A DNA stretch of 64,000 nt from Sphingomonadales bacterium (GTDB lineage: Bacteria; Bacteroidota; Bacteroidia; Chitinophagales; Chitinophagaceae). Within the stretch, counting starts at the first letter, position 1, and each line of letters starts with the position of its first letter. Below are positions 1 through 64,000 of the stretch, in pieces. Position numbers and translations under genes: made by a program. Under the pieces are notes generated by a model, which saw nothing but the letters and a program-made list of their open reading frames with translations, was not told the origin of the DNA and ran no database searches. The stretch lies in contig VHBB01000002.1 of assembly GCA_016872155.1 (NCBI GenBank), positions 62,001-126,000 of the forward strand, in the 5' to 3' direction.

Positions 1-996
1 CGATTTTAAAATAATACCGGGGTATAAGGGAACCTGATTGTTACGGTAGTTATTCTTTTGTTGTAGCAGCACCGTGTTGTAGGCGGTAATATCGTAGCGA
101 TAACACTGCGGAAAAACCGCATCTACCCAAGCACTGTCTACCCAGGTGGGCCAATCCTGTAAATATTCGTTGAGGCTAAACGGATAGGGGCTGGGCGACA
201 TGGTAAAATGTACCGGCGGGCGAATAGTCTTTACTTCTTGACGCAGTCTCTTTAAAAATCCATTTAGTTTTTTTGCTCTCCAGTTGATCCAACCGGCATC
301 GTTGATAGCGGTAGGAGGAGAAGCGCCCGCATTCTCTGATTGATACAGCGATACGGTATAAGGATCGTATCCCCCGATGGTCGGCATGGCGGGCAATCGG
401 TCATCGCCTTGCACCCCGTCAACCGCATAGTTACTGACCACTTCTTTAAATAGATTGATCATGAATTGCTGTACCTCGGGATGAATTCCATTGAGCCAGT
501 CAAATCCATTTTTTACCACAAGGTTACCGGCCATGTCTCGAGCGGCCCATTGCGGTTTGGCAGCCACGATCGGACCGCCTGCTGCATTATACGAAGAAGA
601 GAATCCATACTCGAACCAAGCATGCACTTTTAGACCGACCGCTCTTGCTTCTTCTATACATTCTTGCAAAGGGTCACGACCCGAAAATCGTTCCAGGATG
701 GGTTTGCCGATCAGGGAGTTCATGACGGCACTGGGATACATGGTGCGTGCATTATTATAGACGACCACAAAGAGATGATTGATGCCGGCGGCCTTGCAGT
801 TCGTGACCATTTGTTTAATCTGGTCTCTGTTATCAAGTGCAGTGCTGGCTGTCGTCGTAACCCAGACCCCTCTAATGGCATTGGGATCCCAGGCGGGCGT
901 GGGCGGAACGATCGGGCCCGGTGACGTGGTTTTTTTCTTACAACCGGACGACAGCAACAACGTGGAGAGTAAGAAGAGTACCAACAGACGACCCAT
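1..996 (-). CDS. GHL10-family (DUF187) glycosyl hydrolase-like lipoprotein, 3' end outside window
   Basis: The gene runs leftward off the window edge; 332 codons are visible with no stop. The N-terminus is a lipoprotein signal: a short hydrophobic run ending in SSGC, with Cys19 as the expected lipidated residue, then Lys and Pro-rich linker. The catalytic-like barrel starts at RGVWVTT and contains HLFVVVYNN, GRDPL, VHAWFEYGF and VDGVQGDDRLPAMP, all shared with the paralogue at 3435-4523. The family includes E. coli DigH, which cleaves denuded peptidoglycan glycans; the substrate here is inferred only. The start at 996 was chosen because it places the signal peptide at the extreme N-terminus; an in-frame ATG lies 21 codons upstream at 1059. 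It is divergent from the MFS gene at 1201. Confidence 0.85.
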   Translation of the reverse strand, partial: MGRLLVLFLLSTLLLSSGCKKKTTSPGPIVPPTPAWDPNAIRGVWVTTTASTALDNRDQIKQMVTNCKAAGINHLFVVVYNNARTMYPSAVMNSLIGKPILERFSGRDPLQECIEEARAVGLKVHAWFEYGFSSSYNAAGGPIVAAKPQWAARDMAGNLVVKNGFDWLNGIHPEVQQFMINLFKEVVSNYAVDGVQGDDRLPAMPTIGGYDPYTVSLYQSENAGASPPTAINDAGWINWRAKKLNGFLKRLRQEVKTIRPPVHFTMSPSPYPFSLNEYLQDWPTWVDSAWVDAVFPQCYRYDITAYNTVLLQQKNNYRNNQVPLYPGIILKS

Positions 997-1059
997 AACG
1001 ATGGGGAAAATAGAAGATCGAAGGGTCAACATCTTAGGCATGGTAAAAGCAGATCGCAT

Positions 1060-1200
1060 GGTATAAGGTAATCGGATGATAAACCGAGAATCTCGGCGCA
1101 AAATGCAGCTTCGAATCTATTTAATAAATATTAGAACTGCATAAAAAGTTTTTAAAATAATTTATTTAGCCAGTACCTTTCCATTACTAAAAAAATCAGC
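1060..1200. promoter_or_regulatory. AT-rich divergent intergenic region
   Basis: This 141-bp AT-rich spacer separates the leftward GHL10 lipoprotein gene from the rightward MFS gene, so it should hold both promoters. On the plus strand TACCTTTC (1174-1181) differs in one base from the Bacteroidota -7 box TAnnTTTG. No exact box was found for the leftward gene. Confidence 0.45.
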
Positions 1201-2478
1201 TTGCCAACCCAAGACACTTTTTTAAAAAATCCGTTACGCTGGATTCCTACTACCTGGTTCGCCATGGGGCTGCCCAACCTGGTATTGGGCGGAACGGTGG
1301 TCTCCCTTCTTTATAAGAGTATGGGATACACCGATAGCCAGATTGCCTTTTGGACCGGTATCATCATTTTGCCCTGGAGTTTTAAGCCCCTGTGGGGGCC
1401 CTTTATGGAGCTATATAAGACCAAAAAGTTCTATATCTATTTTTCGCAACTCTGCTGCGCCTTATTGCTGGCCCTTTCTGCGCTTAGTTTGTATAGCGAC
1501 TCCTTTTTTACCTACTCGGTGCTACTCTTCTTTGTCACGGCTTTTTTTGGGGCTACACAAGATATTGCCGCCGATGGGTTGTACCTGCAAGAGCTCTCTG
1601 CCAAGCAGCAGGCGCAGTTTGTAGGATGGCAGGGTACTTTTTACAATGTGGCCAAGCTGTTCTCTAATGGGGGTATGGTATTTTTAGCCGGCGTATTGAT
1701 ACCGGTCATAGGCAGTAAACAGAGTTGGGCACTGGTGCTTTTAGTCTATGCAGTAGTCATGCTCGTACTGGGTCTGTATAACCGAACCATGTTACCGGGT
1801 GCTCCTGCTGGCCATTCGGCCGCTAACCAGCGCGAGGTCTGGAGTACACTGCGCGATGTAATGGTGAGCTTTTTTACCAAGAAGCATGTAGGGTGGGGTA
1901 TTTTGTTTATAATGTTGTATCGATTTGCAGAAGGTCAGGCCATTAAGATTATGCCCTTGTTTTTAAAGGCCGAGCGAAGTGCGGGTGGCTTAGGACTTAC
2001 CGAGGCCACCGTCGGTTTGCTCACCGGCGTCTATGGGACCATTGCCTTTGTTCTGGGCTCTCTACTAGCGGGTTATTTCGTAGCCAACAAAGGGCTTAAC
2101 CGAAAGACATTATTGGTGCTCTGTGCTTGTTTTAATTTGCCCTTTGCCTCGTATACGTATTTAGCCCTTACGCAGACCAGTGTGCAGTGGATTGTAGGCG
2201 CCGCCATTGCCGTGGAACACTTTGGATATGGATTTGGATTTATCGGGTTGATCTTATTTATTATGCAACAATTGGCGCCGGGGCGCTATCAAATGGCACA
2301 CTATGCCTTTGGCAGTGCGCTCACGTATTTTGGCTATACGCTGGCCTCGATGATCAGCGGGGCCATCTCTGATGCACTGGGTTACCAGCAATTCTTTTTG
2401 TGGGTGCTGGTCTCGACCCTCCCGGCTTTTGTGGTCAGTTGGCTTGTACCTTTAAAAAAAATTGATCCTTCTCAATAA
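1201..2478 (+). CDS. MFS transporter, AmpG-like
   Basis: A 425-residue polytopic membrane protein with about 12 hydrophobic segments. The motif ATQDIAADG near residue 120 resembles the ASQD motif of AmpG-type muropeptide and acetyl-CoA permeases, so import of a cell-wall-like or glycan-derived solute is plausible but not proven. The start is a TTG, because an in-frame stop lies at 1153-1155 and the first ATG (1264) would remove part of the first membrane segment. It is followed after 8 bp by the DUF4434 gene and then a secreted hydrolase and a glycosidase lipoprotein on the same strand, so the four genes look like one operon for uptake and breakdown of one substrate class. Confidence 0.85.
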   Translation: MPTQDTFLKNPLRWIPTTWFAMGLPNLVLGGTVVSLLYKSMGYTDSQIAFWTGIIILPWSFKPLWGPFMELYKTKKFYIYFSQLCCALLLALSALSLYSDSFFTYSVLLFFVTAFFGATQDIAADGLYLQELSAKQQAQFVGWQGTFYNVAKLFSNGGMVFLAGVLIPVIGSKQSWALVLLVYAVVMLVLGLYNRTMLPGAPAGHSAANQREVWSTLRDVMVSFFTKKHVGWGILFIMLYRFAEGQAIKIMPLFLKAERSAGGLGLTEATVGLLTGVYGTIAFVLGSLLAGYFVANKGLNRKTLLVLCACFNLPFASYTYLALTQTSVQWIVGAAIAVEHFGYGFGFIGLILFIMQQLAPGRYQMAHYAFGSALTYFGYTLASMISGAISDALGYQQFFLWVLVSTLPAFVVSWLVPLKKIDPSQ

Positions 2479-2486
2479 TCAACGAC

Positions 2487-3431
2487 ATGCTTATAACCGG
2501 AACGTTCATAGACGAGATTAGTCACGATATTCCTCATCAAAATTGGGGACCTGCCGAGTGGGAAGCCGATTTTCAACATATGAAAAAGGCCGGCATCGAT
2601 ACGGTCGTGTTGATCAGAAGTGGGTATCGCGATTTTCTTACATATCCCTCTGCTTATCTACTCCGAAAAAAGAATTGCTTTACGCCCCCGATCGATCTGG
2701 TCGCGCTGTTGTTGAAACTCTCCGATCAATATGGCATGCAATTCTATTTTGGGCTTTATGATAGTGGCACCTATTGGGATACCGGCAACATGCAAGAAGA
2801 GATCGATCTAAACCGCTACGTGATCGACGAGGTTTGGAAAACATATGGACATCATGCATCTTTCAAAGGCTGGTACCTGAGCATGGAAATTAGCAGAAAG
2901 ACCAAAGGGGCCATCGAGGCCTTTCGCACCCTGGGGTTGCAATGCAAGCAGGTAAGTGGAGGACTGCCCACCTTTATCTCACCTTGGATCGATGGTAAAA
3001 AAGCGGTGTTGGCCGCCAGCGGACAATTGAGTAAAGAGGAGGCGGTCTCGCTACAAGATCATGAAAGGGAGTGGAACGAAATCTTTGAAGGCGTGCAGGG
3101 TGCAGTAGATGCGGTGGCCTTTCAGGACGGGCATATCAACTACCACGAGCTTGCGGATTTTTTTAGCATTAACAAAAAACTGGCCGATCGCTACAGCCTG
3201 CAGTGCTGGACCAATGCGGAGAGTTTTGACAGGGACATGCCTATAAAATTTTTACCCATCAAGTTCGAAAAGTTGCGTCTTAAGCTCGAGGCCGCCTCGA
3301 AGGCAGGCTACGACAAGGCCATCACCTTTGAGTTCTCTCATTTTATGAGTCCGCAATCGGTCTATGGGGCGGCGCATCATTTGTATAATCGATACATGGA
3401 GTATCGTCATCAACTCTTATCTGTTACCTAA
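2487..3431 (+). CDS. DUF4434 domain-containing protein (TIM-barrel-like)
   Basis: A 314-residue protein without an evident signal peptide, so probably cytoplasmic. The N-terminal pattern GTFIDEISHDIPHQNWG followed by W..DF..MKKAGIDTVVLIRSG is typical of DUF4434, a barrel family found near glycan-active enzymes. Acidic and aromatic residues recur at predicted strand ends (FYFGLYDSG, KGWYLSMEI, FQDGHINY, CWTNAESF), as in glycoside hydrolase barrels, but no catalytic pair can be assigned with confidence. The gene sits 8 bp after the MFS gene and 3 bp before the secreted GHL10 gene, which implies co-transcription. The family's reaction is unknown. Confidence 0.8.
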   Translation: MLITGTFIDEISHDIPHQNWGPAEWEADFQHMKKAGIDTVVLIRSGYRDFLTYPSAYLLRKKNCFTPPIDLVALLLKLSDQYGMQFYFGLYDSGTYWDTGNMQEEIDLNRYVIDEVWKTYGHHASFKGWYLSMEISRKTKGAIEAFRTLGLQCKQVSGGLPTFISPWIDGKKAVLAASGQLSKEEAVSLQDHEREWNEIFEGVQGAVDAVAFQDGHINYHELADFFSINKKLADRYSLQCWTNAESFDRDMPIKFLPIKFEKLRLKLEAASKAGYDKAITFEFSHFMSPQSVYGAAHHLYNRYMEYRHQLLSVT

Positions 3432-3434
3432 TAT

Positions 3435-4523
3435 ATGCGCAGCTCTCTTTTTTTATCGGTATTGCTTTGTGGTTGTCTGGGCTTAGTTCCTGCAGCGGCG
3501 CAACAACCCCTTCGCGGTGTTTGGATTACCAATGTAGCCAGCGATGCGCTTACATCGCGAGCAAAGATTCAGCAGACCGTTCGTCGGTGCAAAGAATACG
3601 ACTTTACGCATCTTTTTGTGGTGGTGTGGAATGGGGGATACACGCTCTATCCCAGTGCCGTCCAGCAAAAATATATCGGCATCAAGCAGCATCCTGCCTT
3701 TACAGGGCGCGATCCGTTGCGAGAGATGATCACCGAAGCGCATGCCCTAGGACTGCGTGTGCATGCCTGGTTCGAGTTCGGTTTTTCGTACGCGCATCGC
3801 GACAGCAATAATCGTTGGTTACAAATGTATCCCCAATGGGTAGGACGCAATAATAACGGGGCGTTGTTGCAGAAAAATGGATTTTACTGGTGGAGTTCAC
3901 TTCATCCGGGTCCACAGCAATTGATGCTCTCATTGGTCAAAGAGGTGGTCCGCAAGTATGCTGTCGATGGGGTACAAGGAGATGACCGACTCCCTGCCAT
4001 GCCGGCCGAAGGGGGCTACGATCCGTACACGATAAAGCTTTATGCCGATACGCACCAAGGAGCGGCACCTCCACAAGATCCCAAACAAAGGCAGTGGTTA
4101 CAATGGAAGGCCGATCAATTGAGTTTGTACGGAAAAAAAATGTACCAGTCCGTCAAAGCCATTCGCCCTGATTGTATGGTCAGTTGGGCGCCCAGTATCT
4201 ATCCTTGGAGCAAAGAGGAATATCTGCAGGACTGGCCCGCATGGCTCGAAGGAGGCTATGCCGATATGCTGTTTCCGCAACTCTATCGGTACAGTAGTGC
4301 CGCCTACGAGACCCTCTTAAAACAATTGCAGCAACAGATCCCGTTGCAGCATCGCCATCGGGTTTATCCCGGCATGCTGACTTCGTTAGGAGATGGCTAC
4401 CAGGCCAGCGATACACTGATGCAACAGTTTATTACCCTAAATCGACGCTATGGTTTTGAGGGGGAGGTATTTTTTTATTATGAGACGCTCAATAGAACGT
4501 CGACGTCGCTTTACAAAAAATGA
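3435..4523 (+). CDS. GHL10-family (DUF187) glycosyl hydrolase-like secreted protein
   Basis: A 362-residue protein with an N-terminal signal peptide (Arg, hydrophobic stretch, then PAAAQQ) and no lipobox Cys at the cleavage site, so it should be soluble in the periplasm or exported. The barrel begins at RGVWITN and includes HLFVVVWNG, GRDPL, VHAWFEFGF, VDGVQGDDRLPAMP and FPQLYRYS. It is a clear paralogue of the lipoprotein at 1-996; the two differ mainly in anchoring. Distant relatives include the peptidoglycan glycan hydrolase DigH and other GH10-like hydrolases. The stop codon overlaps the ATG of the next gene (ATGA at 4520-4523), so translation is probably coupled to the phosphodiester glycosidase. 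Confidence 0.87.
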   Translation: MRSSLFLSVLLCGCLGLVPAAAQQPLRGVWITNVASDALTSRAKIQQTVRRCKEYDFTHLFVVVWNGGYTLYPSAVQQKYIGIKQHPAFTGRDPLREMITEAHALGLRVHAWFEFGFSYAHRDSNNRWLQMYPQWVGRNNNGALLQKNGFYWWSSLHPGPQQLMLSLVKEVVRKYAVDGVQGDDRLPAMPAEGGYDPYTIKLYADTHQGAAPPQDPKQRQWLQWKADQLSLYGKKMYQSVKAIRPDCMVSWAPSIYPWSKEEYLQDWPAWLEGGYADMLFPQLYRYSSAAYETLLKQLQQQIPLQHRHRVYPGMLTSLGDGYQASDTLMQQFITLNRRYGFEGEVFFYYETLNRTSTSLYKK

Positions 4524-5548
4524 TGCGTATGAAAAAGATAAGTTTGTCTCTCGCTTTTTTAGTTGTGCTGCTTACCGCTTGCTCGAAGTCTTCGGGTGGC
4601 GGCGGCGGAAATGGTGGTGGCGGTACGCCTACGTCCACACCTGTCGTTCCGATCATAACACTTGCGCCAGGCTGGAAATACTCCGCTACCTTATCAATAA
4701 ATTTTCCATCAGGAATGCAGGCTTTTAGTTTCGATACCATTTTTAATGGACGAAAAATAAAAGCTTTTTGCGTGGCATTTGATCCTTCTTCGGGGCGTTT
4801 CGATTTTAAACCCGTGGTCAGTAGCACGGCGAGAACAACCAGTCAATTTGCTACAGCCGAGACGGGGTTGGTTTATGTAGCCATCAACGGAGGTTTTTAT
4901 GGCGGTAATCAGTCGTACAGTTTAATCAAGTACAATGGGGTAACCAGCGCCCCCAACATTAAAGCCGTCACTAGATTATTTAATAATTCGAACACTACGT
5001 ATTATCCTACACGCGCTGCATTTGGGTTGACCACCAGCGGAGCGCCGACCACGGCCTGGGTCTACTCGGTCGGAGCCGGTAACGATAATATTTACGCATA
5101 TCCTTCTCCCAGCCCCAATGCCGAGGGCAGTGCTCCGCAGGCTGTGCCCACCGAAAATTTTCCAGCTGGGGGCAGTCCCTGGAATGCCACCTCTGCCATT
5201 GGAGGTTCTCCGATGTTGTTGCGGGGTGGTGCTGTTCGTATCTCTGATACCGAAGAATTGATCAGCATCAATAATACCACCTCTCGTCCTCGCTCTGCTG
5301 TGGGCTATACGACCAGCGGAAGAGTGTTGCTGCTGGCCGTCGAAGGCGATAATACTGCAGCCGGCTATCCCGGAATCAATTTGGCCGATCTGGCCTCGAT
5401 GCTCGGTTCGCTGGGTTGCACCGATGCCATCAATCTGGATGGCGGGGGGTCTACCTCTTTAGTAATTGGTAACCAGCTAACTGTGCGGCCGGGTGATAAT
5501 GGGGTCGAGCGGGCTGTGCAATCCGCCTTATTAATAAAGCAACGATAG
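4520..5548 (+). CDS. phosphodiester glycosidase family (NAGPA-domain) lipoprotein
   Basis: A 342-residue protein with a lipoprotein signal ending in LLTACS, then a Ser/Gly-rich linker, so it is membrane anchored. The rest matches the NAGPA/DUF2233 fold: VAINGGFYGG near residue 120 and the C-terminal signature DAINLDGGGSTSLVI. Known members hydrolyse N-acetylglucosamine-1-phosphodiester alpha-linkages. The first ATG overlaps the previous stop; in-frame ATGs at 4523 and 4529 are equally possible starts and would leave the signal peptide intact. Last gene of the putative MFS-DUF4434-GHL10-NAGPA operon, followed by a hairpin. The substrate is probably a phosphodiester-linked or cell-wall glycan, by inference. 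Confidence 0.88.
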   Translation: MMRMKKISLSLAFLVVLLTACSKSSGGGGGNGGGGTPTSTPVVPIITLAPGWKYSATLSINFPSGMQAFSFDTIFNGRKIKAFCVAFDPSSGRFDFKPVVSSTARTTSQFATAETGLVYVAINGGFYGGNQSYSLIKYNGVTSAPNIKAVTRLFNNSNTTYYPTRAAFGLTTSGAPTTAWVYSVGAGNDNIYAYPSPSPNAEGSAPQAVPTENFPAGGSPWNATSAIGGSPMLLRGGAVRISDTEELISINNTTSRPRSAVGYTTSGRVLLLAVEGDNTAAGYPGINLADLASMLGSLGCTDAINLDGGGSTSLVIGNQLTVRPGDNGVERAVQSALLIKQR

Positions 5549-5549
5549 G

Positions 5550-5587
5550 GTAGTAAAAAAATGACATAATAATCCATTTTTTACTAC
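5550..5587 (+). terminator. hairpin with 13-bp arms after the NAGPA gene
   Basis: GTAGTAAAAAAATG (5550-5563) is the inverse complement of CATTTTTTACTAC (5575-5587) apart from one extra A, with an 11-base loop. It begins 1 bp after the stop codon and is A/T-rich at its base, so it is a probable terminator of the upstream operon. Confidence 0.6.
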
Positions 5588-5658
5588 AAAAATTCTTAAA
5601 GGGTTAGGCTAAATTGTAAAATTCCTACTACAGGATTTTAACCAAAACCTGCATCCCG

Positions 5659-6294
5659 ATGCGATTTTTATTGTTGGATGATCACTCCATCACCATTACT
5701 GGATTAGAGATGGTGCTAAAGCATGAGTATCCCGACGCAAAATTTTCTTCTTGTACCACGGCCAACGAGGCCATTGCGAGTTTTTCCAAAGATGATTTTG
5801 ATTTGGCCATACTCGATGTTAATATTCCGGGAACCAACATTCACACCGTTATCGATTATATGCTGGCCAAAAAGCCAAAGCAGCTCATCATGATGTTCTC
5901 TATGAATCCGGATACTATCTATGCTAAGCGTTTTTTACGATTGGGGGTCAAAGGATTTGTCAATAAGGAAAACCCTCCGAGCGAACTTATGACGGCCGTT
6001 CGAACAATTTTACAGGGCGGCCTCTATTTAAGCCACCGGTTGGTGCAAAAGATGTCGGATGATTTTTTATTGTCGCGTACCGAAAATCCGTTCGACAAGT
6101 TATCGCAACGCGAAATGGAGGTTTGCTCTTTTATGATCAAAGGATACTCGTTGGCGGACATTGCCGATATTATGCAATTGCATAAATCTACCATTGGCAC
6201 ACATCGATCTCGGATCTTAGAAAAGATCGGTGTAAAAAAGATCTTCGAGTTGCGCGAAATGGCCCTGCAGTACAATATCCCCATTCACACCTAG
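5659..6294 (+). CDS. NarL/FixJ-type response regulator (orphan)
   Basis: A 211-residue two-domain regulator. The receiver domain (about 1-120) has the acidic pair Asp7/Asp8, the phospho-acceptor Asp53 (LAILDVN), Ser81 and Lys103 (GFVNKEN). The C-terminal LuxR helix-turn-helix (about 147-205) has LSQREMEVCSFMIKGYS and the recognition segment HKSTIGTHRSRI. No histidine kinase lies nearby, so its partner is elsewhere and its regulon unknown. It ends 8 bp before the converging DUF4954 gene. No clear TAnnTTTG box was found in the 110 bp upstream. Confidence 0.92.
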   Translation: MRFLLLDDHSITITGLEMVLKHEYPDAKFSSCTTANEAIASFSKDDFDLAILDVNIPGTNIHTVIDYMLAKKPKQLIMMFSMNPDTIYAKRFLRLGVKGFVNKENPPSELMTAVRTILQGGLYLSHRLVQKMSDDFLLSRTENPFDKLSQREMEVCSFMIKGYSLADIADIMQLHKSTIGTHRSRILEKIGVKKIFELREMALQYNIPIHT

Positions 6295-6302
6295 GCCTGT
6301 CG

Positions 6303-8516
6303 TTATTTTTTCTCGAGCCATTGCAGCATCTCGTTGGCCCGTGCTTCGAACTGAGCGGTTTTCTTTCGGTATTGTTTAATAAAAGGATTATCGGCGAAAC
6401 TGCCCATTACCTGGTTCATTTCCTTTTCGGTGTCGTATACCATTTTTCGAAATGGATTTTGATAGTCCTTGCTGCGCGAAGCGATCAGCTGCTGCTCGAT
6501 CCAGCGGTTGGTCACTATAGCCTCCCGAACCAGGGCTACTACTCGGTGACGGCTAAGTTGTGAGGTGCTGATGCCACTTATTTCCCATAGCGAGGCCAGG
6601 GCATGCATCCTTTTTTGCTTGGGGTATAGTAAGGACTGCTCCCGATACCAGGCATGTATGGCGTCCCATCCATCCAGCGTTTCGCTTTTGATCTTTTTTA
6701 TTAGTTGGGTGAGTGCTGGTTCGGAAATCAATTGCCCGCCCACGTTTTTCCACTTTATTCTCTTTGTTTTCTTGGCTTGTAGTAGCATCGATTGTAGATC
6801 GGCCCATGTGCGCTGCTTACTGTCGAACGATTCAAGCAGCTGCTCAATGGCGTAGAACAAGATCATTCTCTTGTAAACCTGATAAGCCTGAACCGTTTTT
6901 GTAAGAACGACCTTTCGCTTACTGTTTTCAAAACCCTCTGCCGTAATACAAAGGGTGTTAACATAGTCTGTATTGTGCTCGAGCAGCCAGGCGCCGGTAC
7001 TGCTAAGTTGGCGGGGAAATACTTTTTTTTGCTCGGCTTTTGCGTAGGCGCGGCCGGTGGCCTGTTGCAAAATGTCTACTGCGGTAAAAAGCTCATTGAT
7101 CGTATCGGGAGCGAGGTAATCATATTCCAGATAAATAGAGCGATCGGTTCGTTGGTCGCGGGTCTTATACTTTTCGCTGTTACGGGCCAGTGCATACAGG
7201 TTATACATAAACCAATAGCCCGGCATTACCATAAGTTCGTTAGTATCTGGCTGGTTACTGACCAGTGAAAAGGGGAGGGGAATGTTCAGCTCGTGCAAGT
7301 AATCTCCTTTTGCGATCATCGTATACGCAGCAAAACAGGAATTATGCTTAACGCTCACGCACAAGGCGGGCCAAAATCCTCTACCTGCCACCAGTTCGCC
7401 ATCGGCTGCTCTGGAATTATGGTTAGAACCGATGGTAGCACCGGCCGCCATATTGCTTTGTCCTTGCACGACGGCCGCACAGAGAAACGAATTGTTGTGA
7501 TGCTGTTCGTGTCCGGGAAAAATAAGTGAGTTGAGTACCTCGCAACAAGAGATCGTAGAGTTATCACCTAAATAAGAATTGATCAAACGGGCTCCATATT
7601 TTAATTGGGAATGACTTCCCATAATAAAGCGAACCGCTTTTACACCATAAAAGACCCTGCATCCAAAACCGATAATGCCATTGACGAGCTCACAGCCCTC
7701 GCCAATTTGGGTTGCAGCCTTTTCGTCTGAAGAGATCGTAAGATTTTTTAGCTTGTTGGCCCCTTTTATATAGGCATCGCTTCCGATCCAGACATCTTTG
7801 ATAATGTCGCAATTCTTAATTACGGTTCGTTCTCCGATCTTTCCGTAGTAGCCTCTTTTACGATCGAACTTATCGTCGGTAAAATCCTTTAGCTTCTCGA
7901 GCAATGCGCTATCGGCGCGATACTTCGACCAGATCCAGGCATCGGCCGCCAGCATGCCATTGAACGGGAGCACCTTGCGCCCCCCATTTTCGTTACAGAT
8001 CTCCATCCAAATGCGAACCGACTCATCCTCTCCTTGCTTTACGATACCGTTTCCAAATTTTGTGTGATTCGATACCGACAGCTCCTTGATATTGACCAAC
8101 ATCACATCGTTGCTAACGATATAGTGACTCATAAAACTTACCTGGTCAATGACCACATTGTCGCCAAGGTCACAACTAATTATTGTGCTGTTGTAGATGC
8201 CCACGGGCATCCGTAGGTTATTGAATTCATGAAAAAAGGGTTGCAGTATACCTATGCGGATCCGACCAAAAAAGCTGCAGCGTTTAATTAGCCGGACGTC
8301 AAAGGGATCGACCACCTCGATATGGTTCCAGTCATCGGCACTATTGTCGTTCTTTAGTAAGATTTGAATCTCTTTGGCATTCAGTTTGCGATAGGATTGC
8401 CGGCTTCGGTGCTGGCGATCACGTAGATAGAACTCGTCTTTTCCTTTGGGTAAAAAAGGCTTTTCGATAAAGCCAAATCCCAGCGACGAGACCGGTTGTT
8501 TGTTAATGATATTCAT
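6303..8516 (-). CDS. DUF4954 family protein, left-handed beta-helix
   Basis: A 737-residue protein of a family I recognise from Bacteroidota and spirochaetes. The N-terminal half has repeated hexapeptide-like turns (for example around GERTVIKNCDIIKDVWIGSDAYIKGA and later IGEGCELVNGIIGFG segments) that predict a left-handed beta-helix as in the acyltransferase half of GlmU. The C-terminal half is charged and helical. It starts 2 bp after the glmS stop, so the two genes are co-transcribed. The pairing suggests a role in hexosamine or sugar-nucleotide metabolism, but the biochemical function of DUF4954 is not established to my knowledge. Confidence 0.85.
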   Translation of the reverse strand: MNIINKQPVSSLGFGFIEKPFLPKGKDEFYLRDRQHRSRQSYRKLNAKEIQILLKNDNSADDWNHIEVVDPFDVRLIKRCSFFGRIRIGILQPFFHEFNNLRMPVGIYNSTIISCDLGDNVVIDQVSFMSHYIVSNDVMLVNIKELSVSNHTKFGNGIVKQGEDESVRIWMEICNENGGRKVLPFNGMLAADAWIWSKYRADSALLEKLKDFTDDKFDRKRGYYGKIGERTVIKNCDIIKDVWIGSDAYIKGANKLKNLTISSDEKAATQIGEGCELVNGIIGFGCRVFYGVKAVRFIMGSHSQLKYGARLINSYLGDNSTISCCEVLNSLIFPGHEQHHNNSFLCAAVVQGQSNMAAGATIGSNHNSRAADGELVAGRGFWPALCVSVKHNSCFAAYTMIAKGDYLHELNIPLPFSLVSNQPDTNELMVMPGYWFMYNLYALARNSEKYKTRDQRTDRSIYLEYDYLAPDTINELFTAVDILQQATGRAYAKAEQKKVFPRQLSSTGAWLLEHNTDYVNTLCITAEGFENSKRKVVLTKTVQAYQVYKRMILFYAIEQLLESFDSKQRTWADLQSMLLQAKKTKRIKWKNVGGQLISEPALTQLIKKIKSETLDGWDAIHAWYREQSLLYPKQKRMHALASLWEISGISTSQLSRHRVVALVREAIVTNRWIEQQLIASRSKDYQNPFRKMVYDTEKEMNQVMGSFADNPFIKQYRKKTAQFEARANEMLQWLEKK

Positions 8517-8518
8517 AA

Positions 8519-10354
8519 TTACTCTACAGTTACCGATTTAGCAAGGTTGCGGGGTTTGTCGACGTCACATCCTTTCTCGATTCCAATATAGTAGGCCAGC
8601 AGTTGCAGGGGTATTACGTTTAATAACGGAGCCAGCATTTCGTCGGCGGCCGGAACGGTTAGATAGGCTTCGCAAAGTTGAGCAGCAGCTTCGTCTTCTT
8701 CGGTGATAATACCAATCACTCTTCCTTTGCGGGCTTTGATCTCTTGCATATTGCTAAGCACTTTTTCGTGGTAGGAGTCTTTAGTGGCTACGACGACTAC
8801 CGGTAATTGATCGTCTACCAGCGCAATGGGCCCATGCTTCATTTCGGCAGCGGGATACCCTTCGGCATGTATGTAAGAGATCTCTTTTAATTTAAGTGCT
8901 CCCTCGAGGGCGATCGGAAAATTATACCCGCGCCCCAGGTATAAAAAATCGCGGGCTTGCGCATAGCGATGCGCTATCTGTTGTATGGGTTCGGTGTTGG
9001 CCAATATCTTCTCTACTTTGGCAGGAATGGCCTCAAGCTCGTGCAAAAGCGCGGTCAGCCTTTCGGAACTGATACTGTTTCTGAGTTGGGCAATTTTGAA
9101 CGCGATCATGGTCAAAACGGCCAATTGAGCTGTAAAGGCCTTGGTAGAAGCGACACCGATCTCGGGGCCGGCATGGGTGTAAGCCCCCGCATCACTTAGT
9201 CTGGCGATCGAAGAGCCCACCACATTGACGACACCCAAAATAATGGCTCCTTTTGCCTTGGCATTTTCGATAGCGACCAACGTGTCTGCCGTTTCTCCGC
9301 TTTGCGAAATGGCCAGTATTACATCGCCCGGATGAATAACAGGGTTGCGGTAACGAAATTCAGACGCATACTCTACCTCTACATTTAGTCGGCAACATTC
9401 CTCAAAAATATATTCGGCCGTCAATCCGGCGTGCCAGCTAGTGCCACAGGCGATCATTACAATTCGGTTGGCTTGTTTCAGGGCTTCGCTGTATTGCTCT
9501 ATACCGCTTAGAGTAATGGTGCCGGCTTCGGCATGCAGTCGTCCGCGCAAACAATCAAAGATGGTTTTGGGTTGCTCAAAGATCTCTTTGAGCATAAAGT
9601 GTTCGTAGCCTCCTTTTTCAATAGCGGCCAGTTCTATGTCGAGTTTTTGTACATAGGGGGTAATGCGTTCGTTGCCCAGGTTCTTTAAGATAAGTTCGTT
9701 AGGTCTAACGATGGCCAGTTCGTAGTCGTTTACATACACCACTTCTTTGGTATACTCCAGCATGGGCGAAGCATCGGATCCTAAGAAATGTTCTCCTTGT
9801 CCCACACCGATCACCAGCGGACTTCCTTTTCTTGCCGCAATGATAGTATCGGGTGCATCCTGGTCGATCAGTAAGATCACATAGGCACCGGTTACTCGTT
9901 TAAGGGCTATGCGAATAGCCTCTTCGAGCGAGCAAGCATTGTTTTTTTTGATCTCTTCGATAAAGTTCAACAGCACTTCGGTGTCGGTATCACTTTTAAA
10001 TTGGTACCCCTTATTTTCTAATTCTTTTTTGAGCTGGCTGTAATTTTCGATGATGCCATTATGGATCATGGCCAGGGTACCGCCGGCCGACAAATGAGGA
10101 TGGGCATTGCGATCGCTGGGCTCACCATGCGTGGCCCATCTCGTGTGCCCGATGCCGGTGGTTCCCCCCAGGTCTTTACCCACAATGGATTCTTCGAGTA
10201 AGGCCACTTTTCCCTTCTTTTTATACACGCGAAGAGATTGATGTAACAAGGCCACCCCGGTACTATCGTACCCCCGGTATTCAAGTCTTTTAAGTCCTTT
10301 AATAACAATTGGATAAGCGTCGCGGCCCCCGGTGTAGCCAACAATTCCACACAT
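8519..10354 (-). CDS. glmS: glutamine--fructose-6-phosphate aminotransferase (isomerizing)
   Basis: Makes glucosamine-6-phosphate from fructose-6-phosphate and glutamine, the first step towards UDP-GlcNAc for peptidoglycan and LPS. The mature protein must start with Cys, and the ATG at 10354 gives MCGIVGYTGG, so the seven-codon longer reading was rejected. Order: class-II glutamine amidotransferase domain (1-220, with GHTRWATHG and DTEVL), then two SIS domains (IACGTSWHAG, AISQSGETADT, LGRGYNFPIALEGALKLKEIS) and the C-terminal KSVTVE. 611 residues, the usual length. The leader is only about 18 bases, so there is no room for a glmS ribozyme. Followed by DUF4954 in the same operon. Confidence 0.98.
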   Translation of the reverse strand: MCGIVGYTGGRDAYPIVIKGLKRLEYRGYDSTGVALLHQSLRVYKKKGKVALLEESIVGKDLGGTTGIGHTRWATHGEPSDRNAHPHLSAGGTLAMIHNGIIENYSQLKKELENKGYQFKSDTDTEVLLNFIEEIKKNNACSLEEAIRIALKRVTGAYVILLIDQDAPDTIIAARKGSPLVIGVGQGEHFLGSDASPMLEYTKEVVYVNDYELAIVRPNELILKNLGNERITPYVQKLDIELAAIEKGGYEHFMLKEIFEQPKTIFDCLRGRLHAEAGTITLSGIEQYSEALKQANRIVMIACGTSWHAGLTAEYIFEECCRLNVEVEYASEFRYRNPVIHPGDVILAISQSGETADTLVAIENAKAKGAIILGVVNVVGSSIARLSDAGAYTHAGPEIGVASTKAFTAQLAVLTMIAFKIAQLRNSISSERLTALLHELEAIPAKVEKILANTEPIQQIAHRYAQARDFLYLGRGYNFPIALEGALKLKEISYIHAEGYPAAEMKHGPIALVDDQLPVVVVATKDSYHEKVLSNMQEIKARKGRVIGIITEEDEAAAQLCEAYLTVPAADEMLAPLLNVIPLQLLAYYIGIEKGCDVDKPRNLAKSVTVE

Positions 10355-10372
10355 AAGCAGGATTTTGTGTAA

Positions 10373-10380
10373 CAAACCTA
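10373..10380 (-). promoter_or_regulatory. glmS -7 box TAGGTTTG
   Basis: On the minus strand TAGGTTTG matches the Bacteroidota sigma-factor -7 consensus TAnnTTTG and ends 18 bases before the glmS ATG. No convincing -33 element is seen. Confidence 0.6.
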
Positions 10381-10463
10381 CTTAACTGAACTCATTTTGC
10401 CATAAATCCCGCAGAAAAACGCATCAATTTTATAGCAAGTAGTTGCCCTTATCTTACTATCAA

Positions 10464-11852
10464 TCAGGCAAGTAAGTCGCTCAGCATCCAATAAGCAGTA
10501 CCAAAATAGATGAGCAAGCCGGTAATGTCCACGAGGGTGGCAATAAAGGGGGTCGACGAAGTGGCCGGGTCGGCGCCCAGGCGTTTAAGAAGGAGCGGTA
10601 GCATGGATCCCATCATGGTGCCCCATAACACAACGCCCGTAAGAGCGGTTCCGATGGCCAGCCCAACGGTGGCATAATGCGGGCCAAAGAGATCCAATAA
10701 AAAATGCCCTGCTACCACAATGGTGTAGCCCAGCAAACCAAGGGTGAGCCCCATAAAAAATCCTGATTTGATCTCTCTTCGGGCAATCCGCCACCAGTCC
10801 TGTATCGTAATCTCGCCAAGGGCGAGCGCTTGAATAATTAGGGTAGCCGCCTGTGAACCGCTGTTGCCACCGCTCGAAATGATCAGTGGAATAAACGTGG
10901 ACAGCACTAAAACTTGCTCGAGTGTTTGTTGAAAGCCCGACATGGCGGCAATGGTAAATGTTTCGCCTACAAAAAGGATGAGCAACCAGATGATCCTTTT
11001 TTTATACAATCGAAAAAGTGGAATATCCAGGTAGGGCTCTTCGAGCGCAGCGGTACCTCCCATTTTTTGCATATCCTCACTAAACTCCTCGCTGGTTACC
11101 CACAGTATATCATCGATGGTTACGATGCCCAATAGCTTGTTGCTTTGACTGACCACAGGCAAGGCTACTCGGTTGTTCATTTTAAAGATCTCTCCGGCGG
11201 TCTCTTGGTCATCTTCGGGATGAAGCGCTATGACCCGTCCGTCGATCAGCTCCTCTACTTTTTTATTGGGATCGCTTAGAATAATATCGCTAATACGTAT
11301 ATCGTCGATCAATTCTCCTTTTTCGTTGATCACATAGATAACGTTGATGGTTTCGCTGTCCTTTCCATATTTACGGATGGTGGCAAATACCTGCTCGATG
11401 CTGTCATGCGCATACACATATACATAATCGGGCGTCATAAGACGACCAATACTATTTTCGGGGTAACCCAACAGCGAAAGCGTGATCTTTCTTTCTTCGG
11501 GGTCGAGCAATTTTATCAACTCACGCACTACGTTGCTGGGCAGCTCCTCTAAAAAGTCGGTCCGGTCGTCGGCGGGTAACTCATTGAGCAACGAAGCCGT
11601 AACACTGGCTGGTAGTTTATGAATAATGCTTTTTTGCGAAGAGATATCCAAGATCTTGAACACGCTTGCGGCGCGGTGCATAGACATAGAGGTGATGATC
11701 GTCGTCTCTTCGTCGGGGTAAGCGTCCACGAGTTCGGCCACCTCACTGATATTTTGGTCATCCAAAAAATCACGAAGTGCCGCTGCATCTCCCGGTTGCA
11801 GTAACTCCTCGAAGCGGGAGGCTAGAATCGCTTGTGTTTGCTCGGCGGACAT
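10464..11852 (-). CDS. mgtE: magnesium transporter MgtE
   Basis: A 462-residue Mg2+ channel. An N-terminal cytosolic helical MgtE_N domain (about 1-130, with LPADDRTDFLEELPSN) is followed by a CBS pair (about 135-255, including LMTPDYVYV and LLGIVTIDDIL) and a C-terminal membrane region of about five helices with the family-typical SSGGNSGSQAATLIIQALALG segment. In the family the cytosolic domains sense intracellular Mg2+ and gate the pore. An exact -7 box ends only 4 bases before the ATG, which predicts a leaderless transcript and argues against an Mg2+ riboswitch. Divergent from the SET protein gene. Confidence 0.97.
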   Translation of the reverse strand: MSAEQTQAILASRFEELLQPGDAAALRDFLDDQNISEVAELVDAYPDEETTIITSMSMHRAASVFKILDISSQKSIIHKLPASVTASLLNELPADDRTDFLEELPSNVVRELIKLLDPEERKITLSLLGYPENSIGRLMTPDYVYVYAHDSIEQVFATIRKYGKDSETINVIYVINEKGELIDDIRISDIILSDPNKKVEELIDGRVIALHPEDDQETAGEIFKMNNRVALPVVSQSNKLLGIVTIDDILWVTSEEFSEDMQKMGGTAALEEPYLDIPLFRLYKKRIIWLLILFVGETFTIAAMSGFQQTLEQVLVLSTFIPLIISSGGNSGSQAATLIIQALALGEITIQDWWRIARREIKSGFFMGLTLGLLGYTIVVAGHFLLDLFGPHYATVGLAIGTALTGVVLWGTMMGSMLPLLLKRLGADPATSSTPFIATLVDITGLLIYFGTAYWMLSDLLA

Positions 11853-11856
11853 GCTT

Positions 11857-11864
11857 CAAAAGTA
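11857..11864 (-). promoter_or_regulatory. mgtE -7 box TACTTTTG, predicted leaderless start
   Basis: TACTTTTG on the minus strand matches TAnnTTTG and is separated from the mgtE ATG by 4 bases. With the usual Bacteroidota spacing the transcription start would fall on or next to the start codon. Confidence 0.6.
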
Positions 11865-11899
11865 CAAAGGAATATGCGTACTTCGCAGTACGTTTTCGT

Positions 11900-12283
11900 A
11901 TGCTATTGCCCTGTCTCTATATTGCCCCGACACGCACAAAGGGCCGGGGCGTGTTTACCAGTGAGCCACTCGAAGCTGGTCAGCTTATTGAGTGCTCTCC
12001 GGTTATTGTATTAAATGCAAATGACAGAAAGCTGCTTGATCAAACGCTGTTGCACGATTATATTTTTGAGTGGGATCCCGAGCAAAAGCAATGTTGTATG
12101 GCACTGGGCTATGTGCCGCTCTATAATCATGCATGCCCCAGTAACTGCGAATACGAAATGGATTATGACGCCGGTCAGATCTCGATTCGCACCCTAAGGG
12201 GTATTCAAAAAGGAGAGGAGTTACTCATTAACTACCACGGTGATTTTGATAAGGCCGACCCTCTTTGGTTTACCACGCACTAA
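11900..12283 (+). CDS. small SET domain-containing protein
   Basis: A 127-residue protein that is almost only a SET domain, the fold of lysine methyltransferases. Visible motifs: KGRGVFTSEPLEAGQLIE at the N-terminus, YNHACPSNCEY matching the SET NHxCxPN signature, and GEELLINYHGD near the C-terminus with the conserved Tyr. I chose the ATG at 11900 because the longer frame, back to 11777, overlaps the mgtE coding region and adds no SET sequence. The substrate is unknown; bacterial members may methylate ribosomal or other proteins. Divergent from mgtE and followed by a strong bidirectional terminator. Confidence 0.85.
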   Translation: MLLPCLYIAPTRTKGRGVFTSEPLEAGQLIECSPVIVLNANDRKLLDQTLLHDYIFEWDPEQKQCCMALGYVPLYNHACPSNCEYEMDYDAGQISIRTLRGIQKGEELLINYHGDFDKADPLWFTTH

Positions 12284-12286
12284 CAA

Positions 12287-12312
12287 AAAACCCTGCTAAA
12301 AGGCAGGGTTTT
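12287..12312. terminator. bidirectional terminator between SET and CHRD genes
   Basis: AAAACCCTGC (12287-12296) pairs perfectly with GCAGGGTTTT (12303-12312) around a 6-base loop. The A-run on one side and T-run on the other allow termination from both directions, matching the convergent genes. Confidence 0.88.
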
Positions 12313-12337
12313 AAACTAGTTATATCCTTAGCGTCGA

Positions 12338-12844
12338 TCAAAAGCGGATCTGTGCTCTGATCTCTCCCAATGGATTGGCAGCGGTGCGAATGCTTACATA
12401 ATACACGCCATTAAGAATACTCTCTTCGGTTACCACCACGCCATCGGCAAAAAGTCTTCCACTAATGGAACCGCAACTGGTATTGGTTACCGTGGCACAG
12501 CGAGTAATAGACGATAGGTTAGCGGAGGTAATAAAGTTTTGTACGGCGCTGGCCGCAAATCCAGTAGGGGCCAGGCCATGAATGGAAGCTCCGGTTACGG
12601 CTCCGGTAAGTCCAGACCATCTGATCGTATAGGTGAGCATCTTGGTATCTGTGTTGTAATTGATATTCATTTTGCCCAGGGCTGGAGAAGCAGTCGGAGG
12701 AAAGTTCAGAGCGCCGGTCAATGGTATATCGTTTTTAATGTATTCTTTTCTAACAAAAAGATCGGCATCCCGATCGCATGAGGCGAGGGTCAAGGCTAGT
12801 ACTGAGATTAGCAAAAAATAAGCAGCTGGTTTAAGCAGTTTCAT
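12338..12844 (-). CDS. CHRD domain-containing lipoprotein
   Basis: A 168-residue protein with a lipoprotein signal ending in LTLASCD, so Cys23 or nearby is lipidated. The rest is one CHRD (chordin-like) domain: LTGALNFPPTASPALGKMN at the start, YTIRWSGLTGAVTGASIHGLAP in the middle and VYYVSIRTAANPLGEIRAQI at the end, the typical his/gly and GEIRGQ-like pattern. CHRD proteins are common extracytoplasmic proteins in Bacteroidota with no firmly assigned role. It lies 77 bp downstream of mutS on the same strand and could be read through from it. Confidence 0.9.
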   Translation of the reverse strand: MKLLKPAAYFLLISVLALTLASCDRDADLFVRKEYIKNDIPLTGALNFPPTASPALGKMNINYNTDTKMLTYTIRWSGLTGAVTGASIHGLAPTGFAASAVQNFITSANLSSITRCATVTNTSCGSISGRLFADGVVVTEESILNGVYYVSIRTAANPLGEIRAQIRF

Positions 12845-12921
12845 ACTGACAGATTTTGGTAAAAGTATGAAAATTTTAGATTGTACGTAAAAATAAACCC
12901 TTGGGATTGCCAGCGAGGGGG

Positions 12922-15534
12922 TTATTTAAGCTTGTCCTTGATCTCCTGCAACTTAACCAGGGCCTGTAAGGGGGTCAGCCGGTCCAGATCGGTCTCTTCC
13001 AGCAATGCCCTTAATGACTTGAAGGTTTCGGTGTGGGCATCAAAAATCGAAAGCTGCAACTCTGCCGAGGGTAATGCCTGGGTCAAGGCCTGCTGGTCGG
13101 CTATCGTTTGGGCCTCGCGGCCCTTTTCGAGCTGGCGAAGCAGGGCTTCGGCCCGTTTAATGAGGGTGGGGGGCATTCCTGCCATTTTTGCCACATGAAT
13201 ACCAAAGCTGTGGGTGGTACCGCCTTTTTCCAGCTTTCGTAAAAAAATGATCTTGTTGCCCGTCTCCCGGTGCGTAATATGAAAATTTTTAACTCGTGGC
13301 CAACGCGATTCCAGTTCGTTGAGCTCATGGTAATGCGTGGCAAACACAGTGAGCGGTCGAAGAGGACTTTCATGTAAAAACTCGGCAATGCTCCAAGCAA
13401 TAGAGATACCATCGTAAGTAGAAGTGCCCCTCCCGATCTCGTCGAGCAGTACCAGACTTTTATCGCTGAGTGAATTAATAATAGAGGCGGTCTCGTTCAT
13501 CTCGACCATAAACGTAGACTCACCCGCCGATAGGTTATCAGAGGCGCCCACCCGGGTAAAAATGCGGTCGGTAAGGGGTATCTGCGCCTGGCCTGCAGGT
13601 ACGGGGTGACCCATGTGTGCCATTATGGTAATCAGCGCGGTTTGGCGCAGCAGCGCCGATTTTCCGCTCATGTTGGGGCCGGTCAGAATAATTACCTGTT
13701 GTTGCTCTTTGTCAAGCACGAGGTCGTTGGCTATATAGCCTTGCCCCGGAGAAAGCGATCGCTCAATAACCGGGTGCCTGCCATCGGTGACCAGATAACT
13801 CGTGCCGTTGGTTACCGAGGCGGGATGATAGTGATGGCGAACACTATTTTCGGCAAAGCAGCAAATACAATCCAGTCGGGCAATTTGTGCAGCGGTTTGT
13901 TGAAGGGAAGGTACGTTCGGCAATAGTGCTTCTACCAGCGCTTCGTATAGCTTTACCTCGAGTTGCAAGATCTTTTCTTCGGCTCCTAAGATCTTTTCTT
14001 CGTATTCCTTTAGCTCGGGCGTTATATAGCGCTCGGCTTGGGTAAGGGTTTGTTTTCTGATCCAGTCGGCGGGCACTTTCTCTTTGTGCGCATGGGTTAC
14101 TTCGAGGTAATAGCCAAATACATTGGTAAAACCGATCTTGAGCGAGGAGATGCCTGTTCGTTCGATCTCTTTTTGTAATAGGGATTGCAGATACTCTTTT
14201 CCATGCAGGGCCAACGCGCGTAGCTCGTCGAGCTCTAGATCGACCCCCGGTGCAATGCTACCTCCTTTTTGAACCTGCACAGAAGGCTGTTGTACCAGTG
14301 TCTTTTCTATACGCTCCCTAACACCGAGGCAAGGGTCGATCGTATCGAGTAATTGCTGCCAATGACCGGCTGTAGCCGTGGTCGATACCTCGCGCATGCG
14401 CTGTGCTGCCTCGAGCCCACTGGCCAATTGGCGTAGTTCGCGAGGCGAAACTCTTCTAAGGGCAATTCGTGCGGCCAATCGCTCCAGGTCTCCGCACTCG
14501 CTGCAAGTGGCAATAAGTTGCTCTCGCACCGATCGATCGTTCATGAGCGAAAGCACCCAACCTTTTCGCTCTTCTATTTGCCGTAGGTCGATGAGCGGAA
14601 ACAAAAGCCAACGTTTTAAGAGACGAGCTCCCATGGGAGTGACCGTATTATCAAGCACCGAGAGCAGAGTGGGGCTTTCGGGCTGTGTACCGCTAATCAG
14701 TTCGAGATTACGGATCGTAAACCGATCCATCCATAAGAATTGATGTTGGTCTATTCGCTGCAAGTGGGTAATGTGTTCGAGATGGGGATGTTCGGTCTCG
14801 CGCAGGTAATGAAACAACGCCCCTGCGGCCGTTAGGCCCCTTGTCATGTTCGCTACGCCGAATCCTTTGAGCGAATGTGTCTCGAAATGCTTTAATAGTG
14901 TTTCGACAGCGTAGGTAACATCAAATATCCATTCATCGAGGGTGTAGGTATAGACACGGATCGAGAATAGTTCTTTGAGGCTGCTTACTTGTTTTTTAGA
15001 GCAGACAATTTCGGCAGTCTGAAAACTTTGTAATAATTTATCGATGGTATCGGTGCCACCTTCTGCCAATAGCATTTCGCCGGTAGACAGATCGAGCAGT
15101 GCCAGCCCGTATACATCATCGGTAGGGGGCGTAACGGATGCCAGAAAATTATTCGATCGCTGTTCGAGTAATTTATCGCCGGTAGCCGTACCGGGGGTAA
15201 CCATTTCGGTGACCCCTCTTTTAACAATACCCTTGGCTTGTTTAGGGTCCTCGAGCTGATCGCAAACCGCAACGCGGTGGCCGGCTTTGACCAGTTTGTG
15301 CAGGTAGCTATCGAGTGAGTGATGAGGAAAGCCGGCTAGCTCCGCCGAGGCGGCTGCTCCATTGTTTCTCTTGGTAAGCGTAATACCCAGCACGGCTGCG
15401 GCTATTACAGCGTCTTGTCCAAATGTCTCGTAAAAGTCTCCTACCCGAAATAATAAGATCGCATCGGGATACTTTTGTTTGATGGCCCGATGCTGCTGCA
15501 TGAGCGGGGTATCTGCTGAGTTACTTTTTGCCAT
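12922..15534 (-). CDS. mutS: DNA mismatch repair protein MutS
   Basis: 870 residues, full length for the family. The N-terminal mismatch-recognition motif is present as GDFYETFG with Phe34 and Glu36. The connector, core and clamp regions follow, then the ABC ATPase with Walker A GPNMSGKSALLRQ, a signature region SAGESTFMVEM, Walker B LVLLDEIGRGTSTYDG and the downstream ATHYHEL switch. It binds mispaired bases and recruits MutL; mutL is not in this window. Its -7 box lies 28 bases before the ATG, back to back with the promoter of the SpoU gene. Confidence 0.98.
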   Translation of the reverse strand: MAKSNSADTPLMQQHRAIKQKYPDAILLFRVGDFYETFGQDAVIAAAVLGITLTKRNNGAAASAELAGFPHHSLDSYLHKLVKAGHRVAVCDQLEDPKQAKGIVKRGVTEMVTPGTATGDKLLEQRSNNFLASVTPPTDDVYGLALLDLSTGEMLLAEGGTDTIDKLLQSFQTAEIVCSKKQVSSLKELFSIRVYTYTLDEWIFDVTYAVETLLKHFETHSLKGFGVANMTRGLTAAGALFHYLRETEHPHLEHITHLQRIDQHQFLWMDRFTIRNLELISGTQPESPTLLSVLDNTVTPMGARLLKRWLLFPLIDLRQIEERKGWVLSLMNDRSVREQLIATCSECGDLERLAARIALRRVSPRELRQLASGLEAAQRMREVSTTATAGHWQQLLDTIDPCLGVRERIEKTLVQQPSVQVQKGGSIAPGVDLELDELRALALHGKEYLQSLLQKEIERTGISSLKIGFTNVFGYYLEVTHAHKEKVPADWIRKQTLTQAERYITPELKEYEEKILGAEEKILQLEVKLYEALVEALLPNVPSLQQTAAQIARLDCICCFAENSVRHHYHPASVTNGTSYLVTDGRHPVIERSLSPGQGYIANDLVLDKEQQQVIILTGPNMSGKSALLRQTALITIMAHMGHPVPAGQAQIPLTDRIFTRVGASDNLSAGESTFMVEMNETASIINSLSDKSLVLLDEIGRGTSTYDGISIAWSIAEFLHESPLRPLTVFATHYHELNELESRWPRVKNFHITHRETGNKIIFLRKLEKGGTTHSFGIHVAKMAGMPPTLIKRAEALLRQLEKGREAQTIADQQALTQALPSAELQLSIFDAHTETFKSLRALLEETDLDRLTPLQALVKLQEIKDKLK

Positions 15535-15562
15535 AGCTAATCGATAAGCGAATCGGGGGAGA

Positions 15563-15570
15563 CAAAAATA
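15563..15570 (-). promoter_or_regulatory. mutS -7 box TATTTTTG
   Basis: TATTTTTG on the minus strand matches TAnnTTTG and ends 28 bases before the mutS ATG. It lies 12 bp from the oppositely oriented box of the neighbouring methyltransferase gene. Confidence 0.55.
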
Positions 15571-15582
15571 AGGAACCCTGCT

Positions 15583-15590
15583 TACCTTTG
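15583..15590 (+). promoter_or_regulatory. SpoU gene -7 box TACCTTTG, predicted leaderless start
   Basis: TACCTTTG matches TAnnTTTG exactly and is followed by 4 bases and then the ATG at 15595, which predicts a transcript starting at the start codon. Confidence 0.65.
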
Positions 15591-15594
15591 CCGC

Positions 15595-16143
15595 ATGCGT
15601 AAACTAAGCGGAGACGAAATGGGGAGATTATCGGTTGCGCAGTGTAAGGAGTTGCCTCGTTTCCCGATCGTGGTCGTGCTCGAAAATATTCGAAGCGCCT
15701 ACAACGTGGGTAGTGTTTTTCGAAGTGCCGATGCTTTTTTTATAGAGTCCATCTACTTGGTAGGCTATTGCGCCACGCCCCCGCACAAAGAGATTGCTAA
15801 AACCGCGCTGGGGGCCGAAAAGGCCGTTCCCTGGAAGCAGGTTCCAAAGGCCGCTGTGGCGATACAAGAGTTACAAAGCAGAGGATACCGGGTGCTGGCT
15901 GCCGAGCAAACCGATTCCAGTGTACGGTTACACCAGCTGCCGGTGCATCCCGGTCAAAAGCTGGCCATTGTATTTGGCAACGAAGTAACGGGGATAGAGA
16001 GTGATACCTTGCAATGTTGTGATGGATGCATCGAGATTCCTCAGTTTGGAATGAAGCATTCGCTCAATATTGCCACGGCGGCCGGTGTGGTCCTCTGGGA
16101 ATTGGTACGTTATCAGTTGCAAAACGCCAACGACCCGTCATGA
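15595..16143 (+). CDS. SpoU/TrmH-family RNA 2'-O-methyltransferase
   Basis: A 182-residue SPOUT methyltransferase. All three SpoU motifs are visible: NIRSAYNVGSVFRSADAF (motif 1, with the catalytic Arg), LAIVFGNEVTGI (motif 2) and IPQFGMKHSLNIATAAGVV (motif 3, SAM-binding knot). It lacks the N-terminal RNA-binding extension of RlmB, so the target, tRNA or rRNA, cannot be told. The stop codon overlaps the start of the UbiA-family gene (ATGA), suggesting translational coupling. It has its own promoter, divergent from mutS. Confidence 0.92.
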   Translation: MRKLSGDEMGRLSVAQCKELPRFPIVVVLENIRSAYNVGSVFRSADAFFIESIYLVGYCATPPHKEIAKTALGAEKAVPWKQVPKAAVAIQELQSRGYRVLAAEQTDSSVRLHQLPVHPGQKLAIVFGNEVTGIESDTLQCCDGCIEIPQFGMKHSLNIATAAGVVLWELVRYQLQNANDPS

Positions 16144-17042
16144 AAAAACAGATTCGTCATTATCTACAGCTTATTGCTTTTTCGCATACGATCTTTGCCA
16201 TGCCTTTTGCTTTGGTGGGTTTTTCGCTGGGTGTTCGCGAGCAGTTTTCTAAGGATGGGCTTTCGTTGACTGCAAAAGCATTTACCCTCGATGGGTTGTG
16301 GCGTTTGGTGCTAGTGGTGGCCTGTATGGTCTTTGCCCGCAGTGCCGCGATGGCCTTTAATCGTTTTTTGGATCATGGCTTTGATGCCCGCAATCCCCGA
16401 ACGGCTACCCGTGAGATTCCCGCCGGCAAGATCAGCCCCACCGGGGCGCTGGTGTTCACCATCCTGAATGCTTTGTTGTTTGTGGGATGTACATTTTTTA
16501 TCAATCGCCTTTGTTTTTATTTGTCGCCGTTGGCACTGTTGGTGATTCTCGGCTATAGTTATACCAAGCGATTTACTTCGCTTTGCCATCTGGTGTTGGG
16601 CGTGGGGCTGGCACTGGCGCCCTTGGGCGCTTATTTGGCAGTTACCGGGCATTTTGCCAGTTTGCCCATTTTATTTTCATTGCTGGTATTATGCTGGGTA
16701 GCGGGGTTTGATATCATTTATTCTTTGCAAGACGAGGCCTTCGACAGGTCGCAGCACTTGTTCTCTATACCCGTCTGGCTGGGTAGTGTCAATGCACTGC
16801 GTCTGGCCAGATTCTTACATGCTCTCTGCGCACTGCTGGTTTGTTGCGCGGGGTGGTGGGGAGGTTTTAGTTTTTTATATTGGGCCGGCGCTCTCCTTTT
16901 TATTGCCATGCTTTGGTACCAACATTCGCTGGTCAAACCCAACGACCTGCGAAGGGTCAATATAGCTTTTATGACGGCCAATGGCATTGCATCGGTATGC
17001 TTTGCTCTTTTTTTGATCGCCGACCTTTTAAATCTTTTTTGA
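16140..17042 (+). CDS. UbiA-family prenyltransferase (4-hydroxybenzoate or MqnP-like)
   Basis: A 300-residue membrane enzyme with about eight helices. Both Asp-rich motifs are present: NRFLDHGFDARNPRTATRE in the first cytosolic loop and DIIYSLQDEAFDR in the second, the prenyl diphosphate/Mg2+ sites. This second motif is typical of the 4-hydroxybenzoate polyprenyltransferase branch, which in Bacteroidota with the futalosine pathway acts as MqnP in menaquinone synthesis; which route this organism uses cannot be seen here. The ATG at 16140 overlaps the previous stop; the longer frame extends into the SpoU gene and was rejected. Followed 1 bp later by ruvX. Confidence 0.9.
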   Translation: MKKQIRHYLQLIAFSHTIFAMPFALVGFSLGVREQFSKDGLSLTAKAFTLDGLWRLVLVVACMVFARSAAMAFNRFLDHGFDARNPRTATREIPAGKISPTGALVFTILNALLFVGCTFFINRLCFYLSPLALLVILGYSYTKRFTSLCHLVLGVGLALAPLGAYLAVTGHFASLPILFSLLVLCWVAGFDIIYSLQDEAFDRSQHLFSIPVWLGSVNALRLARFLHALCALLVCCAGWWGGFSFLYWAGALLFIAMLWYQHSLVKPNDLRRVNIAFMTANGIASVCFALFLIADLLNLF

Positions 17043-17043
17043 T

Positions 17044-17463
17044 ATGGCCAGGATTATGGCACTCGATATTGGAGGCAAGCGCACGGGAATTGCCGTAACC
17101 GATCCGCTGCAAATTATTGCTACGGGTCTTACCACGATCGACGCCAATCAATTGATCGTATTTATCGACAATTACCTTCGACAAGAATCGGTTTCTCTGT
17201 TTGTGGTGGGCTGGCCTACCAATTGGGACGAAACCGCCACACACGGCACGCCCATTGTTGCCAAAGCCATTGCCCAATTGCAAAAAAAGTTCCCGCATAT
17301 TCCGATCCACAAGATGGACGAGCGATTTACGTCTAAGATGGCCAAAGATGCCATGCTCGAGATGGGACTTAAAAAGAAGGATAGAGCCAATAAAAAGCTG
17401 GTCGACGAGATCGCGGCTACCATTCTGTTACAAGAATACCTACGAACCGTGCAGGGTGCTTAA
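17044..17463 (+). CDS. ruvX: Holliday junction resolvase-like RuvX (YqgF family)
   Basis: A 139-residue RNase H-fold protein. The N-terminal MALDIGGKRTGIAVTDP holds the first catalytic Asp, VVGWPTNWDET the next segment, HKMDERFTSKMAKDAM the conserved DERxTS motif, and KLVDEIAATILLQEYL the C-terminal Asp. Members act in 16S rRNA 5' maturation (E. coli YqgF) or as resolvases; the reaction is not settled. It is packed between the UbiA gene (1 bp gap) and def. Its stop codon TAA forms the first three bases of the def promoter box. Confidence 0.93.
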   Translation: MARIMALDIGGKRTGIAVTDPLQIIATGLTTIDANQLIVFIDNYLRQESVSLFVVGWPTNWDETATHGTPIVAKAIAQLQKKFPHIPIHKMDERFTSKMAKDAMLEMGLKKKDRANKKLVDEIAATILLQEYLRTVQGA

Positions 17464-17468
17464 CTTTG
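17461..17468 (+). promoter_or_regulatory. def -7 box TAACTTTG overlapping the ruvX stop codon
   Basis: TAACTTTG matches TAnnTTTG; its first three bases are the ruvX stop. Four bases separate it from the def ATG at 17473, again predicting a leaderless transcript. Confidence 0.6.
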
Positions 17469-17472
17469 CCTT

Positions 17473-18048
17473 ATGATATTTCCTATTGTTGCTTACGGAC
17501 ATCCGGTGCTTAGAAAGGTGGCAGATCCGATACAACCCGGTATGCTTTCGCTCGACTCTCTTATTGCCGATATGTGGGAAACTTTGTATGCCAGTAACGG
17601 GGTGGGTTTAGCGGCCCCCCAAGTCAATAGAAGTATACGTCTTTTTATGGTCGATACCATGCAGATGTTCGAGAGCATGGAACAAGGCGAACGAGAAAAG
17701 TATGCAGATGCACCGGGTATCAAGGCCGTTTTTATTAACGCCCGTATCGTTTCGCTTAGCGGAACTCCTTGGGCATACAACGAAGGTTGTTTGAGTATCC
17801 CTAAGATCAGAGAGGATGTGCTGCGCCCCGAAACGGTCGAGTTGGAGTATCAAGATGAACAGTGGCAGCCCCACCGTAAAACTTTTTCTGGACTCACCGC
17901 AAGAGTTATTCTGCACGAGTATGATCATATTGAGGGAAAGTTATTTATCGATCACCTCTCCGGACTAAAGAAGAAATTGCTCAAAGGGAAACTGACCGAT
18001 ATTACCAAGGGTCAAGTCAGGGTCGATTACAAGATGCATTTTTCTTAA
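17473..18048 (+). CDS. def: peptide deformylase
   Basis: Removes the formyl group from N-terminal Met of new proteins. 191 residues with all three family motifs: GVGLAAPQV (motif 1), EGCLSI (motif 2, Cys metal ligand) and HEYDHIEG (motif 3, two His ligands and the catalytic Glu; the canonical form is HExDH). Bacteroidota deformylases share the insertion between motifs 1 and 2 seen here. The stop overlaps the start of the next gene by one base (TAATG), so the secreted protein that follows is probably co-expressed. Confidence 0.97.
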   Translation: MIFPIVAYGHPVLRKVADPIQPGMLSLDSLIADMWETLYASNGVGLAAPQVNRSIRLFMVDTMQMFESMEQGEREKYADAPGIKAVFINARIVSLSGTPWAYNEGCLSIPKIREDVLRPETVELEYQDEQWQPHRKTFSGLTARVILHEYDHIEGKLFIDHLSGLKKKLLKGKLTDITKGQVRVDYKMHFS

Positions 18049-18989
18049 TGAAGCGTTGCGTAGTTATAGGGGTTTGTCTTATGGTCTCTTCGGTGCAGGC
18101 GCAGACCCCTGTCGAGGATTCAATAGAGAAAATTCGTCTGGCCCGTTCGATCAAGTTATCGGAGGTGATCGTACGCAGTCGACTCAACGTGGCCCGCTTT
18201 ATTGAGCAGATCAAGGCCGACACGAGTTTTTATAAGGCTTTCAAGAATTTGCGAGTACTCAACTTTACATCGAGTAACGATATTGTAATGCGCGACAAGC
18301 AGGGACAGGTACAAGCGCGGTTGTTGAGCAAGACCCAACAAAGCCGAACCGGGGCTTGTCGATCTATGCGTGTACTCGAAGAGAAGGCCACCGGAAATTT
18401 TTATGACAGAAGAGGTCGTTATACCTACTACACGGCAGCGCTCTATGCAAGTTTGTTTTTTACAACAGGCGTTGTTTGCGGAGAGACCAATACGATTCGT
18501 TCGCGGGCATTCTCTACACGCGGACTCAGCGGCGTCTCTAAACACAAAGAGCAATTAAAGATGTTGCTCTTTAAGCCCGGTCAGCGTGTACAGGGCGTAC
18601 CCTTGCTGGGAGACAAGATGGATATTTTTGATAGTGATCGGGCCCGGTTTTATGATTTCTCGATCGATTACAGCGAGCACCGCGAAGAGCCTTGCTACCT
18701 TTTCTCCGTAGCTGCCAAAAAGGGTCTTTCGGCCGCTCAGCGCGATCAACTCGTGATCGACAAGATGGATACCTGGTTTAGCATTCGTACGCTCGAAGTG
18801 CTCAAGCGAACCTACTCGATGAGTTACCAAGCCGGTGTGTATGATTTTTCTGTTTCGATGGAGGCCGAAATGGCTCGCTACGGGTCTTATGTGGTACCCG
18901 TGCTATTACGCTATGTCGGCGATTGGGACCTGGTCTTTAAAAAAAGAGAGAGGGGATTGTTTACCGCTACCATCTATAATGTGCACTGA
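18048..18989 (+). CDS. secreted protein of unknown function
   Basis: A 313-residue protein with an N-terminal signal peptide cut after SVQAQ. Residues 28-75 (RSIKLSEVIVRSR, then ADTSFYKAFKNLR) and the later stretch ARFYDFSIDYS resemble the C-terminal part of Bacteroidota carboxypeptidase-regulatory-like outer-membrane proteins, but the CarboxypepD_reg domain itself is absent. The C-terminal half looks beta-rich. I do not recognise a named family. It is coupled to def through a one-base overlap, and its stop codon directly abuts the stop codon of the converging rluD-like gene with no intergenic base. Confidence 0.75.
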   Translation: MKRCVVIGVCLMVSSVQAQTPVEDSIEKIRLARSIKLSEVIVRSRLNVARFIEQIKADTSFYKAFKNLRVLNFTSSNDIVMRDKQGQVQARLLSKTQQSRTGACRSMRVLEEKATGNFYDRRGRYTYYTAALYASLFFTTGVVCGETNTIRSRAFSTRGLSGVSKHKEQLKMLLFKPGQRVQGVPLLGDKMDIFDSDRARFYDFSIDYSEHREEPCYLFSVAAKKGLSAAQRDQLVIDKMDTWFSIRTLEVLKRTYSMSYQAGVYDFSVSMEAEMARYGSYVVPVLLRYVGDWDLVFKKRERGLFTATIYNVH

Positions 18990-20039
18990 TCAGTCTTTTT
19001 TGAAGCCTGCAACATACGCTCTCCATTTGGCAACAAGTTTTTCGATATCATCTGCCAGTGCTGTCTCGAAATACAATTCTTTTTGAGTAACCGGATGCAA
19101 GAAGCCCAGTGTCTTGGCATGCAGGGCCTGCCGAGGGCATAGGGCAAAGCAATTTTCTACAAATTGCTTGTACTTGGCGTATATCGTTCCTTTTACGATG
19201 GTATCGCCTCCGTAGGTATCATCGCTAAAGAGCGGGTGGCCCAAGTACTTCATATGAACCCTAATTTGATGCGTTCTTCCGGTCTCGAGCACACAACGCA
19301 GATAGGTAACATAACCGAGTCGTTCTAATACTTGATAATGGGTGATGGCCTCTTTTCCATAGTCGCCCTCGGGATAGGCCTCGAATTTTTTTCTAAATCG
19401 CTGGTGTCTTCCAACGTGTGCCACGATGGTGCCTTGGTCTTGTGGCAGATCGCCCCATACTAATGCGTGATATTCTCTTTTTACGCTGTGGTCGAAAAAT
19501 TGTTTGGCCAGTTGTCGCATGGCCACATCGGTCTTGGCCAGCACGAGCAACCCGCTGGTATTTTTATCGATGCGGTGAACCAGGCCAAAGCGGGGGAGCA
19601 CCTCTTCGGTAAGGGTAGGGTTCTGCTGCCGAAGATACCAGGCTACACCGTTAAGCAGGGTGCCTCTGTAATTACCACTCCCGGGATGTACCACCAGACC
19701 GGCCGGCTTGTTGATGACCATCAAATCGGCATCTTCGTACACAATGTCCAGCTTCATTTCTTCGGGCAGGACCTCGGTCTCTTCGGGGCTAGTATCCGAA
19801 TAGATGCAGATCTGATCGAGTGGCTTGATCTTGTAATTGGATTTAACAGGTACTCCATTGACCGTGACCATCCCCAGGGTCATAGCCTGTTGTAATTTAT
19901 TGCGCGTGGCCCCCTCTATGCGGTTCGCTAAGAATTTATCGATACGCAGCGGCTCTTGCCCTTTATCGATCTGCAGGGTAAAACGTTCGTAGAGTTCGTC
20001 GCCACCTTCGGTAATCCGATCCTCTGTTTCGGGGTTCAT
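18990..20039 (-). CDS. RluA-family pseudouridine synthase (RluD-like)
   Basis: A 349-residue enzyme that converts uridine to pseudouridine, probably in 23S rRNA. The N-terminal S4 RNA-binding domain (about 20-80, LRIDKFLANRIEGATRNKLQQ) is followed by the catalytic domain with PAGLVVHPGSG and HRIDKNTSGLLVLAKT, which holds the catalytic Asp. The architecture (S4 plus RluA) fits RluD. The start is the ATG at 20039; an in-frame GTG two codons earlier lies inside the promoter box and was rejected. A TACCTTTG box ends 5 bases before the ATG. Confidence 0.95.
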   Translation of the reverse strand: MNPETEDRITEGGDELYERFTLQIDKGQEPLRIDKFLANRIEGATRNKLQQAMTLGMVTVNGVPVKSNYKIKPLDQICIYSDTSPEETEVLPEEMKLDIVYEDADLMVINKPAGLVVHPGSGNYRGTLLNGVAWYLRQQNPTLTEEVLPRFGLVHRIDKNTSGLLVLAKTDVAMRQLAKQFFDHSVKREYHALVWGDLPQDQGTIVAHVGRHQRFRKKFEAYPEGDYGKEAITHYQVLERLGYVTYLRCVLETGRTHQIRVHMKYLGHPLFSDDTYGGDTIVKGTIYAKYKQFVENCFALCPRQALHAKTLGFLHPVTQKELYFETALADDIEKLVAKWRAYVAGFKKD

Positions 20040-20044
20040 GCGCA

Positions 20045-20052
20045 CAAAGGTA
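20045..20052 (-). promoter_or_regulatory. rluD-like gene -7 box TACCTTTG
   Basis: TACCTTTG on the minus strand ends 5 bases before the ATG at 20039. The divergent lipB box with the same sequence lies 19 bp away. Confidence 0.62.
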
Positions 20053-20071
20053 AAGCTTGCGGCTTTGTTGG

Positions 20072-20079
20072 TACCTTTG
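20072..20079 (+). promoter_or_regulatory. lipB -7 box TACCTTTG
   Basis: TACCTTTG on the plus strand is followed by 7 bases and then the lipB ATG at 20087, giving a leaderless or nearly leaderless message. Confidence 0.62.
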
Positions 20080-20086
20080 TATTTCT

Positions 20087-20785
20087 ATGCGGCAAGTCAT
20101 ACAATTTCAAGATCTGGGTCTGTTAGAATATCGGGCGGCTTGGGATCTGCAAGAACAGTACTTGCAAGCAACCTTGGCACGCAAGGCGGCCGGTGAACCC
20201 ACGTCTCATCATCTGTTGCTGGTAGAGCATCCTCCGGTCTATACATTGGGTAAAAGTGGCAAGATGGAACATGTGTTGATCGATCGCCAAGAGATGGAAG
20301 AGCGGCAGATCGGTTTTTATCAAAGTAACCGGGGGGGCGATATTACCTATCACGGACCCGGGCAGATCGTGGGGTATCCCATTTTCGATCTGGAATGTTT
20401 TTATACCGACATCGGAAGATACTTGCGATCGCTCGAAGAGGTCATTATTCGGACCCTCTCTGCCTACGGATTGCAGGGGCAGCGCTCGAGCGGAGAAACA
20501 GGGGTTTGGCTAGAGCCTGAGGTTCCGCAGAAAGCCCGTAAGATCTGTGCTATGGGTGTGCGTTGTAGCCGCTGGGTTACCATGCACGGATTTGCATTGA
20601 ATGTGCATCCTGATCTCTCTTACTTCGATAATATAATACCTTGCGGCATCGCCAATAAATCGGTTACCTCGCTACAGCGCGAAACAGGACGTGCCCTTTC
20701 GATGCAAGAAGTAAAACAGCGGTTACTTACGAATTTCGAACAGGTGTTCGATAGTACAATCATGCCAGCCATCGAAGCCCGCTAG
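20087..20785 (+). CDS. lipB: lipoyl(octanoyl) transferase
   Basis: Moves octanoyl from acyl carrier protein to lipoyl domains of 2-oxoacid dehydrogenases and the glycine cleavage system. 232 residues with RGGDITYHGPGQIVGYPI, the catalytic Lys region KICAMGVRCSRWVTMHGFALNV and the catalytic Cys in IIPCGI. The start at 20087 removes a ten-residue extension that would run through the promoter box. lipA is not in the window. It ends 11 bp before the converging gene. Confidence 0.96.
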   Translation: MRQVIQFQDLGLLEYRAAWDLQEQYLQATLARKAAGEPTSHHLLLVEHPPVYTLGKSGKMEHVLIDRQEMEERQIGFYQSNRGGDITYHGPGQIVGYPIFDLECFYTDIGRYLRSLEEVIIRTLSAYGLQGQRSSGETGVWLEPEVPQKARKICAMGVRCSRWVTMHGFALNVHPDLSYFDNIIPCGIANKSVTSLQRETGRALSMQEVKQRLLTNFEQVFDSTIMPAIEAR

Positions 20786-20796
20786 CCGTTCGCTCA

Positions 20797-21666
20797 TTAG
20801 AAATCCTTTTCTAAAAAGACCTTATGCCTCTCTAGCAGGCGTGCTTCGTCGTACAGTTCGAACAAGAACCAGCCGCTATGCAAAAAATTGGTCTTGTCCA
20901 ATAAAAAGCTGGGGGCCGGAAGTTGCTTTAGTTCAAATAAGAATTGCTTATCGGCCTCGTAGAATCGTATACGGTAGTTGGCGATTCTTTTTTTATTGGG
21001 AACATCGACGCGAACATGGCCTTCGGGTATGGCATATACATAGAGCGAGGGAGCATAAGCGTCGGGGTCGTTTTGCGGGCTTACCGTAAAGGGAACTTTG
21101 GCAGAATCACCCATTTTCGAAATGTCGAGTTTTATGACGACGGGCTCTATTTTTTTAACCGGAAATTGCGAAGCGGCCTTAGGAACTTCGTTGCTTTCCG
21201 TTTGGTTATCTGGCGGAGGTGTCGGTGCAGGGGAGGCTTCAACGATCTTGGTCGTTGTGATGGCTGGCTGGCTGCTAGCGCGCTGTTGGGTAGCTGTTTC
21301 GGGGGCAGCCGCAATCTGTTTGAGCGGTTGTCGGGGCGTGGTAAAAAAATATTGACCCTTATCGAGCTGAATGTAGAGCCGATAGAACATATGATCGTTA
21401 GAGGCCTTGGTATCGGCAAATCCATTTTGAACGGCGCTGGGATCGGGTACGGTCAGTATGCTTTTATAGCCGCGCAGGCTATCGAACGAACGCTGAATGG
21501 TAATTTGTGCGGTGTAAGGGTATTGGTTTAACCAACTAATTACGATGCGACCACTGCCGATATCACGTACATCAAAAGCAGGTAGGGGTTGCTGGCCGAT
21601 GGCCACTGTTGAAAAGAGTAACGACAAAAAAAGCGGCCATCTTTTAAAAGTAAGTTTTGCAGGCAT
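20797..21666 (-). CDS. secreted FN3-like protein of unknown function
   Basis: A 289-residue protein with an N-terminal signal peptide ending in VAIGQQ. Residues about 28-105 resemble a fibronectin type III-like module common in Bacteroidota secreted proteins: ISWLNQYPYTAQITIQRSFD and a late HMFYRLYIQLDKGQYFF strand. A Pro/Ala/Thr-rich linker (about 110-165) leads to a second beta-rich domain with SLYVYAIPEGHVRVD and SGWFLFELYDEARLL. The function is unknown. The ATG at 21666 was chosen over one 12 codons upstream because that longer reading spans the promoter. Confidence 0.8.
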   Translation of the reverse strand: MPAKLTFKRWPLFLSLLFSTVAIGQQPLPAFDVRDIGSGRIVISWLNQYPYTAQITIQRSFDSLRGYKSILTVPDPSAVQNGFADTKASNDHMFYRLYIQLDKGQYFFTTPRQPLKQIAAAPETATQQRASSQPAITTTKIVEASPAPTPPPDNQTESNEVPKAASQFPVKKIEPVVIKLDISKMGDSAKVPFTVSPQNDPDAYAPSLYVYAIPEGHVRVDVPNKKRIANYRIRFYEADKQFLFELKQLPAPSFLLDKTNFLHSGWFLFELYDEARLLERHKVFLEKDF

Positions 21667-21677
21667 AGGTACTAACG

Positions 21678-21685
21678 CAAAGATA
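21678..21685 (-). promoter_or_regulatory. -7 box TATCTTTG of the FN3-like protein gene
   Basis: TATCTTTG on the minus strand matches TAnnTTTG and ends 11 bases before the ATG at 21666. Confidence 0.55.
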
Positions 21686-21720
21686 TAAAGGTAGCTTGGC
21701 AAGAACTACTACGGATTTGT

Positions 21721-22614
21721 TTAGGAGAAACACAATACATCGGTGGCCAGTGAGCGATTGCCTTGTAGGCCTCCGCTATGAATAATGAGCACGCGGCTGC
21801 CCGGCCCTATGAAATCAGTTTCTAGTAAACGGATACAAGCGTTGAATAGTTTCGCTGTGTAGACAATATCGGTAGGGATACTCGTTTGCTTGTAGAACTC
21901 GTTCATGAACGACAGCAACGCATCGGGGTGCTTGGCATAGCCGCCCCATTCATAGCCTACGAGCAATTGCCATTTTACGGCAGAATTGCAAATGAAATTT
22001 TTCAGCGACCCTTCGATGGCCTGTCGATCATGTAGCACCGGGATTCCCAGCACGGTGCAGCCGGGAGCTGCGGCATTGATCAGGCCGGTCAGGGTGGTGC
22101 CGGTACCGGCGGCGCAGATGATATGCGTGTACTTGTGTTTGTCAACGTGGTCCAAAATGGTACTTGCGCCTTGTACGCCATAGGCACCTGTTCCTCCTTC
22201 GTTGATCGTATAATCCGTGGGCATGAGCAGCTGTTCGGGGATCTTTTTTTGGCCATAATCTTGTCTGCTCAAAAAATAGAGCTGCATGCCCATCGATTCG
22301 ACATCTTGCAGCGTTTGCGAACATTTCGCCGGCCGTTCTCCGCGCACCAAAGCTGCCGACGCTAATCCATAGCGTTGGCAAGCCGCTGCCGTAGCCAGTA
22401 AGTGGTTAGACCAGGCACCGCCAAAGGTGACCACTCGTTTTTTATTGAGGTCAAGCGCCTCTTGCAGATAAAGGGTAAGTTTGAACCACTTATTGCCCGA
22501 TAACAGAGGGTCTAGTTGATCTAGCCGCAATACATCGACCTCCTTATTTTCTGGTTGTACCGCCGGGTGAACAAGGGGTTGGATAAAGGGCTTTTCGAAA
22601 CGAAATGGATTCAT
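21721..22614 (-). CDS. PLP-dependent ACC deaminase / D-cysteine desulfhydrase family protein
   Basis: A 297-residue fold-type II PLP enzyme. The PLP lysine lies in GNKWFKLTLYL, followed by FGGAWSNHLLATAAACQ; the Gly-rich cofactor phosphate loop is CAAGTGTTLTGLI. Close relatives are annotated as 1-aminocyclopropane-1-carboxylate deaminases, but Bacteroidota members more likely act as D-cysteine desulfhydrases; sequence reading cannot decide. The start at 22614 (MNPFRFEKP) avoids a 20-residue extension into the divergent gene's promoter and coding region. Confidence 0.88.
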   Translation of the reverse strand: MNPFRFEKPFIQPLVHPAVQPENKEVDVLRLDQLDPLLSGNKWFKLTLYLQEALDLNKKRVVTFGGAWSNHLLATAAACQRYGLASAALVRGERPAKCSQTLQDVESMGMQLYFLSRQDYGQKKIPEQLLMPTDYTINEGGTGAYGVQGASTILDHVDKHKYTHIICAAGTGTTLTGLINAAAPGCTVLGIPVLHDRQAIEGSLKNFICNSAVKWQLLVGYEWGGYAKHPDALLSFMNEFYKQTSIPTDIVYTAKLFNACIRLLETDFIGPGSRVLIIHSGGLQGNRSLATDVLCFS

Positions 22615-22637
22615 GAAAGGGCTAACGAAAATACATG

Positions 22638-22645
22638 TAATTTTG
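22638..22645 (+). promoter_or_regulatory. -7 box TAATTTTG of the nucleotidyltransferase gene
   Basis: TAATTTTG matches TAnnTTTG and lies 18 bases before the ATG at 22664. Confidence 0.5.
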
Positions 22646-22663
22646 CCCCCGCAAATTTTGCCT

Positions 22664-23560
22664 ATGAAACCCACCTTGGTAATTCTGGCCGCCGGTATGG
22701 CCTCTCGCTACGGGAGCATGAAGCAGGTTCAGTCATTTGGACCCTCGGGCGAAACCATCATCGATTACTCGATCTACGATGCTATTCGGGCCGGTTTTGG
22801 TAAAGTGGTATTTATTATTCGAAGCCAATTTGCCGAGCAGTTCAAGTCTCTGTTCGAGCCCAAGTTGTCGGGACGAATAGAAACGGCCTATGTGTTTCAA
22901 GAGATGGATTCGTATACCAATGGCTATGCCAGTCCCGCTGATCGCACCAAACCCTGGGGCACGGCCCATGCGGTGCTTTGTGCGAAAGAAGCAGTGGAGG
23001 GTCCTTTTGCCGTTATTAATGCCGATGATTTTTATGGCAGGGAAGCATTCGAGAATGCTGCTGCTTTTTTGACCACGCAATGTAGCGAGCAACAATATGC
23101 AATCGTTGGTTACGAGTTGTCGGGTACGCTATCGGAGCATGGTACCGTTAACCGTGGCGTATGCACACTCGATGCAAAAGGGCATCTGGCTACTATTACC
23201 GAGCGAATCAATATTGCTAAGAACGGAGGCGAAGTAGTCTGTGACGACGGATTGCTGCCTCGTACGTTGCCGTTGACCACATCGGTATCAATGAATTTCT
23301 GGTGCTTTTCTCCTTCTTTTTTCTCCTATACGCAAGCGCAGTTCGCCGCATTCTTGCAAGAGCATGGACAAGCGCTCAAATCTGAATTCTTTATTCCGCT
23401 AGTGGCCGATCAATTTATTAAAGAGGGCGGAACCGTAGCGGTAGTGCCCACCCGTTCTCATTGGTTTGGGGTTACGTACAAAGAAGATGCTCCGCAGGTT
23501 GCACTGCGTTTGCAACAACTGATCGAAAGCGGAGAATATCCCCGTTCTCTTTGGTCTTAA
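22664..23560 (+). CDS. nucleotidyltransferase family (sugar-phosphate NTP transferase-like) protein
   Basis: A 298-residue Rossmann-like NTP transferase. The nucleotide-binding signature VILAAGMASRYGSMKQ is at the N-terminus, with the Lys of the GxGxRxxxxxK pattern, followed by WGTAHAVLCAKEAV and the metal-binding VINADDFYG. These match NDP-sugar pyrophosphorylases, though no C-terminal beta-helix is present. The sugar is unknown. The start at 22664 places the signature within the first residues; the longer frame overlaps the divergent gene. Its TAA overlaps the stop of the converging protease gene (shared TTAA). Confidence 0.88.
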   Translation: MKPTLVILAAGMASRYGSMKQVQSFGPSGETIIDYSIYDAIRAGFGKVVFIIRSQFAEQFKSLFEPKLSGRIETAYVFQEMDSYTNGYASPADRTKPWGTAHAVLCAKEAVEGPFAVINADDFYGREAFENAAAFLTTQCSEQQYAIVGYELSGTLSEHGTVNRGVCTLDAKGHLATITERINIAKNGGEVVCDDGLLPRTLPLTTSVSMNFWCFSPSFFSYTQAQFAAFLQEHGQALKSEFFIPLVADQFIKEGGTVAVVPTRSHWFGVTYKEDAPQVALRLQQLIESGEYPRSLWS

Positions 23561-24657
23561 TTGACCTTTACCATGTAAACGTAGTCTTGGATTCTCTTTA
23601 CTTGTTCGCTACGCTCCAGTGAAGAGATGTTGCTGCGGCCATTCAGGCGAATGGATAACGAAGGGTCGGCGTTGCGAAGCGAATCACTAAGTTGATAAAT
23701 GTATTTTCCTTGCACGGCAAAGGCAAATCCTTCGGCATTGGTCTGACGGCCGTTTAAGATACCGATCACTTCCCCGCGTCGATTAATGATGGGACTACCG
23801 CTATTACCACGGTTGGCGCTGATCTCGATCTGGCAGCTAAGGGTATCTCCGTCGTAGCCGGTGCGGGCACTCAGGTATCCCTGGCTATATACTACCTCGT
23901 TGCGCGGATAGCCTAGCGTAAAGATCGGGTCGGCCAGCTGTCCGGCCTTTTTGCTAATGGAGTAGGGAAGGGCGCCATAACGTTTAAAATTATCATCGGT
24001 TACTCGCAAGATGGCCAGGTCGCGCACCTTGTCAATATGTACCACTTCGACCAAGTACTCTCCTAGGTTATTTTGAATGGCAATGGTGCGAGCCTCGCTT
24101 ACCACATGCGCGTTGGTTACCAGGTATCCTTTGGGGTCAATAATAAATCCGGTACCCCCGGTTGTAAAGGGCATATCAACCGGAATGGTCTTTGATCGTT
24201 TTATCTGGTCAATCTCGGAGGCTTGCTTGCGTGTCTTGTATTCTAGCTGCGAATATTTTTTGTTGAGCTCTTCGAACTGGGAGTGAGGAGAGGCCGGCGC
24301 CAGGGTCCACACCAAGGCACTAATGCTAAGGGTGGTAACCACGGCAATGGCTGCGGCGATCGAGCTGACCCGCTTATAGCGATTGAACAGGTAGATCACG
24401 CGGGCCTTACCGGATAAGCGATTGGATTGTATGCTGCCTTTCTCGGCCAGGTCGGTATGAATGAACTGTAACAAATGGCGAAACTTTTTCCATTCTCCAA
24501 ATCGATTTAGTTGTTGCAAGAAAAAAGTATGCTCCACTACCAATTGATCTACTTCGGCGTTCGTTTTGCGAAGCTGTTCGAATTGTACGCGTTCGTCGGG
24601 GTTCATCTCTCCGCGAATGTATCGTTCTACCGTTTCCAACATGTTCAGTTCACTCAT
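23557..24657 (-). CDS. membrane protein: anti-sigma-like N-domain fused to trypsin-like serine protease
   Basis: A 366-residue protein. Residues 1-95 are cytosolic and helical (MLETVERYIRGEMNPDERV, EVDQLVVEH), like Bacteroidota anti-sigma factors. One membrane helix spans about 97-119. A short coiled coil (125-155) leads to a periplasmic trypsin-like domain with His184 (TNAHVV), Asp213 (RDLAILRV) and Ser286 (GNSGSP). There is no PDZ domain, unlike DegP. The start at 24657 overlaps the end of the upstream sigma-factor gene by 8 bp, so the pair is translationally coupled. I infer that the N-terminal domain holds the sigma factor and that the periplasmic domain senses or cleaves in response to envelope signals. 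The C-terminus is a beta-rich tail. Confidence 0.85.
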   Translation of the reverse strand: MSELNMLETVERYIRGEMNPDERVQFEQLRKTNAEVDQLVVEHTFFLQQLNRFGEWKKFRHLLQFIHTDLAEKGSIQSNRLSGKARVIYLFNRYKRVSSIAAAIAVVTTLSISALVWTLAPASPHSQFEELNKKYSQLEYKTRKQASEIDQIKRSKTIPVDMPFTTGGTGFIIDPKGYLVTNAHVVSEARTIAIQNNLGEYLVEVVHIDKVRDLAILRVTDDNFKRYGALPYSISKKAGQLADPIFTLGYPRNEVVYSQGYLSARTGYDGDTLSCQIEISANRGNSGSPIINRRGEVIGILNGRQTNAEGFAFAVQGKYIYQLSDSLRNADPSLSIRLNGRSNISSLERSEQVKRIQDYVYMVKVN

Positions 24658-25225
24658 GGTCCATTCCGTTTTTGTAGTGCGCAAAGAATATCTTTTTAAG
24701 CCTGAGCAGACATTTGTACTTCTGGTTTTTGGCGTTGTCGGCGTTGGTGTAGCCAAAAGAGGTGGCTATTACCTGCATATTCTGTTTTTTTAGATAATAG
24801 GCCTCTAACAGACTCTTGCAGGGCTCTCCCAAGCTGGCGATCGCTTTTTCCATCATGTCAAATTCGGCATCTCTTTTTTCGTGGGCCGTAATCTCGTCTT
24901 CTACCGGGTAGATCGAATCGGGGTCCTCGGCGGCGGTAACAAATCGATTATTTACGCTTAATTTCTTGAGCCACAATCGTTTGCTAACAGAATAGATATA
25001 GGTCTTTAGCTGGCAGTTCAATTCAAAACTTCCGGATCGGACCTTTTCGTACAGTACAATGAGTGCCTCCTGAAAAATATCCTTGGCATCGTCTGCAGAA
25101 CCATTGTTATTGATAATCAAGGACTGGATCATATTGTAATGATCCTTGTAAATGATCTCAATGGTTCTTTTATCTCCTTCGGCCAATCCTTTCAAAAGGC
25201 CCTGTTCGTAGGGTTCGGGTTTCAC
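24650..25225 (-). CDS. ECF-type sigma-70 family RNA polymerase sigma factor
   Basis: A 191-residue sigma factor with region 2 (about 25-92, DAKDIFQEALIVLYEKV) and region 4 (about 130-185, SLGEPCKSLLEAYYLKKQNM followed by a helix-turn-helix) and no regions 1 or 3. I chose the GTG at 25225 because it gives the usual N-terminus just before the EGDKRTIEIIYKDHY helix; the upstream reading adds 44 unlike residues and runs into the divergent lipoprotein gene. The stop overlaps the next gene, the membrane anti-sigma-like protease, its likely regulator. A -7 box and a perfect palindrome lie just upstream. Confidence 0.92.
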   Translation of the reverse strand: MKPEPYEQGLLKGLAEGDKRTIEIIYKDHYNMIQSLIINNNGSADDAKDIFQEALIVLYEKVRSGSFELNCQLKTYIYSVSKRLWLKKLSVNNRFVTAAEDPDSIYPVEDEITAHEKRDAEFDMMEKAIASLGEPCKSLLEAYYLKKQNMQVIATSFGYTNADNAKNQKYKCLLRLKKIFFAHYKNGMDHE

Positions 25226-25252
25226 TATCCTGCTAGCTTTAATACAAAATTT

Positions 25253-25260
25253 CAAAAATA
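25253..25260 (-). promoter_or_regulatory. sigma-factor gene -7 box TATTTTTG
   Basis: TATTTTTG on the minus strand matches TAnnTTTG, 27 bases before the GTG start, and touches the palindrome at 25260-25279. Confidence 0.5.
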
Positions 25261-25279
25261 GTAACCCGAATGGGTTACT
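25260..25279. promoter_or_regulatory. perfect 8-bp inverted repeat, candidate operator
   Basis: AGTAACCC and GGGTTACT flank a 4-base GAAT spacer. The site sits directly upstream of the sigma gene's -7 box and about 60 bp from the divergent lipoprotein gene, a position suited to an operator acting on either promoter. It has no T-run, so a terminator is unlikely. Confidence 0.5.
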
Positions 25280-25338
25280 TTTTGCCAAAATCGGTATAAA
25301 TTCGCGAAATATTTCACAAAACACAAAAACAAAATCAA

Positions 25339-25521
25339 ATGAAGAAGTTTTTTGCAATTGCCTTCATCGCTGCTACCCTGGTAGCTTGTAACGGTGGTGG
25401 CGAAGCTACTCCTGCTGCTGACACAACTGCCGTTGCTGTTGACACTGCTGCTGCTGCTACTGTTGATACAGCTGCTGCTGCCGCTGACACTACAGCTCCT
25501 GCTGCTGAAGCTGCTAAGTAA
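25339..25521 (+). CDS. small Ala/Thr/Asp-repeat lipoprotein
   Basis: A 60-residue protein: a lipoprotein signal ending in LVACN (Cys17), a Gly-rich spacer, then a low-complexity tail of Ala runs broken by VDT and ADTT units. Codon use is strongly biased to GCT for Ala, unlike neighbouring genes, which together with a strong terminator suggests high expression. It may be a small structural envelope lipoprotein; no family is recognised. It is divergent from the ECF sigma factor and may share its control region. Confidence 0.8.
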   Translation: MKKFFAIAFIAATLVACNGGGEATPAADTTAVAVDTAAAATVDTAAAAADTTAPAAEAAK

Positions 25522-25546
25522 TCAATTGCGCAAGTAATTGCCGAAG

Positions 25547-25575
25547 GCCGTTCCCCCGGGAACGGCTTTCTTTTT
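25547..25575 (+). terminator. strong intrinsic terminator after the small lipoprotein gene
   Basis: GCCGTTCCC (25547-25555) pairs with GGGAACGGC (25558-25566), followed by TTTCTTTTT. It lies 26 bp after the stop codon. Confidence 0.9.
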
Positions 25576-25602
25576 ATCCCTCATTTACATATACACCATT
25601 TC

Positions 25603-27261
25603 GTGAATACATTTCAATCCCTTGGCCTTCGCACCGACCTGCTCGAGGCCGTTCAGTCGCTCGGTTTTACCGAGCCCACGCCTATACAGCAAAAAGCCAT
25701 CCCCGTTTTGCTACAGGGCACCCGTGACTTTATCGGGCTGGCCCAAACCGGCACCGGCAAGACCGCTGCTTTCGGACTTCCGCTATTGCAGTTGGTGCGC
25801 CGTGAGGACCGCTATCCCCAGGCCCTGATTATTTGCCCGACACGCGAACTCTGTTTGCAGATAACGGGCGACCTCGAGAAATTTCAAGGCAGAAAAGACG
25901 CACTGGGTGTAACGGCCGTCTATGGCGGGGCTTCGATCGTAATGCAGATCAAAGAACTGAAAAGAGGCACTCATGTGGTAGTGGCCACGCCCGGCCGATT
26001 GATCGATCTAATCGAGCGTAAGGCCATTCGCCTAGAAGAAATTCAGTATGTGGTGCTCGATGAGGCCGACGAGATGCTCAACATGGGATTCAAAGAAGAC
26101 ATTGAGTTTATCTTAAAAAATACACCCAAGCGAGAAAGTACTTGGCTCTTTAGTGCCACCATGCCTGCCGAGATCAGGCAAGTGAGCAAGCGTTATATGG
26201 AGCAACCCTTCGAGGTGACCATCGGTAAGGTCAATGCCGGTAATGCCAGTATCGACCATCAGTATTATCTTACCCAACATCATAGTCGCTACGAGGTTTT
26301 AAAAAGGATCATTGACTTTAACCCCGGCATCTATGGGATCATCTTTGCCAGAACCAAGGCCGATGCGCAGACCATTGCCGAAAAATTGATCCGCGAGGGC
26401 TACGATATCGATTCCATTCACGGAGATCTGTCGCAACCCCAGCGAGATAAGGTGATGGGGTTATTTAGAGACAAGAGCATTCGATTGCTGGTCGCTACCG
26501 ATGTGGCGGCCCGCGGCATCGATGTGCAAGGCATTACGCACGTCATTAACTACGAATTACCCGACGATACCGAAGTGTATACCCATCGCAGCGGTCGCAC
26601 CGGAAGGGCCGGACGCAGCGGACTTTGCGTATCGATCGTAACCCCCAAAGAACAATATCGTCTTCGTCAAGTAGAGAAACTCATCAACAACCGATTTCAT
26701 AAAATGGACATTCCTACCGGCAAGGATGTCTGCCGAAAGCAGTTCTTTCACTTTATAGATCGTATGCTCGAAGCAGATATTAGCCATGGGGAATACGAGG
26801 CCTACCTGCCTTCCCTGCGCGAGAAATTTGCCGCAGTGGAGAAAGAAGAGATCTTGCAGCGGGTGGCCGCGTTGGAGTTCGATCGGTTTTTAAAGTATTA
26901 CGAAAATGCCGCCGACCTGAATGTACGCGATACAGGACGCAAAGAAAAAGCAGTCCGCGGTGCAGAGCGAGAAGTTCGAGGCCGCCAGCAAGGCAATGCT
27001 GGAGGTTCTTATCAGCGACTTTTTGTGAACCTGGGCACCAAGGATGGATTTTACAAGGCCAGTTTCTTACAGTTTATTTTAGACATGAGCGATCTTAGTA
27101 AAGATGTGCTTGGTAAGATCGATATGCGAGAAATGAATAGTTGGGTAGAGGTCGACCCTCGGGCCGCCAAGCAGATGATCCAGTCGCTCGACGGAAAGAA
27201 TTTTAGAGGCCGCCGCATTCGCATGAACGATGCTGAGTCTGGTGGAGGTCGTCGCAAATAA
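25603..27261 (+). CDS. DEAD-box RNA helicase with C-terminal DbpA-type RNA-binding domain
   Basis: A 552-residue ATP-dependent RNA helicase with a GTG start. Helicase motifs in order: Q-motif (GFTEPTPIQQKAIP), AQTGTGKT, PTRELC, TPGRLID, VLDEADEMLNMGF, SATMP, then ARGIDVQ and HRSGRTGRAGRSG. A charged linker (about 445-470) is followed by a DbpA RNA-binding domain (about 472-545, YQRLFVNLGTKDGFYKASF), which in DbpA and CsdA/DeaD relatives directs the enzyme to rRNA during ribosome assembly or cold stress. Which of those roles applies is not visible. Confidence 0.95.
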   Translation: MNTFQSLGLRTDLLEAVQSLGFTEPTPIQQKAIPVLLQGTRDFIGLAQTGTGKTAAFGLPLLQLVRREDRYPQALIICPTRELCLQITGDLEKFQGRKDALGVTAVYGGASIVMQIKELKRGTHVVVATPGRLIDLIERKAIRLEEIQYVVLDEADEMLNMGFKEDIEFILKNTPKRESTWLFSATMPAEIRQVSKRYMEQPFEVTIGKVNAGNASIDHQYYLTQHHSRYEVLKRIIDFNPGIYGIIFARTKADAQTIAEKLIREGYDIDSIHGDLSQPQRDKVMGLFRDKSIRLLVATDVAARGIDVQGITHVINYELPDDTEVYTHRSGRTGRAGRSGLCVSIVTPKEQYRLRQVEKLINNRFHKMDIPTGKDVCRKQFFHFIDRMLEADISHGEYEAYLPSLREKFAAVEKEEILQRVAALEFDRFLKYYENAADLNVRDTGRKEKAVRGAEREVRGRQQGNAGGSYQRLFVNLGTKDGFYKASFLQFILDMSDLSKDVLGKIDMREMNSWVEVDPRAAKQMIQSLDGKNFRGRRIRMNDAESGGGRRK

Positions 27262-27264
27262 TAA

Positions 27265-27272
27265 TATCTTTA
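27265..27272 (+). promoter_or_regulatory. shikimate operon -7 box, near-consensus TATCTTTA
   Basis: TATCTTTA differs from TAnnTTTG only in the last base and is separated from the ATG at 27277 by 4 bases, the same geometry as several exact boxes in the window. Confidence 0.4.
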
Positions 27273-27276
27273 CGGC

Positions 27277-28383
27277 ATGTGCGCTCTGCAAGTCAATGCT
27301 CTTGCTTCGCTCGACACGCTTTGGTCGAAGCGACCACTGATTATTAGTGGCCCTTGCAGTGCCGAGACCCGCACGCAGGTTACAGAGACTGCCCTTCGTT
27401 TAAAGGCCACCGGAAAGGTCGATATGCTTAGGGCCGGTATTTGGAAACCCCGTACCAAACCGGGTCTCTTTGAGGGAGTAGGAAGAAAAGGTCTTCCGTG
27501 GTTACAAGAAGCTCGAGAACTGACCGGTCTACCGATAATGGTAGAAGTGGCAACGGCCCGCCAAGTTGAAGAGGCACTGGCGCATCAGATCGATGTACTT
27601 TGGATCGGCGCACGCACCACCGTCAATCCCTTTAGTGTGCAAGAGGTGGCCGATGCGCTTGCAGGCGTATCCATTCCTGTTTTTATTAAAAATCCCATCA
27701 ACCCCGATCTCGAACTATGGGCGGGTGCCGTGGAGCGCATTGAACGTAGCGGCATAAAAAATATTGGGCTTATTCACCGGGGTTTTAGCACGTTTTCCCA
27801 GACCCCTTATCGTAATGCCCCCCTGTGGCATTTAGCCATTGAAATGAAATTGCGTTTTCCAAAGCTGGTATTTATAAATGACCCCTCTCATATCTGTGGC
27901 CGTCGTGACCTGCTGGGCGAAGTGATGCAACGGGCAATCGATCTGGATGTCGATGGGTTGATGATAGAAAGTCATATTCAACCCGAGCAGGCCTGGAGTG
28001 ATGCGGCCCAGCAAGTAACCCCCGAGGTGCTAGCTACGTTGCTTAGTGAGTTAGTATGGCGAAGCGAAGACAGTTCCTCTGATGCGTATCATAGTGCACT
28101 CGATCAGCTGAGACAACAGATCAACCAACTCGATGAAGAGGTTTTGCAGTTGCTGGCCAGACGAATGCAAGTGGCAGAGCAGATCGCAACGTACAAGCAA
28201 GAGAATAACATTACTATTTTGCAGGCCGGGCGCTGGCAAGAGATTATGGAGCGTACCTTACGGAGGGCCGGTGAATTGCAACTAAGTCGAACCTTTATTA
28301 CACAGTATCTCGATGCGCTCCATATGGAAAGTATAAGTCACCAACAACAGATATTGGACAAGAACAAACCGACTGCGGGTTAA
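27277..28383 (+). CDS. bifunctional DAHP synthase / chorismate mutase
   Basis: A 368-residue fusion catalysing the first shikimate step (erythrose-4-phosphate plus PEP to DAHP) and chorismate to prephenate. Residues 1-265 are a KdsA-like DAHP synthase with ISGPCSAE (metal Cys), AGIWKPRTKP and DPSHICGRRDLL (metal His). Residues 275-360 are an AroQ-type chorismate mutase helix bundle (LDQLRQQINQLDEEVLQLLARRM). Fusing the mutase lets it act as an allosteric control domain in relatives. First gene of the operon continuing with aroB, aroA and aroC. Confidence 0.95.
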   Translation: MCALQVNALASLDTLWSKRPLIISGPCSAETRTQVTETALRLKATGKVDMLRAGIWKPRTKPGLFEGVGRKGLPWLQEARELTGLPIMVEVATARQVEEALAHQIDVLWIGARTTVNPFSVQEVADALAGVSIPVFIKNPINPDLELWAGAVERIERSGIKNIGLIHRGFSTFSQTPYRNAPLWHLAIEMKLRFPKLVFINDPSHICGRRDLLGEVMQRAIDLDVDGLMIESHIQPEQAWSDAAQQVTPEVLATLLSELVWRSEDSSSDAYHSALDQLRQQINQLDEEVLQLLARRMQVAEQIATYKQENNITILQAGRWQEIMERTLRRAGELQLSRTFITQYLDALHMESISHQQQILDKNKPTAG

Positions 28384-28392
28384 TTATTGGCT

Positions 28393-29415
28393 ATGAAAAA
28401 AGTTCGTTTTACCATTGGGTCTGCTCATACCGATTGCTTTTTTGACGCCCGCTTTTCTCAGTTAAGCCAACTGACCATTCCTGCTAACACGATTCTCGTT
28501 ACCGATCAGCAGGTGTACAGACATCACCGTCAATTATTTTCTGCCTGGAATACCATTGTGTTGCGAGCCGGAGAGTCGTACAAAGTGCAGGCCACTGTCG
28601 ATGCCCTCGTTGCGCAGTTGGTCTCTCTAAAGGCCGATCGCTCCACTACATTGGTAGGAGTAGGAGGAGGGGTAGTGACCGACCTGGTGGGCTATACGGC
28701 CACGATCTATATGCGGGGAATTCGTTTTGGCTTTGTACCCACGACCGTACTGGCCATGGTCGATGCATCGGTCGGCGGCAAGAACGGGGTGGATGTTGGC
28801 AATTATAAAAATCTAATCGGTACCATTCGACAACCCGCTTTTTTACTCTATGATACTTCGCTGTTGTCGACGCTACCGCAGGCAGAATGGCAAAATGGCT
28901 TTGCAGAGATCATTAAGCATGCGTCAATACTGGACGCGTCGCTCTTTGCTGCCCTCGAAAAGAGATCGCTGCAATACTTCCGGCAACATGCGAAAGCGCT
29001 CTCTGCTCTGTTGATAAAAAACGTTCGTCTTAAGATGCGCGTGGTGCAAGCCGATGAACAAGAGAGTGGCAACCGAAAGTGGCTCAATTTTGGTCATACG
29101 CTGGGCCATGCACTGGAAATGCAATACCAATTATCGCACGGGCAGGCCATCTCGCTGGGGATGGTCATAGCGGCTGAACTCTCTACACATTATCTGAAGT
29201 TTACCGGCGTTGCTCGTCTCGAGGCACTGCTGCTTCGTTACGGGTTACCCACCAGGGCCAGGTTCGATTTAAAAAAACTGATTCGCATCGTGGGGATGGA
29301 TAAAAAGAAAAAAGCGGATCTCATTAGTTATGTGCTGTTAAAGAAGATCGGACAGGTGGCCGTTAAGCCCCTGCGTATTGATTCGCTCGAAAAAATGATA
29401 GCCCGTCTAACGTGA
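28393..29415 (+). CDS. aroB: 3-dehydroquinate synthase
   Basis: Second shikimate enzyme, converting DAHP to 3-dehydroquinate with NAD and Zn2+. 340 residues: the NAD-binding VGVGGGVVTDLVGYTATIYMRGI, then VPTTVLAMVDASVGGKNGVD, and Zn ligands in FAEIIKHA and NFGHTLGHALEM. The ATG at 28393 lies 9 bp after the upstream stop; an earlier TTG was rejected. Its stop overlaps the aroA GTG start (GTGA). Confidence 0.97.
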   Translation: MKKVRFTIGSAHTDCFFDARFSQLSQLTIPANTILVTDQQVYRHHRQLFSAWNTIVLRAGESYKVQATVDALVAQLVSLKADRSTTLVGVGGGVVTDLVGYTATIYMRGIRFGFVPTTVLAMVDASVGGKNGVDVGNYKNLIGTIRQPAFLLYDTSLLSTLPQAEWQNGFAEIIKHASILDASLFAALEKRSLQYFRQHAKALSALLIKNVRLKMRVVQADEQESGNRKWLNFGHTLGHALEMQYQLSHGQAISLGMVIAAELSTHYLKFTGVARLEALLLRYGLPTRARFDLKKLIRIVGMDKKKKADLISYVLLKKIGQVAVKPLRIDSLEKMIARLT

Positions 29416-30722
29416 AGGTGATCTTACAACCCTCTCCACTCAGGGGTGCCATTCGAGTACCTGCTTCTAAAAGCGTTATGCAGCGTGCTTGTGCAGCGGC
29501 ACTGATCAGGCAGGGTTGCACCCGGTTGGTTAATCCTGGCCAGGCAGCCGACGACCATGCCGCACTATCCGTTATTCAAGCGTTGGGAGCAACCGTTCAG
29601 CAACAAGGTAACGAAGTAATGATCTGCAGTAATGGCTTGCATGCGGTAGGCCCGGTTAAGGTCGATTGCGGAGAATCGGGGCTGAGCATTCGAATGTTTA
29701 CTCCTCTGGTCGCTTGCCTTTCGCATCCGGTTACGCTTACCGGTTCTGGTAGTTTGGTCAATCGCCCGATGCATTTTTTTGAGGAGGTGCTTCCTTCGTT
29801 GGGAGTAGCGGTCTGTACCACCGATGGAAAGCTACCCATTGGCATTCAGGGCCCGTTGCGACCGACTACCATTAGGGTAGACGGTAGGTTGAGTTCACAA
29901 TTTTTGACCGGTCTGTTATTTGCCTATGCGGCCGCCGATGCCCGTTATGTAACTATTTACGTAGAGGGATTGGTCAGTAAACCCTATATCGATCTGACGC
30001 TTTCGGTATTGCGCTCTTTTGGATGTCCTTGTCCGGAGAATAGAGACTATAGAGCATTTTATTTTACCTCTACGCCCGCGCCGCTGCCGATCGATCGTAG
30101 TTCATCTGCAAGTACGCCATTTACCTATACGATCGAGTCCGATTGGAGTAGTGCTTCTTTTTTATTGGTGGCAGGTGCCTTGGCCGGTTCGCTACAATTG
30201 CAAGGACTCGATCTGCAATCGGTGCAATCAGACCGCGCCATCCTGCAAGCGCTCGATGCTGCCGGTGTACAATACGCGATCGATGCAAAAGGAATTAGCG
30301 TTCACCGTTCGGAGATAAAGCCTTTTGCTTTTGATGCTACGGATTGCCCTGATCTGTTTCCACCGCTGGTAGCGTTGGCGGCCTTTGCCGAGGGCGATTC
30401 TGTACTGAAGGGCGCCCATCGTCTGGCACACAAAGAAAGTGACCGGGCTACCACCCTGCAACAAGAGTTTGCCAAGATGAGCGTACCCATTCAAATCGAA
30501 AACGATGCGTTGATCGTAAAAGGAAGGGGCCTTGTGCAAGGAGCCAGCGTTTCTTCTTGTAACGATCATCGCATAGCGATGGCCTTGGGAGTGGCGGCGC
30601 TTCGCGCATCGGGGCCAACGGTCATTACCGGGGCAGCGGCCGTAAAAAAATCATATCCTACTTTCTTTACCGATCTGTCGATGTTGGGGGCCTCCGTATC
30701 TTTACCTGACTTTAATGAATAG
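29412..30722 (+). CDS. aroA: 3-phosphoshikimate 1-carboxyvinyltransferase (EPSP synthase)
   Basis: Joins PEP to shikimate-3-phosphate. 436 residues with the N-terminal PASKSVMQRA phosphate-binding motif, GESGLSIRMFTPLVA, GRLSSQFLTGLL, and the C-terminal HKESDRATTL and DHRIAMALGVAAL. The GTG start overlaps the aroB stop by 4 bases, indicating translational coupling. The gap to aroC is 3 bp. The enzyme class (glyphosate sensitive or tolerant) was not assessed. Confidence 0.97.
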   Translation: MKVILQPSPLRGAIRVPASKSVMQRACAAALIRQGCTRLVNPGQAADDHAALSVIQALGATVQQQGNEVMICSNGLHAVGPVKVDCGESGLSIRMFTPLVACLSHPVTLTGSGSLVNRPMHFFEEVLPSLGVAVCTTDGKLPIGIQGPLRPTTIRVDGRLSSQFLTGLLFAYAAADARYVTIYVEGLVSKPYIDLTLSVLRSFGCPCPENRDYRAFYFTSTPAPLPIDRSSSASTPFTYTIESDWSSASFLLVAGALAGSLQLQGLDLQSVQSDRAILQALDAAGVQYAIDAKGISVHRSEIKPFAFDATDCPDLFPPLVALAAFAEGDSVLKGAHRLAHKESDRATTLQQEFAKMSVPIQIENDALIVKGRGLVQGASVSSCNDHRIAMALGVAALRASGPTVITGAAAVKKSYPTFFTDLSMLGASVSLPDFNE

Positions 30723-30725
30723 TAA

Positions 30726-31721
30726 TTGAATTCGTTCGGACAACTTTTTAGAGTAAACATCTTTGGTGAATCGCATGGCGAATCGGTGGGCATTCTCATA
30801 GATGGATGCCCGGCCGGACTTTCGTTGGGTCCCGAAGATCTGCTGGCCGATATTGAACGCAGAAAAGGTGGACAACAACCAGGTACCACGCCTCGCATCG
30901 AAGAGGATCTTCCGAATTTTAAAAGTGGGTTGTTTCAGGGAAAGACCACCGGAGCCCCTTTGCTTATTTGCTTCGATAATAAAAACACACGAAGCAGTGA
31001 TTACGAAAAACAGCGAAGCATACCCCGCCCGGGGCATGCCGATTTTGTGGCTGCCAAAAAGTTCGGAGGCTTCGAAGACTATCGAGGCAGTGGTCATTTT
31101 AGTGGAAGGCTCACGTTGCCCCTGGTGGCAGCGGGTGCCATAGCCAAAAAATTATTGGGGTCCGTACAGATCGCAGCCACACTGACCGAGGTGGGCGGTT
31201 ACGCCGACATAGAAAAAGGAATTGCGTATGCGATCGCACAAAAAGATAGCGTGGGCGGTATTGTAGAATGCAGGGTTAGTGGCCTTGCGGTCGGGTTGGG
31301 CGAGCCGTTCTTCGATGCGACCGAGTCGTTGCTGGCCCATGCTGTTTTTGCCGTGCCCGCCATTCGGGGTATTGAATTTGGAACCGGTTTTGCCGCAGCC
31401 CGTCTGTTGGGCAGTCAGCATAATGATGCGATCGAAGATGCCAAGGGAACCACGCGCACCAATCATGCGGGGGGTATTGTAGGAGGACTAACCAATGGAA
31501 ACGAACTGGTCTTTCGAGTGGCCGTTAAACCCACCTCATCGACCCCGCAAGAGCAACGCAGTCTCAATACTAGTAGTGGACAACAAGAAGAATTTATAAT
31601 CAAGGGTCGTCATGACCTTTGTATCGCCCTTCGGGTGCCGGTAGTTATCGAAGCTGTAACAGCTTTGGTGCTAGCCGATCTACTGCTGCGCGAGCAACAT
31701 ATCAAGAGGGTACTTTTCTAA
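30726..31721 (+). CDS. aroC: chorismate synthase
   Basis: Last shikimate step, using reduced FMN. 331 residues, at the short end for the family. Motifs: FGESHGESVGILIDGCPAG at the N-terminus, RPGHADF and YRGSGHFSGR in the middle, and the FMN-site residues SQHNDAIED and GGIVGGLTNG. The start is TTG at 30726; the nearby ATG is out of frame and soon stopped. aroE, aroK and aroQ for the intermediate steps are absent from this operon and must be elsewhere. Confidence 0.95.
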   Translation: MNSFGQLFRVNIFGESHGESVGILIDGCPAGLSLGPEDLLADIERRKGGQQPGTTPRIEEDLPNFKSGLFQGKTTGAPLLICFDNKNTRSSDYEKQRSIPRPGHADFVAAKKFGGFEDYRGSGHFSGRLTLPLVAAGAIAKKLLGSVQIAATLTEVGGYADIEKGIAYAIAQKDSVGGIVECRVSGLAVGLGEPFFDATESLLAHAVFAVPAIRGIEFGTGFAAARLLGSQHNDAIEDAKGTTRTNHAGGIVGGLTNGNELVFRVAVKPTSSTPQEQRSLNTSSGQQEEFIIKGRHDLCIALRVPVVIEAVTALVLADLLLREQHIKRVLF

Positions 31722-31732
31722 CGGCCCGCTTT

Positions 31733-32470
31733 TTAGTCTAGTTTTTTAAAGGGGATATTCAGCAGCGAAAAGTTTTTTGCATTGGGCAATGAGTAGTGCC
31801 ACCATTCTGTTTCGAGCGCTACAAATCCTTCTGCGGCCATTTCGGTGCGAAGTAGTTTTCGATTTTGTAGCACGAGGTCTGGCAGGGCAGTAAATGTGTG
31901 ATGGGCCGTGTCTGAGAAGTTATCGAACGAGGTGCCCATTTCTAACTCTTTTTTTGTGCGCAGGTCAATTAGGGTCAGGTCGATGGCAATGCCTCTGTTA
32001 TGGCCACTTCCTTTGGCGGGGTTGGCCACATAGCGCTCGTCTTGTATCAGTTGCCAAAAGGCCTCGGTAACTCCAAAGGGGCGGTACGCATCGAAGATCT
32101 TTAGCCCTAATCCTTTTTTTTGTAACGAGGCAGCCACTCTAGACAAGGCCTCGGCCGCCGGTCTGCGCAAGTAGCAGCTACGGGTGTTGGCAGGGTAGAG
32201 GGCCTGTCCGGTAAAATTGTTGGGGCTGGCATACCTGATCTCATAGACCAGTCCGGTGGCCGTGCTGCTGAGCTCGACTAATTGTTGGTCAGCATCGGCA
32301 CGAACCATTTTGTGGTAGGTGCGCATCCGCTCTACGACCTCGGGTCGAGGGTACGAGGTCTGGGCTTGCACTATTTTGGCTTGCCCGATACCCCACAAGA
32401 GGCTTCCGCACAAGCAAAATATCGTTGTTTTGTGTCGATGGTTGGCCATTCTTAAAGATAAGCGGTTCAT
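31733..32470 (-). CDS. M15 family D-alanyl-D-alanine dipeptidase (VanX/DdpX-like)
   Basis: A 245-residue zinc peptidase with an N-terminal signal-like segment ending in VQAQT, so it should be periplasmic. The active-site motif is SGHNRGIAIDLTL (ligands His and Asp of SxHxxGxAxD) and the C-terminal EWWHYS supplies the catalytic Glu and third ligand His. DdpX-type enzymes cleave D-Ala-D-Ala dipeptide, recycling cell-wall peptides; no van or ddp neighbours are present, so resistance is not implied. It ends 11 bp from the converging aroC. Confidence 0.92.
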   Translation of the reverse strand: MNRLSLRMANHRHKTTIFCLCGSLLWGIGQAKIVQAQTSYPRPEVVERMRTYHKMVRADADQQLVELSSTATGLVYEIRYASPNNFTGQALYPANTRSCYLRRPAAEALSRVAASLQKKGLGLKIFDAYRPFGVTEAFWQLIQDERYVANPAKGSGHNRGIAIDLTLIDLRTKKELEMGTSFDNFSDTAHHTFTALPDLVLQNRKLLRTEMAAEGFVALETEWWHYSLPNAKNFSLLNIPFKKLD

Positions 32471-32544
32471 GGCTTTTTGAAACGCGGAAATTGGGCGCCT
32501 ATTTTGACCAAATATTTTTATTTCATCATATAGAACTTACCCGT

Positions 32545-32552
32545 TATTTTTG
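32545..32552 (+). promoter_or_regulatory. -7 box TATTTTTG of the outer-membrane protein gene
   Basis: TATTTTTG matches TAnnTTTG and lies 27 bases before the ATG at 32580. Confidence 0.5.
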
Positions 32553-32579
32553 TGGGGTATAAACCCAAACTATCTCTCT

Positions 32580-33155
32580 ATGAAGAAGTTCTTAAACCTG
32601 ATCATAGCAGGATGTCTGCTGGTGTCTGCCGCTCAGGCTCAGAATGCCCAATCCTTTGGATTTAGCTTTTTTCTGAACGATTTCGCCTCTGCTCAGCGCA
32701 TTCGCTCTACCTCTTTGAACACGGTGATCAATAACAAGACCTTTGCGCGGATGGACCAGATGAACTCCGGTTTTGCCGTTAACTACCACAAGCAAATGCG
32801 TGATCGCATGTCGGTTACCGCATCGCTGGGTGTTTCCGGTATTCGTTACCCTATGCCCGGCCGCACTATTACCAAGAATGGTAGCTTGGTCGAGTTTAGC
32901 GCTACTGTAAACGCCATGATGACCACCGACGAATACTATGTTCAGCCCTATGTTGTGTTAGGGGTGGGCATGCATAAATTCGATGTTCATTACGGTGCTT
33001 TTTTGCCTGCCGGTCTGGGTTTAAAGCTTAACATTCTGGGTGATGCCAGCGTGGTAGTTACCTCTACTTACCGTGTACCCGTTACCAACGAAACGGCCAA
33101 TTATCATTTTCAGCACTCCATTGGAATTGCTGCCCCCCTCGGAAAGAAAAAATAA
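32580..33155 (+). CDS. putative outer-membrane beta-barrel protein
   Basis: A 191-residue protein with a signal peptide cut after SAAQAQ. The rest alternates polar and hydrophobic residues in strand-length runs (VNYHKQMRDRMSVTASLGVSG, YYVQPYVVLGVGMHKFDVHYG, ASVVVTSTYRVPV), as expected for a small eight-strand barrel, but the C-terminus (IAAPLGKKK) lacks a terminal aromatic residue. No specific family recognised. The ATG at 32580 is preferred over a start ten codons upstream inside the promoter. A strong terminator follows, isolating it from fusA. Confidence 0.75.
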   Translation: MKKFLNLIIAGCLLVSAAQAQNAQSFGFSFFLNDFASAQRIRSTSLNTVINNKTFARMDQMNSGFAVNYHKQMRDRMSVTASLGVSGIRYPMPGRTITKNGSLVEFSATVNAMMTTDEYYVQPYVVLGVGMHKFDVHYGAFLPAGLGLKLNILGDASVVVTSTYRVPVTNETANYHFQHSIGIAAPLGKKK

Positions 33156-33189
33156 GCCACTGATAAGGTTTCTTACCACCTAATTCTTC

Positions 33190-33214
33190 AACCCCGCCCC
33201 GGCGGGGTTTTTTT
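33190..33214 (+). terminator. intrinsic terminator upstream of fusA
   Basis: AACCCCGCC (33190-33198) pairs with GGCGGGGTT (33201-33209) followed by T-rich sequence. It ends the outer-membrane protein gene. Confidence 0.92.
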
Positions 33215-33227
33215 ATGGTTTTTCCCC

Positions 33228-33235
33228 TACCTTTG
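33228..33235 (+). promoter_or_regulatory. fusA -7 box TACCTTTG
   Basis: TACCTTTG matches TAnnTTTG and lies 26 bases before the fusA ATG, just past the terminator of the previous gene. Confidence 0.68.
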
Positions 33236-33261
33236 CGGCCTCAAAATCATATTCAACGATC

Positions 33262-35406
33262 ATGGCAGATTTAAAGTACCAACGCAACTTCGGTATCGCC
33301 GCACACATCGATGCCGGAAAGACCACCACCACTGAGCGTATTCTTCGCTACACCGGTATGATCCATCGTATTGGCGAGGTGCACGAAGGGGCCGCTACCA
33401 CCGACTGGATGGAGCAAGAAAAAGAAAGAGGGATTACCATCACCTCTGCCGCAGTAAGTTGCAAGTGGAATTTTCCTACCGATAAGGGACAGAACACTGC
33501 CGACACCAAGCCCTACTATTTTAATATCATCGATACGCCCGGTCACGTAGACTTTACCGTAGAGGTAGAGCGCTCTATGCGCGTACTGGATGGATTGATC
33601 GCCCTGTTCTCTGCCGTGGATGGCGTGGAGCCCCAATCGGAGACCGTATGGCGTCAGGCCAATCGCTATGGTGTTCCTCGTATTGGTTTCGTCAACAAGA
33701 TGGACCGTGCCGGTGCCGACTTTTTAAATGTGGTCAAGCAGGTCAAAGAGATGCTGGGATCAAAAGCCGTTCCGTTGCAATTGCCCATTGGCGCAGAAGA
33801 TAATTTCAAGGGTGTGGTTGACCTAATTAAGATGAAAGGAATTATCTGGCACGCCGAGACCGAAGGGATGACCTTCGACGAGATCGACGTACCCGCCGAC
33901 ATGGTCGATGAAGCCATGGAGTGGAGAGCGTCACTGGTAGAGGCCGTGGCCGAATACGATGACACCCTGATGGAAAAATTCTTCGAAGATCCCAATAGCA
34001 TCTCTGAAGCTGAGATTCACGAGGCGATCCGTAAAGCCACCATCGATTTGTCGATCGTGCCTATGATGTGCGGTTCTTCTTTCAAGAACAAAGGGGTGCA
34101 AACTGCGCTTGATGCAGTTTGTCGTTACCTGCCTTCTCCCATCGATATTCCCGATACTAAAGGAACCAATCCTGATACCGGCGAAGAGCTGACTCGTAAG
34201 GCCGATCCCAAGGAGCCCTTTGCGGCCCTTGCCTTCAAGATCATGACCGATCCTTTTGTGGGTCGTCTGGCCTTCTTCCGCGCTTACTCCGGGCGTTTGG
34301 ATGCCGGTTCGTACGTGCTTAATGTACGTAGCGGTAAGAAGGAGCGGATTAGCCGTATTATGAAGATGTTTGCCAACAAACAAAATCCCATCGATTTTAT
34401 TGAGGCCGGAGATATTGGTGCTGCTGTTGGATTTAAAGAGATCAAGACTGGTGATACGCTTTGCGACGAGAATCATCCCATTACACTCGAGAATATGTTT
34501 ATTCCCGAGCCGGTGATCGCAGTAGCCGTTGAGCCCAAGACACAGGCTGACGTTGACAAAATGGGAATGGCCATTGCCAAGTTGGTCGAAGAAGATCCTA
34601 CGCTGCGCGTAAACACCGATGAGGAAACCGGCCAAACCATCCTGCGTGGAATGGGTGAGCTGCACCTCGAGATCATCGTGGACCGTATGCGCCGCGAATT
34701 TAAAGTAGAAGTAAACCAGGGTGCTCCCCAGGTGGCTTATAAAGAAGCTTTCGTTAATACAGTAGAGCACCGCGAGACGCTCAAGAAGCAAACGGGTGGT
34801 CGTGGTAAGTTCGCCGATATCGTCTTTAATCTGGGTCCTGTGGATGCCGAGTGGCAAGCCGAGAATCCCGATAAACATTATCAGTTCGTCAATGATCTTT
34901 TCGGAGGATCCATTCCTCGTGAATTCGTGCCTGCCATTCAAAAAGGATTCGAGCAATCGATGACAACGGGTGTGCTGGCCAACTATCCTGTGGCGAATAT
35001 GAAGATCCGTGTGTTTGACGGTAGTTTCCACGCTGTAGACTCCGACTCTATGTCGTTCGAGCTTTGCGCCAAGCAAGGTTTCCGCGAAGCGGCCCGCAAA
35101 GCCAAGCCGGTGCTGCTGGAGCCGATCATGAAGGTAGAGGTGGTGACCCCCGATCAATACATGGGTGATGTAACCGGAGACTTGAACCGTCGTCGGGGAA
35201 TGATGGAAGGAATGGATAGCCGCGCCGGTGCCCAGGTTATCAAAGCCAAGGTGCCACTCAGCGAAATGTTCGGGTACGTAACGCAACTGCGCTCGCTGAG
35301 TTCCGGACGCGCTTCTTCTACCATGGAATTCTCTCACTACTCTCCTGCACCTACCAACATTGCCGAAGAGGTGATCGCGAAGGTAAAGGGCAAGGTGAAT
35401 GCTTAA
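33262..35406 (+). CDS. fusA: elongation factor G
   Basis: GTPase that drives translocation on the ribosome. 714 residues with G1 [15 protein letters not shown], switch [12 protein letters not shown]4 [10 protein letters not shown], and the domain II-V regions through the C-terminus ([35 protein letters not shown]). Full family length. It has its own promoter and terminator, so unlike the classical str operon it is not co-transcribed with rpsL, rpsG (absent here) or rpsJ. Confidence 0.98.
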
Positions 35407-35428
35407 TTTCTATTACTGCTATTGTTAG

Positions 35429-35456
35429 AGACCGCTCTTTGGGCGGTCTTTTTTTT
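35429..35456 (+). terminator. intrinsic terminator after fusA
   Basis: AGACCGC (35429-35435) pairs with GCGGTCT (35443-35449) around a 7-base loop, followed by a T-run. Confidence 0.88.
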
Positions 35457-35472
35457 GAATGTAGGGCCTGCG

Positions 35473-35585
35473 GTAGCGGAGCCTGCGGGTTACTCGCCAA
35501 ACGAACAATGGCTAAAAATCTGTTCGCTTGCCGATTTTTCGGGCGCCCTTGTTCAAAAGGCTCGCCAACCCGCAGGCTCCGCTAC
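35473..35585. repeat. 113-bp palindromic element with perfect 19-bp arms
   Basis: The left arm at 35473-35491 and right arm at 35567-35585 are exact reverse complements (GTAGCGGAGCCTGCGGGTT on the left). Inside, AAAAATC (35514-35520) pairs with GATTTTT (35533-35539), giving a branched structure. The motif GCCTGCGG also occurs as a direct repeat at 35466 and 35481. No coding sequence or T-run is associated. It looks like a REP-like or MITE-like intergenic element; an ORF across it is spurious. No second copy was noticed in the window. Confidence 0.8.
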
Positions 35586-35769
35586 TCAAGATGCTGTTCA
35601 ATTGATGGGTGGCTTTGGCAGGGGAGAAACAGGGGGAGGGTTATTTTATAATTTGTTGATTGTGTATTTTTTATGTAAATACAAGGCTGTGATGAAAGGG
35701 GTATTTTCGGAGTGTGGAAAGCTCTTTAAAAATAGGGGCTAACTATTTGGCAGATACGGACTTCTCCCT

Positions 35770-35777
35770 TACCTTTG
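35770..35777 (+). promoter_or_regulatory. S10 operon promoter: TTTG then TACCTTTG
   Basis: TACCTTTG (35770-35777) has an upstream TTTG ending at 35749, a 20-base spacing that fits the Bacteroidota -33/-7 architecture. The start codon of rpsJ lies 29 bases downstream. Confidence 0.75.
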
Positions 35778-35806
35778 CATCCCCTAAAGAAAACGGGAAA
35801 AAATTC

Positions 35807-36112
35807 ATGTCGCAGCGAATCAGAATAAAATTGCAGTCTTACGATCACAATCTGGTAGATAAATCTGCCGATAAGATCGTAAAAACGGTGCGTGGCACCG
35901 GTGCCGTGGTAACAGGACCCATTCCTTTGCCTACTAATCGCAAAATTTTTACAGTACTGCGTTCGCCGCACGTGAACAAGAAAAGCCGAGAGCAATTTCA
36001 ACTGGCTACGCACAAGCGTTTGCTAGACATTTACACTTCTACCAGTCGCACGGTAGATGCACTGAGCAAACTCGATTTGCCCAGTGGTGTGGAAGTTGAG
36101 ATCAAAGCGTAG
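35807..36112 (+). CDS. rpsJ: 30S ribosomal protein S10
   Basis: 101 residues, standard length, starting [20 protein letters not shown] with the conserved GPIPLPT and [12 protein letters not shown] loops. Assembles into the 30S head and also serves as NusE in transcription antitermination. The start at 35807 was chosen because the longer frame adds 31 residues across the promoter. First gene of the ribosomal cluster but separated from rplC by 302 bp. Confidence 0.98.
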
Positions 36113-36414
36113 TGCTTTTCTTAACCGGTGCAACTGTTCCATGTAAACAGAAGTTCCGGAAGCGTAACGGGAGGTCGCATCTCCTTAGCTCTTATAAAAA
36201 ACAGATTTTGAAAATTGGCCATCTCTCAATTGGCGCTGCGTAGCAGCTTCAAAAAAAGAGCGCTGGCTTCTTAACATAAAACAAGCCATTCAGGGTTTGT
36301 TTACTGCCGGTACTTCCCCAGAAAGGAAAAGGTCGGTGGCAAACGGGGATTGAAGTTCGAATCGTACGCGGTTCGAATTGTCCCAATAACCTTGCAGGCA
36401 CTAAACCTACGATC
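36113..36414 (+). other. 302-bp rpsJ-rplC spacer, candidate regulatory leader
   Basis: No ORF of note. Small hairpins can be drawn: GCTGC-GTA-GCAGC (36235-36247), and a pair of TTCGAA palindromes at about 36356 and 36372 either side of CGTACG. This gap is unusually large within an S10 operon and could be an autoregulatory leader or hold a second promoter; no TAnnTTTG box was seen. Confidence 0.4.
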
Positions 36415-37032
36415 ATGAAAGGTATTATTGGGAAAAAGGTCGGAATGACCAGCATTTTCGATCCCACCGGAAAACAAACAGCCTGCACTATCATTGAAGC
36501 GGGTCCCTGTGTCGTTACCCAGGTCAAAACCAAAGAGACCGACGGCTACAGCGCATTGCAACTTTCTTTTGGCGACAAAAAAGAAAAGAATTCTTCTAGC
36601 GCTGCCATCAATCACTTTTCTAAAGCACAAACTTCTCCCAAGCGTTTCTCGAAAGAGTTTCGTGATTTCTCCGTTACCAAGACTATCGGCGAGACCGTTA
36701 CCGTAGACATTTTCTCAGAAGGTGAGACCATCGAAGTGGTGGGCACTACCAAGGGAAAGGGTTTTCAGGGTGTGGTTAAGCGTCATGGATTCTCGGGTGT
36801 GGGTCAGCAATCGCACGGTCAGCACGACCGTCAGCGTGCTCCCGGATCGTTAGGTAACTCTTCTGACGCCAGCCGCGTTATGAAAGGGATGCGCATGGCG
36901 GGTCGCATGGGAAATGATCGTGTAAAGATGAAGGGCCTCAAAGTGGTCAAGATCTTCGCCGACAAAAATTACATATTGGTGAGCGGATCGGTTCCCGGTC
37001 ACAACGGTTCAATTGTACTCATTCAAAAATAA
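36415..37032 (+). CDS. rplC: 50S ribosomal protein L3
   Basis: 205 residues, family length. Starts [15 protein letters not shown]; contains the long loop region with [21 protein letters not shown] that reaches the peptidyl transferase centre, and ends [10 protein letters not shown]3 is an early 23S rRNA assembly protein. Downstream genes follow with gaps of a few to about 50 bp. Confidence 0.98.
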
Positions 37033-37066
37033 GTTCGCCCTCGCGCGCTGAAAAACTGATACGAAA

Positions 37067-37702
37067 ATGAAAATCGAAGTCTTAAATACAAAAGGGAGCA
37101 CTACCGGTCGCTCGGTAGAATTGCCCGAGGAGATCTTTGGTGCCGCTCCAAACAACCACGTGATCTATCTGGCCGTTAAGCAGTATCTCGCTGCGCAACG
37201 TCAGGGTACGCACAAAGTAAAGACCCGCGCCGAAGTAAAAGGAGCCAGTCGCAAGCTGCACAAGCAAAAAGGAACGGGTGGTAGCCGTAAGGGTAATATC
37301 CGTAACCCTTTATACAAGGGCGGTGGTACCATCTTTGGACCCAAGCCGCACAGCTACGACATTAAATTGAATCGCAAGGTGAAGGACCTGGCCAAGATCT
37401 CTGCGCTTAGCTACAAGGCACAAGAGAAGGCGATCGTGGTGGTAGAAGACATTGCCATGGAAGCGCCCAAGACCAAGCAATTCATGGAGATCTTGGGTAA
37501 CCTCAAAGTGGCCGATAAAAAGACACTTTTCGTTTCTCCCGAATACAACGATAACGTAGAGCGTTCGCTGCGCAACGTGCCCTCTGTATTGGGGGTGTTG
37601 TTAAGCGATATCAACACCTATGATATCGTTAACTCAGAAGTACTGGTCATGACAGAGAGCGCTGCCAAGATCTTTGCCGAAGACGAAACCGCCGAGGCTT
37701 AA
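37067..37702 (+). CDS. rplD: 50S ribosomal protein L4
   Basis: 211 residues. Shows the extended-loop motif KTRAEVKGASRKLHKQKGTG and GGGTIFGPKPHSY, which lines the exit tunnel, and a globular domain ending in an acidic tail. In E. coli L4 represses its own S10 operon; whether that holds in Bacteroidota is not known to me, but the 302-bp spacer upstream of rplC is a possible target. Confidence 0.98.
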   Translation: MKIEVLNTKGSTTGRSVELPEEIFGAAPNNHVIYLAVKQYLAAQRQGTHKVKTRAEVKGASRKLHKQKGTGGSRKGNIRNPLYKGGGTIFGPKPHSYDIKLNRKVKDLAKISALSYKAQEKAIVVVEDIAMEAPKTKQFMEILGNLKVADKKTLFVSPEYNDNVERSLRNVPSVLGVLLSDINTYDIVNSEVLVMTESAAKIFAEDETAEA

Positions 37703-37724
37703 TTAACCGAATAAAAAAGTAGAC

Positions 37725-38024
37725 ATGAAACTTTCTGAAATACTGATCAAGCCCATCCTGACCGAAAAGGCCAATGGCCAACAGGAAAAGCTGCGTCGTT
37801 ATGCGTTTAAGGTAGCCCGCAAGGCCAATAAGCTCGAGATCAAAAAAGCGGTCGAGAGTTTTTATGGTGTAACGGTCACCAATGTAAACACGTCGGTAGT
37901 ACCCGGTAAGCACAAGAGTCGTTTTACCAAAAGTGGCGTTGTATCGGGTCGCAAGCCTGCTTACAAAAAAGCATTTGTAACGGTTGCCGAAGGAGAGAAC
38001 ATCGATCTGTACGCAACGATCTAA
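37725..38024 (+). CDS. rplW: 50S ribosomal protein L23
   Basis: 99 residues starting MKLSEILIKPILTEKA and containing KLEIKKAVESFYGVTVTNVNT, both typical. L23 sits at the tunnel exit and docks trigger factor and SRP. The gap to rplB is 53 bp and includes a weak hairpin (TCAACA/TGTTGA) of uncertain meaning. Confidence 0.97.
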   Translation: MKLSEILIKPILTEKANGQQEKLRRYAFKVARKANKLEIKKAVESFYGVTVTNVNTSVVPGKHKSRFTKSGVVSGRKPAYKKAFVTVAEGENIDLYATI

Positions 38025-38077
38025 TTAAAAAAAAGAATGGCCTCAACAGCCGCTAATGTTGAATAAAAAAAAGAAGT

Positions 38078-38914
38078 ATGGCACTACGTAAATTCAAACC
38101 TATCACCGCAGGAACCCGCTGGAGAATCGGGAATGCCTATGCGGAGGTAACCACCAACGAGCCCGAGAAAAGCCTGATCGAAGCAAAGCCCCGCACGGGT
38201 GGTCGTAACTCATCGGGTCATCTTTCTATGCGCTACCGCGGAGGTGGACACAAGAAAAAATACCGTATTATCGATTTCAAACGTAACAAGGCCGGTGTGG
38301 CCACGGTTGAATCCATTCAATACGATCCCAACCGTACCGCCTTTATTGCGCTGCTGGTCTATGCTGATGGCGAAAAGCGTTACATCTTAGCCCCACAAGG
38401 AATACAAGTGGGTGCCAAAGTAGAAAGTGGAGCCAATGTGGCTCCCGAAGTAGGCAATGCACTCCCTATGCGCAACATGCCGCTCGGTACCAACGTACAC
38501 AATATTGAAATGCAACCCGGTCAGGGCGGTAAACTCGCTCGCAGTGCCGGTTCTTCTGCGCAGCTTTCTAACAAAGAAGATCGGTATGCTGTACTCAAAA
38601 TGCCTAGCGGAGAACTTCGCAAGGTATTGATCGATTGCTATGCTACCGTAGGGGTGGTCAGCAACAGCGATCACAGCTTGCAAAGCATGGGTAAGGCCGG
38701 TCGTAACCGCTGGAAAGGTATCCGCCCCCGCAACCGTGGGGTTGCCATGAACCCTGTCGATCACCCGATGGGGGGTGGTGAGGGTAAGGCCTCCGGAGGA
38801 CAGCCTCGCAGCAGAAATGGTCAATACTCTCGCGGTCTTAAGACCCGTACGGTCGGTAAGTCTAGCGACAAGCTGATCATTCAACGCAAGAACGGAAAGA
38901 AACTGTCTAAATAA
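38078..38914 (+). CDS. rplB: 50S ribosomal protein L2
   Basis: 278 residues. Conserved [20 protein letters not shown] near the N-terminus and [19 protein letters not shown] near the C-terminus, including the His of the family's active-centre segment. Needed for subunit association and tRNA binding. Confidence 0.98.
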
Positions 38915-38941
38915 TTTTTCTAACACCAACGACAATCTATT

Positions 38942-39211
38942 ATGGCTCGTTCGATCAAAAAAGGACCTTATATCGCTACCCATCTCGAAAAGAAAGTGGT
39001 GGCCATGAATGATGGCAAGACCAAAAAAGGAGTGATCAAGACCTGGAGTCGTCGCTCTACCATCAGTCCTGATTTCGTGGGACACACGTTTGCTGTTCAT
39101 AATGGCAATAAGTTTATCCCCGTGTATGTAACCGAATTTATGGTGGGCCACAAATTGGGGGAGTTTGCCCCGACCCGTCAGTTCAAAGGACACTCTAAAA
39201 AAGAAGCGTAA
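38942..39211 (+). CDS. rpsS: 30S ribosomal protein S19
   Basis: 89 residues beginning [19 protein letters not shown], with [22 protein letters not shown] in the middle and [17 protein letters not shown] at the end. A 30S head protein contacting the A-site finger. Confidence 0.98.
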
Positions 39212-39229
39212 TCCAAGAAATTTATTATC

Positions 39230-39586
39230 ATGGAAGCAGTAGCTAAACTTAGAAATTATCCCACTTCGCCCCGCAAGATGCGCTTGTTGGCCGATATGAT
39301 CCGTGGCCAAAAAGTAGAAAAGGTGCTGGCGCAGCTGGAGCATAATCCCAAGCATCCCGCCGTTCCCTTGCGTAAGTTGGTATTAAGTGCCATCAGCAAC
39401 TGGAAACAAAAGAACGAGGGGGGAGACGAAAGCACCCTGGTCATTAAGACCATTTTCGTAGACGGAGCCCGCAGTATAAAAAGAATGCGTCCTGCTCCAC
39501 AGGGTCGCGGCTACCGCGTTCGCAAGCGCAGCAATCACGTAACGGTGATTGTCGATACAAAGGAATCTAAATCATCAAACGAATAA
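39230..39586 (+). CDS. rplV: 50S ribosomal protein L22
   Basis: 118 residues. Begins with the family pattern [21 protein letters not shown], with the hairpin-loop motif [24 protein letters not shown] that lines the exit tunnel, the site of some macrolide-resistance changes. No unusual residue was checked. Confidence 0.97.
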
Positions 39587-39598
39587 CCTACACCACAC

Positions 39599-40378
39599 AT
39601 GGGTCAGAAAGCAAATCCGATTGGTAATCGTTTAGGCATCATCCGCGGATGGGAGTCTAACTGGTACGGCAACAGAAAAGATTTTGCCGGAAAGCTGATC
39701 GAAGATCACAAGATCAGAGCCTACCTCAATGCGCGCATCAACAAAGGCGGTATCTCTAAGATCGTAATTGAGCGTACACTGGGCAAGCTGATCGTTACCA
39801 TCCATACGTCCAAACCCGGTATCATTATCGGTAAAGGCGGTGGAGAAGTAGATCGCATTAAAGAAGAGCTCAAGAAGCTTACCGGAAAAGAAGATGTTCA
39901 GATCAACATTCTGGAGATCCGTCGTCCTGAGCTCGATGCCATGATCGTGGGAGACAATATTGCTCGCCAGATCGAGAACCGTATCAACTTTAAGCGGGCT
40001 ACCAAGCTGGCTATCGCTTCTGCTCTTCGTATGGGAGCCGAGGGAATCAAGATCAAGTTGAGCGGTCGTTTGGCCGGGGCCGAGATTGCCCGTAGCGAGG
40101 AGTTCAAGCAAGGTCGTGTGCCGCTGCACACCTTCCGTATGGATATCGATTACGCCAATGTATTTGCTCAAACCGTTTACGGTAAGATTGGTATTAAAGT
40201 ATGGATCTGTAAAGGAGAAGTACTGGCCAAGCGTGATCTCAATCCCAACTTCGTGGGGGGTAAATCCGATATGAGCGAGCGCAGAGGGGGTCGTGAAGAA
40301 GCCCGTGGCGATCGTCGTGATGACAGAAGGGGAGGAGCCGGAGATCGTGGTCGTGGTGGCAGAGAGCGTCGTGGTTAA
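39599..40378 (+). CDS. rpsC: 30S ribosomal protein S3 with Arg/Gly-rich tail
   Basis: 259 residues, longer than E. coli S3. The KH domain ([20 protein letters not shown]) and C-terminal domain ([27 protein letters not shown]) are normal. The last roughly 35 residues are a low-complexity tail of R, G, E and D ([19 protein letters not shown]), a disordered extension seen in various forms in Bacteroidota S3. Confidence 0.98.
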
Positions 40379-40414
40379 TAAATATTTGATTAAAGAAACT
40401 TGAAATAGACTAGC

Positions 40415-40837
40415 ATGTTACAGCCAAAAAGAACCAAGCACAGAAAAATGCAAAAGGGACGCATGAAGGGTGATGCCAAGCGTGGCGCTACCATTGCCTT
40501 CGGATCGTATGCCCTAAAAGCACTGGACCAGCATTGGATCACCGATCGTCAGATCGAAGCCGCCCGTCAGGCCCTGACCCGCGAAATGAAGCGGGAAGGT
40601 AATGTGTGGATCCGCATCTTCCCCGATAAGCCTATCACGCGTAAGCCCGCCGAAGTAAGGATGGGTAAGGGTAAGGGTAACCTCGAATTCTGGGCTGCCG
40701 TGGTAAAACCCGGTCGTATCCTTTTCGAGGTCGATGGAGTGAGCGAGCAAGTAGCCCGCGCCTCTTTATCACTGGCCGCCGGTAAGCTGCCTATCAAAAC
40801 TAAATTCATTGTACGCCGTGACCTGGTCACTGCCTAA
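40415..40837 (+). CDS. rplP: 50S ribosomal protein L16
   Basis: 140 residues. Starts [18 protein letters not shown], with [25 protein letters not shown] and [23 protein letters not shown]. Binds near the A-site tRNA elbow; the conserved Arg region is intact. Confidence 0.98.
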
Positions 40838-40856
40838 CCGATAAACGCTTATTACG

Positions 40857-41066
40857 ATGTCTAAGAAAACAGAATTTGTAAAGAGTATTCACGGTATGAA
40901 CGAGCAAGACCTTCGCGCTCGTCTGACCGAAGACCAGCAGCGACTCAAGAAGCTGGAGTTCGCTCACGCGATCTCTCCGCTCGAGAATCCCATGACCATC
41001 CGTGGTCTGCGTCGCGATATCGCTCGTCTTAAGACCGAAATCAAGTTAAAGCAACAGCAAGCCTGA
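40857..41066 (+). CDS. rpmC: 50S ribosomal protein L29
   Basis: 69 residues forming two helices, with the family motif [18 protein letters not shown] near the C-terminus (canonical NPxxIRxxRRxIARxxT). Located at the tunnel exit beside L23. Confidence 0.96.
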
Positions 41067-41079
41067 TAAAAACCCCAAC

Positions 41080-41337
41080 ATGGAAGCCAGAAATTTAAGA
41101 AAGACCAGGATCGGAGTCGTGACCAGCAACAAGATGGCCAAGACCATTACCGTTGCCGTGGAGCGAAAAGTAAAACACCCCATCTATGGTAAGTTCGTTA
41201 AGAAGACCACCAAGTTCCATGCGCATGACGACAAGAACGAATGCAGCATCGGAGACGTGGTAAAGATCATGGAGACCCGCCCGCTAAGCAAGACCAAGCG
41301 CTGGCGCTTGATTGAAGTGGTAGAGAAAGTGAAGTAA
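41080..41337 (+). CDS. rpsQ: 30S ribosomal protein S17
   Basis: 85 residues with [32 protein letters not shown] at the N-terminus and [20 protein letters not shown] later, the expected OB-fold pattern. Early 16S rRNA assembly protein. Confidence 0.97.
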
Positions 41338-41373
41338 AGCCTTATTGAAACGTAATTAAAAAAAATAGTTAGC

Positions 41374-41742
41374 ATGATACAACAAGAAAGCCGTTTGAAC
41401 GTAGCCGACAACAGTGGCGCCAAAGAGGTGCTCTGTATACGCGTTCTCGGTAACAGCGGACAGCGTTATGCCAGAATCGGAGACAAGATCGTGGTAACCG
41501 TTAAGGACGCTTTGCCTGCCGGCGGTATCAAAAAAGGAACGGTGGCCAAAGCGGTTATTGTTCGCACGACCAACAAGCTGCGTCGCAAGGATGGTTCTTA
41601 TATCCGTTTTGACGACAACGCCGTGGTTATCCTGAACCAATCCGATGAGCCTCGTGGTACGCGGATCTTCGGGCCCGTTGCCCGTGAACTGCGCGACAAA
41701 GGATACATGAAAATTATTTCACTGGCCCCCGAGGTACTCTAA
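41374..41742 (+). CDS. rplN: 50S ribosomal protein L14
   Basis: 122 residues, starting [22 protein letters not shown], with [26 protein letters not shown] at the C-terminus. Forms inter-subunit bridge contacts with 16S rRNA. Confidence 0.98.
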
Positions 41743-41780
41743 AATTGTCAACGGGCAACTGCCCACAACACATACAACGT

Positions 41781-42116
41781 ATGAAAGCAAGATTCAAAGC
41801 CAAGTTCAACATTCGCAAAGGGGATACCGTAGTGGTGATCGCCGGCGACGATAAAGACCTGGCCAAGCCCCGCACGGTACGCGAAGTGCTTGTAGAAAAA
41901 GGCAAGGTGATCGTAGAAGGTGTCAACATTATCACTAAGCACTCTAAGCCTACGGCTCAAAATACCAAAGGCGGCATCGTTAAGAAAGAGGCTCCCATCA
42001 GCATCAGCAATGTAATGTTGTGGGATGCCAAGGCCAAAGCCCCTACACGTGTAAAGCGCGAAAGGGAAAATGGAAAGACCCTCAGAGTTTCTAAAAAATC
42101 AGGAGAAAAGATATGA
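41781..42116 (+). CDS. rplX: 50S ribosomal protein L24
   Basis: 111 residues with the KOW motif in [22 protein letters not shown] and [14 protein letters not shown]. The ATG at 41781 gives the usual start; an upstream TTG reading of 12 extra residues lacks family similarity. Its stop overlaps the rplE start (ATGA). Confidence 0.96.
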
Positions 42117-42682
42117 GTACGACAACCTATACCCCCAGATTGGCTTCCAAGTACAAACAGGAAGTAGTGCCTGCCCTGGTCAAGAAGTTCAGCTACGAGA
42201 CCGTAATGCAAGCCCCTCGTCTCGAGAAGATCTGTATTAACCGTGGTGTAAACGGTGCGGTATCCGATAAAAAGACGATCGATGTTGCTATCGACGAGTT
42301 GACCACGATCGCCGGTCAAAAAGCCGTAGCTACCATGTCTAAAAAAGACATCTCGAATTTTAAGCTGCGTAAGAATATGCCTATCGGTGCTAAAGTAACA
42401 CTGCGCGGAAACAAGATGTACGAGTTTTTGGATCGTCTGATCGCCGTAGCGCTGCCCCGGGTGCGTGACTTCAAGGGTATTAACGACAAATCATTCGATG
42501 GTCGTGGCAACTATACCTTGGGTGTTACCGAACAGATCATCTTTCCGGAGATCGATATTGACAAAGTGAGCAAGATTACGGGTATGGACATTACGTTCGT
42601 TACCACGGCCAACAGCGACGAAGAGGCCTATGCCTTGCTCAAGGAATTGGGTATGCCCTTTAAAAATGCAAAAAACAACTAA
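42113..42682 (+). CDS. rplE: 50S ribosomal protein L5
   Basis: 189 residues with the 5S-rRNA-binding family pattern [32 protein letters not shown] and FPEIDIDKV near the end. Overlaps rplX by 4 bp. Confidence 0.98.
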
Positions 42683-42699
42683 TCAAATAGTATAACAAC

Positions 42700-42969
42700 A
42701 TGGCAAAAACATCCGTAAAAGCCAGACAGCGCAAGCGTGAAGAAATGGTAGATCATTATGCTGCCAAGCGTGAGGCGTTGAAAAAGGCCGGCGATTGGAA
42801 AGCGCTCGACGAATTGCCTCGCAATGGGTCGAAAGTGCGTCTGAAGAACCGTTGTCAACTCTCCGGTCGTCCCAAGGGATATGTCCGTTTCTTCGGCATC
42901 TCCCGTGTGGCCCTGCGAGACATGGCACTCAATGGAAAGATCCCCGGGCTCAAAAAAGCAAGCTGGTAA
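42700..42969 (+). CDS. rpsN: 30S ribosomal protein S14 (zinc-free type)
   Basis: 89 residues, the longer form without the zinc-binding Cys pairs; only [20 protein letters not shown] carries a Cys. The C-terminus GLKKASW is canonical. A zinc-independent S14 as the main copy is usual in this phylum. Confidence 0.97.
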
Positions 42970-42987
42970 TCCTTTAAAAAACGTATT

Positions 42988-43386
42988 ATGGTAACAGATC
43001 CTATAGCAGACTTTCTGACAAGAATCCGTAACGCACAGATGGCAGGGCACCGTGTGGTGGACATCCCTGCTTCTAATCTTAAGAAGCGTATGACGGAGAT
43101 CCTCTACAATCAAGGGTACATCCTCAAGTATAAATTTGAGGACGACAACAAGCAAGGTGTCATCAAGATCGCCTTAAAGTACGATCCCAACACCAAGCAG
43201 CCCGCCATTCAGCGAATGGAGCGGATCAGCCGTCCCGGTCTTCGTCAGTATTCGAAGCCCGCTGATTTTCGTAGAGTAAAATCAGGGTTGGGTGTCGCCA
43301 TCCTTTCTACTTCGAAAGGCGTGATGACCGACAAGGAAGCCAAGGCACAAAATGTTGGAGGAGAAGTACTCTGTCATATCTATTAA
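42988..43386 (+). CDS. rpsH: 30S ribosomal protein S8
   Basis: 132 residues; starts DPIADFLTRIRNAQMAGH and ends with the conserved GLGVAILSTSKGVMTDKEA and GGEVLCHIY. In E. coli S8 autoregulates the spc operon; no matching site was looked for successfully here. Confidence 0.98.
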   Translation: MVTDPIADFLTRIRNAQMAGHRVVDIPASNLKKRMTEILYNQGYILKYKFEDDNKQGVIKIALKYDPNTKQPAIQRMERISRPGLRQYSKPADFRRVKSGLGVAILSTSKGVMTDKEAKAQNVGGEVLCHIY

Positions 43387-43400
43387 AAAAATAACTGATT

Positions 43401-43955
43401 ATGTCTCGTATTGGTAAAAAAGCGGTATCGGTTCCATCGAACGTAACCATCACGGTTGGTAAAGACAACGTGATCGCCGTAAAGGGTCCCAAGGGTGAAC
43501 TAAAGCAGTCCATCGATCGTGATATCACTGTAGAGGTAAAAGACGGACAAGTAAATTTTGCACGTCCTACCGATCAGATCCGTCACCGAGCCCTGCATGG
43601 TCTGTATCGTGCGCTGGTGGCCAACTTGGTCAAAGGCGTCACAGAGGGTTACGAAAGAAAGCTCGAGTTGATCGGGGTAGGTTTTAAAGCCTCTAATGCC
43701 GGTAACGTGCTCGATCTGACGTTGGGTTACTCGCACAATATAATTTTCGAAGTACCCAAAGAGATTAAGGTGGCCACTGCCCAAGAAAAAGGACAGAACC
43801 CCATCATTACCCTCGAGGGAATCGACAAGCAACTGATCGGTCAAGTCGCTGCCAAACTACGCAGCTTGCGTAAGCCTGAACCTTACAAGGGTAAAGGGGT
43901 ACGTTATGTAGGCGAAGTGGTTCGTAAGAAAGCTGGTAAGGCCGCAGGTAAATAA
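43401..43955 (+). CDS. rplF: 50S ribosomal protein L6
   Basis: 184 residues with two repeated domains. Starts MSRIGKKAVSVPSNV; second-domain motif KPEPYKGKGVRYVGEVVRKKAGKAAGK near the C-terminus. Located at the base of the L7/L12 stalk. Confidence 0.98.
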   Translation: MSRIGKKAVSVPSNVTITVGKDNVIAVKGPKGELKQSIDRDITVEVKDGQVNFARPTDQIRHRALHGLYRALVANLVKGVTEGYERKLELIGVGFKASNAGNVLDLTLGYSHNIIFEVPKEIKVATAQEKGQNPIITLEGIDKQLIGQVAAKLRSLRKPEPYKGKGVRYVGEVVRKKAGKAAGK

Positions 43956-43988
43956 TCTAGTAACAAGCAGAATTAAATTCTTATATCG

Positions 43989-44348
43989 ATGACACCACAA
44001 TTCAAAACCCGACGCAGACAGAACATACGCTATCGTATTCGTCGTAAGATCAGCGGTTCGGCGGCTAAGCCCCGTCTCTCTATCTTTCGCAGCAACGCAG
44101 ATATCTATGCGCAGCTGATCGACGATGTCAGTGGACAGACACTTGCCTCGGCCTCTTCTCGCGACAAGGATATTGCCGCGCAAAAGGGAACCAAGATCGA
44201 AAAGAGCAAACTGGTAGGAGCAGCCATTGCCCGCAAGGCCAGTGAGCTTAAGATTAGCGATGTAACATTCGATCGCGGTGGCTACCTGTATCATGGACGT
44301 GTAAAATCTGTAGCCGACGGCGCTCGTGAGGGAGGATTACAGTTCTAA
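43989..44348 (+). CDS. rplR: 50S ribosomal protein L18
   Basis: 119 residues, with [20 protein letters not shown] and the ending [21 protein letters not shown]. Binds 5S rRNA together with L5. The following rpsE reading frame in its longer form would overlap the end of this gene, which is why a later start was chosen. Confidence 0.98.
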
Positions 44349-44382
44349 TCGAACTCAATTAACAACGACAAAAAAAACATAC

Positions 44383-44901
44383 ATGTCAAAACTCAATGTA
44401 AACAGAGTGAAGGCCGGCGATCTGGAGCTGAAAGATAAAGTGGTGGCCATTAACCGCGTGGTCAAGACCACCAAGGGTGGACGCGCATTCAGTTTCTCTG
44501 CCCTGGTGGTAGTAGGTAACGGAAACGGCGTGGTTGGCCATGGTCTCGGTAAGGCCAAAGAGGTACAAGAAGCCATCACCAAGGGTATTGAAGATGCTAA
44601 AAAGAATCTGATCAAGGTGCCCGTCATGAAAGGTACGGTGCCGCACGATCAGTGGGCCAAAGAAGGGGCCGCCAAAGTGCTGATCAAGCCTGCTGCGCAT
44701 GGTACCGGTGTAATTGCCGGGGGCTCTATGCGCGCGGTGCTGGAGAGTGCCGGTGTAACAGACGTATTGGCCAAGTCTTTGGGCTCTGCCAATCCGCACA
44801 ATGTGGTAAAAGCTACGTTCAAGGCGCTTGCCTTACTGCGTGAGCCCATCCATGTAGCCAAGACGCGCACCATTGGTCTTAAGAAAGTATTTAACGGATA
44901 A
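44383..44901 (+). CDS. rpsE: 30S ribosomal protein S5
   Basis: 172 residues. The dsRNA-binding segment [44 protein letters not shown] and the second domain [28 protein letters not shown] are intact. The ATG at 44383 was chosen since it lies after the rplR stop and starts [15 protein letters not shown], as in relatives. Confidence 0.97.
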
Positions 44902-44911
44902 AACAAGTAAC

Positions 44912-45094
44912 ATGAAGAAGATAAAGGTAACATTGGTCAAGAGTCCCATCGATCGTCCGGAGCGTCAAAAGTTGACGTTGCAGGCACTGGGCCTTAACAA
45001 AACCAATTCTTCTCGCGAATTGGAGGCCACGCCTCAGGTGCTGGGTATGGTACGCAAAGTAACCCACCTGGTTAAAGTAGAAGAAACTAAGTAA
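44912..45094 (+). CDS. rpmD: 50S ribosomal protein L30
   Basis: 60 residues, starting KKIKVTLVKSPIDRPERQKLTLQALGL and ending TPQVLGMVRKVTHLVKVEE. A longer frame starting inside rpsE was rejected. Followed by an 88-bp spacer with two hairpins before rplO. Confidence 0.97.
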   Translation: MKKIKVTLVKSPIDRPERQKLTLQALGLNKTNSSRELEATPQVLGMVRKVTHLVKVEETK

Positions 45095-45102
45095 ACGAAA
45101 AG

Positions 45103-45161
45103 ACCCCGCTTGGGGTGTTTTCAATTTTTAAGCGAGCCCCGTCTACTAAAGCTTTCGGGGC
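45103..45161 (+). promoter_or_regulatory. two hairpins in the rpmD-rplO spacer
   Basis: ACCCC-GCTT-GGGGT (45103-45116) is followed by GTTTTC, a weak terminator-like shape. GCCCCG (45136-45141) can pair with CGGGGC (45156-45161). The right arm of one could compete with the left arm of the other through their C- and G-runs, so an attenuator is possible, or simply RNA processing sites. Confidence 0.4.
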
Positions 45162-45182
45162 GATAAGTAAACAATAAAAGCC

Positions 45183-45632
45183 ATGAAACTTCATCAGTTA
45201 AAGCCCGCCAAAGGGGCTACGCACAAAACAAAGCGTATCGGACGCGGAGATGGTTCCGGTCACGGAGGCACCGCTACGAAAGGAACGAAGGGAGCGCAAA
45301 GCCGCACCGGTTTTAAAAGCAAGATGGCCCACGAGGGTGGTCAGATGCCCATTCAGCGTCGTGTACCTAAGCGTGGATTCAAAAATCCCCATCGCGTTTC
45401 TTACAAAGTATTTAACCTTGGTCAGATCGAGCAGTTGGCTGCCAAGTATAACATTACCGAGTTTTCGCTCGAGAATCTCTACATCAACGGGTTGATTGCC
45501 CAGACCGATCTGGTCAAGTTGTTGGGTAACGGAGAGCTCAAGGGAAAATATAGTTTCCGTATCAATGCCGTCAGTGAAAAAGCCAAAGCTGCCGTAGAGG
45601 CCGCAGGCGGTACGGTAGAAATTGTAAAATAA
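45183..45632 (+). CDS. rplO: 50S ribosomal protein L15
   Basis: 149 residues: MKLHQLKPAKGATHKTKRIGRG at the N-terminus, then the Gly-rich GSGHGGTATKGTKGAQSRTGFK, and a C-terminal L15/L18e domain ending AKAAVEAAGGTVEIV. Precedes secY as in most bacteria. Confidence 0.98.
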   Translation: MKLHQLKPAKGATHKTKRIGRGDGSGHGGTATKGTKGAQSRTGFKSKMAHEGGQMPIQRRVPKRGFKNPHRVSYKVFNLGQIEQLAAKYNITEFSLENLYINGLIAQTDLVKLLGNGELKGKYSFRINAVSEKAKAAVEAAGGTVEIVK

Positions 45633-45660
45633 ATTAGCGGACTAAAATACGTATAGCCCC

Positions 45661-46998
45661 GTGAATAAATTTTTTCAAACCCTTAAGAATATCTGGAGCA
45701 TCGAAGAGTTACGTGGAAAGATCCTTTTCACCTTGCTGATGATTACGATCTACCGAATCGGGGCGCATATTGCCCTGCCCGGTATCGATCCGATCAAATT
45801 GTCGGCGACCTCCGAGAACAGCACCGGCATACTCGGTCTTATCGATGCCTTTTCGGGAGGAGCCTTTAACCAGGCTTCCATCTTTGCGCTGGGTATTATG
45901 CCCTACATCTCTGCCTCGATCTTCGTACAGTTGCTGACCGTACTGGTCCCCCGCTTTCAGAAGATGCAAAAAGAAGGAGAGAGCGGAAGAAAGAAGATCA
46001 ATCAATACACAAGGTATCTAACCGTTGTCGTAACCTTATTGCAAGCTTCTGCCTATGTTACCTACCTGCAAGGACTAACGCAGCAGGGGGGTGGGATCCT
46101 TCCCGGATTCGCTCCTTATTTCTGGTTGACCACCGTAACGGTGCTGACCGCTGGTACGCTTTTTGTAATGTGGATGGGCGAAAAGATCACTGACAAAGGT
46201 CTTGGTAACGGAACCTCGCTGATCATCATGATCGGTATTTTGGCTCGCCTTCCTCAATCTTTTTTACAAGAGTTGAGTGCCAAGTCGGTGCGTAATGGAC
46301 AGATCTTGGTATTTATTATTGAGATGGCCGTGCTGATCGCGATCATTATGGGTTGCATCTTGTTGGTGCAGGGTGTTCGTAAAGTGCCTGTCAACTACGC
46401 CAAGCAAATCGTAGGCAATCGCCAATTTGGGGGAGCCCGTCAGTTTCTGCCGCTCAAGGTCAATGGTGCCGGTGTAATGCCGATCATCTTTGCGCAAGCC
46501 ATTATTTTTATTCCTACCATCTTCGCCAATTACAATACACAGAATAATGCCTTTTTACAGGCTATTACCGACCAAAGTAATATTTGGTATATGGTCATCT
46601 ATTCGGTGGTCGTAATCGGGTTTACCTTTCTGTACACGGCTCTTATTTTTAATCCGAAGCAGATCGCCGATAACCTAAAGCAGAATAACGGTTTTGTGCC
46701 CGGTGTTAAGCCCGGTCAACCTACGGCCGATTATATCGGTGCCATCATGGATCGTATTACGTTTCCGGGCGCCATCTTGTTGGCGTTGGTCGGTATTTTG
46801 CCCGGTATCGCCGAGCGATTGGGAGTTACCCAACAGTTCTCTACGTTCTTTGGAGGTACTTCATTGCTGATTATGGTGGGTGTGATTCTCGATACCTTAC
46901 AACAGATCGAGACGCAACTCCTGATGAGACAGTACGACGGTCTTATGAAGAGTGGTCGTATACAAGGACGTCAAGCCTCTGCCCCCGTCGATATGTAA
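45661..46998 (+). CDS. secY: preprotein translocase subunit SecY
   Basis: 445-residue channel of the Sec translocon with ten predicted membrane helices. GTG start. Recognisable segments: IYRIGAHIALPGID in TM1, GIMPYISASIFVQLL in TM2, GLGNGTSLIIMIGIL, the cytosolic loop GGARQFLPLKVNGAGVMPIIFA, and PGVKPGQPTADYI. Terminal gene of the spc-type cluster before a terminator; works with SecE, SecG and SecA, which are not in the window. Confidence 0.98.
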   Translation: MNKFFQTLKNIWSIEELRGKILFTLLMITIYRIGAHIALPGIDPIKLSATSENSTGILGLIDAFSGGAFNQASIFALGIMPYISASIFVQLLTVLVPRFQKMQKEGESGRKKINQYTRYLTVVVTLLQASAYVTYLQGLTQQGGGILPGFAPYFWLTTVTVLTAGTLFVMWMGEKITDKGLGNGTSLIIMIGILARLPQSFLQELSAKSVRNGQILVFIIEMAVLIAIIMGCILLVQGVRKVPVNYAKQIVGNRQFGGARQFLPLKVNGAGVMPIIFAQAIIFIPTIFANYNTQNNAFLQAITDQSNIWYMVIYSVVVIGFTFLYTALIFNPKQIADNLKQNNGFVPGVKPGQPTADYIGAIMDRITFPGAILLALVGILPGIAERLGVTQQFSTFFGGTSLLIMVGVILDTLQQIETQLLMRQYDGLMKSGRIQGRQASAPVDM

Positions 46999-47018
46999 AT
47001 AATTGTTTTGTGAATACG

Positions 47019-47057
47019 AAAGCCCGGTCGGTCAAACGGCCGGGTTTTGTTTTTTTA
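47019..47057 (+). terminator. intrinsic terminator after secY
   Basis: CCCGG (47023-47027) pairs with CCGGG (47040-47044), extended by flanking AAA/TTT and a G-U pair, followed by TTTTGTTTTTTT. It separates map from the ribosomal operon. Confidence 0.82.
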
Positions 47058-47073
47058 AAGGATATTTGCAACC

Positions 47074-47868
47074 ATGATCATAAAATCGGCATCGGAGATC
47101 GAGCAAATGCGGGCGTCGGCTTTATTGGTCAGTCGCGCCCTTACCGAAGTGGCGAAGGTCCTTCGCCCGGGCATCACCACCCACTGGCTCGATCAATTTA
47201 TCGGAATGTTTATTCGCGACCAGGGGGCTGTTCCTTCTTTTTTAAATTATCACGGGTATCCCTATAATTCTTGTTTGTCTGTAAACGATGTAGTGGTACA
47301 TGGCTTTCCTACGCAGAACGAATTGAAAGAAGGCGATATAATTTCGGTCGACATCGGTGTCTTGTATCAAGGCTGGCATGGCGATCATGCGTATTGTTTT
47401 GCCATTGGCGATCCGGGGGCTGCGGTAATGCAATTGATCAAGGTTACAAAGGAGTCCTTGTACCTGGGAATAGAAAAAGCGGTAGCTGGCAATCGGGTGG
47501 GCGATATTTCGTTTGCCATTCAATCGCACACCGAAAAGAAGTACGGTTACGGTGTGGTGAGAGAGTTGGTGGGCCATGGCTTGGGTCGCGACCTGCACGA
47601 AGATCCCCAGGTTCCCAACTATGGAAAAAGGGGAACGGGGCCTAAATTAAAAGAAGGCGTGGTGCTGGCTATCGAACCCATGATAAACTTGGGAAAAAAA
47701 GAAGTCTACACGGCCACCGATGGATGGACGGTACGCACCAAAGACGGTAAGCCTTCTGTTCACTTTGAACATGATGTATGCGTGCAAAAAGATCGCGCTG
47801 ACATGTTATCGAATTACACCGAGATAGAAGCGGCCGAAAGAGCTAATACGAATTTATTTACCGTTTAG
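47074..47868 (+). CDS. map: type I methionine aminopeptidase
   Basis: 264 residues; removes the initiator Met. Metal ligands are visible in VDIGVLYQGWHGDHAY (two Asp), GHGLGRDLHED (His), AIEPMI (Glu) and FEHDVCVQ (Glu); the conserved VVHGFP His lies earlier. GATATTTG (47061-47068), one base off the -7 consensus, ends 5 bases before the ATG, so it may have a leaderless promoter of its own. In many Bacteroidota map is followed by infA and the alpha operon; here it is not. Confidence 0.97.
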   Translation: MIIKSASEIEQMRASALLVSRALTEVAKVLRPGITTHWLDQFIGMFIRDQGAVPSFLNYHGYPYNSCLSVNDVVVHGFPTQNELKEGDIISVDIGVLYQGWHGDHAYCFAIGDPGAAVMQLIKVTKESLYLGIEKAVAGNRVGDISFAIQSHTEKKYGYGVVRELVGHGLGRDLHEDPQVPNYGKRGTGPKLKEGVVLAIEPMINLGKKEVYTATDGWTVRTKDGKPSVHFEHDVCVQKDRADMLSNYTEIEAAERANTNLFTV

Positions 47869-47892
47869 TGCTTAAATGCCCGCCTAACCTGT

Positions 47893-49158
47893 ATGCATCT
47901 ACCCGCTACACAAACATTGGTCGTGATCGGGGGCGGGGCCGCCGGTTTGTTTTGTGCTGTCAATGCTGCGCGGTTGGCGCCTTCGCTACAAGTGATCGTG
48001 CTCGAGCGCTCGAATAAATTATTAGCAAAGGTCAAGATAAGCGGAGGGGGTCGTTGCAATGTAACGCATGCCTGTTTCGATCGACAGGAACTGCCCGGCT
48101 ATTATCCGCGCGGCGCGCAATTTGTAAAGCGGTATCAGCATTCTTTTTTTACCACCGATACGGTCGACTGGTTCGCGGCTCGAAAGGTGAGCCTAAAGAC
48201 GGAACCCGACGGTAGGATGTTTCCGGTTACCGATAACTCGCAAACCATTATCGATGTCTTGTTGCAAGAGGCGGCTCTCTATGGGGTGCAGATCAGGTTG
48301 CAAACCGATGTGGAGGCGATCGAGCCGGTCCAGCATGCAGCAAGCAGCCAGTTTGTCTTGCAGATCAGACAAGGAGAACCGATTGTTGCCGACTTCTGTT
48401 GTATTGCCTGTGGCGGATTTTCGAAGCCGGCTTCGTTCGAATTTATCACCAAGCTGGGTCACAGCATCGAAGCGCCGGTCCCTTCTCTTTTTACGTTCAA
48501 TGCGCCTGCTCATCCATTGGTGTCGTTGCAAGGGGTATCCGTAGCTGGGGTCAGCGTTAAGATCAGCGGTACTCCCTTTGTACAAACGGGCCCCGTGTTG
48601 CTAACACATTGGGGGTTGAGCGGCCCGGCTATCTTAAAGTTGAGTGCCTATGCTGCACGCGAGTTGGCAGCGCGTAATTACTCATTCGACATTCAACTGA
48701 ACTGGGTGGCCCAAGGAGGACAAAGTGCTGCTACGCTTTCTACTTTTTTTTCTGATCAGCGACGGATGCATCCGACTCAACAGGTCAGCAATGGAAAATT
48801 GCAGGGAATTCCCCAACGGCTTTGGAATTTCTTTTTAGAGCAATCGGGTGTAGTACCCGACCGAAGATGGGCCGACTTTTCTCGACGCGAAGAAAATCAA
48901 TTGATTCGTTTGTTGACCGATATGTCGGTTCACATCCAAGGAAAGACCACCTTTAAAGAAGAGTTCGTAACGGCCGGGGGGGTGGAGCTTTCGGCCATCG
49001 ATCCCCAAACCATGATGAGTAAAAAGTTAAGACATCTTTATTTTGCCGGAGAGATCATGAACGTAGACGGGGTTACGGGTGGATTTAATTTTCAACATGC
49101 GTGGAGCAGCGGCATGATCGCTGCGCGTGCCATTAGCGCGGATCGAACTGGGGCTTGA
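47893..49158 (+). CDS. BaiN/HI0933-family NAD(P)/FAD-dependent oxidoreductase
   Basis: A 421-residue flavoprotein. The Rossmann FAD motif VIGGGAAGLFCAVNAARL is at residues 9-26, followed by ISGGGRCNVTHA, a family signature, and a C-terminal FAD segment AGEIMNVDGVTGGFNFQHAWSSG. BaiN relatives reduce steroid-like or other enoate substrates, but most members have no assigned substrate. Its 3' end overlaps the converging acyltransferase gene by 26 bp. Confidence 0.92.
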   Translation: MHLPATQTLVVIGGGAAGLFCAVNAARLAPSLQVIVLERSNKLLAKVKISGGGRCNVTHACFDRQELPGYYPRGAQFVKRYQHSFFTTDTVDWFAARKVSLKTEPDGRMFPVTDNSQTIIDVLLQEAALYGVQIRLQTDVEAIEPVQHAASSQFVLQIRQGEPIVADFCCIACGGFSKPASFEFITKLGHSIEAPVPSLFTFNAPAHPLVSLQGVSVAGVSVKISGTPFVQTGPVLLTHWGLSGPAILKLSAYAARELAARNYSFDIQLNWVAQGGQSAATLSTFFSDQRRMHPTQQVSNGKLQGIPQRLWNFFLEQSGVVPDRRWADFSRREENQLIRLLTDMSVHIQGKTTFKEEFVTAGGVELSAIDPQTMMSKKLRHLYFAGEIMNVDGVTGGFNFQHAWSSGMIAARAISADRTGA

Positions 49159-50182
49159 TGCGTACCCGACACCAGGCACAAAAAGGGGCCACGATCAGTA
49201 AGGCCAATGCGGCCAAAAAAGAATGCGTGCTGTACCATAGTAGCCCAGCCATCAATAATAAATAAATTGGGTATAGCAATAGCAGCAGGCTGCTGACTAC
49301 CGAGTCGTAATGGACGGTCTTATCAAAATAATGCAAGGCGATCTGTTGGATGGGTTTGTACAAAGGCCAGTGAAAGAGTTGGCCCAGCCCTGCGGGAATT
49401 GTGCAGCTAATTTTTTCGAGTCTGGTTATGCGAACCCCCATTTTTTGTTGTAGCGTCTCTGGATCGTGCTTATCAATCTCGTAGACCAGAGGCTGCAGTC
49501 GTCGTAACAGTAATTGGTTAAAGGCAGTGAGGCGTTGTCCGTCGGTCGCGTTTGTTGCGATGTCTTGTGCGTAGATCGGTTCGCCGATGTTGATGTCGAC
49601 ATTTTTTCCAAACCTCCGAAACGAACTGTAGTTAAGACCCACTGGCAATACGGTGAGTGGAATACCGGCCTCCCAGGTTTGTATAGCCAAGCGTGCGGTT
49701 CCTTTTTTTAGCGGGCGCAGGTGCCACTCGTTTACACAAAGGGCTTCGCTATAGATGGTCACGATCTGATGTTGCCGAAACAGATCTACGCAGGCTGTAA
49801 AGGTCTCGTAATTGATGCTGAGGTTAGATACACCTTCGCTGCTGCGGTAGACCGGAAGTATATTTAGCTTTCGAAGTAGGCGCGCATGGGTTTTATTTCG
49901 AAAGGCATCCCCTCTAGCCAAGGCCCAAACCGGCGATGTAAAGAGCAGATCGAGCAGTATGGAATCCAAAAAAGAATTGGGATGATTGACCGCCAGGAGC
50001 AGGGGTCCTTTGCGCTTGAGCATCTCCGGATGGCTGATCCGAATTCTTCTGCATAATATATTGATTGCCAGTCTTCCGGCAAGCTTTATGGCAGCGTAAA
50101 GCAAGGGTCGATTTTTCGTGAAAATAGCGATAATAGCCGTATCTTTGCCATCCCGAAATAAAACCCTCGGGTAAGCTATCAT
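49133..50182 (-). CDS. PlsC-family acyltransferase
   Basis: A membrane acyltransferase of the 1-acylglycerol-3-phosphate type. Motif I is NHPNSFLD (NHxxxxD, with the catalytic His), and a later EALCVNEWHLRPLKKGTARLA matches the EG.R..-type motif loosely. Two C-terminal hydrophobic helices (SSLLLLLYPIYLLLMAGLLW and FLAALALLIVAPFCAW) anchor it. The start is uncertain: ATG at 50182 overlaps the rpsA start codon and promoter, while an in-frame TTG at 50104 (323 residues) would avoid that. Role in phospholipid or ornithine-lipid synthesis is inferred. Confidence 0.82.
   Translation of the reverse strand: MIAYPRVLFRDGKDTAIIAIFTKNRPLLYAAIKLAGRLAINILCRRIRISHPEMLKRKGPLLLAVNHPNSFLDSILLDLLFTSPVWALARGDAFRNKTHARLLRKLNILPVYRSSEGVSNLSINYETFTACVDLFRQHQIVTIYSEALCVNEWHLRPLKKGTARLAIQTWEAGIPLTVLPVGLNYSSFRRFGKNVDINIGEPIYAQDIATNATDGQRLTAFNQLLLRRLQPLVYEIDKHDPETLQQKMGVRITRLEKISCTIPAGLGQLFHWPLYKPIQQIALHYFDKTVHYDSVVSSLLLLLYPIYLLLMAGLLWYSTHSFLAALALLIVAPFCAWCRVRIKPQFDPR
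50140..50147 (+). promoter_or_regulatory. rpsA -7 box TATCTTTG
   Basis: TATCTTTG matches TAnnTTTG and lies 33 bases before the rpsA ATG, inside the possible 5' end of the divergent acyltransferase gene. Confidence 0.6.
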
Positions 50183-52082
50183 GTTTGAAAACAAAATTCC
50201 AAAACAATTAAACGCTGATGCACAGGAGCAGGCCACCGAAATGTCGGAAGCTGCTGCAGCGACAACAACTTCACCTGTGTCGAGCGTATCCAGCGCTCAC
50301 GACGATTTTGACTGGAGTGTCGACAAGCGTAATGTTACCTCTTATTCCGAAGCGGAGAAAGAGAAGTATCACAAAGTGTACGAAAATACATTCGTGCAGC
50401 TTAGCGACGGCGAACTGATTAAAGGAACCGTGGTAGGTCTTACCAAGACCGATGTGGTCCTCAATATCGGATTCAAAAGCGATGGATTGATTTCTCTCAA
50501 TGAGTTTCGCGATCTACCTACTCTTGCCATTGGCGATGAGGTAGAGGTGATGATCGTAGAAAAAGAAGACCGCGACGGACATTTGAACCTTAGCCGTCGT
50601 CAGGCTCGCATTACGCGTGCTTGGGAACGTATCGTAGAGGTGCATAAGACCGGCGAAGTAATTACCGGTACGGTAACGTCTAAGACCAAGGGTGGATTGA
50701 TCGTAGATGTATTCGGTATGGAGACCTTCTTGCCCGGATCGCAGATCGATGTAAAACCCGTAACGGATTACGACCAGTTCGTGGGTAAGACCATGGAGTT
50801 TAAGGTCGTTAAGATCAACGAAGCCATCAAGAATGCCGTTGTCTCGCACAAGGCGCTTATTGAAAGTGATATCGAGGCCCAGCGTGCGCAGATCATGAGT
50901 AAGCTCGAAAAAGGTCAGGTACTCGAAGGAACCGTTAAGAATATCACCGATTTCGGGGCCTTTATGGACCTCGGCGGACTCGACGGTCTCCTGTACATTA
51001 CCGATATTTCGTGGGGTCGTATTGCCCATCCTTCTGAAGTGCTCAAGCTCGATCAGAAGATCAATGTGGTGGTGCTCGATTTCGACGATGAGAAGCGACG
51101 CATTAGCCTTGGCTTAAAGCAATTGACCCCGCATCCTTGGGATGTATTGGGTGATGCCATTACCGAAGGCAATGTGGTCAAAGGTCGCGTCGTGAATATC
51201 GAAGACTATGGTGCCTTCCTCGAGATCCAACCCGGCGTAGAAGGATTGGTGCACGTGTCTGAGATTACATGGGCCAATACCCCGATCAATGCCAAAGAAT
51301 TCTTTAAGCTCGGTGACGAGCACGAAGCCAAGATCGTAACCCTCGATAAGGACAGTCGCAAGATGAGCTTGTCCATCAAGCAACTTACCGCCGATCCTTG
51401 GAATGATATCGAAACAAAATTCCCCGAGGGAAGTCGTCATGACGGACTGGTCAAGAATATCACCAATTACGGTGTGTTCGTAGAACTGGCCCCTGGTATC
51501 GGAGGCATGATTCACATTAGCGACCTCAGCTGGCTTAAGCGATTCAATCATCCTACTGAGTATACCAAAGTAGGTCAGCACATCGATGTGATGATCTTGG
51601 GTATTGACAAGGATAATCGTAAACTGCAACTCGGTCACAAGCAACTCGAACAAGATCCTTGGAATCAACTGCAAGAGACCTTTGCCATTGATACCCTGCA
51701 CGAGGGGCTGGTAACGCGTCGCGATGATAAGGGTGCAACCGTTCAGTTGCCTTACGGACTCGAAGGGTTTGCTCCTAACCGTCATTTGGCCAAGCAAGAT
51801 GGTAAGAGCATTGCCGCCGACGAGACCGCTTCTTTTATGGTTATCGAGTTCGATCGCAACGAAAAGCGTATCGTACTATCACATACACGCATTTGGGAGC
51901 AAGGAAAAGAGGACGAAGCCGAACAGGCTAAGAAAGAAGTGCGTGCCGATGCCGAAAAGACCAAGAAGGCGGTTAAGAACATTCAGGGTAAAGTAGAGAA
52001 AGCTACGCTAGGTGACCTGGGTGTACTGGCCGATCTCAAGAAAAAAATGCAAGAGGGCGGAGACGAAAAAGCTCCTGAATAA
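50181..52082 (+). CDS. rpsA: 30S ribosomal protein S1
   Basis: 633 residues, longer than E. coli S1 (557). A Ser/Ala/Thr-rich N-terminal extension of about 65 residues precedes six S1 (OB-fold) domains, visible from repeats such as GTVVGLTKTDVVLNIGFKSDG, GTVKNITDFGAFMDLGGLDGLLYITDISW, GRVVNIEDYGAFLEIQPGVEGLVHVSEITW and KNITNYGVFVELAPGIGGMIHISDLSW. A charged C-terminal tail (KKEVRADAEKTKKA) follows. Binds mRNA on the 30S platform; important in a phylum with few Shine-Dalgarno sites. Own promoter and terminator. Confidence 0.98.
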   Translation: MFENKIPKQLNADAQEQATEMSEAAAATTTSPVSSVSSAHDDFDWSVDKRNVTSYSEAEKEKYHKVYENTFVQLSDGELIKGTVVGLTKTDVVLNIGFKSDGLISLNEFRDLPTLAIGDEVEVMIVEKEDRDGHLNLSRRQARITRAWERIVEVHKTGEVITGTVTSKTKGGLIVDVFGMETFLPGSQIDVKPVTDYDQFVGKTMEFKVVKINEAIKNAVVSHKALIESDIEAQRAQIMSKLEKGQVLEGTVKNITDFGAFMDLGGLDGLLYITDISWGRIAHPSEVLKLDQKINVVVLDFDDEKRRISLGLKQLTPHPWDVLGDAITEGNVVKGRVVNIEDYGAFLEIQPGVEGLVHVSEITWANTPINAKEFFKLGDEHEAKIVTLDKDSRKMSLSIKQLTADPWNDIETKFPEGSRHDGLVKNITNYGVFVELAPGIGGMIHISDLSWLKRFNHPTEYTKVGQHIDVMILGIDKDNRKLQLGHKQLEQDPWNQLQETFAIDTLHEGLVTRRDDKGATVQLPYGLEGFAPNRHLAKQDGKSIAADETASFMVIEFDRNEKRIVLSHTRIWEQGKEDEAEQAKKEVRADAEKTKKAVKNIQGKVEKATLGDLGVLADLKKKMQEGGDEKAPE

Positions 52083-52103
52083 CAAACTCTTGTTCACGTA
52101 ACT

Positions 52104-52139
52104 AAAAGGCTGTCTTATTCAAGGCAGCCTTTTCTTTTA
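52104..52139 (+). terminator. intrinsic terminator after rpsA
   Basis: AAAAGGCTG (52104-52112) pairs with CAGCCTTTT (52125-52133) and is followed by CTTTT. Confidence 0.88.
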
Positions 52140-52159
52140 GGCAATAGCGCTGCCCTTGT

Positions 52160-52167
52160 TATATTTG
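52160..52167 (+). promoter_or_regulatory. -7 box TATATTTG of the second PlsC gene
   Basis: TATATTTG matches TAnnTTTG and lies 18 bases before the ATG at 52186. Confidence 0.55.
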
Positions 52168-52185
52168 TTGACCAGTAATTACAAC

Positions 52186-52959
52186 ATGCCGTCTATCCTG
52201 AACAGGGTTGTTAAGTGTAACCCCATCAGAAAGCTCGTCTTTCTTGTGGTGGGGCTGGCCAGCTATCCGGGTCTGGCTTGGATCAACCGCTTAACGATTA
52301 GCGGCACCGAACACATCAAGGGTCTGCCCAAGCAAAAAGTATTGTTTGTAAGCAATCATCAAACCTATTTTGCAGACGTTATTACCTTCTTTCATATCTT
52401 TTGTGCGGTCAAGTGGGGTAAGCGCGATCGCTTGGGGTTGCCCTACTATTTGTTGAATCCCTTTACCCGTGTCAATTACGTGGCCGCGGTAGAGACCATG
52501 AAAAATACACTGATCTCACGCCTGTTCTTATTGGCCGGAGGCCTCACCGTAAAGAGAACCTGGAGGTCCGAAGGCAAAGATGTACGCCGAGGGCTTGACC
52601 CCTCCGACACCCGAAAGATTACCAGAGCACTCGATAAAAATTGGGTCATTACCTTTCCGCAGGGTACCACTAAACCCTTTGCGCCCGGTCGCAAGGGCAC
52701 GGCCATGATCATCAAAGAAGTTCGTCCGGTTGTAATACCGGTGGTGATCGGTGGATTTTGGCGCGCCTTTAATAAAAAGGGCCTTCGGTTTAAAAAGAAA
52801 GGAACCCGGCTTACCGTTCAGTTTAAAGCCCCTTTGCAGATCGATTACGAAGCTTCTGCCGAGCAGATCATGGAGCAGATCATGGATGCCATTGAGCAGA
52901 GTAAGCAGTATATGTTGCAAGGACGTCACCACCGTCTGGCAGTGGCGGGCAATCCTTAG
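52186..52959 (+). CDS. 1-acyl-sn-glycerol-3-phosphate acyltransferase family protein (PlsC-like)
   Basis: A 257-residue protein with an N-terminal hydrophobic segment and the motif SNHQTYFADV (NHxxxxD) near residue 62, then FPQGTTKPFAPGRKGTAMI, the EGTR-type motif variant, and VIPVVIGG. It may acylate lysophosphatidate or a related glycerolipid. The start at 52186 lies between the promoter box and the hydrophobic segment. Its stop overlaps the stop of the converging thioesterase (TTAG). Confidence 0.9.
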   Translation: MPSILNRVVKCNPIRKLVFLVVGLASYPGLAWINRLTISGTEHIKGLPKQKVLFVSNHQTYFADVITFFHIFCAVKWGKRDRLGLPYYLLNPFTRVNYVAAVETMKNTLISRLFLLAGGLTVKRTWRSEGKDVRRGLDPSDTRKITRALDKNWVITFPQGTTKPFAPGRKGTAMIIKEVRPVVIPVVIGGFWRAFNKKGLRFKKKGTRLTVQFKAPLQIDYEASAEQIMEQIMDAIEQSKQYMLQGRHHRLAVAGNP

Positions 52960-53471
52960 TCTTTCAAAAAAAGCGCTTTTAATTCCGCTGCATCATCGGG
53001 TTTCATTTTACCACCCAAGATCAGGCGTAGCTGGCGGCGCCGAAGAGCTCCCTCGAAAAGCTTTTTCTCTTCGTCGGTCTCTGTAAGCACGGCCGGAACG
53101 GGACGGGGTTTTCTATTAGGATCCAGCGCAACGAATGTGTAATAGGCTTCGTTGCTTTTGTAGCGATACTGTTGAATAAGGTCCTCTCCCCATACGCGCA
53201 AGTGAATTTCCATAGAGGTATTAAAGGCACGTGTTATCTTGGCCTCTATGTGAACGGTATTGCCTAGTTTAATGGGGTTCTCAAAAGAGATGTTATCGAC
53301 AGAGGCCGTTACGCAAGGGGCGTTGCAATGTTTTTGAGCGGCAAGTGCGGCAGCGATGTCCATCCAATACATGAGCCTTCCTCCCATCAAATTACCAAAC
53401 AGGTTGGTATCATTGGGTAGTACCAACTCGGTCATAAGCGTTAAGCTGTCAATGGCCCGTTTTGCCTCCAT
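52956..53471 (-). CDS. hotdog-fold acyl-CoA thioesterase
   Basis: A 171-residue YciA/BACH-type thioesterase. Recognised by LVLPNDTNLFGNLMGGRLMYWMDIAAALAAQKH (with the catalytic Asn/Asp of the hotdog active site), ASVDNISFENPIKLG, and the strand-rich VHIEAKITRAFNTSMEIHLRVW. Cleaves acyl-CoA; chain-length preference is unknown. A -7 box lies 13 bases before the ATG. Confidence 0.93.
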   Translation of the reverse strand: MEAKRAIDSLTLMTELVLPNDTNLFGNLMGGRLMYWMDIAAALAAQKHCNAPCVTASVDNISFENPIKLGNTVHIEAKITRAFNTSMEIHLRVWGEDLIQQYRYKSNEAYYTFVALDPNRKPRPVPAVLTETDEEKKLFEGALRRRQLRLILGGKMKPDDAAELKALFLKD

Positions 53472-53484
53472 GGTTTTGTTTTTG

Positions 53485-53492
53485 CAAAGATA
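53485..53492 (-). promoter_or_regulatory. -7 box TATCTTTG of the thioesterase gene
   Basis: TATCTTTG on the minus strand matches TAnnTTTG and ends 13 bases before the ATG. Confidence 0.58.
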
Positions 53493-53514
53493 GCACTAGC
53501 CGATCGATCGAGTC

Positions 53515-54645
53515 TTAATAGGCAGCAGCGGTCTGTAGGGGGGCAGGCGATAGTTTCTGTACATAAGGCGATGCCTTTTTCCAAAAACCAAAAAAAGAAG
53601 GGTAGTAGCGGTTCACTTGTGGAAACATCCAATCCCGAGCATCTTTAAGGCCGGGAATGTGTTGATAGGCCGGATGCTCTCTGGTAATGATGGATGGAAC
53701 CTGGTACGCGTGCGGGATCTCGCTGAACTCACCGCAATACACCTGTAGTCCTTCGATATTCTTGGCAAGTGCCAATATAAAATCAATTACTTTTTTGCTA
53801 ACGGGATATTGTGCAAAGTGTGAGGGCTCCAGCAACAGTACGCGATTGGCGGGTTCGTCGGCACGCCAAGATGGATCGAGGTGATAGTTGTGGTAAATAT
53901 GCAGGGGCAGCGAAGGATCGATAGAAGGTAGTGGGGTCGAAGGCAGTTCGGTGCGTAGTTCGGGTCTCTCTTGAGCCAGGAGTGCTTCGGGGCGCTCTAA
54001 GGTGGGTAACAGGCTGTAGTCGTGATCGAGCAACGTGTTTTTTTGTTGCGTATGGCAGTATTTATTGATGTTCTCTTGATTGCAATAGTATTTTTTTGAA
54101 GAGAAGCTACCGGCCACCCACTGCCAGCTGCAGGTATTGCTGGCCAAATCGCCATCGAGCAGATGGTAGTACATCCATTGCGAGGGCAGCTTCCAATACG
54201 ATTTACCAATATTGCATACCAGGCTGGCCGTATACATGCGAAGGTGATTGTGCATGTAACCGGTGCTGTATAGCTTTTCTATACCCAGATCGATGGCCTC
54301 GATACCGGTGCATGCCTTGGCAATGGCAGCAGGGAGTGCAGCCGTTTGCAGCGATGTTCTGTTCACGCGAATGTCATCGAACATATCATCGCCCAGTTGT
54401 TGCCACACGCGTTGAAAGTACTCGCGCCAGGCTAACTCTTGTAAGAACCGTTGCACTTCCTCAGGTTTGTACCCTTTGGCAAGCACTGCAGCAGCTACCT
54501 GACGGGTCGAGATTACCCCTCTGGATAGGTAGGGGGACAGGTAGGTAACATCGCCATCTACGTAATTGCGGGTTTGGCCATAGGCCACCGGATCTATGCG
54601 GTCGATCTTATCCCAAATAGAGGCGATATCGGTAGAAAATGTCAT
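53515..54645 (-). CDS. photolyase-like FAD-domain protein with C-terminal Rossmann-like domain (apparent circular permutation)
   Basis: A 376-residue protein that begins directly with the photolyase FAD-binding domain (about 20-195): TYLSPYLSRGVIS, FLQELAWREYF, GYMHNHLRM and DGDLASNTCSWQWVAGSF, all standard. The N-terminal alpha/beta antenna domain is missing at the front. After a Pro/Ser linker (225-245), residues 246-360 (LPLHIYHNYHLDPSW, RVLLLEPSHFAQYPVSKKV, LQVYCGEFSEI) look like such an alpha/beta domain and resemble the N-terminus of the next gene's product (AVWLVEESLFFTQYP). This suggests a permuted photolyase. Repair activity is inferred. It is 25 bp downstream of the FeS-BCP-like gene and probably co-transcribed. 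Confidence 0.82.
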   Translation of the reverse strand: MTFSTDIASIWDKIDRIDPVAYGQTRNYVDGDVTYLSPYLSRGVISTRQVAAAVLAKGYKPEEVQRFLQELAWREYFQRVWQQLGDDMFDDIRVNRTSLQTAALPAAIAKACTGIEAIDLGIEKLYSTGYMHNHLRMYTASLVCNIGKSYWKLPSQWMYYHLLDGDLASNTCSWQWVAGSFSSKKYYCNQENINKYCHTQQKNTLLDHDYSLLPTLERPEALLAQERPELRTELPSTPLPSIDPSLPLHIYHNYHLDPSWRADEPANRVLLLEPSHFAQYPVSKKVIDFILALAKNIEGLQVYCGEFSEIPHAYQVPSIITREHPAYQHIPGLKDARDWMFPQVNRYYPSFFGFWKKASPYVQKLSPAPLQTAAAY

Positions 54646-54670
54646 GGTAAAAACTTTAACAAAGACTCGG

Positions 54671-56188
54671 CTATTTAGTTGTATCGAGCTGTTTTAAAAA
54701 CTGACCGGCCAGTCGAAGGTGGGTGGCCTTTTTTTCCGGATCCATTTTATCCCAGGTCTTTAGCAGCATGCCCAGTCTAGGATTTTTTGAGAAGAAATTG
54801 CGGTGTGAATGCATAAAGCGCCAGAAGAGCCCATCCCATACGGCGGTCCAGGCCACGGTCTCTTTGTTGGGTAGGGTAAGGGTGGTCTTCTTATCCCAAT
54901 CACCCATTTTTAGCAGGTAATTGCTGCCGCTTATATAAGGCTTGGTGGTCATAATGCCACCGTCGGCAAATTGTGTCATTCCGTATACATTGGGTACCAT
55001 TACCCAGTCGTAACTATCGATAAAAAAGACCATGAACCACTCATAGACCTGATCGGGGTCGAACTCGCAGAGCAGCATAAAATTACCCAGCACCATCAGT
55101 CTTTCAATATGGTGCGTATAGGCATAGTGCTGCAGTCTTTCAATTAGAATATCGATAGGTCTGATGCCGGTGGTGCCCTTCCAAAAAGAGGTCGGGATCT
55201 TTCGGGTAAAGTTCCAATAGTTGCGGGTGCGTTGACGCACCCCCTCTCTTTCGTATACAATGCGAATAAACTCTCTCCATCCCATAATCTGCCTTCCAAA
55301 TCCTTCTAGCGAGGCCATTGAAATCTTGTGCTTGGTGGCATAGAGCGTGGCCTTGTCTAGTACCTCTTGGGGTGTTATAAGACCTATGTTAAGGGCAGGA
55401 GAAAGAACGGAGTGGTGCAGCCAGACCTGTTTTTCTTGCATGGCATCTTCGTAAGCCCCAAACTCGCTAAAGCGCTGCTCTAAAAAAAGATCGAGTTGTA
55501 CCAGCGCTTCTTGCCGGGTAACCGGGTAGCAGAAAAGATCGGTAGAGCCGGGATGCGTAGCAAAATGTTTTTTTGCGTACTGGGTGGCTTCCTTAACAAA
55601 CGAAGAGGATCTGATCGGAAAGGCCTGCGGCGCCTCTTTTCCTTTGGGGTATGGCTTTCGGTTATCGGCATCGAATGTCCATTTATCGCCAATAGGTTGA
55701 TGATCGTTCTTAAGCAGCCACTTTCGACTCTTTCGCTGCTGAATGTAGAAATCGGTTTGAAAGTAGGTCTTTCGTTTGTCGAAGTAATCGTTAACGTCTT
55801 GCATGCGGTTTAAAAAAGCCGGAGAGCTGTAGCTCGTCAATTCAATTTTTAGCGCAGCTGCCGAGCGATGCAAGCGTTTTTCGAGCCAATGGTCTACGGT
55901 ATCCACATAGTGAATGGCCGTTATTTTTTTAGCCGCTGCCGCTCGAACAAAGGCCGTTACCTCCGCCTTTTTATCGGACGCTTCTAGATACTGAACACGA
56001 TATCCTTTTTGCTCGAGAATTTGTGCATATGCTTTCATCGAAGCCCTGTGTAAAACGATCTTTTGAAGATGAAAGGGGTATTGTGTAAAGAACAGCGATT
56101 CCTCGACCAGCCATACCGCGCGGTCTTTGTGCAAGGCAGGGTGTGCCGCAAAGAGTTGGTGAGGAAAAATTAGGGTGATGGCTGCCAT
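54671..56188 (-). CDS. FeS-BCP-like cryptochrome/photolyase family protein lacking cluster cysteines
   Basis: 505 residues. N-terminal alpha/beta domain: ITLIFPHQLFAAHPAL and AVWLVEESLFFTQYPFHLQKIVLHRASM. C-terminal FAD domain: FGRQIMGWREFIR, YTHHIERLMVLGNFMLL, VYEWFMVFFIDSYDWVMVPNVYGMTQFADGG and KPYISGSNYLLKMGDW, all typical of the PhrB-like (6-4) photolyases with a [4Fe-4S] cluster. However, only Cys220 and Cys374 occur, and the region after SNYLLKMGDW that normally carries a CxxC and a third Cys has none. The cluster must be lost. Start at 56188 chosen because the longer frame crosses the divergent SDR gene. Confidence 0.9.
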   Translation of the reverse strand: MAAITLIFPHQLFAAHPALHKDRAVWLVEESLFFTQYPFHLQKIVLHRASMKAYAQILEQKGYRVQYLEASDKKAEVTAFVRAAAAKKITAIHYVDTVDHWLEKRLHRSAAALKIELTSYSSPAFLNRMQDVNDYFDKRKTYFQTDFYIQQRKSRKWLLKNDHQPIGDKWTFDADNRKPYPKGKEAPQAFPIRSSSFVKEATQYAKKHFATHPGSTDLFCYPVTRQEALVQLDLFLEQRFSEFGAYEDAMQEKQVWLHHSVLSPALNIGLITPQEVLDKATLYATKHKISMASLEGFGRQIMGWREFIRIVYEREGVRQRTRNYWNFTRKIPTSFWKGTTGIRPIDILIERLQHYAYTHHIERLMVLGNFMLLCEFDPDQVYEWFMVFFIDSYDWVMVPNVYGMTQFADGGIMTTKPYISGSNYLLKMGDWDKKTTLTLPNKETVAWTAVWDGLFWRFMHSHRNFFSKNPRLGMLLKTWDKMDPEKKATHLRLAGQFLKQLDTTK

Positions 56189-56243
56189 ACAAGAGATTCT
56201 ATAAACAATTGATCGAGGTAATTGTTCTTTTTCAAATCTTTCT

Positions 56244-56960
56244 ATGGAATCCATTAAGGGTAAGCAGATCTTATTGACCGGTGCGACCGGAGGCATTGGA
56301 GCGCAAACGGCAAGAATGTTGTCGGCGGGGGGTGCTCGTCTTTTCTTAACGGGCCGCAATCCCGAGCGATTGAGCGCACTGGCAGCCGAATTGAACTTGC
56401 CGGCCTCGCAATATTATTGTGCGGAACTCTCGAGTGAGTCTCAGGTTAACGCCCTTCGGCAACACTATTTTTCTGTATTCTCGGGCATCGATATACTTAT
56501 AAACGCAGCTGGCGTGGGTATTATCCGCCCCATTGAACAATTGTCGGAGTCCGACCTCTTGCAAAGCCTTCAGTCAAACCTGATCGCTCCTTTTTTATTG
56601 GTCAAATCTTTTTTGCCTGCCATGAAAGAAGTCAAAAAGGGTCTGATCATCAATATTCCCGGTGTCTTAGGAAAAGTGCCCATGGCCGGCGCTGCTGCTT
56701 ACTGCGCCGCTAAGTATGGGTTGGTGGGTATGATGCAAAGTATTCGAGAAGAGGTCAAGCGCACCGAGATACGATTTACCAATATTTATTTGGGTGGGGT
56801 AGATTCTGCTTTTTGGGATACGATCGATCTGCGCGTTCAGCGCGATAAGATGATCCAGTCCGAAGAGGCCGCTCGTGCCATCTGGTTTCTATGCCAGCAG
56901 CCGGCCAGCGGGGTGGTGAGCGAGATGGTACTGCAGCCGTTCAATCACCAGGCTATTTAA
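56244..56960 (+). CDS. SDR-family oxidoreductase with Ser-to-Gly at the catalytic triad position
   Basis: A 238-residue short-chain dehydrogenase fold. The NAD(P) motif TGATGGIG is at 12-19, NAAG at 87-90, and the active-site Tyr153 and Lys157 (YCAAK) are intact. The catalytic Ser expected 13 residues before Tyr is Gly140 (IINIPGVLGKVP). It may still bind cofactor and have altered activity, or act as a structural member. Divergent from the photolyase-like genes; downstream gene is proline dehydrogenase with a 86-bp gap. Confidence 0.9.
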   Translation: MESIKGKQILLTGATGGIGAQTARMLSAGGARLFLTGRNPERLSALAAELNLPASQYYCAELSSESQVNALRQHYFSVFSGIDILINAAGVGIIRPIEQLSESDLLQSLQSNLIAPFLLVKSFLPAMKEVKKGLIINIPGVLGKVPMAGAAAYCAAKYGLVGMMQSIREEVKRTEIRFTNIYLGGVDSAFWDTIDLRVQRDKMIQSEEAARAIWFLCQQPASGVVSEMVLQPFNHQAI

Positions 56961-56991
56961 TTTTTTGCTCCTTAATCCGAAGCCCAAGTTT

Positions 56992-56999
56992 TATTTTTG
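56992..56999 (+). promoter_or_regulatory. -7 box TATTTTTG of the proline dehydrogenase gene
   Basis: TATTTTTG matches TAnnTTTG and lies 47 bases before the ATG at 57047. Confidence 0.48.
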
Positions 57000-57046
57000 C
57001 GCAGTCTCACGAGGCTCCTGCGCGGGCCCGATACAAACTGCTTGCC

Positions 57047-58282
57047 ATGTCGCTGCCAGATCCTTTGATCTCTTTTGAAAATACCCAGTATGCCTTCGAA
57101 TACAAATCGGATGCTTCCCTTCGAAGGGCCCGATTTCTTTTTTCGCTCATGTCCTATTCGTGGCTGGTGTCACTGGGCACCCGCTTAACACCCTGGGCTA
57201 TTCGAGTGGGTCTTCCCATTAAAGGGCTGTTGCGTAAAACACTTTTCGCGCAATTTGTGGGCGGAGAGACCTTGGAGGGTACCAAGCCTGTTACCACAAC
57301 GCTTAGTCAATATGCTGTTCAGGTCATCTTGGACTATGGGGTCGAGGGAAAAGAGGGCGAAGAGAACTTCGACCATGCCACAGCGCAGTTTGGGCAAGTT
57401 ATTGACTATGCCGCTTCGGTCTCGTCCATTCCCTTTATGAGCATCAAGGTAACGGGGTTCGCTCGTTTTGCCTTGCTCGAGCAGGTGCACCGACAGATGG
57501 GGGTACAAGAGGGGAACATTCTCGATCGTTATCAGCAAACAATAGCAGCGCTGGAGCCTCCTCTCAACATCGAATGGCAAAAAGTAGTTGATCGGGTCCG
57601 TCATCTTTGTGCCCGCGCCGCTCAACAAAAGATCGGCATAGCCATCGATGCCGAAGAAAGTTGGATCCAAGCGCCTATCGACGCCCTGGCCCTGCTCATG
57701 ATGGAGCAATTCAACGGAGGGGTACCTGTTGTGTACAATACGATACAGCTGTATCGGCTCGATCGTTATCAGTTCTTGCAAGATTGTACGGCGATCGCCG
57801 CTGCAAAAAAATATATACTCGCTGTAAAACTGGTGCGAGGGGCCTATATCGAAAAGGAGCGCAAGCGGGCTCAAGAAATGGGATACCCTTCTCCCATTCA
57901 TGCCGATAAACAGGCGGTAGACAGGGACTATGACCAATCACTTCGCCATTGTATTGATCGGATTGAGGGTACTGCCATTATTGTGGCTTCGCATAACGAG
58001 CACAGCAATCTGTTGGCTACCCAGCTTGTTCAACGAAAGGGACTTTCGCTGCGCCACCCGCACATTCATTGGAGTCAGCTATATGGAATGAGCGATAATA
58101 TTACCTTTAATTTATCGAAGGCCGGTGCCAGCGTTAGCAAGTACCTCCCCTTTGGTCCGCTCGAAGATGTGATTCCTTACCTGATGCGCCGTGCACAAGA
58201 AAATACCGCTGTTAAGGGACAGACCGGTCGTGAATTGGGGTTAATTCAAAAAGAGTTGGACAGAAGAAGGCATTCGGCTTAA
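57047..58282 (+). CDS. proline dehydrogenase
   Basis: A 411-residue monofunctional ProDH that oxidises proline to pyrroline-5-carboxylate with FAD. Signature residues: [23 protein letters not shown] (substrate and FAD contacts), [21 protein letters not shown] and [19 protein letters not shown]. The N-terminal 100 residues are an extra helical part seen in Bacteroidota members. The start at 57047 avoids a 52-residue extension into the SDR gene. Its stop codon overlaps a near-consensus promoter box for thyA. Confidence 0.93.
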
Positions 58283-58286
58283 TTTG
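58279..58286 (+). promoter_or_regulatory. thyA near-consensus -7 box TTAATTTG overlapping the ProDH stop
   Basis: TTAATTTG differs from TAnnTTTG at position 2, overlaps the stop codon of the proline dehydrogenase gene and ends 4 bases before the thyA ATG, the same geometry as the def box. Only a tentative call. Confidence 0.35.
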
Positions 58287-58290
58287 CGGT

Positions 58291-59085
58291 ATGCAACAGT
58301 ACCATCAGCTGCTACGCTATATTTTGGAGCATGGGGTCGAAAAGACAGATCGTACCGGCACGGGTACGCAAAGTGTGTTTGGATACCAGTTTCGGTTTAA
58401 CCTAGAAGAAGGATTTCCACTGGTCACGACCAAAAAATTGCATCTTAAAAGTATCATCTACGAACTTCTTTGGTTTTTAAAAGGAGAGACCAATATTGCT
58501 TACCTCAACGAAAACGGCGTAAGTATTTGGGATGAATGGGCCAATGAGCAGGGCGAACTGGGTCCCGTTTATGGAAAGCAGTGGCGTAGTTGGGAAGGAA
58601 AGGATGGAAAGGTGGTCGACCAGATCAACGACTTGATTACCCAGATCAAGACCAATCCCGATAGTCGCAGGTTGATCGTAAGCGCTTGGAATGTGGCCGA
58701 ACTGCCCGCTATGGCACTCATGCCTTGTCATGCCCTGTTTCAATTCTATGTGGCCAATGGCAAGCTTAGCTGTCAACTCTACCAGCGAAGTGCGGATGTT
58801 TTTTTGGGTGTTCCATTTAACATTGCCTCCTATGCCTTGCTCACGCATATGATCGCACAGGTCTGTGGGCTGGGGGTGGGCGATTTCGTCCATACGTTCG
58901 GCGATGTGCACATTTACAATAACCATCGCGAGCAAGTGTCGTTGCAGTTAAGTCGAGAGCCTTATCCGTTGCCTACATTGCAGATCAATTCGGCCGTCAA
59001 TGATATTTTTTCATTTCAGTACCAAGATTTCTCTTTGCTGAATTATCAGCACCATCCTGCCATCAAGGCGCCTGTTGCCGTATAA
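58291..59085 (+). CDS. thyA: thymidylate synthase
   Basis: Methylates dUMP to dTMP with methylene-tetrahydrofolate. 264 residues, exactly the size of E. coli ThyA. Motifs: [19 protein letters not shown], the nucleophile Cys in [37 protein letters not shown], and [14 protein letters not shown]. Followed 42 bp later by folA, whose product regenerates the folate it oxidises. Confidence 0.98.
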
Positions 59086-59127
59086 AACGCTTGCAAAGAG
59101 AACGATCGTACAAAAAAACCAGTTTGC

Positions 59128-59625
59128 ATGATTCAATCCCTGGTAGTCGCAGCCGCCTCTAACCATGCCATTGGCAAGGCGGGGGCGCTTCCGTGGCAAC
59201 TGCCTGCCGATCTGCGGCATTTTAAAAATATTACTTGGGGGCTACCGATCATCATGGGTAGAAAGACCTATGCCTCGCTTACCGGTCCCTTGCCCGGTCG
59301 TACCAATATTGTACTGACGCGCAGCAAAGACTGGACGCCCGGCCATGAGCAAGTGCATGTGGTTGCTTCGCCCGAAGAGGCCTTGCAAAAGGCCAGATCG
59401 ATCTTTGCCAACGAGGTGATGATAATCGGGGGTGGCGAGATATACTCTATTTTTTTACCAACCGCAAGTCGGATCTACCTAACCCGGGTCGAGGCCGAGC
59501 CGGAGGCTGATACTTTTTTTCCGGCGCTTGATGCCAACGAGTGGAGACTGCGGCAGCAGCTTCGCCAAGAAGCCGACGCCAAGAATGCGTACAATTATAG
59601 CTTTGAGATCTGGGAGCGCATTTAA
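59128..59625 (+). CDS. folA: dihydrofolate reductase
   Basis: 165 residues. Reduces dihydrofolate with NADPH. Motifs: VAAASNHAIGKAGALPWQLPADLRHFKNIT at the N-terminus (with the catalytic Asp), GLPIIMGRKTYASL, and the NADP loop MIIGGGEIYSIFL. No trimethoprim-resistance feature was assessed. Confidence 0.96.
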   Translation: MIQSLVVAAASNHAIGKAGALPWQLPADLRHFKNITWGLPIIMGRKTYASLTGPLPGRTNIVLTRSKDWTPGHEQVHVVASPEEALQKARSIFANEVMIIGGGEIYSIFLPTASRIYLTRVEAEPEADTFFPALDANEWRLRQQLRQEADAKNAYNYSFEIWERI

Positions 59626-59634
59626 TACTATCTT

Positions 59635-60435
59635 ATGTATTCTTTATTAAGTACTTGTGTAGATTATCTACAATTTTACACAAGTTCTTTTCCAGCCAGT
59701 GGTCATGGCATTCACTCTCCATTTGCTTATAGTTTTGCCCGCGATATATTGTGCGATAAGACGCCCTATTTGGAGTATGAGCGCTGGCACCGTTGGTATG
59801 GGGAACTGCGCCGTGACCAAACCTTACTGCCCGCAGCCACCTTGGGCGCGGCATCGACAACAGCTCCGGGTCGCGCTTTTAGAACCGTGGCCGACCTGGC
59901 TTCTCGGGTCGCTAAGCCTCCGCGTGCGGGGCAGTTACTTTATCGCCTGGCCCTGCATAACAAACCCGCGCATGTGCTGGAACTCGGCACATCATTGGGG
60001 CTTAGTACCGCCTGGTTTTCGCTGGCCAATCCGGCTTCTCGGATCACGACCATCGAGGGCAATGCAGCGATCGCCAACAGGGCCAGCCTGCATTTCAAAA
60101 ATTGGGGACTCAGTAACATCGACCTGGTCAACGATAATTTTGATGATTGTCTTTCCTCGGTTGTGGACAGCCTTCCTACGATCGATCTGGTCTTCTTAGA
60201 TGGCAATCATCAACAGATACCTACGCTTCGCTACTTTGAGCAGGTCTTGGTCAAAAAACATGCAGACACAATTATTATCGTGGATGATATTTATTGGAGC
60301 CCGGGCATGAAGGCCGCCTGGCAAGCCATTAAGCAACATCCCGACGTGCGCTGCACCATCGATCTATTTCAGTTCGGCTTGGTTTTTTTTAATGCCGCCT
60401 TTAGGGAGCCGCGCCATTTCTCTATCCGGTTTTAA
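59635..60435 (+). CDS. class I SAM-dependent methyltransferase
   Basis: A 266-residue protein. An N-terminal helical segment (about 1-95) precedes the Rossmann fold: motif I VLELGTSLGLST (120s), the acidic TTIEGN loop, and LVFLDGNHQQIPTLRYF with a post-I Asp. The metal-coordinating pattern resembles O-methyltransferases of the caffeoyl-CoA group but the substrate is unknown. It follows folA by 9 bp on the same strand. Confidence 0.87.
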   Translation: MYSLLSTCVDYLQFYTSSFPASGHGIHSPFAYSFARDILCDKTPYLEYERWHRWYGELRRDQTLLPAATLGAASTTAPGRAFRTVADLASRVAKPPRAGQLLYRLALHNKPAHVLELGTSLGLSTAWFSLANPASRITTIEGNAAIANRASLHFKNWGLSNIDLVNDNFDDCLSSVVDSLPTIDLVFLDGNHQQIPTLRYFEQVLVKKHADTIIIVDDIYWSPGMKAAWQAIKQHPDVRCTIDLFQFGLVFFNAAFREPRHFSIRF

Positions 60436-60489
60436 TCGCTACCTTAGATCCCTCTTCTTACAACAACTTTTTTAGAACAAATTATTTCT

Positions 60490-61599
60490 ATGGTCATTGG
60501 AGTTCTTGCTGAGTCTTTGCCCGAGACCCGGGTCTCTCTAACCGACGAAGGAGTTGCGGCCCTGGTAAAAAAAGGAATCGAGGTAGTCGTAGAGCAAGGG
60601 GCGGGGCTACGGGCCCATTGTAGCGATGAGGCTTACAAAAAGGCCGGCGCAACGATTTTGTCTGCTGCCGAAGTAATGGCGCAATCAGCCGTTTTGCTTT
60701 GCATACATCCGCCGGCTTCCGCACAGTTACCGGCCCTGCAACAAAAAGTGATCGTGGGGGCTTATCAGCCACTCTATCAAAAAGAGTGGGCTTCGGTCGT
60801 GGCCCAGCATAACATCACCTGTTTCTCGCTCGATATGTTGCCCCGTACCACCCGTGCGCAGGCAATGGATATTCTCAGCTCTCAGGCCAATATTGCAGGA
60901 TACAAAGCCGTGCTGCTAGCCGCTACGACGTATAGCCGCTATTTTCCGATGTTCATGACAGCGGCCGGTAGTATTGCTCCCGCCAAGGTGTTGATCTTGG
61001 GAGCCGGTGTGGCAGGCCTGCAAGCGATCGCAACGGCCAAGCGATTGGGTGCGGTGGTCGAAGTATTCGATACACGTCCTGCCGTAAAAGAAGAAGTGAT
61101 GAGTTTAGGTGCCAAATTTGTAGAGGTAGAAGGGGCAGCCGATGCCAGCAAGGCCGGTGGCTATGCGGTAGAGCAATCGGCCGATTATTTGCAACGACAA
61201 AGCGAACGCATTGCGGCTGCAGCGGCCAAGGCCGATATTATTATCACCACCGCTCAGATACCCGGAAAAAAAGCGCCGCTGCTCATTACAGAATCCATGA
61301 TCGACAGCCTGCGTTCCGGAACTGTAATCATAGACCTGGCCGCTGCCACAGGAGGGAATACCCCTTTTACCCAAAATAACCAGACCGTTGAGCGTAAGGG
61401 CGTGACCATTGTTGGAAATTCTTCGCTTTTTTGCAGCATGCCCGCCGATGCGAGTAAGCTCTATGGAAAGAATGTCATTAATTTTTTGCAATTGCTGCTC
61501 ACTAAAGAAGGCCAGTTGCACCTCAACTTTAACGATGAGTTGGTAAAAGGATGTTGCATCACCCACGAAGGACAAATTTTGCACGAACGTTTAAAATAA
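60490..61599 (+). CDS. pntA: NAD(P) transhydrogenase subunit alpha, NAD-binding part
   Basis: A 369-residue cytosolic domain I of proton-translocating transhydrogenase. Like alanine dehydrogenases it starts IGVLAESLPETRVSLTDEGV and has the NAD-binding VLILGAGVAGLQAIATAKRLGAVVEVFDTRPAV, followed by KADIIITTAQIPGKKAPLLIT. In this split form the membrane part of alpha is the next gene. Together with PntB the enzyme uses the proton gradient to make NADPH from NADH. Confidence 0.96.
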   Translation: MVIGVLAESLPETRVSLTDEGVAALVKKGIEVVVEQGAGLRAHCSDEAYKKAGATILSAAEVMAQSAVLLCIHPPASAQLPALQQKVIVGAYQPLYQKEWASVVAQHNITCFSLDMLPRTTRAQAMDILSSQANIAGYKAVLLAATTYSRYFPMFMTAAGSIAPAKVLILGAGVAGLQAIATAKRLGAVVEVFDTRPAVKEEVMSLGAKFVEVEGAADASKAGGYAVEQSADYLQRQSERIAAAAAKADIIITTAQIPGKKAPLLITESMIDSLRSGTVIIDLAAATGGNTPFTQNNQTVERKGVTIVGNSSLFCSMPADASKLYGKNVINFLQLLLTKEGQLHLNFNDELVKGCCITHEGQILHERLK

Positions 61600-61605
61600 T
61601 CAGCT

Positions 61606-61923
61606 ATGTCTACTGTTTTTAATTGGATCCATACGCACCAGGCGATCATCTACATCGTAGTGCTGATGATCTTTGTGGGCATCGAAGTGATCGGCAGTGT
61701 TCCCAGTGTTTTGCATACGCCGCTCATGAGCGGTGCCAATGCCATTCACGGAGTGGTGATTATCGGAGCTATCATTGTAATGGGAAAGGCCGAGGCCGAT
61801 AATTATCTGGCACTGGCGCTGGGCTTTTTGGCCGTGGTATTAGGAACGCTCAATGTAGTGGGAGGATTTGTGGTTACTGATCGCATGCTCGAGATGTTCA
61901 GCAAGAAGAAAAAATCTTCCTAA
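61606..61923 (+). CDS. NAD(P) transhydrogenase subunit alpha, membrane part
   Basis: A 105-residue protein with about three membrane helices (IIYIVVLMIFVGIEVIG, ANAIHGVVIIGAIIVMG, LALALGFLAVVLGTLNVVGGF), the domain II segment of PntA as a separate gene (often called pntAB). It starts 6 bp after pntA and is followed by pntB. Confidence 0.92.
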   Translation: MSTVFNWIHTHQAIIYIVVLMIFVGIEVIGSVPSVLHTPLMSGANAIHGVVIIGAIIVMGKAEADNYLALALGFLAVVLGTLNVVGGFVVTDRMLEMFSKKKKSS

Positions 61924-61942
61924 GTCTTTAAACCTACTGTTT

Positions 61943-63376
61943 GTGGAATACAACATCCTCTCTTTTATTTATCTGCTGGCTTCGGTCACTTTTATTATCG
62001 GACTTAAGATGCTCTCTCATCCTACGACGGCCCGAAAGGGAAATGCCGTGGCCGCAGCGGGAATGACACTGGCTATTTTCGGAACCATTTTTTTATATAA
62101 CGAAGAAGGGGCATCACTCGGTAACTATGGTTGGATCTTTGCCGGTCTCGCCATTGGCGCTGTGGTGGGAACGCTGGCGGCCCGTCGCGTTAAAATGACG
62201 GCCATGCCAGAGATGGTGAGTCTTTTTAATGGAATGGGAGGCGCTTGCGCTGCGCTTATTAGCATTGTGGAGTTCGATCATCTTATGCATTTGCCCGGCT
62301 TGTCGGGTTTGCTGCTCGTCCTGATGAGTGCGTCTGCCCTGCAGGGACTTTTATTGATTATCTTACTGGGTCTTATTATAGGTTCAGTTTCTTTTGCAGG
62401 AAGCATGGTGGCTTGGGGAAAGTTGAATGGATCGCTCCGCGATTTTTCTTTTCGCGGGCAACAAGCCTTTAATATTGCCTTGTTGCTGTTGATCTTGGGG
62501 CTGGCCACCTACCTGATCGTAGCCATGCCTGCCAATGCACTACCTCTTTTCTATGTCATCTTTGCCTTATCGCTCTTGTACGGATTATTTTTTGTCTTTC
62601 CGATCGGAGGGGCCGATATGCCGGTAGTTATTTCGTTACTGAATTCATTTACCGGAGTCGCAGCCGCCTGTGGGGGATTTCTTTACGATAATAAAGTGAT
62701 GCTGACCGGAGGTATTTTGGTTGGTGCCGCCGGTACACTGCTGACTATTCTAATGTGCAAGGCCATGAATCGTTCATTGACCAATGTATTGATCGGTGCC
62801 TTTGGCGGAAATACCGCCACCGCGGCGGCCGGGCAGTCGCAGGGTTCGTACAAAGAGATCTCGCTTTCAGATGCGGCCGTTGTAATGAGCTATGCCAATA
62901 AAGTGATGATCGTTCCAGGTTATGGACTGGCTGTGGCCCAGGCACAGCATGCTTGTCATGAACTCGAAAAATTACTTACGGCAAAAGGAGTAGAGGTGGG
63001 CTATGCCATTCATCCCGTGGCGGGTCGTATGCCCGGTCATATGAATGTATTGCTTGCAGAGGCCGATGTATCGTACGAGAAGTTGCTAGAGATGGAGCAA
63101 GCCAACGAAGAATTTCCCACGACCGATGTGGTCTTGATCTTAGGAGCCAACGATGTTGTCAACCCCGCCGCCAAAACCGATCCGGGCTCGCCCATTTATG
63201 GTATGCCCATATTGGATGTAGAGCTGGCTAAGCATGTTATCGTTAACAAGCGCAGCATGAAGCCTGGCTACGCCGGTATCGAGAACGATCTATTCTTTAG
63301 ACCCAAGACTTCGATGCTCTTTGGAGATGCAAAAAAAGTATTGCAAGATCTTATTACCGAAGTAAAGAATAGTTAG
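61943..63376 (+). CDS. pntB: NAD(P) transhydrogenase subunit beta
   Basis: 477 residues: about nine membrane helices (1-265) then the NADP-binding domain III with VMIVPGYGLAVAQAQHA, AIHPVAGRMPGHMNVLLAEA, LILGANDVVNPAA and MPILDVELAKHVIVNKRSM. The GTG at 61943 was chosen because it gives the expected first helix; the longer frame overlaps the previous gene in another reading. Its last base is shared with the GTG of the next gene. Confidence 0.95.
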   Translation: MEYNILSFIYLLASVTFIIGLKMLSHPTTARKGNAVAAAGMTLAIFGTIFLYNEEGASLGNYGWIFAGLAIGAVVGTLAARRVKMTAMPEMVSLFNGMGGACAALISIVEFDHLMHLPGLSGLLLVLMSASALQGLLLIILLGLIIGSVSFAGSMVAWGKLNGSLRDFSFRGQQAFNIALLLLILGLATYLIVAMPANALPLFYVIFALSLLYGLFFVFPIGGADMPVVISLLNSFTGVAAACGGFLYDNKVMLTGGILVGAAGTLLTILMCKAMNRSLTNVLIGAFGGNTATAAAGQSQGSYKEISLSDAAVVMSYANKVMIVPGYGLAVAQAQHACHELEKLLTAKGVEVGYAIHPVAGRMPGHMNVLLAEADVSYEKLLEMEQANEEFPTTDVVLILGANDVVNPAAKTDPGSPIYGMPILDVELAKHVIVNKRSMKPGYAGIENDLFFRPKTSMLFGDAKKVLQDLITEVKNS

Positions 63377-64000
63377 TGTTGCTTCCTGCCTCTTTACTCG
63401 ATCAACTTTTACCGGCGCCCGGTTTTGATCGGGATCTTTTTTTGCAAGCGCATCAACAGCGATTACCTATTACATCCATTCGGTTGAACCCCGCTAAAAT
63501 GCCAGCCTTGTCCGAGGCCATGCAACCGGTAGAGTGGTGTCGTAACGGGTATTACTTAAAAGAGCGGCCCTCGTTTACATTCGATCCCTTGTTTCATGCC
63601 GGATGTTATTATGTGCAAGAGGCCAGCAGCATGTTGCTCGAGCAGGCCTTTACACAACTACTGCCGCAGGACCAATCGCTTCGCGTGCTGGACCTCTGTG
63701 CGGCTCCGGGTGGAAAGAGTACGCATGTATACTCTTTATTGCCTGCTAATAGCTTTTTAATTGCCAACGAAGTGATCAGGTCTAGGGCCTGGGTGTTGCG
63801 CGATACGATCATCAGGTGGGGCGCTACGAATGCCATCGTTACCAATAACGATCCGGAGCAGTTTCGCGCTCTCGAAAATTATTTTGATTGGATAACGGTG
63901 GATGCCCCTTGCAGTGGGAGTGGACTTTTTAGAAAAGATCCCGAGGCTATTGGCCAGTGGAGTACGGCAGCCGTAGAGCACTGTGCCGCCAGACAGCAAC
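63376..64000 (+). CDS. NOL1/NOP2/Sun-family rRNA cytosine-C5 methyltransferase, 3' end outside window
   Basis: Partial gene with 208 codons before the window edge. Visible: GCYYVQEASSML, SAM-binding motif VLDLCAAPGGKSTH, and DAPCSGSGLF with a conserved Cys of the m5C RNA methyltransferases. The family adds m5C to 16S rRNA (RsmB/RsmF-type). The likely start is GTG at 63376, overlapping the pntB stop by one base, or TTG at 63379. It runs past the window edge, so its total length is unknown. Confidence 0.9.
   Translation, partial: MLLPASLLDQLLPAPGFDRDLFLQAHQQRLPITSIRLNPAKMPALSEAMQPVEWCRNGYYLKERPSFTFDPLFHAGCYYVQEASSMLLEQAFTQLLPQDQSLRVLDLCAAPGGKSTHVYSLLPANSFLIANEVIRSRAWVLRDTIIRWGATNAIVTNNDPEQFRALENYFDWITVDAPCSGSGLFRKDPEAIGQWSTAAVEHCAARQQ

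Follow-up and report, generated by a model that had tools for sequence, protein, structure and literature searches.

A reverse-order photolyase gene in Bacteroidota with a putative reduced antenna domain at its C-terminus

Described reverse-order photolyases and the Bacteroidota gene

Photolyases with a reversed domain order have been described as NewPHL (Emmerich et al. 2020; PMC13274461) and, in Prochlorococcus, as Phr7 (PMC9426592), both sources being cited, here and below, for the accessible portions of their text. According to these portions the published reverse-order members repair cyclobutane pyrimidine dimers (CPDs), and in Phr7 an N-terminal FAD domain is followed by a short Z-domain, iron-sulfur cysteines being absent (PMC9426592), while the NewPHL of D. 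shibae is credited in an excerpt of PMC8948257 with "a mere Trp dyad". Further reverse-order forms, from marine Synechococcus and Cyanobium, are Phr4/Phr5 (two genes) and Phr6 (fused), which have four iron-sulfur cluster cysteines and for which (6-4) activity was suggested (PMC9426592, same portions). SPLs (Xu et al. 2021), as summarized in the accessible passages of PMC9649867 (cf. PMC9178010), possess an iron-sulfur cluster and no alpha/beta domain, and SPL and NewPHL are treated as one class in the available text of PMC13274461.

The gene studied here, P0001, lies in a 64,000-nucleotide stretch of a Bacteroidota genome, hereafter the window, and its main parts are the following.

53515..54645, minus strand: reverse-order photolyase gene P0001, 376 aa, ATG start (open reading frame list and translation)
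53974..54645, minus strand: N-terminal FAD (catalytic) domain, residues 1-224 (Pfam, AlphaFold2 model, VIA)
53548..53913, minus strand: C-terminal alpha/beta domain, residues 245-366, a putative reduced antenna-domain homologue (lone model, VIA rows, profile match)
53575..53595, minus strand: FFGFWKK, residues 351-357, which in the hhalign register pairs with a stretch close to where the classical antenna domain ends

Like NewPHL and Phr7, as far as these are described in the sources above, P0001 has its FAD domain first and an alpha/beta-type domain last; it shares a Trp dyad with the D. shibae NewPHL (PMC8948257, excerpt), and both P0001 and Phr7 as described are without iron-sulfur cysteines. 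Unlike them it comes from Bacteroidota, where it belongs to a clade of its own (support 99/99 in the 54-row tree presented below), and by profile its C-terminal domain shows no similarity above decoys to those of alphaproteobacterial FAD-first proteins. We file P0001 as a new Bacteroidota member of the published reverse-order class, without iron-sulfur cysteines, an assignment which rests on published descriptions and on alphaproteobacterial relatives standing in for the named NewPHL sequences. It extends the small published group to a Bacteroidota branch. In the portions of the literature that were available no Bacteroidota FAD-first member was found named, and the founding NewPHL and SPL papers may list some; Bacteroidetes are mentioned in the accessible text of PMC9649867 for a different class, PhrSph98.

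P0001 resembles SPLs in having no N-terminal alpha/beta domain and a FAD domain of class I/III-like type, but, with SPLs compared by their partial description only (PMC9649867), its family differs in lacking the cysteines and in possessing a C-terminal alpha/beta domain. With Phr4/5/6, as described, it shares the reverse order of a FAD half and a photolyase-domain half, although iron-sulfur cysteines are absent from the P0001 family; in this feature it is the relatives in Deinococcus and in genome G335 (see below) that resemble Phr4/5/6. Class I and class III CPD photolyases have the same two domain types and key lesion-pocket residues as P0001 and differ from it in domain order, in the third Trp and at Arg342. 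PhrB-type enzymes (FeS-BCP, DPRP), to which the product of the neighboring gene belongs, supply the top structural matches of the P0001 C-terminal domain (6dd6, 7ykn and 8a1h), yet they have the normal domain order and their N-terminal domain gives no sequence match above decoys.

Domain order and homology of the two halves

The original prediction, that a FAD domain comes first with no antenna domain before it, was borne out. Pfam FAD_binding_7 matched residues 67-191 of P0001 (E 1.1e-20), the top PDB photolyases aligned to residues ~21-183, and VIA-align superposed residues 1-218 on residues 173-411 of the Thermus photolyase 1iqr (Z 16.3, rmsd 2.4, 209 residues), so that the model pairs from its first residue with the C-terminal half of the classical enzyme and nothing precedes the FAD domain. 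VIA rows for this domain span residues 1-224. The PhrB-type N-terminal domain PF04244 was absent from P0001 at E up to 1, neither Pfam nor VIA placed an alpha/beta domain ahead of the FAD domain, which departs from the class I/III layout, and the DASH cryptochrome model TIGR02765 reached 72.7 bits, under its cut-off of 317.05. With a mean pLDDT of 94.3 and a pTM of 0.93, the AlphaFold2 model (81 rows) gives a confident prediction of how the two domains are placed. P0001 is no chance fusion, as related genomes supply 24 proteins that can be aligned with it over its full length (identity 42-82%); full-length alignment also covers the best 80 of at least 577 relatives from GTDB species genomes, and in alignment A2, the 81 rows built from these best 80, F351 of the FFGFWKK segment is invariant. 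The reverse architecture is real.

The nature of the C-terminal half required more evidence. Modelled alone, residues 240-366 gave a pLDDT of 94.6 and a pTM of 0.81. Foldseek found no match for this domain at E 0.001 or better, its top rows being unrelated proteins, and plain HMM search with the domain yielded nothing significant beyond its own family; both results would suit a Rossmann-like domain of other origin, such as one of universal-stress-protein type, attached behind a short photolyase and having only the fold in common with antenna domains. When the 1000 best Foldseek chains were re-aligned with VIA, the five top rows were all photolyases, which speaks against such a domain: 6dd6 (Z 7.6, rmsd 2.4, 93 residues, chain 2-130) was followed by 7ykn (Z 7.5) and 8a1h (Z 7.4), and 1iqr reached Z 6.9 (116 residues, chain 2-146). 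Of 50 listed rows, 35 belong to photolyases or cryptochromes, and in each of these the match starts at the N-terminal end. Many of the 35 represent the same few proteins again under other entries, and 13 have alignments that extend beyond the N-terminal domain. Among the other 15 listed rows are six named universal stress proteins, the best with Z 6.6, and all Z values for the C-terminal domain stay below 8, which is moderate and counts against the homology. For this reason sequence evidence was sought.

A profile of 205 family C-terminal domains, compared by hhalign with a merged classical-plus-Deinococcus antenna profile, scored 33.4 (P 7.7e-5) over 110 columns reaching the end of FFGFWKK, a segment to which IFTPYSRKW corresponds in the class I-like enzyme encoded by the P0001 genome. 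Among 69 decoy families the best, dec27, scored 26.6 and the other 68 at most 17.6; dec27, a blindly chosen decoy, proved on inspection, which covered the three best of the 69, to be the standalone alpha/beta gene family, i.e. a relative. The profile comparison with photolyase N-terminal domains envisaged in the original prediction was thus positive for the classical-plus-Deinococcus set and negative for the family of the neighboring gene: PhrB-type N-terminal domains, that family included, scored 16.2-16.5 against the C-terminal domain of the window family, within the decoys, as did alphaproteobacterial C-terminal domains (11.8-11.9). A bridge profile made of three Deinococcus C-terminal domains and two standalone alpha/beta proteins matched classical N-terminal domains with E 1e-12 over 133 columns. 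For L111, a protein of Deinococcus psychrotolerans, the C-terminal region taken by itself gave a match to Pfam DNA_photolyase, the classical antenna domain, that did not pass the family cut-off (E 1e-4); the P0001 C-terminal domain, the four scanned alphaproteobacterial proteins and the Deinococcus protein L122 gave none. No Pfam family at all passed its cut-off in the C-terminal domain of P0001.

Going by these profiles, the C-terminal domain appears to be tied to the ordinary antenna domain through the Deinococcus and two-gene relatives, and in Bacteroidota it is probably a reduced antenna domain, for which the profile evidence is new here. We consider an unrelated Rossmann-like domain quite improbable, as the 110-column match includes FFGFWKK and stands above the 68 other decoys (three best inspected), and as the correspondingly placed domain of relatives does match antenna domains. 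The reading in which P0001 retains both photolyase domain types in reversed order, as had been proposed from the letters of the gene, is supported by the VIA rows, by the antenna-profile match and by the Deinococcus and split-gene relatives, as far as sequence comparison and models can tell. The argument originally given for it fared differently. The motif RVLLLEPSHFAQYP is present at residues 268-281 as stated, but its likeness to AVWLVEESLFFTQYP of the neighboring photolyase does not rise above chance: the C-terminal domain aligned to this neighbor by BLASTP with E 1.6, and the best ungapped score was matched by 129 of 300 shuffles of this domain, so this motif match was dropped as evidence. 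A true feature had been seen for a reason that was partly wrong.

Residues, phylogeny and proposed function

Residues were compared in an alignment of 55 FAD domains, 24 rows of which are classical; positions are given in P0001 and in E. coli numbering.

54235..54249, minus strand: NHLRM, residues 133-137, in which N133 corresponds to E. coli N341, H134 to R342 and M137 to M345
54193..54195, minus strand: W151, corresponding to E. coli W359, Trp in 18 of 19 Bacteroidota rows
54118..54126, minus strand: W174-Q-W176, corresponding to E. coli W382 and W384, both Trp present in 19/19 Bacteroidota rows

The Bacteroidota rows, 19 in all, share E274, W277, N341, N378, W382 and W384 with E. coli without exception; M345 and W359 are each found in 18 rows. 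Key positions of both the lesion pocket and the flavin site are conserved. We take E274, W277, N341, W384 and M345 to be lesion-pocket residues, Asn341 and Met345 presumably being of CPD type; from the roles of their E. coli counterparts W151 would be one Trp of an electron-transfer dyad, W174 its flavin-proximal Trp and W176 the lesion-stacking Trp. The third Trp, W306, which 23 of the 24 classical rows possess, is missing in 30 of the 31 FAD-first rows, and R342 is His in 30/31 FAD-first rows versus Arg in 24/24 classical rows. A C..C..C motif was found in the three Deinococcus rows and the two split rows, with a fourth Cys visible in all five, and in none of the 19 Bacteroidota rows (first 300 residues) or the seven alphaproteobacterial rows.

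In a 54-row tree of FAD domains 31 FAD-first or split rows were separated from 23 classical rows with a branch support of 100/100; the Bacteroidota clade mentioned above lies among the former, and the alphaproteobacterial and Deinococcus groups are joined weakly (88/56). This tree leaves out 6 PhrB-type, 4 neighbor and 3 long classical rows. In the first tree, of 67 rows and including the long PhrB-type rows, the PhrB-type branch came out on the same side as the FAD-first rows; we judged this placement to be a long-branch effect.

Domain order, homology, conservation, neighborhood and grouping are observed, and in our opinion it is quite probable that P0001 is a CPD-type reverse-order photolyase of the NewPHL/Phr7 kind working by the following mechanism. 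The N-terminal helical domain would hold FAD, the binding of which is suggested by homology, together with the lesion pocket. Once excited by blue light, reduced FAD would split the CPD, single-stranded DNA being the most likely substrate, and a chain of two tryptophans, W174 and W151, would recharge the FAD. The shortened antenna-type domain at the C-terminus is predicted to pack against the FAD domain, where it probably protects the cofactor; it need not bind an antenna pigment.

Members of the photolyase superfamily often switch role, and this, together with the change of Arg342 to His, is what could make P0001 a cryptochrome-like photoreceptor instead of a repair enzyme. Such a role seems highly improbable to us in view of the pocket residues E274, W277, N341 and W384 being kept in 19/19 and M345 in 18/19 Bacteroidota rows, of a co-directional PhrB-type gene in the vicinity at 51 of the 80 loci compared (the best 80 of at least 577), and of CPD repair by the published reverse-order members (PMC13274461 and PMC9426592, accessible portions). 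Repair of (6-4) photoproducts or action on double-stranded DNA, unlike the characterized NewPHLs, is improbable too: the (6-4) activity suggested in the available text of PMC9426592 concerns the iron-sulfur forms Phr4/5/6, while the P0001 family is without iron-sulfur cysteines and keeps both Asn341 and Met345. Activity as a CPD photolyase on single-stranded DNA is the most likely specificity.

Distribution, split genes and genomic neighborhood

The survey of the architecture that had been suggested for this gene showed it to be recurrent. P0001 is matched at E<1e-90 in 26 of 58 related genomes, in one of them in two pieces (alignment A1 is without L019, cut by a contig end, and the fragment L027), and a full-length gene (E<1e-100) occurs in 17 of 296 genomes sampled across the phylum. 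The scan of GTDB species genomes gave at least 577 relatives among at least 597 pattern-matching stretches, the best 80 of which were kept. The gene rearrangement originally inferred therefore stands as far as the reversed order is concerned and falls as a one-off in this genome, reverse-order photolyases being already published (PMC13274461 and PMC9426592, in their accessible portions). Beyond Bacteroidota, FAD-first relatives are located on plasmids of Deinococcus and Alphaproteobacteria, and ten annotated plasmid records from these groups label such genes only as "FAD-binding domain-containing protein". Two family members of Bacteroidota type, L032 and L090, come from metagenome-assembled contigs whose labels, Sphingomonadales and Rhodobacteraceae, may reflect bins assigned to the wrong taxon.

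In two relatives the halves are encoded separately. A plasmid of Deinococcus sp. QL22 (L121 2339-3630) carries a FAD gene of 257 aa and an alpha/beta gene of 173 aa, and G335, a genome of the window's phylum but of another class, carries a FAD gene of 263 aa and an alpha/beta gene of 148 aa (L187 2087-3321); in both pairs the genes overlap by four bases, the FAD half precedes the alpha/beta half as in P0001, and the FAD half carries four cysteines of iron-sulfur type. The standalone alpha/beta protein of G335 matches the N-terminal part of that genome's own classical photolyase (E 1.4e-5), and Pfam DNA_photolyase is weak in the standalone proteins of QL22 and G335 (E 2.3e-4 and 0.017, below cut-off). 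These overlapping pairs suggest that the halves can be separate polypeptides, and hence that the reverse order could have originated by splitting of a photolyase gene and rejoining of its parts the other way round. A separate Bacteroidota reverse-order subclass, with the antenna domain stripped down to a lid and its order derived from such a split and swapped rejoining, is conceivable, and we advance it tentatively. The tie between the C-terminal domain and the antenna domain matters for deciding if short photolyases represent an ancestral or a derived state, since they would not simply predate the alpha/beta domain if it is present and has only changed place.

Genome G327 was tried as a FAD-only member and rejected, for there the antenna frame comes first and the FAD frame second; this locus (L186 2856-4305) is a normal-order photolyase spread over two frames, a broken gene or an assembly error. 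In G157 (L174 / L188) the match covers residues 1-83 only, in a short frame that is perhaps a gene remnant, with no family member among frames of at least 110 aa around it.

Upstream of P0001 lies a second photolyase gene.

54671..56188, minus strand: PhrB-type (DPRP) photolyase gene, ~505 aa from the ATG ending at 56188 (PF04244, E 1.7e-56)

Its listed open reading frame extends to a TTG at 56359. The two frames are separated by 25 bases on the same strand and are probably co-transcribed as one operon, an arrangement which recurs, as a PhrB-type relative on the same strand in the flank, in the 51 of 80 loci given above, with flanks of up to ~5 kb, often shorter. A promoter and terminator scan gave 6 and 4 sites versus 3.8 and 3.9 in shuffles, and these sites are given no weight. 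The PhrB-type neighbor at 54671-56188 presumably lacks the cluster-binding cysteines of FeS-BCPs. In this apparent lack it is like the PromaPL type, as the latter is described in the accessible part of PMC9426592.

A DASH cryptochrome over the cut-off was detected in 1 of the 17 genomes with a full-length gene versus 69 of the 166 others with a photolyase-like match (Fisher p 0.003), a statistic that ignores relatedness and assumes that all 70 DASH genomes are within the 183 with such a match; across all 296 genomes the contrast is not significant (p 0.08). NewPHLs reportedly stand in for DASH photolyases, an idea attributed to Emmerich et al. 2020, and the scarcity of DASH fits this idea of replacement. 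A small gene of a DUF2805 cluster (~90 aa; L097 4725-4991, one member Pfam-checked) was observed near 44 of the 80 loci, again the best 80 of at least 577.
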